A stretch of 34,974 bases of DNA from Fibrobacteria bacterium (lineage in GTDB: Bacteria; Fibrobacterota; Fibrobacteria; UBA11236): contig JAJNBB010000039.1 of NCBI GenBank assembly GCA_021155885.1, positions 1 to 34,974 of the forward strand. The letters are read 5' to 3'. The number at the start of each line of letters is the position of its first letter. The stretch's first letter is position 1. This document shows positions 1 through 34,974 of this stretch, one piece after another. Position numbers and translations under genes: made by a program. A model generated the notes under the pieces. That model was not told the origin of the DNA, did not search any database, and worked only from the letters and a program-made list of their open reading frames with translations.

Positions 1-1
1 C

Positions 2-163
2 GAAGCCCCGGCCTTCCACCCGAACAGCGCGCTCATCAAAGGGGTCGTTTGCGGCGTGCGCGTCGAGGAGGTCGAGGATCCCCTGATGAAGAAAATCCGC
101 CTGCTGGACAAACTCGTCGACGAGCTGGCCAAGGGCAAGGCGATGGAGAAGATCCTGCGTTGA
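2..163 (+). CDS. C-terminal fragment of an unidentified protein
   Basis: An open frame enters from the left edge and ends at TGA 161-163, giving 53 residues that finish with a charged helical stretch ([18 protein letters not shown]). The composition and codon use look like a genuine coding end: GC-rich third positions and no internal stops. I do not recognise the family from the tail alone and give no function. It converges with the leftward dehydrogenase gene, with a hairpin at 231-268 between them. Confidence 0.6.
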
Positions 164-230
164 CTTACAAGCCTTGACTGTCTCCCCGCCGGAGCCTGTT
201 CTCGCGCGCCTGGCTTGAACCGGGACCTCG

Positions 231-268
231 AAAAAAAAGGCGCCCCCGCCTTGCAGGGTGGGAGCGCC
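231..268 (-). terminator. Intrinsic terminator of the leftward dehydrogenase gene
   Basis: The arms 238-250 and 256-268 pair at 12 of 13 positions around a 5-base loop. Read leftward, the stem is followed at once by eight T (231-238). It lies about 60 bases downstream of the ancestral stop of the dehydrogenase. It could also stop rightward transcription from the partial gene at 2-163, but there is no good T run in that direction. Confidence 0.75.
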
Positions 269-289
269 TTTCGCTTCATTGGATCTTCT

Positions 290-312
290 CATGCTTCGAC
301 AAGCTCAGCATG
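290..312. repeat. Palindrome built on GCTTCGACAAGCTCAGC
   Basis: CATGCT at 290-295 pairs with AGCATG at 307-312 around a CTTCGACAAG-type core. Cores of this kind (TTCGACAAGCTCAG) are familiar as short intergenic palindromes in many unrelated bacteria; that is recalled knowledge, not something tested here. It overlaps the altered 3' end of the frameshifted dehydrogenase. Confidence 0.45.
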
Positions 313-1453
313 CGCGGATCTCCCGGCTTACTTGACCGTCAGGAACTCCTGCGCGATGGCGTCGCCTATCTCCGAGGTCGTGGCGCTGCCGCCCATGTCC
401 CGGGTCTTGACCTTGCCGGCCGCGAGAACGCCCTTCACGGCCTTCTGCACGTGCGCCGCGGCTTCTAACGCCCTTCACGGCCTTCTGCACGTGCGCCGCG
501 GCTTCTTCCTCGCCGATGTGATCGAGCATCATGCGCGCCGTCTCGATGGCGGCGACGGGATTGATCACGTTCTTTCCCTCGTACTTCGGCGCCGAGCCGT
601 GGATCGGTTCGAACATCGACGGGTAGACGCGCTCGGGGTTGATGTTGCCGCCCGCCGCGAAGCCCATGCCGCCCTGCAGCATCGCGCCCAGGTCGGTGAT
701 GATGTCGCCGAACAGGTTCGAGGCCACGACGACGTCGAAGAAGTTCGGGTTCTTCACGAACCACATGCAAATGGCGTCCACGAGGGCGTGGTCGCGCTTG
801 ATGTCGGGGTAGTCGGCCGCGACCTCGGCGTACACCGAGTCCCAGAAAACCATCGAGTAGTTCAGCGCGTTCGCCTTCGAGCAATTCGTGACCTGTCCGG
901 GATACTTCCCGGAGGCCTTGCGCTTGGTCGCCAGCTCGAAGGCATAGCGCATCACGCGGTCGCACCCCTTGTGGGTGAAAATGGCGTTCTGGATGGCGAA
1001 GGCGTCCTTGGTGCCCTTCTTGAAAAAGCCGCCCATCGAGGAATATTCCCCCTCGGTGTTCTCGCGCACCACGACGAAGTCCACCGACTCCGGGGTCGCG
1101 GTGCTGATCGGCGAATGCACGCCCGGATACAGCTGGATGGGACGCAGGTTGACGTACTGGTCGAACCCCTTGCGAATGCCCAGCAGCAATCCAAGGGAGA
1201 TGTGATCCGGAACCTTGTTGGCATCGCCGATGCAGCCCAGGAAAATGGCGTCGGAACCCTTGAGGGTTTCCAGCATGTTGGGCGGGTTCATCTCCCCGTG
1301 CTTCAGGTAATAATCGCAGCCCCAGTCGTAGTTTTCGTAGCTGACCTTGAACCCGAATTTCTTCGCGGCCGCGTCGAAAACCTTGAGCGCCTCGCGGGCG
1401 ACCTCCTGGCCCACGCCGTCTCCGGGGATGTTTGCGATGTCATAATGTTTCAA
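305..1453 (-). CDS. Tartrate/D-malate dehydrogenase-family decarboxylating dehydrogenase, C-terminus frameshifted
   Basis: A beta-decarboxylating NAD-dependent dehydrogenase of the isocitrate/isopropylmalate superfamily. Visible features in order are IPGDGVG near the start, [23 protein letters not shown], a catalytic-lysine region (TNCSKANA), [16 protein letters not shown], and the cofactor loop FEPIHGSAP. The [12 protein letters not shown] pattern and the DWGCDYY segment resemble the TtuC/DmlA (tartrate/D-malate) subgroup more than LeuB or Icd. ATG 1453 is preceded by a strong Shine-Dalgarno (CCTCCTTA on the plus strand at 1461-1468). A 40-base tandem duplication (427-506) shifts the frame, so the last roughly 50 residues are arginine-rich nonsense ending at 305. 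Removing one copy restores a normal tail ([20 protein letters not shown]...LTVK) with stop at 328-330 and a 361-residue protein, the usual length for DmlA. It follows the SGNH esterase gene by 44 bases, so the two may be co-transcribed. Confidence 0.8.
427..506. repeat. Perfect 40-bp tandem duplication inside the dehydrogenase gene
   Basis: Bases 427-466 and 467-506 are identical, each beginning AACGCCCTTCACGG and ending GCGGCTTCT. The unit length is not a multiple of three, so the second copy shifts the reading frame of the leftward gene. No longer flanking repeat is visible. Confidence 0.95.
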
Positions 1454-1497
1454 CGGTTTTCCTCCTTACAAGTGATTCGTTACAAATTCAACAATTA

Positions 1498-3018
1498 TCA
1501 GCGGGTGGCCCGCGCCAGCTTGCGGGTCGCGGAGAATTCCCCCGCCTTCATCGTGTACAGGTACACGCCCCCCGGCAGGGATCCCTGGATTTCCACCGCA
1601 TGGCTTCCCGCCGGGTACGTCCGCCCGGCCAGTTCCGCGACCCGCCCGCCGCGCGCGGAGTGCACCTTCAGCGACACGAACTGCGCCTGGGGAATCGTGA
1701 AGCGGATCAGGGTCCGGCCTCCGGCCTCGCGGGAGGCCCCGGCCAGCGCGTAGCCTTCGGGGGAAACCCGCGCCGGGGAGATCGCGGTGCCGCTCTCGAT
1801 GAACAGGTTCGTGTCGATGGAGTTGCCCATCGCCGCATACCCCGCGATGTTGGGATGCAGCCCGTCGTTGTTGTAGGCCGTGAGGATCCGGCTCGTATCG
1901 GCGGGATTCCGGACGACCTTCTCGAAGTCAATGACGGCGTCGTACTTGGGGGTGGTGCGGACCCAGGCATTGACCCTCTCGCGGCAGGCTTCGCTGTTGA
2001 CGCTGTAATAGCTGTTGCCATTGAAGGGCGTAATGGGCGACCCGTACACCTTGATGCCGCGCGCATGGGCCGAATCCGCGATCTGGCCGAATGCGCTGAT
2101 TACGTTGTTGGAGGTGGTCATGGAACAACCGGTATTCCCGATGTCGTTGACGCCGATGAAGAGGATGATCCACTTCACGCCCGCATGGTCGAACAGGTCC
2201 CGCTTGTAGCGCTGGGAACCCGGGGTGCTGACGCCTCCGCTCACGAGGTTGCCCGCCCCGATTCCCCCATTGAGCACGCCGACCTTGCTCGTCTTGGCGT
2301 GGGCCAGCAGCCGGGTGGTAAACACGTCCGTCCAGCGCGTGAACGCGTCGTTCGTGACCCCGAACCCGTCGGTGATGGAGTTGCCCAGGATCGCGACGGC
2401 CCCCGCCGCCAGCGGAGCGCGCACTTCGATGCTGCTGATGACCCAGCTCCCCTGGCCCTGCGAGGTGGTGGTGGAACCCGCGAAGGTCCGCGCGGCGACC
2501 TGGTTCCCCGCGAGCACGCGCGGCACGGTGCGCGACCCGCGATGCACGGTGACGCCGGGGTAGGTCCCGGGCGCGGGAGCGCCCGCGCCGAAGTGGATGG
2601 TGACTTCGACCTTCAATCCGGGGGTCAGGGGAAACGCCAGCGGATCGGACCAAACGAAGCCGTTGGCGGCCATGGTGACCGAGTCCTGGCCGCCGAACTT
2701 GAAATACCGGATCGTGGTGGTGTCAATGATGCCCGCGCCGGCCGACACGGCCACGGTCACGGCGTTGATTTTCACCGGAACATTCGTGTACTCGTTCGTG
2801 AACCGCATCCGCAGGGTGTCGCCCCCGATGGACGCGCGCAGCACCTGGCGCACGGAGTTATTGGCGAGGCCGATGGCCGGGGGGTTGAACCCGCTTTGGC
2901 TGCTCACCAGGGGTTCCGGCGCCGTGGCCCAGGTGGCCACCCATTTAGTTTGCGCGAAGGCGCTCAGCGCGCACGCCATGCAGGCGGCGGCGAATAGGGA
3001 ACAACGGAAGGATGGCAT
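1498..3018 (-). CDS. Secreted SGNH/GDSL hydrolase with C-terminal sorting-type tail
   Basis: A 506-residue exported esterase. Residues 1-22 form a signal peptide ending at AFA|QTK. Residues 25-200 are a beta-rich N-terminal region. The SGNH fold follows with block I GNSITDG (Ser214), a block II glycine in NGGIGAGN (near 254), block III GVNDIG (Asn291) and block V DGLHPN (Asp385, His388), so the catalytic residues are complete. Residues from about 420 to the end form a separate beta-rich module ending GGVYLYTMKAGEFSATRKL, similar to the tails of four other secreted proteins here. Members of this family deacetylate carbohydrates or hydrolyse small esters; the substrate cannot be told from sequence. 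It lies 44 bases upstream of the dehydrogenase gene on the same strand. Confidence 0.85.
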   Translation of the reverse strand: MPSFRCSLFAAACMACALSAFAQTKWVATWATAPEPLVSSQSGFNPPAIGLANNSVRQVLRASIGGDTLRMRFTNEYTNVPVKINAVTVAVSAGAGIIDTTTIRYFKFGGQDSVTMAANGFVWSDPLAFPLTPGLKVEVTIHFGAGAPAPGTYPGVTVHRGSRTVPRVLAGNQVAARTFAGSTTTSQGQGSWVISSIEVRAPLAAGAVAILGNSITDGFGVTNDAFTRWTDVFTTRLLAHAKTSKVGVLNGGIGAGNLVSGGVSTPGSQRYKRDLFDHAGVKWIILFIGVNDIGNTGCSMTTSNNVISAFGQIADSAHARGIKVYGSPITPFNGNSYYSVNSEACRERVNAWVRTTPKYDAVIDFEKVVRNPADTSRILTAYNNDGLHPNIAGYAAMGNSIDTNLFIESGTAISPARVSPEGYALAGASREAGGRTLIRFTIPQAQFVSLKVHSARGGRVAELAGRTYPAGSHAVEIQGSLPGGVYLYTMKAGEFSATRKLARATR

Positions 3019-3135
3019 GAGGGTCTCCGGGCGTGGACGGTTATCCCGGTAAAAATAACCCTCCCGGGTGGATCCTACTTACGGTATTCGGGAATTCGCG
3101 CGCATGCCCCGGACCGCTGGTAGTATTTAAAGAAC

Positions 3136-3153
3136 GGGCTTCCCAAAAAAGCC
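3136..3153 (-). terminator. Small hairpin downstream of the short membrane ORF
   Basis: GGGCTT at 3136-3141 pairs with AAGCCC at 3148-3153. Read leftward it follows the 31-residue ORF and is followed by a weak T-rich stretch (GTTCTTTAAA). Only a possible terminator. Confidence 0.35.
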
Positions 3154-3166
3154 CATCCGATCCTCG

Positions 3167-3262
3167 TCAGCCGTCGCCTTTTTTCGCCTTGAAAGAAATC
3201 CAGCCGACCAGGCCGAAGATCGCCGTCAGCCCCAGCAGGGACAACTTCGCCATGAATCCCAT
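3167..3262 (-). CDS. Possible 31-residue membrane protein
   Basis: A short leftward ORF begins at ATG 3260-3262 (a second in-frame ATG is at 3251-3253) and ends at TGA 3167-3169. It reads MGFMAKLSLLGLTAIFGLVG then WISFKAKKGDG: one hydrophobic helix of about 18 residues with a positively charged C-terminus. That is typical of small single-span membrane proteins. It lies alone between the SGNH gene and the Hsp20 gene, downstream of the Hsp20 terminator and followed by a small hairpin. The ribosome-binding site (AGGGCC) is weak. A longer overlapping frame in this strand is less convincing. No family recognised. Confidence 0.4.
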   Translation of the reverse strand: MGFMAKLSLLGLTAIFGLVGWISFKAKKGDG

Positions 3263-3298
3263 AAGGCCCTGTTGAAAAAGAAGCTGTAAGATACACGC

Positions 3299-3334
3299 AA
3301 AAAAAAGAAAGCCCCGAACCTTTCGGTCCGGAGC
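3299..3334 (-). terminator. Intrinsic terminator of the Hsp20 gene
   Basis: Arms 3311-3320 and 3325-3334 pair along ten positions (with G-T wobbles) around a TTTC loop. Leftward, the stem is followed by TTTCTTTTTTTT. It lies about 30 bases beyond the Hsp20 stop. Confidence 0.85.
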
Positions 3335-3365
3335 CCCCCTCTCCATCCGCTAGCTAAAATGCGGG

Positions 3366-3773
3366 TTAGCGGATTTCGATAGCCTTAGGTTTCGCCTCGT
3401 CTGCCTTCGGAACGCGCAGGGTCAGCACGCCATCCTTGAAGGACGCCTCGATGGCGTCCGCCTTCACGTTGCGCGGAAGCTCGAAGGCGCGCGAGAAGGA
3501 TCCCTGGCGAGATTCCACATGGTGCGACTGGCCTTGCTCGCCGAGGTCGAAGGCCTCTTTCTTGCCGCTGAGCACGAGACGATTGTCCTTCACTTCCACG
3601 TTGATGTTCTCCTTGGCCACGCCCGGAAGCTCGGCCCGCAGAACGAAGGCATCCTTGTCTTCGGCGATGTCCACGGAAGGGCGGAAACTCGGCGCCTGCG
3701 CGCGCCAGCTGCGATCGACATCGCTCAGAAATTGATCGAGCCAATTGACGGGGTTTGCAACGGTGTAATTCAT
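3366..3773 (-). CDS. Small heat-shock protein, Hsp20/alpha-crystallin family
   Basis: A 135-residue holdase chaperone that binds unfolding proteins in the cytoplasm without ATP. The alpha-crystallin domain spans about residues 30-125, starting at PSVDIAEDKDAFVLRAELPG and including the family motif region ASFKDGVLTLRVPK near the end; the C-terminal extension ends KAIEIR, an I-x-I anchor. Length matches typical bacterial Hsp20 proteins. ATG 3773 has a good Shine-Dalgarno (GAGGAG) upstream, and the gene has its own terminator at 3299-3334, so it is probably monocistronic. No clear sigma-32 promoter or CIRCE element is visible upstream. Confidence 0.93.
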   Translation of the reverse strand: MNYTVANPVNWLDQFLSDVDRSWRAQAPSFRPSVDIAEDKDAFVLRAELPGVAKENINVEVKDNRLVLSGKKEAFDLGEQGQSHHVESRQGSFSRAFELPRNVKADAIEASFKDGVLTLRVPKADEAKPKAIEIR

Positions 3774-4237
3774 GGTGTATTCTCCTCTACGGTTACGTTT
3801 TCAAATCGGGATCGGATTTGCCGATCTGACCGGGTGGAAATGCAAGGCGCATGCCAAACCGAACGCGGATCGGGAGGCCCGTTTTTGCCGGGCCTTCTAG
3901 ACCCGCAAACCCCAAAAACGGGAATTTCGCCAAAAACGCAGGAATCCTCCACCTCTTCGTTTTTCAACTTCGAACGGGACACGAAACGGACCGTACCGGG
4001 GTGAGACGCTTTTTTTCTTCAGCGACTTTCTTTTTTTCCCGGACAGGCGACTTGAATCCATTCGGACATGCTTCTCGTAAGTTCTTGTAGCGTCGGCGCG
4101 AAATTACGCGGTTTACGCGTTCCAAATCGTCTGATGACGGCTTTCTACGGGCGAAAAACCGGGTCTCGGGGTAGATTAATCCCATTCAAAGCATCCATCC
4201 GGCGTCCCTCCCGGACCGACCGCACCACGGAGTCCAC
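3774..4237. other. 464-base divergent intergenic region
   Basis: This gap separates the leftward Hsp20 gene from the rightward propeller-protein gene and must hold both promoters. AGGCCCG at 3875-3881 pairs with CGGGCCT at 3889-3895, a hairpin with no T run. Two T-rich runs lie at 4010-4016 and 4031-4037. Short frames exist on both strands, but none has a credible start or protein-like composition. No recognisable non-coding RNA. Confidence 0.5.
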
Positions 4238-6307
4238 GTGTTCAAAAATCCGATCAAGACCTTCGCCACCTTCCTGCTGCTCGCGGCCCTCGGCGCCCAC
4301 GCGCAGGACTTCCCCACCGCGGGGGCCAATCCCCGCGTCGTGATGACCAACGTGCCCAACACGTCCTTCGGGCACATGGGGCTCGGCTTCCTTTCCGACG
4401 GCCGCATGGTGCTCCTGTCCAACGGCACGACCGCGCTCAGCGCGCAGGCCGACCTGGGCGGCGGCGACATCCAGACCTGGAGCAGCACCCGGGACTTTTC
4501 GGTCTGGATCGTCAGCGGCCTGAGCGCGAAGGGCAACCTCTCCAACGTGACCGCGACCAAGATCCTCGACCAGCTCACCGGCCCCCCGCCGGGCATCGTG
4601 GTCGTGAACGACACCGTCTATGTGATGGATCGCACCGCGTTCTATCGCATCAACAGCCTCAACCCGACCGGCGGCACCTCCAAGGCCCAGAACGCCACCC
4701 GCCTGATCGACGTGCCCAGCCTCGATTCCAACTTCAGCTGGAACCGCGGGCCCAGCGGTCACCAGTGGATGTTCACCCCGCAGTATCACAACGGACGGTT
4801 CTACGCCAACTACTCCGGGTCCATCCGCCGGCCCGCCGCCTCGGGCGCGCCTCCGACCAACACGCTGACCGGCGCCGTTCTCTCGTGGGCCCGCGATACG
4901 GTCGTCGCCCCGAACGTGGAGACCGCCTCGCCGAACAACAACCGCGGCTACCGTCGTGAGGCCGGCGGCTTGCGCTCGCCCAACGGCCTGGGCACCAACG
5001 GCGCCTACATGCTCAACGCCGACAACCAGGGCAGCTTCAACCCCGGCAACGCCGTCCGCCTCTACAAGCCCGGCCAGCCGCTGATGACCTATAGCCACCG
5101 CCAGTGCACCGCCGAAAACCTCGGAGGCACGACCGCGGCGGACTGCAACCTCACGCAGACCAACAACATCGCGGCGGCGAACACCGTGCGCGGCTGGGCC
5201 GAAGACCTGCCCTACATGCCTCCGGTGATCTGGATCCCTTTCAGCCCCTTCCGCTCCATCAGCCAGCCTCACTACATGAATCACGGGCCGTACAAGGGCC
5301 AGTGGCTGCTCGGCGACGTGAACGGCCATGGCGTCGGCCGCCTGCTCGTCGAGGACGTCGACAACCTTGGGCATTACCAGGCCTCCTTCACGTTGTTCAG
5401 CGGAGGAGCCCTGAACAGCTTCGGAATCACGGGCACGGGCAACCGCGCCAACCGCGCCATCAATCGCTGGGCCACCTCCCCCGACAGCGCCATTTACGTC
5501 GGCAGCATCTACCGTCGCGACGGCAACTGGTCGGCGGGCGAAACCGCGCCCTTGCTGCGCCTGACCTTCAAGGACACCTCCGTGTTCGAGATCCTGGCCA
5601 TGCGCTCGCGCAAAAGCGCCGACGGCACGGTGAACGGGGTTGAGATCGAATTCACCGAGCCGGTCGACCCGGCCACGATCAATGCCGCGGCGTTCAGCCT
5701 CATGCAATACAACTACGGGATGGGCGCGGTCTACGGCACGAATGCCACGGTCTATTCCACCAAGACCCCCACGGTCCACAGTGTCGCCGTGTCCAACGAC
5801 GGCCGCCGCGTGTTCATGGGCATCAATACCCCCGACACGAGCATCGGCGCCTCGCACTTCGGCGTCTACGGCGTGGGCAACAACACCCGCGGCGTTTGGG
5901 TCGGCGCCGGCGACCAGGATCGCACGTTGCGCGTCACCCTGGGGACGGGCGTCCGCTCGGCGGCCGGAGCCTCGCTGTTCTATAACATCGCATGGCTCGG
6001 CTGGCACTTCCAGTCCACCCAGAACTACAGCGCGACCACCGCGTCGATCAACCCGGCCCTGCGCGCCGAAGTCGATCGCCTGGCCGCGGCCGTTTCGGCC
6101 CGCGTGACGGGGGGAATCCTCGATATCCAGGTCGGCCTCCCCGGAGAGACCCGCGTGGCCGTATACTCCCTCACCGGGGAACTGAAGGCCAAGCAGGCGA
6201 GCGCCAGCGGCACGTTCCAATTCAACACCCGGACCTTCGATCGCGGCGTGCATGTCCTGCGCATCCAGCAGGGCGACGCGGTCATAGCCCGCCGGATCAA
6301 CCTTTAG
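4238..6307 (+). CDS. Secreted beta-propeller-type protein (glucose/sorbosone dehydrogenase-like) with sorting tail
   Basis: A 689-residue exported protein starting at GTG 4238. Residues 1-22 are a signal peptide (LLLAALGAHA|QDF). The middle of the protein is repetitive beta structure with propeller-like phrases (GFLSDGRMVLLSNG, FSPFRSISQPHYMNHGPYKG, SPDSAIYVGSIYRRDGNWS). It is followed by a segment FEILAMRSRKSADGTVNGVEIEFTEPVDP that matches the region after the propeller in large secreted glucose/sorbosone dehydrogenase-like proteins of Planctomycetes and Bacteroidetes. The last 60-70 residues form a tail module (ETRVAVYSLTGELKAK ... GVHVLRIQQGD). Family placement is from recalled pattern, so enzymatic function is uncertain. 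A strong terminator follows, so it is probably transcribed alone. Confidence 0.65.
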   Translation: MFKNPIKTFATFLLLAALGAHAQDFPTAGANPRVVMTNVPNTSFGHMGLGFLSDGRMVLLSNGTTALSAQADLGGGDIQTWSSTRDFSVWIVSGLSAKGNLSNVTATKILDQLTGPPPGIVVVNDTVYVMDRTAFYRINSLNPTGGTSKAQNATRLIDVPSLDSNFSWNRGPSGHQWMFTPQYHNGRFYANYSGSIRRPAASGAPPTNTLTGAVLSWARDTVVAPNVETASPNNNRGYRREAGGLRSPNGLGTNGAYMLNADNQGSFNPGNAVRLYKPGQPLMTYSHRQCTAENLGGTTAADCNLTQTNNIAAANTVRGWAEDLPYMPPVIWIPFSPFRSISQPHYMNHGPYKGQWLLGDVNGHGVGRLLVEDVDNLGHYQASFTLFSGGALNSFGITGTGNRANRAINRWATSPDSAIYVGSIYRRDGNWSAGETAPLLRLTFKDTSVFEILAMRSRKSADGTVNGVEIEFTEPVDPATINAAAFSLMQYNYGMGAVYGTNATVYSTKTPTVHSVAVSNDGRRVFMGINTPDTSIGASHFGVYGVGNNTRGVWVGAGDQDRTLRVTLGTGVRSAAGASLFYNIAWLGWHFQSTQNYSATTASINPALRAEVDRLAAAVSARVTGGILDIQVGLPGETRVAVYSLTGELKAKQASASGTFQFNTRTFDRGVHVLRIQQGDAVIARRINL

Positions 6308-6326
6308 AAAGCGCGTTCCCCCCCTG

Positions 6327-6366
6327 AAAGCCCCGGCCTCCACAAGGAGCCGGGGCTTTTAAATTT
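6327..6366 (+). terminator. Intrinsic terminator of the propeller-protein gene
   Basis: AAAGCCCCGGC (6327-6337) pairs perfectly with GCCGGGGCTTT (6349-6359), followed by TTAAATTTTT. It lies 20 bases after the stop codon. Confidence 0.9.
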
Positions 6367-6381
6367 TTAGTTTCCCGTTCC

Positions 6382-7263
6382 ATGCGCTCCGATGTCCTGA
6401 CCCTCGATTCCGCCGCGCTCACCCGTCTCTTCTCTCTGTGGAACATTCCCCTGCCGAAGGCGGGAAAGGTGCTCTTCGCGTTTCGCGGGGCGCTGCCGGC
6501 ATCCCCCGCGCGCGGACGGGCGCGGGGAGCATCCGCCACCGTGAACCTCTCGCTCATCGAGCCCGATTACCGAAGCATGCGCTGCACGCTCGGGATCTGG
6601 GACCGCGACACGGGTAAGATCTTCGCCGCGCCGGGCTCGACGGTTCCCCACCGGGACAACGTCCTAAAGGCCGCGGCCCGCCAGGGCGCGATGCGGGGCC
6701 GCGGGACCAACCAGCTCGAGCCCGGATTCTACGAGGACCTGACCAAGGGCGAGCACCTGCAGGGCAAGCCCCAGGGTCACGCCGCCCTGCGCCAAACCGG
6801 GTTCCGGTTCTACCGCCGCGCGCGCCACGCGCCGCCCTACACGAAGCGCGACCCCTTGTACTTCGGGAACCCCTACGACAATCTGCACTGCGCCTGGAAC
6901 AAGGATCCCGCGCGCCCCGGCTTTCGCAGCGCCGGCTGCCTCGTGGTCGCGGGGTGGCCCCACTCGCCGCGGCTTCCCGACGCCGAGCCCGATCAGGGCC
7001 CGTGGAAGGCCTTTCATGACATTCTCTACGCCGCCCGCCAACGCGCCTTCCCCCTGCTCCTGCTCCCGGCCGCGGAGGTCGCGGCGGCCCTGGCGGGGAG
7101 CGCCTCGGCACCTCCGGCCCCCCGGCTGGTCTACGGGTCCCAAGGCCCAGCCGTGGAAAAGCTCCAGCGACGCCTGGCCGCCCGGGGCCTCTACAAGGGC
7201 CGGATCAACGGAAAGCTGGGCGTTTCCACCTACCGCGACTGGAACGCGGCGGGACTGCGCTGA
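6382..7263 (+). CDS. Peptidoglycan-binding protein with a divergent L,D-transpeptidase-like centre
   Basis: A 293-residue protein starting at ATG 6382. The C-terminus (about residues 248-293: GSQGPAVEKLQRRLAARGLY ... GKLGVSTYRDW) is a PG_binding_1 domain that anchors proteins to cell-wall peptidoglycan. The upstream region contains a histidine followed 17 residues later by a cysteine in the phrase SAGCLVV. This resembles the H-x(14-17)-[S/T]HGC active site of YkuD L,D-transpeptidases, with Ala in place of the second His. A cysteine transpeptidase or related wall enzyme is therefore plausible but inferred. No clear signal peptide is visible, which is odd for a wall enzyme. The stop codon lies 4 bases from the converging stop of the BNR gene. 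Confidence 0.7.
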   Translation: MRSDVLTLDSAALTRLFSLWNIPLPKAGKVLFAFRGALPASPARGRARGASATVNLSLIEPDYRSMRCTLGIWDRDTGKIFAAPGSTVPHRDNVLKAAARQGAMRGRGTNQLEPGFYEDLTKGEHLQGKPQGHAALRQTGFRFYRRARHAPPYTKRDPLYFGNPYDNLHCAWNKDPARPGFRSAGCLVVAGWPHSPRLPDAEPDQGPWKAFHDILYAARQRAFPLLLLPAAEVAAALAGSASAPPAPRLVYGSQGPAVEKLQRRLAARGLYKGRINGKLGVSTYRDWNAAGLR

Positions 7264-7267
7264 GCGT

Positions 7268-8394
7268 TCAGGTTCTGCCGAGGCGCACGTTCCGCGCCTG
7301 ACGAACGCCGTCGAAGCGTATTTCCAACACATAGTTTCCGGCGGCGATGCCGGCGGGAAGACGGATCTGGTGCGCACCCGCATCGAATTTCTTCCGGCGC
7401 AGGACCTCGACGCGGCGCCCCTTCGCATCCAGAAGCAGGATTTCGAGAGGGGCCGCGCGCATCAGGCTGAAACGGACCACGTTTCCATCCACCCCGAAGC
7501 GCACGGACCTCCGGTCGGAGGGAGGGAGAACGGAAGACGCCGTCCCGAGCCGATAAAACGTCCTGCCCACGACAGCGTAGCCGAAGTCGAGACCCAATAA
7601 ATGGATCCTCGTCTCGCGGACGCTTCCGGAATATGGAATCTGTTCGCGAGTCCAGGTCGTGCCGCCATCGGCCGAGCGATAGAACAGGCCCGATCTCGAG
7701 CAGGCGACCAGGTTCATGGAATCCAGGGCTTGCAGACCCTCTATATTTCCAAGGGTATCCTGTTTCACCCAGGAAGAGCCGCCGTTCGTGGTTTTGAAGA
7801 TTCCACTGCCCAGCTCCACCGATTTTGCGGCGGCCCATCCAAGGTTCCGGTTGAAAAAGCGAATCACTTGCACGTTGATCAAGCCCGGTGCCCATTGCCC
7901 CGTCCAGCTATCCCCGCCGTTCGTGGTCTTGTAAACGGATGTGTCGGTTCTGTTCGTCGCGCGCCAACCCAGCAGGGAATCCGCGAAGTCCACGCCGGCG
8001 GCCCCTATTTCCCCGTTAATGTATGCCCAGGTCGCCCCGCCGTCGGTGGTCTTGTTGGCCCCCAGCCACCCGTGCCGGGCGTTCACGAAATCCACGCCCA
8101 GGCCTTTCGGCATGGCGGCCCAGGCCTGCCCGCCGTCCGTGGTGCGCACGCTCGAGGTGCCCGTGCCCCCGCCGGCCACCCATCCGCGCAGGGAATCGGT
8201 AAACTGCATTTGCAGAAGGATTCGCCCGCGATCCATCCACGCAAGGCGTTCACGAAGTAAACCGCGCGCCACTCGACGTCCGGGCGCACCGTCCCCGAAT
8301 CCACCACCACCGGGACCGCCGTCCATTCCGCCGCGCACGCAATGGGCGCCGTCAAGGCGAGACACGCCAAAGTCGCTTCAATCCGCATCTTCAT
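7268..8394 (-). pseudogene. Secreted BNR/Ycf48-type repeat protein, frameshifted near its N-terminus
   Basis: A leftward gene split over two frames. The 5' part starts at ATG 8394 with a signal peptide (MKMRIEATLACLALTAPIACA|AEW) and runs to the first repeat unit, FVNALRGWIAGES. The rest (to TGA 7268-7270) is in another frame and begins QFTDSLRGWVAGGG. It contains at least five further units of the Ycf48/BNR type (TTDGGQAWAAM, TTDGGATWAYI, TTNGGDSWTGQ, TTNGGSSWVKQ, SADGGTTWTREQ). The frame changes near 8215-8230, and the part of the first unit that should hold its DGG-x-x-W box is missing, so a deletion is more likely than a single-base slip. The last 60 residues form a sorting-type tail (PLEILLLDAKGRRVEVL ... 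GNYVLEIRFDG). Such propellers are often exported structural or binding proteins. Confidence 0.75.
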
Positions 8395-8447
8395 GGCTCT
8401 CCGACGATTGGTTAGGGGATCCGGAATGAAAAATACACCCCGAGGCT

Positions 8448-8492
8448 GCTCATTTCAGCCATTGGAGGGCTCGGGTGGGGCCTGAAATGAGC
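8448..8492. repeat. Inverted repeat GCTCATTTCAG / CTGAAATGAGC between divergent genes
   Basis: GCTCATTTCAG at 8448-8458 and CTGAAATGAGC at 8482-8492 are exact inverted copies separated by 23 bases. The repeat sits in the 167-base gap between the leftward BNR gene and the rightward lipA. No T run follows in either direction, so an operator, RNA structure or mobile repeat fits better than a terminator. Confidence 0.5.
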
Positions 8493-8561
8493 GGGCTGGG
8501 CACAGCGGGTAGCCGGATTCCCCGACTATAAGCCGTTCGCCGTTCGCTATCTTTCCACCCG

Positions 8562-9403
8562 ATGACCCCCGCCGCATCCCCTGAAATCCCCTCCCCCCTT
8601 CGCAAACCGCTCTGGCTGAAGGCCAAGATCCCCGGGGGGGCCGACTACGCCCAATTGCGCGACAACTCGGCGAATGCTGGTCGAAGGGCACCGCCACGGT
8701 GATGATCCTTGGCAACACCTGCACGCGCGGCTGCCGCTTCTGCGACGTGCCCAAGGGAAAACCCGAGGGTCTGGACACCGAGGAGCCCGAGCGCGTGGCC
8801 GAATCCGTGCGCCTGATGGCGCTCAAGTACGTCGTGATCACCTCGGTGGCGCGCGATGACCTCGCCGACCAGGGCGCCGAGGTGTGGAACGAAACCATTC
8901 TGCGGACCCGCCTGGAGAACCCCGGCTGCCGCGTCGAGGTCCTGATCCCCGACATGCAGGGGCGGCTGGACCTGGTGGACCACATCCTGGACGCGGGCCC
9001 GGACGTGCTCAACCACAATTTCGAAACGGTGGAGCGCCTGCAGAAGCACGTCCGGGGGCGCGGTAACATCCGGGATACCTCCGCCGTGCTGCGCCGCGCC
9101 AAGGAGCGCGGGTTCTTCACGAAGACCAGCCTGATGCTGGGCGTGGGCGAAACCCGCGAAGAACTCGAGGGCATCATCCGCCACATCGCGGACCTCAAGG
9201 TCGACATCCTGACGATGGGGCAATATCTCTCGCCGGGAGGCCCGGCGCACCTGCCCGTAAGCCGCTTCGTGCCGCCCGAGGAATTCGAGTCGCTGCGCGA
9301 CTACGCCCTGGCCCAGGGGATTCGCGTCTGCCAGTCCGGCCCGCTCGTGCGCTCGTCGTACCGGGCGGACGAGGCCGCCGCGGTGCTGTTCGCGCCGGCC
9401 TGA
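8562..9403 (+). pseudogene. lipA: Lipoyl synthase, broken by an internal deletion and frameshift
   Basis: LipA is a radical SAM enzyme that inserts two sulfur atoms into octanoyl groups on lipoyl domains. The gene starts at ATG 8562 (KPLWLKAKIPGGADYAQLRDN is typical N-terminal LipA), but this frame hits TGA at 8700-8702. The remainder continues in another frame from GECWSKGTATVMILG (about 8669). It carries the radical-SAM motif CTRGCRFC, the GVGETREE and DILTMGQYLSPG segments, and the final GPLVRSSYRADE with the conserved serine. Between LRDN and GECW a normal LipA has about 17 more residues, holding two of the three auxiliary-cluster cysteines (C-x4-C-x5-C); only the third remains. The genome copy shown cannot make a normal LipA, unless the gap is an assembly error. 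It ends 8 bases from the converging ThuA gene. Confidence 0.85.
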
Positions 9404-9411
9404 CGCGCTAC

Positions 9412-10692
9412 CTAAAACAGGCGGACGCGGGCCGCGGTCTTCGCGCCCGAAGGCGCTGTCACCCGCACGAAATATATCCCCGGCTTCAATCCCGAGATCT
9501 GAACGGGCGCTCCCTGCCCCCGGACATTGCGGGCCAGCGCTTGTTTTCCGGACACCTCCAGGACGCGAAGAACGTGCTCCCCCGGTTCGGCGAGCGTTAT
9601 GTGGATTTTCGTCCCGCGGGTCGAGATCGACGCTTCGGGGTTGTATTCCAGGAAGGCGGGGTTCGTGCAGCCGACGAAGTCGCGGGCGAGGTAGCGCAAT
9701 AGCCGCCAGTTATACTTCTCCATGACGCTGTCGTTTCGGACGTAAACACTATCATGACCGCTGGCATTGAAGGCGGCAAGTCCCTTCCCCATCTTGCGCG
9801 TCCAGGAAATGGGGTGGTCATTCATGACTCTACCCGTCCAATTACTTGCGGCTTCGTCCAGGGAAAGGAGGACATTCACCCGGCCTTCCACATAAGAGGC
9901 GCCCAGATTTTCAACCAGCACAAGGGTATCCTTGTAACGCCGGGGGCTGGAATAAAAGCTCCACCATTCATCTTGAAGGCCATCCACCGCTCTGGGCAGT
10001 CCCGTGAAAATCGCGCGCGTTTCCACTTCCCCAACGCCATGATTGTACTGCGTTGCCGCCGGCAGGGTGCCGAGGGGCCCTCGTGGGTACATCTGCCCGA
10101 TCACCATCGAATCCACGTAGATGCGCGCGGGCGTTCCCACAGGCGCGTGTTGATAGTACTGTCGCGTCAAGGCCCGAGCCAGGAAGCGGCATTCCGACGG
10201 CGGGGGTTCGCTGGCTCCCCAAACAAAGCCCTCGCTATACGGGCCGACATAACAGGAGAGGAAGGCGCCCGCGGCGTGCACCATGAGCATCGCCTTTCCC
10301 TGTTGGTAGATGTATTTCTCCATGGCCACCGTACTGGGCGAGTTCATCGGCCCCAGAACGTCCGCATCGCCATTTGAGAAGATCACCACGTCCACGCCGG
10401 CGACAACGCTGTCCTGGATATACCCTATCGCAGCGGCGCTGGTATCCAGCCGGAATCCGTACTTGACCGCAAGCCGTGCCATCGAGGCACGCAGCATCGC
10501 CCTGCCCGTGCCATGCCCCGGCGCCTTGTCATAGAGCAATACGTGCTTCAGCTTCGCGTGGGGATTTTTTTGGTAGGGGTTATTCGCGTCCCGGGCAACC
10601 ATCACTTCGGCGCGGGAGAGGCCGGCCGCGCCGCACAGGAGGATCGCTGCCGCCATGGCCTGTAGGATACGGAAGAAAAAACGAGAGTTCAT
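9412..10692 (-). CDS. Secreted ThuA-domain protein, copy 1, with sorting tail
   Basis: A 426-residue exported protein. I chose ATG 10692 (MNSRFFFRILQAMAAA...) because a signal peptide starts there, ending at SRA|EVMVA. The body is a ThuA-like domain (class I glutamine amidotransferase-like fold, trehalose-utilisation family). It opens with KLKHVLLYDKAPGHGTGRAM and closes with the family phrase HPISWTRKMGKGLAAFNASGHD. An upstream segment, VDVVIFSNGDADVL, matches the glycine/strand region of the fold. From about residue 340 the tail reads CTNPAFLEYNPEAS ... SGLKPGIYFVRVTAPSGAKT, a sorting-type module. It lies 36 bases downstream of a paralogue and is probably co-transcribed with it. ThuA domains are common in secreted carbohydrate-related proteins; biochemical activity is unknown. 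Confidence 0.75.
   Translation of the reverse strand: MNSRFFFRILQAMAAAILLCGAAGLSRAEVMVARDANNPYQKNPHAKLKHVLLYDKAPGHGTGRAMLRASMARLAVKYGFRLDTSAAAIGYIQDSVVAGVDVVIFSNGDADVLGPMNSPSTVAMEKYIYQQGKAMLMVHAAGAFLSCYVGPYSEGFVWGASEPPPSECRFLARALTRQYYQHAPVGTPARIYVDSMVIGQMYPRGPLGTLPAATQYNHGVGEVETRAIFTGLPRAVDGLQDEWWSFYSSPRRYKDTLVLVENLGASYVEGRVNVLLSLDEAASNWTGRVMNDHPISWTRKMGKGLAAFNASGHDSVYVRNDSVMEKYNWRLLRYLARDFVGCTNPAFLEYNPEASISTRGTKIHITLAEPGEHVLRVLEVSGKQALARNVRGQGAPVQISGLKPGIYFVRVTAPSGAKTAARVRLF
9529..9629. repeat. 101-base segment identical to 10846-10946
   Basis: These 101 bases within the 3' end of the first ThuA gene match the second ThuA gene without any mismatch, including synonymous positions. Flanking sequence on both sides is also very similar for about 300 bases in total, with a 9-base indel just beyond 9629. 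Confidence 0.95.
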
Positions 10693-10728
10693 GAGGCTGG
10701 TCTTTAAAAAAAGGCGTGCTTTCGGCAT

Positions 10729-12018
10729 CTAAAACAAGCTGACGCGGGCCGCCGTCTTCGCGCCCGAAGGCGCGGTCACCCGGACGAAATAGATCCCCGG
10801 CTTCAATCCCGAGATCTGGACGGGCGTCCCCTGCCCCCGGACGTGGCGGGCCAGCGCTTGTTTTCCGGACACCTCCAGGACGCGAAGAACGTGCTCCCCC
10901 GGTTCGGCGAGCGTTATGTGGATTTTCGTCCCGCGGGTCGAGATCGCCGTCACCGAAGCTTCGGGATTGTATTCGAGAAAGGCGGGGTTCGTGCAGCCGA
11001 CGAAGTCGCGGGCGAGGTAGCGCAGCAGGCGCCCGTTGAATCTCTCAAGGAGGCTGTCCCGGGCTCCGTACGGATCCTGGTGGCCCATGACGTTGACCGC
11101 GGCCAGCCCATTGCCCATCTTGCGCGTCCAGGCCACGGGATGATCGCCCATCCGCAAGTCGGACGGCAGGGGGTAACTGCCCTCGTCGATGGAAAGCAGC
11201 ACGTTCACGCGTCCCTCGACATAGATCCGCGACTCGAGGGAGGAAATGACCCGGTTCATGTCCCCCACCAGGCGGGGGCTGGAAACATAAGTGTACCACT
11301 CATCCGGCAGCGAATCCACGGAGCGCGGCAAGCCGGTGAAGATGTTGCGGGTTTCGGGATTGCGGATGCCGTGGGACGCCGCCGCAGGCGGGGGCACCGC
11401 AAAGGAACTCCCCGAGGCCGGCGTGTAGGGCGGCACGGATCCCTCCGACGTGGAGTCGACGTAAACCCGCATGAGTGTCCCGGGATTCGCGGAGTAGCGA
11501 TATTGCCGTACCGCCGCTCGGGCGAGCAGGCGACATTGGGGATGCGCCAGGCTGTCGCCGCCCCCGCCCGTCCCGCGACCCGGGCAGCTAATGAACGCCG
11601 CGGCCTCGTGGATCATCAACAAGGCCTTGCCGCGCTGGTAGAGGAAGTCCTCCATCGCGGCGAGGGAGGGGGTGCTGTCCAGCACATCCCGCGAATTATG
11701 GCCGAAGACGACCACGTCCACGCCTTGTAACACCGCGGGAGTTATGTACCCGATCGGGGCGCTACTGGTGTCAAGACGGAAACCGTACCTCACCGCGGTG
11801 CGGGCGAGCGAGGCCCGCACCGCGGCCCTTCCGAGGGTATGGCTTACGGACCAGTCGTAAAGCAGTACGTGCCTCAGCTTATGGTGCGGGCTTTTCTGGT
11901 AGGCGTTCGTCGTGTCGCGCGCAACCATCGTTTCGGCGCGAGGCACGGACGCCGCGCCCAGCAGGAACGCCGCCGCGGCCAGCGCACGAGAGAAGGCTAA
12001 AAGGGACGGGAGGCTCAT
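10729..12018 (-). CDS. Secreted ThuA-domain protein, copy 2, with sorting tail
   Basis: A 429-residue paralogue of the neighbouring gene. ATG 12018 begins a signal peptide (MSLPSLLAFSRALAAAAFLL, cleaved near PRA|ETMVA); the in-frame region further upstream overlaps plsC and does not look coding. The ThuA landmarks are KLRHVLLYDWSVSHTLGRAA, GVDVVVFGHNSRDVL, KALLMIHEAAAFISC and HPVAWTRKMGNGLAAVNVMGH. The C-terminal 100 residues are almost identical to copy 1, except for three extra residues (VTA) before ISTRGTKIHITL. The two proteins differ much more in their N-terminal halves. Both genes would be read from a promoter in the 70 bases before 12018. Confidence 0.75.
   Translation of the reverse strand: MSLPSLLAFSRALAAAAFLLGAASVPRAETMVARDTTNAYQKSPHHKLRHVLLYDWSVSHTLGRAAVRASLARTAVRYGFRLDTSSAPIGYITPAVLQGVDVVVFGHNSRDVLDSTPSLAAMEDFLYQRGKALLMIHEAAAFISCPGRGTGGGGDSLAHPQCRLLARAAVRQYRYSANPGTLMRVYVDSTSEGSVPPYTPASGSSFAVPPPAAASHGIRNPETRNIFTGLPRSVDSLPDEWYTYVSSPRLVGDMNRVISSLESRIYVEGRVNVLLSIDEGSYPLPSDLRMGDHPVAWTRKMGNGLAAVNVMGHQDPYGARDSLLERFNGRLLRYLARDFVGCTNPAFLEYNPEASVTAISTRGTKIHITLAEPGEHVLRVLEVSGKQALARHVRGQGTPVQISGLKPGIYFVRVTAPSGAKTAARVSLF
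10846..10946. repeat. 101-base segment identical to 9529-9629
   Basis: The second copy of the identical 3'-end segment shared by the tandem ThuA genes, encoding part of the sorting-type tail. Confidence 0.95.
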
Positions 12019-12077
12019 GGGAGCAATATACCGGTATTGTCCGTATAAGTTGTCCCGATTCCCGATAATTAATCGGC

Positions 12078-12103
12078 AAATCCGGCCGCTAAACGCCGGA
12101 TTT
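12078..12103 (-). terminator. Hairpin over the plsC stop codon
   Basis: AAATCCGGC (12078-12086) pairs with GCCGGATTT (12095-12103); the plsC stop (12089-12091) lies in the loop. No T run follows leftward, so termination is uncertain. Confidence 0.35.
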
Positions 12104-12838
12104 GGGGGAGACTTCCGCCGCGATTTCTTCGTCGGCGACGGCCCAGCACTCCTCGAGATATTCCTTGATGCGGTTCCAGGAGACCTTCTCGTCGGGCATT
12201 CCGGCCGTCTCGAGAGGCCGGAAGAAACGCAGGTCGACCGGCACCGGGAATTCGCCGTTCGGGTCATAGGCCTCGTAGGCCGAACGGGAGTTGTGGATGT
12301 GCACCGGGATCACCTGGGCTCCCGCCAGCACGGCCATGCGGATGCCGCCCAGCTTGACGGGGAGGCGCTTGCCCGTCTTGCTGCGCGTGCCTTCGGGGAA
12401 AACGACCAGGGGCCGATCCCCCAGCGTGCCCGCCGCGATCTCCAGGGCCTTGCGGGCGCCGTGCTTGTCCGAGCGGTCGATGAACACGCAGCCCACCGCG
12501 CGCATCCAGAAGGCCAGGATGGGAATGCGGCCCAGCTCCTTCTTGGCCACGAAGCCCACGCCCATATTGGTGGCCGCCGTCATGGCGGGGATGTCGATCT
12601 GGCTTTGATGGTTGCAGAGAAACACGCGCGGCGCGCTGCTTTGCGAAGGCAGGTTTTCGCGCCCAAGCACGCGCAGTTTCACCTTGAAGGTGCGCAGAAG
12701 GTAGCGCCCCCATTCGGGAAACAGGCGATTGATCGCGGCGCGGCGGGCCGCGTGACCGAACGGCGCGGCCTTGGCGTAAATGACCATGCAGTAGACCATG
12801 AGGGCCAGGATGCGGGCGATGCGGAACATCATCAACAT
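12089..12838 (-). CDS. plsC: 1-acyl-sn-glycerol-3-phosphate acyltransferase
   Basis: This enzyme acylates lysophosphatidic acid to phosphatidic acid at the inner membrane, a step of phospholipid synthesis. The 249-residue protein has an N-terminal hydrophobic segment (RIARILALMVYCMVIYA). The H-x4-D catalytic motif follows as NHQSQIDIP, then the motif-II-like FIDRSDKHGA and the substrate-binding motif FPEGTRSKTG. The order and spacing match PlsC. ATG 12838 is followed by two further in-frame ATGs within four codons, so the exact start is uncertain by a few residues. It lies between rpsU and the ThuA pair, all leftward, but the rpsU terminator upstream suggests its own promoter. Confidence 0.92.
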   Translation of the reverse strand: MLMMFRIARILALMVYCMVIYAKAAPFGHAARRAAINRLFPEWGRYLLRTFKVKLRVLGRENLPSQSSAPRVFLCNHQSQIDIPAMTAATNMGVGFVAKKELGRIPILAFWMRAVGCVFIDRSDKHGARKALEIAAGTLGDRPLVVFPEGTRSKTGKRLPVKLGGIRMAVLAGAQVIPVHIHNSRSAYEAYDPNGEFPVPVDLRFFRPLETAGMPDEKVSWNRIKEYLEECWAVADEEIAAEVSPKSGV

Positions 12839-12870
12839 TCCAAAAGTCTCCGTTACGGGAACTGAAATAG

Positions 12871-12896
12871 AAAAGGCTCCGTTACCGGAGCCTTTA
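12871..12896 (-). terminator. Intrinsic terminator of rpsU
   Basis: AAAGGCTCCG pairs with CGGAGCCTTT around a TTAC loop (12872-12895). Leftward it is followed by TTCTATTT. It lies 20 bases after the rpsU stop. Confidence 0.8.
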
Positions 12897-12916
12897 TACC
12901 ACGAATCCGTCGCTGC

Positions 12917-13111
12917 TTAACGCGCTTCGGTTCTTTCCTTGAGAGCCCTGCGAACCGCCTGGTTCAACCGGCGCTTGCGCTCTTCCGAGGGCTTCTCATG
13001 ACGCTGCTTTTTTTTGACGTCGGAGAGAATGCCGGCCTTTTCACAAGTCTTGGTGAAACGACGCAGGGCCTTTTCGAAGGATTCTCCGGGACGCACGATG
13101 ACGCCTGTCAT
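12917..13111 (-). CDS. rpsU: 30S ribosomal protein bS21
   Basis: A 64-residue, strongly basic protein of the small ribosomal subunit. It begins MTGVIVRPGESFEKALRRF, matching the conserved bS21 start (V-x-V-x-x-x-E-x-x-x-x-A-L-R-R-F-K), and continues with K-rich helices (KKKQRHEKPSEERKR). ATG 13111 has a GAGGTG Shine-Dalgarno about ten bases upstream. A good sigma-70-type promoter lies at 13177-13206 and a terminator follows, so it is a single-gene unit. Confidence 0.95.
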   Translation of the reverse strand: MTGVIVRPGESFEKALRRFTKTCEKAGILSDVKKKQRHEKPSEERKRRLNQAVRRALKERTEAR

Positions 13112-13176
13112 GATATTGTTTTCACCTCTTTTCGGGTCTGGTCAGAGTGGGTGGGTCTTCTTTATTGGGTGCCTCC

Positions 13177-13206
13177 AATCTATCAAGATTAAAATCCCTA
13201 TGTCAA
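13177..13206 (-). promoter_or_regulatory. Predicted sigma-70 promoter of rpsU
   Basis: Leftward, a perfect TTGACA (-35, plus-strand TGTCAA 13201-13206) is followed after 18 bases by TAGATT (-10, plus-strand AATCTA 13177-13182). This places transcription start near 13170, about 60 bases before the rpsU ATG. Confidence 0.6.
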
Positions 13207-13368
13207 TGCAAAACAAGACTTTACGCGAATCGTCCCTTCTGGTGAATTTAGGCCGAATTCCCTGAATATGGGGCCACGAGAGTGCCATTGCGACAAAACA
13301 TCCGGAATCATCGAATTCCCCGTTTTGATTACTATTAACCTCAACGTTTTGTTCCGAAAGGACGAAAA

Positions 13369-14103
13369 ATGCACGTTTCGAAATCCGGATTTTGGATCAT
13401 CCTGGCTTTTGCATCGGTTTCCTCCATTTTTTGGATGACCGGGTGCAAGAAAGACGACGTTCAGCCTAGGCCGGCCCCCGTTTTGCCCGCCCAGCCTCCC
13501 GTTGAACCCCTGGCGGACGAATTTGAGGAACCGGATTCCCTGTCCCCCCCGGCGCCTGCCGACCCGGGATATGGACAAGTCCCGAACGGTCATTACACCC
13601 TTCAAATCCAGCTTTTGGCCGAAAAATCCGCCGCCACGCGCTTGGCTGAAAAACTGAAAGCCTCGGGGATTCCGGCTTACGTCGTGAAGGTCGTGGATCC
13701 CACCCCCGAACTTCCGGGCACTTATTACCGCGTTCGCGCCGGGTCCTTCGCCACCACGGCGGCGGCCCGGGAGTACGGTCGCATCAACCTCACCCCCCTG
13801 GGACGCGATTTCTGGGTCGATCTGAAGGCCCGGGACTCCGAGCCCGTCCACCCGGTCTACAAACCCCGTGCCTCCGCGCCAGCGCCGGCGCCGGCCCAGC
13901 CTAAAATCGTGGAGCCGACGCCCCCGCCCCAGCCCAAAATCGTCGAACCGACCTATACCCCGCCCCCGCCGCCTCCCGCGGCTCCGAAGCCCGTGACCCC
14001 GCCCGATCCCGCCCCCAAGGCTCCCGTGGACCCGGCCATCGTGCCGAAGGACCTGGAAGGCAAACCGGCCGTGATCGACACGGGTTCCGTGCAGGATTGG
14101 TAA
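13369..14103 (+). CDS. SPOR-domain lipoprotein with proline-rich C-terminus
   Basis: A 244-residue lipoprotein. The signal peptide ends in the lipobox WMTGC, with Cys26 as the acylated residue. After an acidic, proline-rich linker comes a SPOR domain (about 74-152: HYTLQIQLLAEKSAATRLAE ... YYRVRAGSFATTAAAREYG). SPOR domains bind denuded glycan strands, usually at division sites. The last 90 residues are mostly proline and lysine with two copies of QPKIVEPT, suggesting a flexible periplasmic spacer. ATG 13369 has a Shine-Dalgarno AAAGGA. It is divergent from rpsU and followed after 54 bases by rimO. Confidence 0.88.
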   Translation: MHVSKSGFWIILAFASVSSIFWMTGCKKDDVQPRPAPVLPAQPPVEPLADEFEEPDSLSPPAPADPGYGQVPNGHYTLQIQLLAEKSAATRLAEKLKASGIPAYVVKVVDPTPELPGTYYRVRAGSFATTAAAREYGRINLTPLGRDFWVDLKARDSEPVHPVYKPRASAPAPAPAQPKIVEPTPPPQPKIVEPTYTPPPPPPAAPKPVTPPDPAPKAPVDPAIVPKDLEGKPAVIDTGSVQDW

Positions 14104-14129
14104 CTTTACCGTCCCCCCCTTTTTCGAAG

Positions 14130-14147
14130 CCGGGGTTTATTCCCCGG
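14130..14147 (+). promoter_or_regulatory. Hairpin abutting the rimO ribosome-binding site
   Basis: CCGGGG (14130-14135) pairs with CCCCGG (14142-14147) around TTTATT. The last two stem bases are the first two of the rimO Shine-Dalgarno GGAAGGG (14146-14152). It could influence translation or simply end the upstream transcript weakly. Confidence 0.35.
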
Positions 14148-14157
14148 AAGGGCGCTC

Positions 14158-15531
14158 GTGGCTAAATCATCTTCCCCCGTCTCCCCCGCGCTTCCCGGAA
14201 GCAGCCGCAAGGTTCGCATCGTCAACCTGGGCTGCTCGAAAAACCAGGTCGATAGCGAAAACATCCTGGGAGAATTCGGCCGCGCCGGATTCTCGATGGC
14301 CCACGACGACGACCGTTCCGACGTCACCGTGATCAACACCTGCGGCTTCATCGAGGCCGCCAAGGAAGAATCGGTCAACGAGATCCTGGACGCGCTGAAG
14401 CACCGCAAGAAGGGCGAGAAGGTCGTCGTCGCCGGCTGCCTGTCGCAGCGCTACCTCGAGGACTTGCACAAGGAGATCCCGGAGGCGGACCTGCTGGTCG
14501 GAACCTACAAGGCCGGCGAAATCATCGAACGCCTCGGGTTGACCTCCACCTTGCCCTCGGATTGCATCGCCGGGGCGGGGCCGCGCGCCCTTATGGGCGA
14601 CGAGCCGCACCACGCCTTCTTGAAAATCGCCGAGGGCTGCAACCGCGTGTGCGGCTTCTGCGCCATCCCCGGCATGCGCGGCAAGCAAAGAAGCCGCAGC
14701 ATCGCCGACGTGGTCGCCGAGGCGCGGCAGCTCGAGTCCTGGGGCATCCGCGAAGTGTCGATCATCGCGCAGGACCTGACCTATTACGGCCGCGAAAACA
14801 ACGGCACCGAAAACCTCGAAATGCTCCTGCGCGCGCTGCTCAAGGAAACAGGCATTCCCTGGTTCCGGCTCATGTACGCCTACCCCGCCTTCGTCACCGA
14901 CGGCCTGCTCGACGTGATGGCCGCCAGCCCGCGCATTTGCAGCTACCTCGACATGCCGATCCAGCACGCCAGCGACCGCATGCTCAAGGCCATGCGCCGC
15001 AACTACTCCGGCGCGAGCCTCCGCAAGCAGCTCGCGCACATTCGGGCAGCGGTGCCGGGCATCGCGCTGCGCACCACGGTCGTGCTCGGCTACCCCGGCG
15101 AGACCGAGGACGACGTCAAGGAGTTGCTCGAGCTCATGGAAGAGACGCGCTTCCGCCACCTGGGCGGCTTCACCTACTCCGACGAAGAGGGCACCTATGC
15201 CTTCGACCTGGAGCCCAAGGTGCCGCTGAAGGTGATGGAGGAAAGACTGGGCCGCGTGATGGACCTGCAGCGCGAGATCGCCGCCGAGGACAACCAGAAA
15301 AGGGTGGGGACGACCGTCGAGGTCATTATCGACTCGGTCGCCGAGGGCGAGGCGCATCACTTCGTGGGACGGACCGAAGGGGACGCGCCCGAGGTCGATG
15401 GCCGCGTGCTCATTCATCTCGCAGAAGAGCCTGCCCCCGCGGAGGCGGGGGCCGAAATCGGCAGCTTCCGCAAGGTGTTCATCACCGACAGCACGGAGTA
15501 TGATTTGGAAGGAAGATTAGCGGACAGCTGA
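14158..15531 (+). CDS. rimO: Ribosomal protein uS12 methylthiotransferase RimO
   Basis: This radical SAM enzyme adds a methylthio group to the conserved aspartate of ribosomal protein S12. The 457-residue protein starts at GTG 14158 (Shine-Dalgarno GGAAGGG, 5-base spacing). The N-terminal UPF0004 domain opens with the RimO-specific LGCSKNQVDSE and carries cysteines 26, 62 and 94. The radical-SAM centre is CNRVCGFC (161, 165, 168). SYLDMPIQHASDRMLKAMRR follows, and a TRAM domain closes the protein. The TRAM domain holds an extra run (about 423-433, EEPAPAEAGAE) coded by a perfect palindrome (15433-15452). The last codons and stop lie in another repeat that reaches the converging gene. Confidence 0.95.
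   Translation: MAKSSSPVSPALPGSSRKVRIVNLGCSKNQVDSENILGEFGRAGFSMAHDDDRSDVTVINTCGFIEAAKEESVNEILDALKHRKKGEKVVVAGCLSQRYLEDLHKEIPEADLLVGTYKAGEIIERLGLTSTLPSDCIAGAGPRALMGDEPHHAFLKIAEGCNRVCGFCAIPGMRGKQRSRSIADVVAEARQLESWGIREVSIIAQDLTYYGRENNGTENLEMLLRALLKETGIPWFRLMYAYPAFVTDGLLDVMAASPRICSYLDMPIQHASDRMLKAMRRNYSGASLRKQLAHIRAAVPGIALRTTVVLGYPGETEDDVKELLELMEETRFRHLGGFTYSDEEGTYAFDLEPKVPLKVMEERLGRVMDLQREIAAEDNQKRVGTTVEVIIDSVAEGEAHHFVGRTEGDAPEVDGRVLIHLAEEPAPAEAGAEIGSFRKVFITDSTEYDLEGRLADS
15433..15452. repeat. Palindrome GCCCCCGC-GGAG-GCGGGGGC inside rimO
   Basis: A perfect 8-base stem lies within the TRAM-coding part of rimO, in frame, coding for the PAPAEAG stretch. A near copy lies in scpB at 20955-20972. Confidence 0.7.
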
Positions 15532-15593
15532 CAGCGTACAGCCGAGCCGGGAGCCGATTTCCGCTGTTTGCTGTTTGTTGTCCGCTGTCCGCT
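15519..15593. repeat. Stuttered inverted repeat between converging rimO and DsbD-N-like genes
   Basis: The left arm starts AGCGGACAGCTGACAGCG (15519 onward) and the right arm ends TGTCCGCTGTCCGCT (to 15593). Each arm is a degenerate tandem of an ACAGC-type word. AGCGGACAGC at the left end is exactly inverted at 15584-15593. The arms include the stop codons of both genes, so the structure lies exactly between two transcription units. Confidence 0.6.
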
Positions 15594-16056
15594 ACTCCCC
15601 GTACTTCGCGGTAATTTCCTTCGGCGGCAGGCATTGCGAGTCGTTGCAGGCCTGGTACCGTAAAACCACCTTCGCCTTTTCCAGGGATTCTCCCGCCTTG
15701 GCGTTCTTCCGGCCCACCGGGACCTTGATCTCGATCGTGCCGGCGAACAGGGCCACCTTGCCTCCCAGCGCCGGGAAATCCTCCAGAACGGGCTTCGGGA
15801 ACATCGGCTTGCCGAAGCCCAGGCCTTCGCCCTCGGCCTTCAGCTCGGTCGGGATCAGGAATTCGTCCAGCGGAGCGTTCGACTGGATGTGCCAGCCCTT
15901 GGGAATGACGACCTTCACCAGCATCCGCGTGGAATCTCCCTTGAACGCCCCCGGAGAATACCGGAACGAGGCCGTGGGGGCGGGGTTGGCCGCGAAGGCG
16001 GCGGAGGCCAGCAAAAACAGAGTCAGGGCGGGAGATTTCATTCCCTTAAAATACAT
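15592..16056 (-). CDS. Secreted protein similar to the N-terminal domain of DsbD
   Basis: A 154-residue exported protein with a signal peptide (MKSPALTLFLLASAAFA|ANP; the ATG at 16041 is an alternative start closer to the usual form). The mature part resembles the periplasmic DsbD-alpha/DsbC-like domain: VVIPKGWHIQSNAPLDEFLIPT, a long beta-rich middle, and YQACNDSQCLPP, which matches the conserved YQ-x-C-x(4-6)-C-x-PP motif holding the redox cysteine pair. In DsbD this domain passes electrons to periplasmic partners. Here it stands alone, without the membrane and thioredoxin domains. It converges on rimO and is alone on its strand. Confidence 0.75.
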   Translation of the reverse strand: MYFKGMKSPALTLFLLASAAFAANPAPTASFRYSPGAFKGDSTRMLVKVVIPKGWHIQSNAPLDEFLIPTELKAEGEGLGFGKPMFPKPVLEDFPALGGKVALFAGTIEIKVPVGRKNAKAGESLEKAKVVLRYQACNDSQCLPPKEITAKYGE

Positions 16057-16170
16057 GGAATCGGGTACCAGCGAAACCCAGAAAAACGCTTGGTTTCGGG
16101 GCGCCTTCGTAACACGCGGGGCGATCGCAGGCGCTTCAACCGGGGTCGTAAACGCTTTTGGACATGGTTC

Positions 16171-16190
16171 GGGCGGATCATGATCCGCCC
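16171..16190. repeat. Perfect 20-base palindrome GGGCGGATCATGATCCGCCC
   Basis: Both arms match exactly, and CTAC follows on the right (16191-16194). It shares the layout G(T)AGGGGCG...CGCCCCTAC with the larger palindrome at 32934-32961. It lies upstream of glmM. Confidence 0.7.
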
Positions 16191-16199
16191 CTACTTTTC

Positions 16200-16230
16200 C
16201 CTGTCACCTGTAACCTGTCACCTGTTACCT
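16200..16230. repeat. Short direct repeat CCTGTCACCTGTAA x2
   Basis: CCTGTCACCTGTAA (16200-16213) is followed directly by CCTGTCACCTGTTA (16214-16227) and a further CCT. It ends 8 bases before the glmM start codon, where it would otherwise hold the ribosome-binding site; no clear Shine-Dalgarno is left. Confidence 0.65.
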
Positions 16231-16238
16231 TTCCCCCC

Positions 16239-17579
16239 ATGTCCAAACTCATGCGCTCCGTCTCAGGAATCCGCGGCATCGTCGGCCCGGACTTCAACCC
16301 CATTCTCATCGCCGGTTACGTCAACGCCTTCGTCCAGCTGCTGAACGCGAAACGCGTGGTGGTGGGCCGCGACACCCGGCCGACGGGAACGCTGGTGGAG
16401 CACTGCGTGGTGTCGGCCCTGCAGGCCTCCGGCGCGGACGTGGTGATGGTGGGCATCGCCTCGACTCCCACCGTGGAAATGGAGGTGATCCGGCAGAAGG
16501 CCGACGCCGGCATCATCATCACCGCCTCGCACAACCCGCTGGAATGGAACGCCCTCAAGTTCCTGAACCACGAGGGAATCTTTCTGGACGAGGGCCAGGT
16601 GCGGGACCTCTTCGCCCTGGTGGACGCGGAAAACTTCGCCTGGGTGGACCACTCCCGCGCCGGCGTCATCACCCACGAAACCGGCGCGGACGAAGCCCAC
16701 ATCCGCGCCATCCTGGCCCTGCCCTACATCGACGTCCAGGCGTTGCGCGCGCGACGCTTCAAGACGGCCTACGACGCCGTCAACGGCGCCGGCTGCCTGA
16801 TCGTGCCGCAGCTGCTGAAGGAGCTGGGCTGCGACATCACGGCCATCCACGTCACCCCGGACGGCATCTTTCCGCGCGGCGCGGAGCCCACGCCCGAAAA
16901 CCTGGGGGACCTGGGACGCGCGGTCGTGCAAAACGGCTGCGACGTCGGCTTCGCCACCGATCCCGACGCCGACCGCTGCGCCCTGGTCGACGAGCGCGGA
17001 GAACCCGTGGGCGAGGAATACACGCTGGCGATCGCGGTGGATTTCATGCTGCGCCACAAGCCGGGCCCGGTGACCGTCAACCTCTCCACGAGCCGCATGA
17101 ACGAGGACCTGGCCGAGCGCCACGGGTCGCCGTTCGCGCGCTCTAAGGTGGGCGAAATCAACGTGACCGTCGAAATGCGCCGGAATGGAAGCGTGATCGG
17201 CGGCGAAGGCAACGGCGGGGTGATCCTCCCCGACTTGCACTACGGCCGGGACGGCATTCTGGCCGTGGCGCTCACGCTGCAATCCTTGTTGGATCGGGAG
17301 ACCACCCTGTCGGGCCTGGTGGCGGCGATCCCGGCCTACCATATCGACAAGCGCAAGTTCGACCTGGGGTCCAAGAGCTTGGCCGACGTGTACGCCCGCC
17401 TCGAAGAGGCGTTCAAGGAGGCCCGGCTGGACCGCCGCGACGGGCTGTGGTTCGGGTGGGAAAAGAGCTGGCTGCACGTGCGCCCGTCGAACACCGAACC
17501 GGTCATCCGCGCCATCGCGGAGGCCCCGACGCGCGAGGAAGCCGCCCGGCTTTGCGACGCCGTCTCGGCGCTGTTGTAA
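16239..17579 (+). CDS. glmM: Phosphoglucosamine mutase-type phosphohexomutase
   Basis: It interconverts glucosamine 6-phosphate and glucosamine 1-phosphate for UDP-GlcNAc synthesis. The 446-residue protein starts at ATG 16239 (MSKLMRSVSGIRGIVG). It shows the phosphoserine loop TASHNP (Ser near 98), the metal-binding DPDADR, the sugar-binding GEGNGGV and the phosphate-binding RPSNTEPVIR. The GEGNGGVILPDLHYGRDG form is typical of GlmM annotated in Bacteroidetes and Archaea, and differs from the classic E. coli GlmM loop. A phosphomannomutase/phosphoglucomutase role cannot be excluded, but glmS directly downstream supports GlmM. An in-frame extension upstream runs through the repeats and is unlikely to be used. 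Confidence 0.85.
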   Translation: MSKLMRSVSGIRGIVGPDFNPILIAGYVNAFVQLLNAKRVVVGRDTRPTGTLVEHCVVSALQASGADVVMVGIASTPTVEMEVIRQKADAGIIITASHNPLEWNALKFLNHEGIFLDEGQVRDLFALVDAENFAWVDHSRAGVITHETGADEAHIRAILALPYIDVQALRARRFKTAYDAVNGAGCLIVPQLLKELGCDITAIHVTPDGIFPRGAEPTPENLGDLGRAVVQNGCDVGFATDPDADRCALVDERGEPVGEEYTLAIAVDFMLRHKPGPVTVNLSTSRMNEDLAERHGSPFARSKVGEINVTVEMRRNGSVIGGEGNGGVILPDLHYGRDGILAVALTLQSLLDRETTLSGLVAAIPAYHIDKRKFDLGSKSLADVYARLEEAFKEARLDRRDGLWFGWEKSWLHVRPSNTEPVIRAIAEAPTREEAARLCDAVSALL

Positions 17580-17594
17580 CGAAGCGCGTTTCTC

Positions 17595-17617
17595 CCCCTC
17601 TCCCTCCGGGAGAGGGG
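17595..17617. repeat. Palindrome CCCCTCTCCC-TCC-GGGAGAGGGG
   Basis: A perfect 10-base stem with a 3-base loop lies between glmM and glmS. Elements of this type (CCCTCTCCC...GGGAGAGGG) recur between genes in many bacteria; that is recalled knowledge. No T run follows. Confidence 0.65.
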
Positions 17618-17706
17618 CCGGAAATGTCCCCGGTATCTCCCGGGCGCTCCCTCCCCCTCCCCCCTAATTTTTACATTCGGACCACGTTTCAACCCGGAGT
17701 TTTTCC

Positions 17707-19533
17707 ATGTGCGGTATCGTGGCTTACACGGGCGGTCGTCAGGCCGTCGGCATCCTGATAGAAGGCCTGCGCAAGCTGGAATACCGCGGCTATGACAGCG
17801 CGGGCGTTTGCCTCCAGGACGGCGGCCGCCTCAACGTCGTTCGCGCCAAGGGGCGCCTCTCCGAGCTTGAAACCGCCCTGACCTTTCATTCCAGCACCGG
17901 CACGACCGGTATCGGCCACACGCGCTGGGCCACGCACGGCGCTCCCGAGGAACGCAATGCGCACCCGCACAGCAGCATGGACGGCCGGATCTCGGTGGTG
18001 CACAACGGCATCATCGAGAACTACGCCCTCATCAAGTCGAAACTCAAGAAGGAGGGCGTGGTTTTCAAGTCGGACACCGACACGGAGGTGATCGCCCACC
18101 TGGTCTCCAAGTTCTACAAGGACAACCTCGCCTCCGCCGTGGCGGACGCGCTCACGCACCTCGAGGGAGCCTTCGGCATCGTGGTGATAAGCGCCAACGA
18201 GCCCGGCGTGCTGATCGGCGCGCGGAGGGGCAGCCCCCTCGTCCTGGGCGTGGGCGAGGACGAGTGCATCCTGGCCTCCGACGCGTCAGCCATCGTGGAG
18301 CACACGCAAAAGGTGATTTACCTCGACGAGAACGACATGGTCGAGATCAAGGGCGCGGAATACCGCATCACCAACCAGGCGCGCGCCGAGGTGCGGCGCG
18401 AGATCCAGAACATCGAGTTCAGCGCCGACCAGGTGGCCAAGGGCAACTTCGAGCACTTCATGCTCAAGGAAATCTTCGAGCAACCCGAGGCGATCCTCAA
18501 TTCGCTGCGCGGACGACTGCTCCTCGATTCCGGAACCGCCAACCTTCAGGGGCTCAACCTCCTGACGCAGGAACTGCGCGGCATCCACCGCATCGTCATC
18601 ATCGCCTGCGGCACGTCCTTCTTTGCCGGGAAGGTGGGCGAATACCTGATCGAGGAGATGGCGGGCATCCCCGTCGAGGTGGAGTACGCCTCGGAGTTCC
18701 GCTACCGCAACCCCATCCTCGAGGAAAAGACCATCGTGTTCGCCATCTCGCAGTCCGGCGAGACCGCCGACACGCTGGCCGCGCTGCGCGAGGCGAAGCG
18801 CAAGGGCGCCACCGTGCTGGGCATCTGCAACGCGGTCGGCAGCTCGATCGCGCGCGAAACCGACGGCGGCGTCTACCTGCACGCCGGCCCCGAAATCGGC
18901 GTGGCCTCGACCAAGGCGTTCACCTGCCAGGTGACGGTCCTCACCCTGATCGCCCTCCTCCTGGGCCGCATGCGGCACGTGAGCGCGGCCGAGGGCCTGC
19001 GCGTTTGCAACGCCCTGCAGGCCATCCCGGGCCAGATCCGCGAGATCCTCGCGCAGAACGACGCCATCCGGGAGATCGCGAGACAATACGTCGACCACCG
19101 CAACTTCCTGTACCTCGGCCGCGGCTTCAATTACCCGGTCGCGCTCGAGGGAGCGCTCAAGCTCAAGGAAATTTCCTACGTGCATGCGGAGGGCTATCCC
19201 GCCGCCGAGATGAAGCACGGCCCCATCGCCCTCATCGACGCCGACATGCCCACCGTGGTGGTCTGCCCTTCCGACGTCCTGTTCGACAAGGTGATTTCGA
19301 ACATGCAGGAGGTGAAGGCCCGCGGCGGACGCATCCTGGCCGTGACGGATTCGACGAACGGCCAGCTCGAGGGCGTGGCCGACCACGTGATCCGCGTCCC
19401 GAAGACCTTGTCCGTGCTCACGCCCCTGTTGCACGTCGTGCCCCTGCAGCTGCTGGCCTACCACATCGCCGTGCTGCGCGGGTGCGACGTCGACATGCCG
19501 AGAAACCTGGCGAAAAGCGTGACGGTGGAATAG
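17707..19533 (+). CDS. glmS: Glutamine--fructose-6-phosphate aminotransferase (isomerizing)
   Basis: It makes glucosamine 6-phosphate from fructose 6-phosphate and glutamine, the first step toward UDP-GlcNAc for peptidoglycan and lipopolysaccharide. The 608-residue protein matches family length. MCGIVAYTG gives the N-terminal nucleophile Cys2; GHTRWATHG and VVHNGIIENY complete the class II amidotransferase domain. Two SIS domains follow (IACGTSFFAGKVGEYLIEE, SQSGETADTLAALREAKRKG, GRGFNYPVALEGALKLKEIS, EMKHGPIALID). The C-terminus is NLAKSVTVE, the family ending. No glmS ribozyme is recognisable in the 127-base leader. The Shine-Dalgarno is GGAG before ATG 17707. Confidence 0.97.
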   Translation: MCGIVAYTGGRQAVGILIEGLRKLEYRGYDSAGVCLQDGGRLNVVRAKGRLSELETALTFHSSTGTTGIGHTRWATHGAPEERNAHPHSSMDGRISVVHNGIIENYALIKSKLKKEGVVFKSDTDTEVIAHLVSKFYKDNLASAVADALTHLEGAFGIVVISANEPGVLIGARRGSPLVLGVGEDECILASDASAIVEHTQKVIYLDENDMVEIKGAEYRITNQARAEVRREIQNIEFSADQVAKGNFEHFMLKEIFEQPEAILNSLRGRLLLDSGTANLQGLNLLTQELRGIHRIVIIACGTSFFAGKVGEYLIEEMAGIPVEVEYASEFRYRNPILEEKTIVFAISQSGETADTLAALREAKRKGATVLGICNAVGSSIARETDGGVYLHAGPEIGVASTKAFTCQVTVLTLIALLLGRMRHVSAAEGLRVCNALQAIPGQIREILAQNDAIREIARQYVDHRNFLYLGRGFNYPVALEGALKLKEISYVHAEGYPAAEMKHGPIALIDADMPTVVVCPSDVLFDKVISNMQEVKARGGRILAVTDSTNGQLEGVADHVIRVPKTLSVLTPLLHVVPLQLLAYHIAVLRGCDVDMPRNLAKSVTVE

Positions 19534-19537
19534 GGCA

Positions 19538-19666
19538 AATGATGAATGATGAATGGGGAATGATGAATAAGGGCGGACAAACCTTGTTCCTTTCGAGAGC
19601 GTTCGCGTTCACGGGCGGCATTCCTCATTTCACCTTCATCATTCATCATTCATCATTCATCATTCC
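19538..19666. repeat. Stuttered inverted repeat of ATGATGAATG words between glmS and scpA
   Basis: The left arm (19538-19569) is built from AATGATGAATGATGAATG-type words. The right arm (19620-19666) is built from the inverse CATTCATCATTCATCATT words. About 50 bases of unrelated sequence lie between them. Together they could form one long hairpin on the transcript linking glmS and scpA. The arms are degenerate tandems, so many pairing registers are possible. Confidence 0.75.
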
Positions 19667-19675
19667 GGCTTCCTT

Positions 19676-20767
19676 ATGACCCAACTGCAACAGATCCTCG
19701 ACCTCGGCTACGAGGTCAAGCTTCCGGTGTTCGAGGGGCCGCTGGATCTCCTGTTGTACCTCGTGGAAAAGAACGAGCTCAACACCAAGGACATTTCCAT
19801 CGCCTCCATCACGGACCAGTATCTGGCCCACCTGGCGGCGCTGGAAAAAACCGACCTGGGCGAGGCGGGGGAATTCCTGGTCATGGCCGCGCGGCTCATG
19901 CGCCTCAAGGCGCGCGAGCTGCTGCCCGCCGAGGACAAGGACGAACTGGAGGAAATGGAATACCTGCTCGACCGCCAGGCCCTGATCGCGCAGATGATGG
20001 AATACCAGAAGTTCAAGGAGGCGGCGCGCTCCCTGCGGAACATCGAGTCGAAGCATTTCGGGGCGTTCCCCCGCGGCCGTTCCGAGAAGCCGGGCGCGGC
20101 GGAAGGCGAGGCCGAGCCCGAGGAAGAGGGCGAGGCGGGGGTATACGACCTGCTGGCGGCCTTCAAAAGCGTGCTTCAGCAGCGTCCGCGCATTCCGGTA
20201 CACGAGGTCGAGATCGACGAGGTCACGATCGAGGACCGCATGCAGCACGTCGAGACGGAACTGCTGGGAGCGGGGCGCATCCTTTTCGAGGACTTGTTCG
20301 GCAACGATCCGCGGCGCCTGGCCAAGGTCGTGACCTTCATGGCCTTGCTCGAGCTGTGCAAGCTCGACCGCATCGTGGTGAGGCAGAACCGGGCCTTCGG
20401 GTCTATCTGGGTCTACCCCAAGGAAGCCGAGGCGGGCGAGGGAGCCTTCGCGCAGGACCTGCAGGCCGTTTCCATGGAAGGCGCCAGGGAAACCGACGCC
20501 GGCGCCGAGGACGCCCTGTTGTTCAAGCCCGGACTGGTCGAATGGGTGCAGGAACAAATCCTGATCCGCAAGGGACGCACGGCCCTGGAAGAGGTGCTGG
20601 CCGACCTCGAACGCGAACTCCGGGCCGATCGGGAAGCCGAAAGCGCCTCGCCGGTGGACAGCGGCGCCTCGTTTCCCTCCGAAATCGCTTCTCTGGCGGC
20701 CGCGACACTGGAACCCGGCGCGCCGGAAGCGCCCACGGAAGACTCCGCGGACGAGGACGATGTTTAG
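19676..20767 (+). CDS. scpA: Segregation and condensation protein A
   Basis: The kleisin subunit of the SMC-ScpAB condensin, which bridges the SMC heads. The 363-residue protein starts at ATG 19676. It shows the conserved opening VFEGPLDLLLYLVEKNELN, then IASITDQYLAHLAAL, GEFLVMAARLMRLKARELLP and EEMEYLLDRQALIAQMMEY. The C-terminal winged-helix region is VVTFMALLELCKLDRIVVRQ. It is about 100 residues longer than usual. The extra length is an acidic insert near 130-160 (GEAEPEEEGEAG) and a long C-terminal tail rich in E, A and P. scpB follows after 57 bases. Confidence 0.93.
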   Translation: MTQLQQILDLGYEVKLPVFEGPLDLLLYLVEKNELNTKDISIASITDQYLAHLAALEKTDLGEAGEFLVMAARLMRLKARELLPAEDKDELEEMEYLLDRQALIAQMMEYQKFKEAARSLRNIESKHFGAFPRGRSEKPGAAEGEAEPEEEGEAGVYDLLAAFKSVLQQRPRIPVHEVEIDEVTIEDRMQHVETELLGAGRILFEDLFGNDPRRLAKVVTFMALLELCKLDRIVVRQNRAFGSIWVYPKEAEAGEGAFAQDLQAVSMEGARETDAGAEDALLFKPGLVEWVQEQILIRKGRTALEEVLADLERELRADREAESASPVDSGASFPSEIASLAAATLEPGAPEAPTEDSADEDDV

Positions 20768-20824
20768 ATCCATTCGCTACCCTCAATTTCTAACTTCGCC
20801 AAACGCGCTTCAGCCGAAAACCAC

Positions 20825-21745
20825 GTGATCGAAGATCTCTCCAACGCCGACGCCGAAGCCCCCGAAACCGGGGACGCCTCCGGTCGTGAGGACGCGCCGG
20901 GCGCCTCCCCCGTCGCGGGCGAGGGACGCGGGGCGGAGGAAACCACCGCCGTCACCCCCGCGCAGGCGGGGGGGCCTCCCGAATCCCCATCCCCCCCCGT
21001 GGAACCCATGGAAGATGAGGAGGAAAGCGCTCCGGCCTGGGTTCCCGAACCGGACAAGCTGCTGTGCTCGCTGCTGTTCGCCTCGCACGAATACCTGACC
21101 GCGCGCGGGCTGCGGGAGATCATGGGCGACGAATGGGACACTCCCCGCCTGCGGCAGTTGGTCCGCAAGCTCAACCGCGACCTGCAGGACACGGATCTGC
21201 CCTTCGAGGTGATCGAAATCGAGGGCACCTTCCGCATGCGGACCCTTCCGCGGTACTTTCCCTGGACGCGCAAGCTTTTCAAGGACGCCTCGCCGCGCCG
21301 CCTGTCCCAGGCCGCTCTGGAGACGCTGGCGATCGTGGCCTACAAGCAACCGATCACCAAGGCCGAGATCGAATCGATCCGCGGCGTGAACGTCGATGGC
21401 AGCCTGAAGACGCTGCTCGACAAAAAGCTCATCGACATCGGGCGCCGCTCGGACTCGCTCGGGCAGGCGTTCACCTACCACACGACGCGCGACTTCCTGC
21501 GCTACTTCGGCATCAATCGCATGCCCGACGACCTGCCCCGCCTCTCCGAGTTCGAAGGCATCCTGAACGCGCAGTCGCTGATCCCCCAGATGGGCGCCGA
21601 CGGCGAGGTGCACGAGGTGGTGCGTGCGGAGAACGAGCCCGAGCAAATGAGCCTGGGCATGGGCGCCGCGGCCGCGTTCGAGGCCGGCGATCCCGTAAGC
21701 CCCGACGGCGACCACCGTCCGCCCGAAGCGCACTACGAGAGTTGA
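20825..21745 (+). CDS. scpB: Segregation and condensation protein B
   Basis: ScpB is the second non-SMC condensin subunit and forms a winged-helix dimer on ScpA. The conserved part begins near residue 75 (LLCSLLFASHEYLTARGLREI). It includes SQAALETLAIVAYKQPITKAEIESIRGVN, LLDKKLIDIGRRSDSLGQ and TTRDFLRYFGINRMPDDLP. The first 70 residues are a low-complexity acidic and proline-rich extension. It contains VTPAQAGGPPES, coded partly by a palindrome (20955-20972). GTG 20825 is the longest start; ATG 21009 would skip the whole extension and is a real alternative. It ends in a terminator shared with the converging TPR gene. Confidence 0.92.
   Translation: MIEDLSNADAEAPETGDASGREDAPGASPVAGEGRGAEETTAVTPAQAGGPPESPSPPVEPMEDEEESAPAWVPEPDKLLCSLLFASHEYLTARGLREIMGDEWDTPRLRQLVRKLNRDLQDTDLPFEVIEIEGTFRMRTLPRYFPWTRKLFKDASPRRLSQAALETLAIVAYKQPITKAEIESIRGVNVDGSLKTLLDKKLIDIGRRSDSLGQAFTYHTTRDFLRYFGINRMPDDLPRLSEFEGILNAQSLIPQMGADGEVHEVVRAENEPEQMSLGMGAAAAFEAGDPVSPDGDHRPPEAHYES
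20955..20972. repeat. Palindrome CCCCCGC-GCAG-GCGGGGG inside scpB
   Basis: A 7-base perfect stem lies in the N-terminal extension of scpB, nearly the same as the one in rimO (15433-15452). Its in-frame reading TPAQAG resembles the translations of a widespread bacterial intergenic palindrome (CCCGCGNAGGCGGG type); that likeness is recalled, not tested. Confidence 0.65.
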
Positions 21746-21758
21746 GCCAATGCGGAAC

Positions 21759-21845
21759 ACAATGGCCGCAAAAGAACGCAAAAAACCAAATCAAAAAAGG
21801 GCCCTATAGGGCCCTTTTCGTTTTCTTTGCGATCCTTTGCGGCAA
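21759..21845. repeat. Stuttered inverted repeat GGCCGCAAAAGAACGCAAA flanking the terminator
   Basis: The left arm ACAATGGCCGCAAAAGAACGC (from 21759) is imperfectly inverted in the right arm TTTCTTTGCGATCCTTTGCG (21821-21840, then GCAAT), around the terminator at 21794-21817. Its first 17 bases occur again at 26596-26612. The arms have an 8-9-base GCAAA period. Confidence 0.7.
21794..21817. terminator. Bidirectional terminator of scpB and the leftward gene string
   Basis: AAAAGGGCCC and GGGCCCTTTT pair perfectly around TATA. With A before and T after the stem, it works in both directions. It lies midway between the converging stops of scpB (21745) and the TPR gene (21850). Confidence 0.88.
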
Positions 21846-21849
21846 TCGC

Positions 21850-22332
21850 TTAGCGTTCATTCGGAATCGGCTCGTCGCCCTCGAGTTCCACCTCGCCCGC
21901 CTTCCAGGGCTTGAGCGGCCTTCCGTCGCGGCGGCGGATCAGCACCTCCGCCGAGGCCAGGGCTTCCTTGTACGTCTCATCCCCGGGCTTCAACTTGAGC
22001 AGGCGCTCTTGCAAAAGGGTTTTCGCCAGCTCGGGCTTGTCGAGTTCGTCCATCAGGATCACGGCGGTTTCCCAGAGCGCGGCCTCGTGGTCGGGCCGGG
22101 TCTGCAGGGCCTGCTCGAAACGCAGCAGCGCCTGTTCCCATTCGTCGAGCAGGGCCAGCGCCCGGCCCTGGTAGTAATAGCGCTCGGCGTCGGCGTCGGA
22201 GCCGTTCATCGCCGCCTTGAGGGAGGCGGCGAAGGCGTTCAGCAGGTTCTCCGCCTCTTCCTGGCGCCCGTCGGCGATGAGGTCGATGGCGTCGTTCAGG
22301 ATCTGTTCGGGATCGGGATTCACGGGGGTCAT
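21850..22332 (-). CDS. TPR-type repeat protein of unknown function
   Basis: A 160-residue soluble protein without a signal peptide. About residues 50-118 form tetratricopeptide-like helical pairs (YYYQGRALALLDEWEQALLRFEQALQTRPDHEAALWETAV..., then LAKTLLQERLLKLKPGDE). Such repeats bind partner proteins. The C-terminal 40 residues are charged and probably loose. It is the last gene of the leftward string beginning at lepB, 40 bases after sugE. No specific function can be given. Confidence 0.8.
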   Translation of the reverse strand: MTPVNPDPEQILNDAIDLIADGRQEEAENLLNAFAASLKAAMNGSDADAERYYYQGRALALLDEWEQALLRFEQALQTRPDHEAALWETAVILMDELDKPELAKTLLQERLLKLKPGDETYKEALASAEVLIRRRDGRPLKPWKAGEVELEGDEPIPNER

Positions 22333-22372
22333 GGGGCAAAAGATAGCCTAGCCGATCCGCCGCCCCGCCAAA

Positions 22373-22696
22373 TCAGGGCGTGGCGATCTTCAGGCCCGCG
22401 ACGGACAGGAGCAGCAAAAAGAAGAAGAACCATTGCGGCCCGGACATGGGGGCCTTCAGCCACAGGGCCCCGACGAGCGCCAGCCCCAGGGCGCCGATCC
22501 CCATCCAGACCGCATAGGCCACGGCGAAGGGCAGGCCGCGCTGGGCGAGCGAGAGCAGGTACAAACTTCCCGCGATCGCCGCGCCGGTGATCAGGGAAGG
22601 CCACAAGCGCGTGAACCCGTAAGTGTACTTGAGGCCCACGGCCCACACCACCTCGAGCAGGCCGGCGGCGATGAGAAGAATCCAGGAGACGGACAT
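22373..22696 (-). CDS. sugE: Small multidrug resistance family exporter, SugE/Gdx type (guanidinium exporter)
   Basis: A 107-residue four-helix inner-membrane protein that pairs into an antiparallel dimer and exchanges protons for substrate. The first helix, WILLIAAGLLEVVWAVGLKYTYGFTRLWPS, carries the essential Glu (residue 15). It matches the SugE/Gdx signature (EVxWAVGLKYTxGF) rather than EmrE. The Gdx subgroup exports guanidinium. ATG 22696 lies 5 bases after the dapF stop. A guanidine riboswitch is usual upstream of gdx, but none can fit here, so it is probably expressed with the string. Confidence 0.9.
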   Translation of the reverse strand: MSVSWILLIAAGLLEVVWAVGLKYTYGFTRLWPSLITGAAIAGSLYLLSLAQRGLPFAVAYAVWMGIGALGLALVGALWLKAPMSGPQWFFFFLLLLSVAGLKIATP

Positions 22697-22701
22697 AAAA
22701 T

Positions 22702-23538
22702 CTACCCCGCGTACTCCCCGCGAAACACTTCCACCGCCGGCCCCGTCATCTGCACGGATCCCGTGCCGTCGTATTCCAGCAGCAAATCCCCGCCGGTGAG
22801 ATGGATGGTCAGGCGCTCGCCGGTGAGCCCGAGGCGGTGCCCGATGGCCGCGACGGCGGAGGCGCCCGTGCCGCAGGCCCAGGTTTCCCCGGAGCCGCGC
22901 TCCCAGGTGCGCTGGATCACCTCGTTCCTCGACACGATCTGCACGAACTCCACGTTCACGCGGCGCGGGAACAGGGGGTGGTTCTCGATCAGGGGGCCGA
23001 TCGTGGTCACCGGAAAATTCCCCACGTCCTCGACGTAGACGACGCAATGGGGATTCCCCATCGACACCGAGGAGAACTCGAAGGTTTGCCCCGCCACTTC
23101 GATCTTCCGGCGCAGCACTTCGGGCGCGTCGATGGTGGTGGGGATCTTCAGGCCCTCGAAAATGGGCGCGCCCATGTCGATGCGCACGCTCTCGGCGTTG
23201 CCGTCCTTGTCGCGCGTCACGATGTGCGCGGTGCGCCAGCCGGCGCCCGTCATCAGCTTCAGCTCGTCGCGGCCCCGGGCATAGGTGTCATGCACGTACT
23301 TCGCCACGCAGCGGATGCCGTTGCCGCACATTTCCGAGCTCGATCCGTCGGCGTTGTACATGTCCATCTCGGCGTCCGCGCCGGCGTAGGGGCGGATCAC
23401 GATCAGGCCGTCGCCGCCCACCCCGAAATGCCGGTGGGACACCTTCTTCGCCAGTTCCACGGCGTCTCCCACCTTCTCCTGGAAGGCGTCCACGTAGACG
23501 TAATCGTTGCCCGTGCCCTGCATCTTGATAAAGCGCAT
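22702..23538 (-). CDS. dapF: Diaminopimelate epimerase
   Basis: It converts LL- to meso-diaminopimelate for lysine and peptidoglycan synthesis by a two-base cysteine mechanism. I chose ATG 23538 (MRFIKMQGTGNDY), which has the Shine-Dalgarno TAGGAGAGA; a longer in-frame start overlaps the upstream stop. The protein has 278 residues. The two catalytic cysteines sit in NADGSSSEMCGNG (Cys71) and GSGETWACGTGA (Cys222), both with their conserved surroundings. GNPHCVVYVED is also typical. It lies 8 bases after the LptE-like gene. Confidence 0.96.
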   Translation of the reverse strand: MRFIKMQGTGNDYVYVDAFQEKVGDAVELAKKVSHRHFGVGGDGLIVIRPYAGADAEMDMYNADGSSSEMCGNGIRCVAKYVHDTYARGRDELKLMTGAGWRTAHIVTRDKDGNAESVRIDMGAPIFEGLKIPTTIDAPEVLRRKIEVAGQTFEFSSVSMGNPHCVVYVEDVGNFPVTTIGPLIENHPLFPRRVNVEFVQIVSRNEVIQRTWERGSGETWACGTGASAVAAIGHRLGLTGERLTIHLTGGDLLLEYDGTGSVQMTGPAVEVFRGEYAG

Positions 23539-23546
23539 TCTCTCTC

Positions 23547-24032
23547 CTACCACGCCAAAACGGTCTTGTCCAGAATCGTCGTCACCAGGTTCTCGATGGC
23601 GCGCGCCCGTCCGATTTCCTCGGTCTCCCCTTTTTCGGGGGCATAGGCCCCGTACCCGGGGATTTGCGCGTCGCTGTACAGGGTGTCTCCGCGCACGCGG
23701 TCGATGAACAGGGCCTTGAACAATATGTCCACCCGCCAGGTCGTGACGTTGCTGCCGGCGGTGCTTTGCGGGGTGTGCGAATACTGCAGCACCGTGCCGA
23801 AAAGCTCGGCATCGCCGTTCTGGTTGACCTGGCGCAAATTGCTGCGGCTGCGAAAGCCGTCCTGAAGCCCGCGCCCGACGCGGTCCGGCAGCGCCGCTTC
23901 CAAAGTGCGGTTCTCGACCGGATGAATCTGCAGGGTGCGCAGGTGCGGCGGCAAGGTGCTGCCGGAAAAGCTGTAGCAGCCGAGACAGAGGGCAGCCGCG
24001 AAGAGGGCCGACAGGAAGGCAAGGACGCGCAT
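23547..24032 (-). CDS. lptE: LptE-like lipopolysaccharide-assembly lipoprotein
   Basis: LptE plugs the LptD barrel that places lipopolysaccharide in the outer membrane. The 161-residue protein starts at ATG 24032. The signal peptide ends in the lipobox LCLGC (Cys19). The mature part starts YSFSGSTLPPHLRTLQIHPVENRTLEAALPDRVGRGLQDGF, split here by no gaps, which matches the start of PF04390-type LptE in FCB bacteria. It goes on with a strand-rich half (AELFGTVLQYSHTPQS, TWRVDILFKALFIDR). Sequence conservation in this family is low, so the name rests on the N-terminal pattern and length. It implies an outer membrane with lipopolysaccharide. Confidence 0.75.
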   Translation of the reverse strand: MRVLAFLSALFAAALCLGCYSFSGSTLPPHLRTLQIHPVENRTLEAALPDRVGRGLQDGFRSRSNLRQVNQNGDAELFGTVLQYSHTPQSTAGSNVTTWRVDILFKALFIDRVRGDTLYSDAQIPGYGAYAPEKGETEEIGRARAIENLVTTILDKTVLAW

Positions 24033-24037
24033 GGGCC

Positions 24038-26578
24038 CTAAAAATAGCTCTCGGTGGCGGCCCGCAAATCCTCGAGATTCTTGACGGTTTCGGGCTCGGC
24101 CCCCAGCGAACGCGCCGCCTGCGCCCCCAGCCCCTCGGCCGCGGCGCGCGCGTCCAGCAACCACAGAACGCGGGGACCGGGGCCGTCGTGGGCCAGGCCC
24201 GCCCATTCCTTCTTCAGGCGCACGATCGCCGCGGGGTTCCACAATTCGGCGCGGGCGTTCCGTCCCTCGGCCTTCAGGATCTCGCCGCGCGCTTCCAGCA
24301 CGGGATCATGGGCGGGAGGCAGCGGCATGCGCGTGATCAGCGCCAGGGCGGGACCGCGGCCCTCGCTGTCCTTGAGTCCGGGAATGCCTTCGGTGGCGAG
24401 CACCCAGCCCCCCCGCGCCGAAGCGAACAACCGCAGCACCGCGTCGCGGTTTCCATCCACATGCTGCGCCCAGCAGGGCGTGCCTTCCGGCAGGACGGCC
24501 TTCAGGGCGTGATGCACGGTGCGCAGGGCGCCTTGCGAGGGAAAGAACAGGAAAACGCCGCGATCGGAAAACGGCTGCGCGGATTCCACGAGAAAACGGG
24601 CGAAGGTTTCGGGGGGCTCGGCGGAAGAAAAACCGGGAGCGAAGGGAGCCATCAGGAAGCGCGGAGGAGGCGCGGTGCGGGCGGATTGAAAGGCGCGGAG
24701 GCGCGCGCCCTCGGCGTCCCCCTCGAGGACGTCCAATCCAAGCGCGCGGGAGAACCAGTCGACATCGCCCCGGGCTCCGGTCAACAGCGCCGGAGAAAGG
24801 AACACTCCCGCCCCGAACCATTCGCGCAACCTGGTTCCCAGGACGCCGCGTTCCAACGGGGTCGCCCGCAAGGTCGCCTTGTGCGGGTTCGTGACGTCCT
24901 CGAAGGCGTGGACCGCCTCGGCGTCGGCGGCCTCGCAAAGGGCTTCGAAGTCCCGGCGGAAGGCGCGCAGGCGTTCCGCCACGCGCCGCGGTTCCGGCGT
25001 GCGCTCCCCGGGGACTCCCGACGCCTCGAGCCCTTCCAGCAAGCTCTCGTTCGCGCGCAAGGCCTCCAGCACGGGCGCCGGATCGGCGCCGAACGCCAGG
25101 GCGAAAGGCCCGGAAAACCGCACGCGCGAATCCCCTGCCGGGCGCTGCTTCGAAGCCTGCCGCCCTGCCTTCTGCAGGAACTTCTGGAACTGGCGTTCCG
25201 GTTCGAGCCACGCGTCGTTCGCCCCGTCGAAAAGCTGCAGCGCGAGACGCAGGCGGAACAGCGTGACATCGCGGCCGAAGGCGCGCAGGAGGGCTTCGGG
25301 GAGGCGGTGCGCGCCGGCCACGACCAGCGAGTCGCAAGACGGCAGCAGGCCGCCTTCGCGGCGGAGGTGCGCGCCCAGCGCGGCATGCGTGACCAGGATC
25401 ACCCCGGCCGATTCGGCGGCGGCGCGCGCGGCCGCGGCGGCGGGATCCTCCGCATACGTTTCGCAGGCGATGCGCAGCGCCGTCAGGCGGCTGCGCTCGG
25501 GGGAAAACCCGCGTCCGTCCGCGAGCAAGGCCCCGGGGGTCTGGTCGGCCCACGCCACCAGCGGAAGCAGCGCCGCCCGCTCCTCCGGAGGCAGCCCCGT
25601 GGGATCGGCGGCCAGCGCCGCCAAGCGCGCGCGGTTCAGGTAACCCGCCGGTTCCGCCAGGGCCGCCACGCGGACGGAGGAGGAACGCGCGCGCGCGGAT
25701 TTCCGCAGGGCGTTCCAAGCATAGGCATCGGGAAGGGCCAGCAGCACGCGCTGCCCGCGGGCGGCCGCCTGCGCGGCGGCCTCGAAGGCGGCTCCCGCGT
25801 CGTCCAGGCCCGGGGGAGTTTCCAGCGCCAGCCACCCTTCGGAGCTCAAGGCTTCGGTGGCGGCCTCCAGGACGGCCTCCGGAACCGGCTCCACGGCGGG
25901 CACGTCCGCGAGATCGGGGAAGACGAATTCGGGGGAAGCCGCGGGAACGGACGAGGTCCGCGCAGGGGGAATTTCCGCCGCGAATACGCGGCCCCAATCG
26001 GGGAGATCCGCGGCGAGCCGCGCGAGGTCTTCCTGCGCCGTTCCGGAAAGCGTCGCGCGCAAAAGATCCTGCGCCGCCACGAACACGAAACCCGCGCGGC
26101 GCGCGTCGGGCAAGGCCCGATGCTCCGCGTCGCGCGGCACCCGCAGGCGTTCGGCCAGCGCGTCCAAACGGTGACTGTCCCAGGCGGGCCAGGCGATGCG
26201 CGACATCAGGAGCGAGTCGATCCAGGGGCCGGGAACGGGAGCGAGGCTCTCGGCCTCAAGCAATCGCCGCACGAAGTGGGCGTCGAACTCGGCGTTGTGC
26301 GCCACCAGCGGCAGGTCGCCGGCGAAGGCGAGAAAGGCGCGGGCCGTATCCGCCGCGGGCGGCGCAGCCTCCAGCTCCTCCGTCGTCAGGCCCGTGATCA
26401 GGCGCGAAACGGGCGAAAGCGGCCGGCCGGGATTCACCAGGGCCGCGAAATCGGCGGCGGGCCGGCCGTCCTCGAAGCGCACCGCGGCCAGTTCGATCAG
26501 GCGGTCATGCTCGAAGTCGAGTCCCGTGGTTTCGGTATCCACGGCGACGAAGGAGCGCAGGGCGTGAGGATAAGACAT
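24038..26578 (-). CDS. DEDDh 3'-5' exonuclease fused to a DinG-type helicase lacking its catalytic motifs
   Basis: An 846-residue protein; I chose ATG 26578 (MSYPHALRSF) because the longer TTG start lies in a repeat. Numbering from 11 residues further upstream, the exonuclease spans about 18-185. It has all DEDDh residues: DTETTG (Asp24, Glu26), HNAEFD (Asp109), and EHRALPDA (His163, Asp168). It thus resembles DnaQ/epsilon and the N-terminus of Firmicute DinG. The rest aligns with DinG/XPD-like helicases in layout, but the key motifs are gone. The Walker A position reads ETPPGLDDA instead of GTGKT. The DEAH box reads VVAGAHRLPEAL. The motif VI region (MPLPPAHDPVLEARGEI ... LKKEWAGLAHDGP) lacks the QxxGRxIR arginines. 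No iron-sulfur cysteine set is visible. Probably an active nuclease with a non-ATPase DNA-binding scaffold. It is 5 bases upstream of lptE. Confidence 0.8.
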   Translation of the reverse strand: MSYPHALRSFVAVDTETTGLDFEHDRLIELAAVRFEDGRPAADFAALVNPGRPLSPVSRLITGLTTEELEAAPPAADTARAFLAFAGDLPLVAHNAEFDAHFVRRLLEAESLAPVPGPWIDSLLMSRIAWPAWDSHRLDALAERLRVPRDAEHRALPDARRAGFVFVAAQDLLRATLSGTAQEDLARLAADLPDWGRVFAAEIPPARTSSVPAASPEFVFPDLADVPAVEPVPEAVLEAATEALSSEGWLALETPPGLDDAGAAFEAAAQAAARGQRVLLALPDAYAWNALRKSARARSSSVRVAALAEPAGYLNRARLAALAADPTGLPPEERAALLPLVAWADQTPGALLADGRGFSPERSRLTALRIACETYAEDPAAAAARAAAESAGVILVTHAALGAHLRREGGLLPSCDSLVVAGAHRLPEALLRAFGRDVTLFRLRLALQLFDGANDAWLEPERQFQKFLQKAGRQASKQRPAGDSRVRFSGPFALAFGADPAPVLEALRANESLLEGLEASGVPGERTPEPRRVAERLRAFRRDFEALCEAADAEAVHAFEDVTNPHKATLRATPLERGVLGTRLREWFGAGVFLSPALLTGARGDVDWFSRALGLDVLEGDAEGARLRAFQSARTAPPPRFLMAPFAPGFSSAEPPETFARFLVESAQPFSDRGVFLFFPSQGALRTVHHALKAVLPEGTPCWAQHVDGNRDAVLRLFASARGGWVLATEGIPGLKDSEGRGPALALITRMPLPPAHDPVLEARGEILKAEGRNARAELWNPAAIVRLKKEWAGLAHDGPGPRVLWLLDARAAAEGLGAQAARSLGAEPETVKNLEDLRAATESYF

Positions 26579-26595
26579 CGGGGAAAAATAACCGG

Positions 26596-26628
26596 ACAAT
26601 GGCCGCAAAAGATCGCAGACAAGAAAAC
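26596..26628. repeat. Second copy of the ACAATGGCCGCAAAAGA element
   Basis: The first 17 bases (26596-26612) equal 21759-21775, and the following CGCA...AAGAAAAC is similar. It fills most of the gap between the exonuclease start and the DUF2007-like gene. Confidence 0.65.
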
Positions 26629-26637
26629 AAAAACGGG

Positions 26638-27156
26638 TTACGACTCGCCCTCTTCGTCCGGGGCCGAAACGACGTCAACGAGATGAAAAAACTCGCGAAG
26701 GGCGGGGCTCATCATCAGGCGGCGCGAAGCGTCGGGAAGGAAGGGCTCGAGGCCGCGCAGGAGAAAGACGGAGACTTCGGCGCGTCCCGAAAGGCGCAAG
26801 GCGTCCAGGAGGTTCTCGTACTGGGCCCGGTAGAAAAAGATGTGCGTCCCCTCTTCGTCCTGCTCGTCGAGAAGCGATTGCAGCCAGGCGGCGATCGCGT
26901 CGCGCTCCTCGTCGTTGCACCGGATCTCCACGACCTCCTCGGCGGGCTCCTCCTCGTTTTCGGAAAGCACGATTCCCTGCAGGATGCGGTTCGCCTTGTC
27001 GGCATCGGCCTCGGGAACGAAGAGCGCGAAGCGCTCGGAGCCCTCGTTCGCGGGGCCGGCCCAGCAGGCCACGCCGTGGCGCCCCAGGTATTTTTCAAGA
27101 CGCTCCAGCGTCTCGCGCTCGAGGCTCGATGCCAGGGTGATGAAGCCGCCTTCCAT
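26638..27156 (-). CDS. Hypothetical protein with DUF2007-like N-terminus
   Basis: A 172-residue acidic, soluble protein. Residues 1-60 (FITLASSLERETLERLEKYL, then GVACWAG ... LFVPEADADKANRIL) resemble the alpha-beta fold of DUF2007 (putative signal-transducing) proteins, where a short strand-helix unit ends in a DxxxAxxIL helix. The remainder has long helices and no known motif. The match is a weak pattern judgement. It lies between the Ig-like lipoprotein and the exonuclease genes in the leftward string. Confidence 0.6.
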   Translation of the reverse strand: MEGGFITLASSLERETLERLEKYLGRHGVACWAGPANEGSERFALFVPEADADKANRILQGIVLSENEEEPAEEVVEIRCNDEERDAIAAWLQSLLDEQDEEGTHIFFYRAQYENLLDALRLSGRAEVSVFLLRGLEPFLPDASRRLMMSPALREFFHLVDVVSAPDEEGES

Positions 27157-27197
27157 GCCTTACAAGTTAGCACTTTGAAGGCAAATCGCCCTCCTGG

Positions 27198-29003
27198 TCA
27201 TGGGCGCGCCTTCTCCAACGGCCCGGTCAAGTCGGTCGTGACGCCCGCCTTCACCTCCACCGAATCCAGCGCCAAGGCATGAGGCTCCTGGGGAATCCAG
27301 GGCTTCAGGTAACCCGGATTCCACAAGCCGTCCCGATCGTCATCCCGAAAGGCGAAGAGCCGGTAGCGGCCCGCCGGGATCTCCGCGGAGGGGGCCGGAT
27401 ACGACTCTCTTCCACCCTCGTCGAGCCGGAAGGTCCATCCCGCCCACCGGGCCGGAGGCGTGAAACGAACCGAGCCCACCGTGGCGGAATCCAGGAAAGA
27501 AAGGGAGGCCAGGCTGCGCGCAGCGGAATCCCCGGGAGCGGGCCGCAGCCGGAGCTCCAGCCGCGCGCCCCGGGGAGGCGCCTTCTTCAATTGTAATGAA
27601 AACGTGAAATTATTTACAATAGTGATCTCATGGAGTTGAGTCAGCGTGTCGACGCGGGTCTCGAGGCGCTCGGTCAGCGTCTTCCAGCGCGACGGCGTCA
27701 GCGGCAGATTGCTCGCGACGGTGAAGCCCGTGCCCGGCGGCGCCCAGGTCAGCAGGCGTGGCAGGCTCGTGAGCGCGGAAGCCTGGATAAAGGAAAATTT
27801 CCACGCGGCGGTGTCGGAGGACGCCGAACCTACGGTGAAGGACACCGAGGTGTCGGGAAGGTTCCGCGGGTCGCGGCCCGGGTAATCCGGACGCCCCCGC
27901 ATCTCGACGCGGTACGCGCCCGCGCGCAGCGGCGGGGTCTCCAGCATCCAGGCTTCGTCGAGGGCGCTCCACCCCGCCGCCGACACCGGCAGGGAACCCG
28001 CCGGGTCGGCCGCCGCGCCGGCCGGAAGGATCCGGTAGCGTCCCGGCTCGGCGGCGCGCGCGGGATGCGGCGGGCGCGAGAATTCGAGGCGCACTCTTCC
28101 CGGCACGCCCGCCGGCGCGGCCGCGGAATCGGGCGCCGCGTCCGCGACGAAGTCCGCCTTGACGATGCGCAGCGGCAAAGTGTCGGCGGGAGCGGTCCGC
28201 AACACCTGCTCCTCGGCGCGCGGCCGCAGGGCGAGCGAAAGCGTTCCCGGGGCGGCGTTCTCGAAGCCGAAGTCGTAGGTGAAATTTCCGTTCACGTCCT
28301 CGAAGGCGAGCAGGGAATACTCGCCCTGCGCGACCGAGTCGAACCGGAAGCGTCCCAGCGAATCGGCCAGCGCCAGGAACGCGGGGAGCTCCCGCCAGGG
28401 TTCGGGCAGGGACCCCGGCTGAAAGTTTTCCTCGCGCGCCGACAGGGGCTCCACGGACGCGCGGTTCCCGGCGCGGTACAGCGCGACCATGCGGTTTCCC
28501 TTGGGATCCGCCGACAGAACCGTCCCGGACAGCGAGCCGACGTCGACCTCCGCGCCGGTGGAAAAGCGCAGCACGAACGGTTTGCCCGCGCGGACGCCGT
28601 GCAGGTCCTGTAGCGAGGGAAGCACCGTGACTTGGTACGAGGTGTTCGCGCGCCATCCTCCGGCGGCCTCGGAGGGTCGCACCTGCAATTTGTTGCCCTC
28701 GGCCGCGACTTGCAACCGGCCGCGCACGGGCGGCGAGACGAAGGCCTGGTTGCGCGCCGCGGTGCGGTCGATCCATTCCGAAAACTGGAAAACGACCGGG
28801 GCGTCGAGGGGAACGTTGCGGGCGCCGGGCGCCGGGTACACGGCGAGGACCCGGGGAGCCTGGGTGTCCACGGGGCCCCCGGAGGGCGGTTCGATATGCG
28901 CGCACTTCCAGGCAACGAAAGAGGCCGCGAGGGCCAGCGCCCCCGTCGACAAGCGCCGCGCCAGGCCGGGTGCCGCGCCCGCGAATCCCGGTTTCCGCGC
29001 CAT
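27198..29003 (-). CDS. Ig-like-domain envelope protein, probable lipoprotein
   Basis: A 601-residue exported protein. After a hydrophobic segment (LSTGALALAASFVAWKC) comes AHIEPPSGGPVDTQAPRVLAVYPAPGARNVPLDAPVVFQFSEWID. That is the opening of the Bacteroidetes-type Ig-like proteins whose lipobox cysteine precedes PPTGGPKDTxPP (SbsA/Big_5 Ig fold). The Cys near residue 34 is then the likely lipid site, although WKC is an unusual lipobox. Further beta domains follow, including SFTVGSASSD and the C-terminal AGRYRLFAFRDDDRDGLWNPG, a carboxypeptidase-regulatory-like unit also seen at YSLLAFEDVNGNFTYDFG. Its start codon overlaps the lepB stop (TGATG), so translation is coupled to lepB. Confidence 0.78.
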   Translation of the reverse strand: MARKPGFAGAAPGLARRLSTGALALAASFVAWKCAHIEPPSGGPVDTQAPRVLAVYPAPGARNVPLDAPVVFQFSEWIDRTAARNQAFVSPPVRGRLQVAAEGNKLQVRPSEAAGGWRANTSYQVTVLPSLQDLHGVRAGKPFVLRFSTGAEVDVGSLSGTVLSADPKGNRMVALYRAGNRASVEPLSAREENFQPGSLPEPWRELPAFLALADSLGRFRFDSVAQGEYSLLAFEDVNGNFTYDFGFENAAPGTLSLALRPRAEEQVLRTAPADTLPLRIVKADFVADAAPDSAAAPAGVPGRVRLEFSRPPHPARAAEPGRYRILPAGAAADPAGSLPVSAAGWSALDEAWMLETPPLRAGAYRVEMRGRPDYPGRDPRNLPDTSVSFTVGSASSDTAAWKFSFIQASALTSLPRLLTWAPPGTGFTVASNLPLTPSRWKTLTERLETRVDTLTQLHEITIVNNFTFSLQLKKAPPRGARLELRLRPAPGDSAARSLASLSFLDSATVGSVRFTPPARWAGWTFRLDEGGRESYPAPSAEIPAGRYRLFAFRDDDRDGLWNPGYLKPWIPQEPHALALDSVEVKAGVTTDLTGPLEKARP

Positions 29004-30307
29004 CAGTCGATCAGCCGTCCGAGGCGGGTCCAGCGGATCTTGAAGGGGACCGTGAACCAGCTGAGGGGATTGCCGAAGCGGAACCCGCCGTCTTCATTCT
29101 CGAAGGAGAAGTAAATGATCAGGGCCTTGGCCTTGACGTTGTTGCGCGAGAGCAGGCCCCAATACCGGCTGTCGGAGGAGTTGTCGCGATTGTCGCCCAT
29201 CATGAAGAAGCTCGTCTTTTTCACGGTGTACCGGTCCGTCGTTTTCCCGTCGATCACCAGCGAGGCCCGGATGCGGCGGCCGCCGCCGAGGCTTTGCTGG
29301 AACGACTCGATGTATGTGCCCAGATAATACTCGTTGAGCTCCTCCCGCCGGCCGCCCTGGGGACGCACGGCCGCCGGCATCAGGTCGGACACGCGCAGGT
29401 ATCCCGTGCGCGCGACCTCCTGGAGGCGGCGGAACGGGACGTTGCGGGCTTCCAGGTATTCGCTTCCGGCTTCGCCGCGCTGCTGCAGCGAAACGCCGAG
29501 GTAAAAGAGGGCCGCCTGCCGGTTGCGGTCGCGGAAGTCCGCGCGCAGGGTGTCGAAGACGAACCCGTTGTCGAGCGCGGAATCCTTCCACAGGTCCAGC
29601 TTCAGTTCCACCTTGCTGTCGGGATTTTCCTGCACCGCCAGCGAGCGGATCCAGGCGGCGTAGGCAAGCGAGATCGTATCGAAGGCTATGGTTTCTCCGG
29701 GTAGCGGCAGGCGCAGGCGCAGGTGGTCGCGCACGGGATCGTCCTGGCGGAAGGTTCCCGTTCCGGCCGCGTATAGGCCCTCGGGAGGCAAGGGAACCTC
29801 GCGGCCGTCCACGCGCACGCGCGTGCCCTCCACTTCCAAGGTTTGCCCGCTCGTGGCCACCGCGCGCTTGATGAAGTCCTTGGGGGCGTACCAAACCAGG
29901 CGGTTTTCGCCCTCGGCCGGGGTCCGGTCCCAATACAGGTTCCCGAACAAGAACAGGTTCGCCAGAAAGCGGTAACGTTCGGGTTTCCCCTCCGGGTAAA
30001 ACGGATCCCCGGGGTAACGGAAGATGAGCACGTCGCCGGGTTTCGGCTCGGTGAGCGCGGGCAGGCGCTTGTGCGTGAACGGAACCGGAGAACCGTAGAT
30101 GAACTTGAGCCCCAGGAGAAAGTCGCCGATGAGCAAGGAGCGCTCCATGGAGGCGGAGGGAATCTTGAAGGCCTGCACCGCGAACTGGATGAAAACCAGC
30201 GCCAAGGCGATGGGCACGACGAACTCCCGCGTGAAGGCGCGAAGCCCGCGCCGCCAGGGGCTTCGCGATTCCTGGGGATCCTGCGACTTTTTGGGACTGG
30301 AGGCCAT
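29003..30307 (-). CDS. lepB: Signal peptidase I
   Basis: It cleaves signal peptides of exported proteins at the outer face of the inner membrane by a Ser-Lys dyad. I chose ATG 30307 with Shine-Dalgarno AAGGG, six bases upstream; this gives 434 residues. A single membrane span (VVPIALALVFIQFAVQAF) precedes the catalytic-serine box IPSASMERSL (Ser near 53). The lysine box is DFIKRAVATSGQ (Lys near 148), and box E is MMGDNRDNSSDSRYWG. A large insert of about 150 residues separates the lysine box from box E. That makes it much longer than E. coli LepB in that segment, a feature also seen in FCB-group enzymes. First gene of the leftward string. Confidence 0.94.
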   Translation of the reverse strand: MASSPKKSQDPQESRSPWRRGLRAFTREFVVPIALALVFIQFAVQAFKIPSASMERSLLIGDFLLGLKFIYGSPVPFTHKRLPALTEPKPGDVLIFRYPGDPFYPEGKPERYRFLANLFLFGNLYWDRTPAEGENRLVWYAPKDFIKRAVATSGQTLEVEGTRVRVDGREVPLPPEGLYAAGTGTFRQDDPVRDHLRLRLPLPGETIAFDTISLAYAAWIRSLAVQENPDSKVELKLDLWKDSALDNGFVFDTLRADFRDRNRQAALFYLGVSLQQRGEAGSEYLEARNVPFRRLQEVARTGYLRVSDLMPAAVRPQGGRREELNEYYLGTYIESFQQSLGGGRRIRASLVIDGKTTDRYTVKKTSFFMMGDNRDNSSDSRYWGLLSRNNVKAKALIIYFSFENEDGGFRFGNPLSWFTVPFKIRWTRLGRLID

Positions 30308-30494
30308 GAGCAACCCTTCGTGTTTCCGCCCGTTTTTCGCGGACGGAAAGAGGTCTGGAAGATACTAAAGGGAGGGAACTTGCTAGATTAGGGTGCGGGC
30401 GTCCCGGAGGGTCCTCCTCGGGCTTTCGAAGCGCGGGGGATTTTCCGGGACGGCTCCCGGCCCACACCGAACCCGGGCCGCAAGGAGACAACGC

Positions 30495-30803
30495 ATGGAT
30501 TACACTTTCCTCGAACGCCTCAAATCCAAGGTCATTTCGGGCGCGCAGACTTCCGCGGCCCGCATCGAGGACGCCGCGCGCACGGGCAAGCTCCATCTGG
30601 ACCTCATGGCCGAGCGGCGCAAGCTGCAGCGGGCCTATACCGAGCTGGGCAAGGAAGCCCACCTCGCGTTGCGCGAGGATGCGACCGCGGTGTTCGGCCG
30701 GCGGCCCGGCGTTCCGGAGTTGCAGACGGAAATCGAAGGCCACAAAAGGGAAATCGCCGCCCTGGAAGCCCGTCTGGTCGAGAGCAAAAAGCCCGCGCCC
30801 TAA
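30495..30803 (+). CDS. Small coiled-coil protein of unknown function
   Basis: A 102-residue, highly charged protein from ATG 30495 with a good Shine-Dalgarno (AAGGAG). It is nearly all helical, with heptad-like spacing (RKLQRAYTELGKEAHLALRE, ELQTEIEGHKREIAALEARL). Helical proteins of this size next to M23 peptidase genes can act in the envelope or division, but no family is recognised. The M23 gene follows after 39 bases on the same strand. It is divergent from lepB, so the 187-base gap should carry both promoters. Confidence 0.75.
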   Translation: MDYTFLERLKSKVISGAQTSAARIEDAARTGKLHLDLMAERRKLQRAYTELGKEAHLALREDATAVFGRRPGVPELQTEIEGHKREIAALEARLVESKKPAP

Positions 30804-30842
30804 CCCCGGTAAGGCCGCGGGTTCGCAGGAACCGCACGCACC

Positions 30843-31742
30843 ATGGACCGCAAAATCCGCATCCATTTTTTCCCGCGGGACGCTTCGCGGGTCCGCAGCA
30901 TCGTGCTGTCGCGCCGCCTCGCGATCGCGCTGGCCGCTTGCGTGGTTCCGCTGTGCCTGCTCGGCTTCTGGCTGGTGCTCAGCGGCGGGTTGCGCGAGGA
31001 TCCCCGGCGCAAGGTCGAGCGCATCAAGCTGGAGCGGGAAACCCGCGCCCTCAGCGAAAAGACCTCCCTGCTCCAGCAGGAGACCGAAAAGCTCCGCAAA
31101 AATCTCGACAGCCTGGAAGCCGTCCGCAGCCGGGTGACGCTGGCCTCGGGTCTCGAATCGCAGCAACCGGCCTCCCCGGAGACGGAACCGCCGCGCTTCC
31201 GGCTTTTCGGGTCGGGAGCCCCGCGGCCCGAGGACTTCACCCGCCTGCTCGCGCGCGCCAAGCGGACCTCGCAGTTCATGGACTCTTCGCTGTTCGTACT
31301 CACGAAAAACCCCGCTATGGCCGCGAACCTCCCGACGATTTATCCGGTCAGCCCCGAAGCGCTGGTCACGCGCACGTTCGGGCCCACCCCCGACCCCTTC
31401 ACGGGCCGCCGGAACCTGCATCCCGGCGTCGATTTCAGCCTCCCGCCCGGCTCCCCCGTGCTTGCCGCGGGGGGCGGGACGGCCACGACGGGGAACGAAC
31501 CCCTGTGGGGTTATTATGTCCGCGTCCGTCACACCGAGAACGCCGAAACCTTCTACGCGCACCTCCAGGCGGTCGCCGTCCCGAACGGCAGCCGCGTCGC
31601 CCGGGGCGAGGTCATCGGATGGCTCGGGCAAAGCGGCGCGACGACGGGCCCGCATTTACATTTCGAGATGCGCCTGTGGGGCGACCGCGTCGATCCCCTG
31701 CCCTATCTCGCTTCCGGCGACAAACGCCGCGCGGGAATCTAA
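30843..31742 (+). CDS. Membrane-anchored M23 (LytM-type) peptidase
   Basis: A 299-residue protein with a cytoplasmic N-terminus, one membrane span (about 26-47, LAIALAACVVPLCLLGFWLV) and a short coiled coil (about 58-100). The zinc peptidase domain is at 165-290. Zinc and catalytic residues are present: HPGVD (His193, Asp197), the His of FYAHLQ (His240) and GPHLHFE (His271, His273). Such proteins cut peptidoglycan cross-bridges, or activate amidases when residues are missing; here the set is complete, so an active endopeptidase is likely. It lies between the coiled-coil and amidohydrolase genes. Confidence 0.92.
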   Translation: MDRKIRIHFFPRDASRVRSIVLSRRLAIALAACVVPLCLLGFWLVLSGGLREDPRRKVERIKLERETRALSEKTSLLQQETEKLRKNLDSLEAVRSRVTLASGLESQQPASPETEPPRFRLFGSGAPRPEDFTRLLARAKRTSQFMDSSLFVLTKNPAMAANLPTIYPVSPEALVTRTFGPTPDPFTGRRNLHPGVDFSLPPGSPVLAAGGGTATTGNEPLWGYYVRVRHTENAETFYAHLQAVAVPNGSRVARGEVIGWLGQSGATTGPHLHFEMRLWGDRVDPLPYLASGDKRRAGI

Positions 31743-31751
31743 AGGAATCCC

Positions 31752-32924
31752 ATGGACCCGCTGTTTCTTTCCATCTCCGCCGAGTGCCGCGAAGTCCGCC
31801 ATCGCCTGCACGCGCGGCCCGAACTCAGCGGCGCCGAGTTCGCCACGCGCGACGCGGTCGTCGCCGAGTTGCGCTCGCTGGGCTTCGCCCCGCAAACCTT
31901 CGAGGCCCACACCGGCGTGGTCGCCCTCTGGCCTCCCGGCTCCGGCGCGGGCCCGGCCTCGTGCCTGGCCCTGCGCGCCGACATGGACGCCCTCCCGCTG
32001 CAGGAAGAATCGGCCGACGCCTGGAAGTCGCAGGTGGCGGGCGTGATGCACGCCTGCGGGCACGACGGCCACACCGCGGTACTGCTGGGCGTCGCCCGCT
32101 GGCTGGCGCGCTCGGGAAGAACCTGGCCCCGACCCGTGAAGCTGATCTTCCAGCCCGCCGAGGAGACCGGCCTCGGGGCGCCCGGGTTGATCGAAACCGG
32201 CGCGCTCGAAAACCCGCGCGTCGAGGCCGTCTTCGCGCTGCACGGCTGGCCCGAGCTTCCCGCGGGCGCCCTCTCGATTCCCGACCGCGCCGTCATGGCC
32301 GCGGTGGACAACTTCACGCTGACCCTGCGCGGCCGCGGCGGCCACGGGGCCATGCCGCAGCTCGCGCGCGACCCCGTCGTCGCCGCCGCCGCCCTCATCC
32401 TGAACGCGCAGACCTTGGTGAGCCGCAAGTCCTCCCCGCTCGAGGCGGCGGTGCTCACCTTCGGCCAGGTCTCCGCCGGCAGGACGCACAACGTCATCCC
32501 CGAAACCGCGCTGTTGCGCGGCACGTTGCGGACGCTCAACCCGGCGTTGCGCGCGGAACTTATGCGGGACTTCGAATCGATGGTGAACCATGTCGCGGGG
32601 GCGCACGGCATCACCGCGGAAATGGAATGGGTCGAGGCGTGCCCGGCCACCCTCAACGACCCGGCCATGGCGGCGCTGGCGCGCGCGGGCGTCCGCCGCA
32701 CTCTGGGCGAAGGGTGCCTGCGCGACGCGCCCCCGAGCATGGGCGGAGAGGATTTCTCCTACTTCCTGCAAAAGGTTCCCGGGGCCTACTTCTGGCTGGG
32801 ACTCGGCATGGAGCGCGGCGGGCTGCATAACCCGCGGTTCGACTTCAACGACGAGGCCCTCGCCGCGGGCGTCGCCGCCTTCGCGGGCATTGTCGAGGAA
32901 TATTTCGAACGATCCCCGGCATAA
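31752..32924 (+). CDS. M20-family amidohydrolase (N-acyl-amino-acid/hippurate hydrolase type)
   Basis: A 390-residue cytosolic dimetal peptidase/amidohydrolase starting at ATG 31752 (Shine-Dalgarno AAAGGAA). Metal-binding features are LRADMDALP, HACGHDGHT (His100, Cys102, His104) and PAEETGLGAPG (Glu137-138). RGRGGHGAMP marks the dimerisation/lid domain, and MGGEDFSYF holds the last metal region. The Cys in HACGHD places it in the M20D group (amidohydrolases acting on N-acyl or N-acetyl amino acids, including aminobenzoyl-glutamate). Its last codons form the left arm of an inverted repeat that continues into the converging gene. The substrate is not determined by sequence. Confidence 0.9.
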   Translation: MDPLFLSISAECREVRHRLHARPELSGAEFATRDAVVAELRSLGFAPQTFEAHTGVVALWPPGSGAGPASCLALRADMDALPLQEESADAWKSQVAGVMHACGHDGHTAVLLGVARWLARSGRTWPRPVKLIFQPAEETGLGAPGLIETGALENPRVEAVFALHGWPELPAGALSIPDRAVMAAVDNFTLTLRGRGGHGAMPQLARDPVVAAAALILNAQTLVSRKSSPLEAAVLTFGQVSAGRTHNVIPETALLRGTLRTLNPALRAELMRDFESMVNHVAGAHGITAEMEWVEACPATLNDPAMAALARAGVRRTLGEGCLRDAPPSMGGEDFSYFLQKVPGAYFWLGLGMERGGLHNPRFDFNDEALAAGVAAFAGIVEEYFERSPA

Positions 32925-32982
32925 ATCGTATCCGTAGGGGCGAAAAATTTTTCGCCCCTACAGCGAAATATTCCTCAACGAT
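32889..32982. repeat. Nested palindromes between two converging genes
   Basis: A perfect 28-base palindrome at 32934-32961 (GTAGGGGCG, AAAAATTTTT, CGCCCCTAC) is enclosed by a second inverted repeat. ATTGTCGAGGAATATTTCG (32889-32907) matches the inverse of 32964-32982 at 17 of 19 positions. The left outer arm codes the end of the amidohydrolase (IVEEYFE); the right outer arm reaches the stop of the S41 protease. Confidence 0.88.
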
Positions 32983-34502
32983 CAACGTGACGGAAACACC
33001 AGGTCCGCGACGCCCCCGCGTTGCGCCTGCCCGCGATTCCATTCCAGCAGCGTTGCGCGCGCGCGCAAGTCGGCCCGTGCTTTGGCCCCCTTCGCCAGGG
33101 GCGCCGCCGCCAACTGAAGCGCCTCCGCCAGCATCGCGTCGGGCCTGGCGGTGGAAAGCTGCGTCGGCACCAGGCCCGTGCCGTTGTAATCCAGGCCTTC
33201 GGCCGTCCGGACTCGCCCGTAGGTGACCAGGCTATACCCCCGCCCGGGCGTCCGGATGGCTATCTGGCCCACCCCCTTGCCATAGGTCCGGGTTCCCACG
33301 AAGGGGCTGCCGAGGCCCGAGCGCAACGCCGCGATGAAGAGCTCCGAAGCGCTGGCGGAATTGCTGTCCGCGAGCAAGATGAACCGGCGGCCCTCGCCCG
33401 GCTCGCCGGCATGCGCCCGGTAAGAAAACTCATACCGTAGCGGCGCGCGGTTCGAACCCTGACGCCGTTCCACGATCTTGAAGAGGGTCCCGCCCGACAG
33501 CACCTGCTCGCACATATGCAAGGTGACGCTCAGGTCTCCGCCGCCGTTTCCGCGCAGGTCCAGCACCGTGGCGGGGAAACGGCGCGTCTGCCGGAGCGCC
33601 GCCGCGAATTCCGTGGCCGTCGAATTGCCGTCATAGGTTTCGGCCGTGAACGAACCGATGTAGATGTATCCCGTTCCGCCAAGGCTATCGGCGACCACGC
33701 TGGGAAAGCTCACTTTTTCCCGCACCATCGACGCGGAAAAGACCCCCGCCGGCCCGCGCATCGTGAACGCGATCGCACCCGAAGTATCGCCCTCGACGAA
33801 GCGCACGAAGCGCGCGGCGGCGGAATCGCCGGTCACCGCGCTGTCGTTGACGGCCAGGATCGCCATCCCGCGGCGCAGCCCGGCCCGGTGGGCCGGCGAG
33901 CCGGGCGCCACCAGCTTCAGGAAAACCGAGTCGCCCGCGTCGTTGACGCGCACGAGAATGCCGAGCACCTTGGGCTCCTCGGTGGTGGTGATGCTGCGCT
34001 CGACTTCCTCCGCCGACGCCGAATCGTAGTAGCGCGTGTACCGGTCGTGCTCGCGCGCGCGCGCGTACAGCGCGGCGGTGGTGGAAAGGCCCGTCGTGTC
34101 CTCGAACAGCCCCGGCGAGGCGTTGAAATGAACGCGCAGCAGGTACAGGTTGTACAAATATTCGAGGCGTTCGCTCCACCCGCCGAAGGTCTCGCGGCTC
34201 CAGCGGTATTCGACCACCCGCCCGCCCTGTTCGCGCACGCGGACTGGGGCGGCTTCCTGGAGCAAGGTCAGGCTTCCCGATCCCCGGGAGGGATCGAGGC
34301 GGGGCTCGTAAAGATCCACCACGGCATCGGCCGGGACCGAAACGATGCTGTCCAGGGCCTCCGAAAGGGCCTCCGGGTAGGAAGATCCGGGAGGAACCCC
34401 CGTGTCCGGCGGAGAGAAAACGCAGGCGCAGATCCCGAACACCGCCGCCGTCAGGCACGGACGCGCCAGACGGTGTTTTTCCTTCAAAAACCGTTTTTTC
34501 AT
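32982..34502 (-). CDS. S41 (C-terminal processing-type) peptidase, probable lipoprotein, with PDZ domain
   Basis: A 506-residue exported serine protease. The N-terminus is basic then hydrophobic and ends in GICAC, a possible lipobox (Cys27). A PDZ domain lies at about 175-260 (VLGILVRVNDAGDSVFLKLVAPGSPAHRAGLRRGMAILAVND). The S41 core has YIGSFTAETYDG, VLDLRGNGGGDLS, ADSNSASASELF (catalytic Ser about 384) and TYGKGVGQ (Lys about 409). The 25-residue Ser-Lys spacing agrees with known C-terminal proteases. Homologues remove C-terminal tails or degrade faulty periplasmic proteins. Given the number of secreted proteins with C-terminal tails in this window, a role in their processing is possible but only inference. 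Confidence 0.9.
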   Translation of the reverse strand: MKKRFLKEKHRLARPCLTAAVFGICACVFSPPDTGVPPGSSYPEALSEALDSIVSVPADAVVDLYEPRLDPSRGSGSLTLLQEAAPVRVREQGGRVVEYRWSRETFGGWSERLEYLYNLYLLRVHFNASPGLFEDTTGLSTTAALYARAREHDRYTRYYDSASAEEVERSITTTEEPKVLGILVRVNDAGDSVFLKLVAPGSPAHRAGLRRGMAILAVNDSAVTGDSAAARFVRFVEGDTSGAIAFTMRGPAGVFSASMVREKVSFPSVVADSLGGTGYIYIGSFTAETYDGNSTATEFAAALRQTRRFPATVLDLRGNGGGDLSVTLHMCEQVLSGGTLFKIVERRQGSNRAPLRYEFSYRAHAGEPGEGRRFILLADSNSASASELFIAALRSGLGSPFVGTRTYGKGVGQIAIRTPGRGYSLVTYGRVRTAEGLDYNGTGLVPTQLSTARPDAMLAEALQLAAAPLAKGAKARADLRARATLLEWNRGQAQRGGVADLVFPSR

Positions 34503-34594
34503 CCCGAAATTATACGTAGCGAAGCGGCCGCTAACCCGCCCTAGCCAGCCTTGCTATTTTTAAGGGACTCCAAACCCCCGGGAAACGCAAAAAC

Positions 34595-34974
34595 ATGCAA
34601 TTACCGAAGTACAAGAAGAAAAAGCGCATCAAGCTGAAGGTTTGCCAGGAACCCGGCTGCGGTCGCGAATTCTGGGGCCATCCGATCGCCAAATATTGCG
34701 ACCTGCACCGCGACATCAAGCAGCGCGCCAAGCACAAAAAAGAGTTCGAGAGCGTCGAAGTCAAGAACATGGTGTTCAAGCACAACTACACCGAGGTCCT
34801 CGACCTGGAGTTCCTGTGCTGCCTCGAGGGCTGCGATCAGCGCTACACGGTAAAGGTCTTCCCGAAGCAGTTCGTCTACCCGCGCTATTGCGTCGAGCAC
34901 CGCAACGACTTCCGCCGCTCCAACTTCGTCCGCATGCACCGCGCGCGCCTCGCCGCCGCCGCCCGCGCGGCGTA
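34595..34974 (+). CDS. Small protein with two CxxxxC...CxxH zinc-binding motifs, cut by the window end
   Basis: The rightward frame from ATG 34595 stays open to the right edge, where the last two bases are TA, probably the start of a stop codon; this gives at least 126 residues. It opens MQLPKYKKKKRIKLK, then shows two related zinc-type motifs. Cys17-x4-Cys22 pairs with Cys35-x2-His38 (CQEPGCGREF ... KYCDLH). Cys75/76-x4-Cys80 pairs with Cys99-x2-His102 (CLEGCDQRYT ... RYCVEH). Both end in a YC-x2-H box followed by arginine-rich residues, so they look like an internal duplication. Nucleic-acid binding is likely from the charge but inferred. No known family is recognised. Confidence 0.75.
   Translation, partial: MQLPKYKKKKRIKLKVCQEPGCGREFWGHPIAKYCDLHRDIKQRAKHKKEFESVEVKNMVFKHNYTEVLDLEFLCCLEGCDQRYTVKVFPKQFVYPRYCVEHRNDFRRSNFVRMHRARLAAAARAA

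Follow-up and report, generated by a model that had tools for sequence, protein, structure and literature searches.

What use could an exonuclease make of a helicase that appears to have lost its ATPase? The question was raised by one gene of the window, the whole stretch of 34,974 nucleotides analysed here, from the genome of a Fibrobacteria bacterium (G000; 2.59 Mb, a draft of 101 contigs, 87.5% complete). That genome belongs to family f1 of the class Fibrobacteria, phylum Fibrobacterota, in which two genera were sampled: g1, the genus of the window (G000-G003), and g2. The gene lies on the minus strand at positions 24038..26578, with its ATG at 26578 and its TAG at 24038-24040, and is intact, being open for 846 codons and encoding 846 aa, so the full-length protein of the original prediction was borne out. 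The operon-like string with lepB, lptE and dapF that had been proposed around it also proved to be real. All on the minus strand, it runs from lepB (signal peptidase, Pfam; 29003..30313) through a Big_5 Ig-like protein (Pfam; 27198..29003) and Orf172 (26638..27156), the upstream neighbour of the gene in question, to lptE (Pfam LptE; 23547..24032), whose ATG is 5 bp downstream of that gene's stop, and dapF (Pfam DAP_epimerase; 22702..23538). A promoter and terminator scan gave nothing decisive.

The protein begins with a DEDDh 3'-5' exonuclease domain (residues 9-173, 26060..26554), in which the Pfam RNase_T match spans residues 11-162 (E 3.9e-25). As had been claimed, the DEDDh residues are all kept: D14, E16, D99, H153 and D158 are present and are invariant in 16 aligned relatives, and the five occur in every ExoDinG of a 46-protein comparison to which E. 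coli DinG was added. Of 24 nuclease columns that are invariant in 23 intact ExoDinGs, 22 were kept in g1, and the window protein is probably an active nuclease. A variable linker (residues 176-245, 25844..26053; 31-38% identity within the genus, with low pLDDT at 202-229) separates this domain from the helicase half, the later part of which comprises an Arch-like helical region (about residues 451-600, 24779..25228), placed by AlphaFold secondary structure and DinG alignment, and a second RecA-like motor domain (HD2/MD2; about residues 601-846, 24041..24778), placed by the model and a Pfam Helicase_C_2 match at 672-789 (33.9 bits, cut-off 25.3), the boundaries of both regions being approximate. 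The AlphaFold2 model of the protein (18 sequences; mean pLDDT 78.5, pTM 0.77) had as its best PDB match in Foldseek S. aureus DinG (8zef), in a full-length alignment (E 7.5e-33, TM 0.72), followed by E. coli DinG (6fwr, E 2.6e-20), CasDinG and XPD, and the best Foldseek and HMM matches were to DinG/XPD and DnaQ/PolC types. The fold is that of DinG, and an unrelated one was ruled out. The NCBIfam models for DnaQ/DinG fusions scored below their cut-offs (PRK08074, 155.5 versus 789 bits; TIGR01407, 143.9 versus 547.7 bits), by itself a weak criterion, since the motif-intact Fibrobacter orthologue also falls below both (520 and 454.6 bits). The window protein has the domain order of the family named ExoDinG in a review of DinG proteins (PMC11981726), i.e., a DEDDh exonuclease and a DinG/XPD body, here with a strongly diverged helicase half.

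Within that half the order of the DinG segments was kept, as predicted, e.g., in the P-motif block (RMPLPPAHDPVLEA, residues 750-763, 24290..24331), where RMPLPPAHDP is retained at 750-759 and R750 and L753 align with K801 and F804 of S. aureus DinG. The predicted replacement of the Walker A, DEAH-box and arginine-finger positions was equally clear in an alignment that included E. coli DinG and intact relatives: EAPTGSGKS of Walker A (motif I) has become ETPPGLDDA (residues 253-261, 25796..25822), DEAH of motif II AGAH (421-424, 25307..25318), SAT of motif III SPA, and RQGLGRLLR of motif VI, with its arginine finger, KKEWAGLAH (789-797, 24188..24214). ATP hydrolysis by the window protein is, on this evidence, probably absent. 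No g1 member retains the Walker A loop, the DE of DEAH, SAT, the motif V glycine or motif VI. The losses extend further, to the former Fe-S region (pseudo-FeS; residues 326-395, 25394..25603), where none of the four cysteine positions is kept in G000; a DEAD_2 (PF06733) search for an Fe-S domain was uninformative, as it matched 0 of 12 genomes, including the intact G014. The DNA-contact residues were defined from work on S. aureus (PMC12345164) and E. coli (PMC6300356). The arginine equivalent to E. coli DinG R117 is gone in g1, as are the equivalents of the S. aureus stacking residues F804, F823 and Y864, with leucine at the F804 and Y864 positions, and arginine or lysine at that of F823, in 4/4 species. 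Two of the five ssDNA-contact residues of the second motor domain (S. aureus K801, F804, F823, R858 and Y864) were kept, as R750 (K801) and R811 (R858), and the P-motif prolines and an invariant QHxDG block also survive. The helicase part carries no net positive charge, a property uninformative on DNA binding. A loss confined to the ATPase in g1 was rejected: among columns invariant in the 23 intact ExoDinGs, g1 kept 5/22 for the ATPase versus 17/51 for the rest of the helicase (p=0.42), and 4/14 for Fe-S and nucleic-acid contacts. In the window's genus the loss of the ATPase was thus, as far as the alignment tells, accompanied by a wider loss of Fe-S and ssDNA-contact residues.

Recent decay was rejected as an explanation, with all the motifs lost genus-wide, and the Walker A lysine and motif VI family-wide. 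Motif VI is missing in 10/10 f1 genomes and the Walker A lysine in 9/9 that are readable at that motif, the contig of G008 carrying only a fragment of the gene. The g2 genomes have arginine for the Walker lysine (GTGR or GSGR) and QELNR for QGLGR of motif VI, and 3/5 keep DEAH. Every ATPase residue was kept in the sampled Fibrobacteraceae-type members of f3, in f4 (G014) and in seven other sampled families. The order lepB - Ig-like - (orf172) - ExoDinG - lptE - dapF is common to f1, f4, in which the ATPase is intact, and f5 (in one f5 genome lepB lies beyond the contig end), and lepB - Ig - ExoDinG occurs in Fibrobacter too; the conserved order therefore marks the gene as a true orthologue, with its motor disabled in situ. 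A search of the window genome for a second, intact DinG was negative, as only one DinG-type locus was found, and therefore no intact copy covers for the dead ExoDinG. With few exceptions elsewhere in the phylum, the scored genomes have one DinG-type helicase match each or none. Three of them, G012 and G088 (each 96% complete) and G010 (79%), gave neither a Helicase_C_2 nor a dead-helicase match, and in G012 and G010 only DnaQ-size exonucleases were found; on that ground ExoDinG appears to be dispensable in some lineages.

The window's family is one of several with such a loss. ATPase motifs were also lost in f5 (2 genomes), in genera g11 and g14 of the Fibrimonadaceae (10 genomes analysed), in f3/g15 (G161) and, outside the Fibrobacterota, in one Chloroflexi genome (CFX4, locus L076:5989-8706), whose ExoDinG keeps all Fe-S cysteines and DNA contacts but is disrupted in Walker A and in motifs V and VI. 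On a gene tree built without the motif columns, parsimony needed four changes, of which the starred branches force three. A single ancestral loss for all ATPase-dead Fibrobacteria was rejected (p-AU 0.00075), mainly because G161 groups with the intact G055 (support 91), and a clade of f1, f5 and Fibrimonadaceae was not (p 0.093), so that three losses can be taken as secure from the gene tree by itself, those of CFX4, of G161 and of all the others. The grounds for a fourth and a fifth are taxonomic, as f3 contains intact members as well as the Fibrimonadaceae, and lie also in motifs that differ in state, DEAH being kept in three g2 genomes of f1 and lost in f5. The gene tree therefore gives a minimum of three losses of the ATPase, and taxonomy raises it to four or more. 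Among the same invariant columns, the Fibrimonadaceae kept 6/22 for the ATPase versus 13/14 for Fe-S and nucleic-acid contacts (p=0.0008), g15 5/22 and 13/14 (6e-5), f5 3/22 and 11/14 (0.015) and CFX4 8/22 and 13/14; loss targeted at the ATPase was supported in the first three and not significant in CFX4 (0.075). The S. aureus-type ssDNA contacts, counting lysine and arginine alike as kept, are 5/5 in all four. Judged by these residues, an ATPase lost with the grip on nucleic acid kept describes the sister lineages, i.e., Fibrimonadaceae, f3/g15, f5 and CFX4.

In the Fibrimonadaceae the two halves have also parted company, the nuclease (192-202 aa) and the dead helicase (about 606-648 aa) being separate, adjacent genes, with that of the helicase immediately after that of the nuclease (split pairs at L049:1906-4319, L048:5188-7633 and L133-L140), with Fe-S cysteines and DNA contacts kept. 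At the junction in G045, stop and start overlap as ATGA behind GAGG, and in G057 the junction is ATGTCTGA behind AGAGGGG; by their predicted starts, the other pairs overlap or lie from a few to about 70 bases apart. A 607-aa dead helicase was modelled (pLDDT 86.6) as a complete DinG fold that matches E. coli DinG (E 1.6e-31).

How, then, might such a protein work? Our favoured explanation, which we hold on balance, is that of an ATP-independent exonuclease whose former motor serves as a scaffold. The ancestor would have been an ATP-dependent ExoDinG, with a DEDDh exonuclease and a DinG/XPD helicase in one chain; the present enzyme would act 3'-5' on the ends of single-stranded DNA and/or RNA, and the former motor would be a rigid scaffold placing the substrate, and perhaps a partner, for the nuclease. 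What the explanation builds on (the nuclease residues, the loss of the ATPase motifs, the DinG fold, orthology by synteny, purifying selection and recurrence) comes from sequence and model, and it suggests that the motor, though disused, persists as a passive scaffold that serves the nuclease. Experiments on ExoDinGs are in keeping with it: their nucleases act 3'-5' on ssDNA and RNA (PMC12525004, PMC12774634), and exonuclease activity was kept by a motif-I mutant from B. subtilis (K290A; PMC12525004) and a DEAH mutant from L. monocytogenes (E465A; PMC12774634), so that a loss of ATPase is compatible with a working nuclease. The scaffold would presumably hold the substrate, as is better supported in the sister lineages, where the Fe-S cysteines and DNA-contact residues are kept, than in g1, which kept only part of the groove; the decay of contact and Fe-S residues alongside the ATPase counts against a substrate clamp in g1. 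Of the original idea, a selected non-ATPase helicase scaffold guiding a nuclease, one part stood: the nuclease is intact, and the DinG scaffold fused to it is ATPase-dead and under selection. The surface that would guide DNA, however, is largely lost in g1, and guiding by it can only be conjectured there. More tentatively, and with slightly less than even confidence, we propose that in bacteria the ExoDinG motor has repeatedly become a nucleic-acid clamp, free of ATP and often Fe-S-bearing, that serves a DEDDh exonuclease, a counterpart of XPF, with the Fibrimonadaceae clamp a separate subunit and the genus of the window at a later stage, in which the scaffold has become lineage-specific.

Among known systems, the closest are the DinGs of S. 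aureus, B. subtilis and L. monocytogenes (8zef/9ii8), themselves ExoDinGs, which share the domain order and the DEDDh nuclease and gave the full-length fold match; the Bacillales proteins, like that of the window, have a pseudo-FeS region without cysteines. Walker A, DEAH and QGLGRLIR are present in S. aureus DinG, whereas the window protein lacks all three and most of the single-strand contacts. Reportedly, the S. aureus protein was at first presented as a helicase turned nuclease. It has since been reported to unwind DNA (PMC12345164). E. coli DinG and YoaA have the same XPD-type fold as the C-terminal part of the window protein but no nuclease domain, and are active Fe-S 5'-3' helicases, whereas the window protein has neither the cysteines nor the unwinding motifs. 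Loss of the motor as such is not new in the DinG superfamily, since the DinG-like sDinG of cyanobacteria was reported without conserved ATP-binding residues and without an Fe-S domain (PMC11981726); sDinG, from another lineage, has a shortened Arch and no exonuclease domain, unlike the window protein with its nuclease. The literature examined does not describe the combination of motor loss with an exonuclease, its recurrence or the gene fission. Parallels also exist farther afield. XPF (ERCC4) joins its nuclease to a helicase-like SF2 domain that does not hydrolyse ATP and probably aids DNA binding (PMC8710748), and AddB/RecC contains a helicase fold that has lost its motor motifs and now serves a nuclease complex by holding and scanning ssDNA (PMC4824097). 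Both may be alike in working to the dead ExoDinGs, which would be their bacterial parallel, and neither is homologous: AddB/RecC has an SF1 fold, belongs to a larger, active helicase-nuclease complex and lacks a DEDDh nuclease. The nuclease fold of XPF is ERCC4, and its SF2 branch differs from that of DinG. The comparison matters because the importance of the ExoDinG ATPase and helicase is disputed, with conflicting reports on S. aureus and mutants of B. subtilis and L. monocytogenes that keep their exonuclease. Evolution has repeated the ATPase mutation, and as most of the dead lineages kept their Fe-S cysteines and DNA contacts, the body can seemingly be useful without ATP and the clamp be separable from the motor; the dead ExoDinGs, including the physically split one, offer natural ATPase-null enzymes for testing.

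The rival that survives best would have the helicase body be a hub for protein interactions (with the replisome, ribosome-assembly intermediates or Orf172) that no longer touches nucleic acid. The loss of Fe-S and DNA-contact residues in the window's family would suit such a hub, as would the foci that B. subtilis DinG forms near DnaX (PMC12525004) and the distribution of Orf172, which adjoins ExoDinG in g1 and was found in 10/10 f1 genomes and in 0/158 other genomes examined in the phylum. Orf172, with no NCBIfam match and only sub-threshold Pfam matches, is a possible partner of the dead ExoDinG. However, its co-occurrence is confounded with membership of the family, another gene stands between the two in g2, and g1 still shows no variation at the basic R750 and R811 or at the P-motif prolines, and we consider a pure hub unlikely. 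The intervening g2 ORF (L035:4296-5993, L036:5114-6886 and L038:4250-6067) starts like a serine/threonine protein kinase (LGQGASATVYLARH).

Less probable again, and to our minds doubtful, is that the helicase part is a decaying remnant on its way out and only the nuclease matters. The even decay of the helicase column classes in g1, set against the well-kept nuclease columns, is what such a remnant might display, and G012 and G088 are without any DinG-type helicase match. There is also an apparent split between nuclease and helicase in the linker of G003, a g1 genome (L034:5075-7436, overlap GTGAATAA), seen in a single draft where a frameshift error is possible. Against it, every member with a complete gene has a full-length frame, and the window protein is foldable in its AlphaFold2 model. 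Constraint in g1 was judged from fourfold-site identity, which is near saturation and precludes a clean dN/dS: the helicase half is 55%, 50% and 48% identical to that of G000 in G001, G002 and G003, despite fourfold-site identities of 48%, 35% and 40% (35%, 30% and 31% expected at saturation). Moreover, 92 of the 179 helicase columns that are invariant in g1 differ from the intact consensus, and these would represent new conservation, not only leftover residue. By these measures the helicase half of the window's genus appears to be under purifying selection. In the f5 pair (L045, L046), where NG86/YN00 dN/dS is unreliable at such divergence and codon bias and fourfold-site identity was used, the dead helicase half is 0.69 identical versus 0.59 for the nuclease half. 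The dN/dS envisaged for the C-terminal part was obtained, by NG86/YN00, for the split Fibrimonadaceae helicases, at about 0.1 (0.07-0.13), and replaced in g1 by the fourfold-site comparison, which pointed to constraint. A dead helicase conserved as its own gene after fission is hard to explain as mere ballast, and the remnant reading is already weakened.

It is very improbable that a rebuilt, non-canonical site lets the motor go on binding or hydrolysing nucleotide. A change of lysine to arginine with the loop kept (GTGR in g2 of f1, GIGR in several Fibrimonadaceae) might allow nucleotide binding, but g1 has lost the loop together with the DE pair and arginine finger, and the P-loop was replaced differently in each species (GLDDA, RVEEH, QEDEL and KENEH), with no shared alternative. 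A sequencing or assembly error, or a chance effect of composition, might be suspected in a GC-rich window from an incomplete draft, but is scarcely conceivable: genomes of the genus and family that were assembled independently show the same losses, which refute an assembly error, the frame is open, and the flanking motifs are conserved. The high GC content is probably behind an antisense ORF of 832 codons on the plus strand (window 24188-26686) that overlaps ExoDinG.
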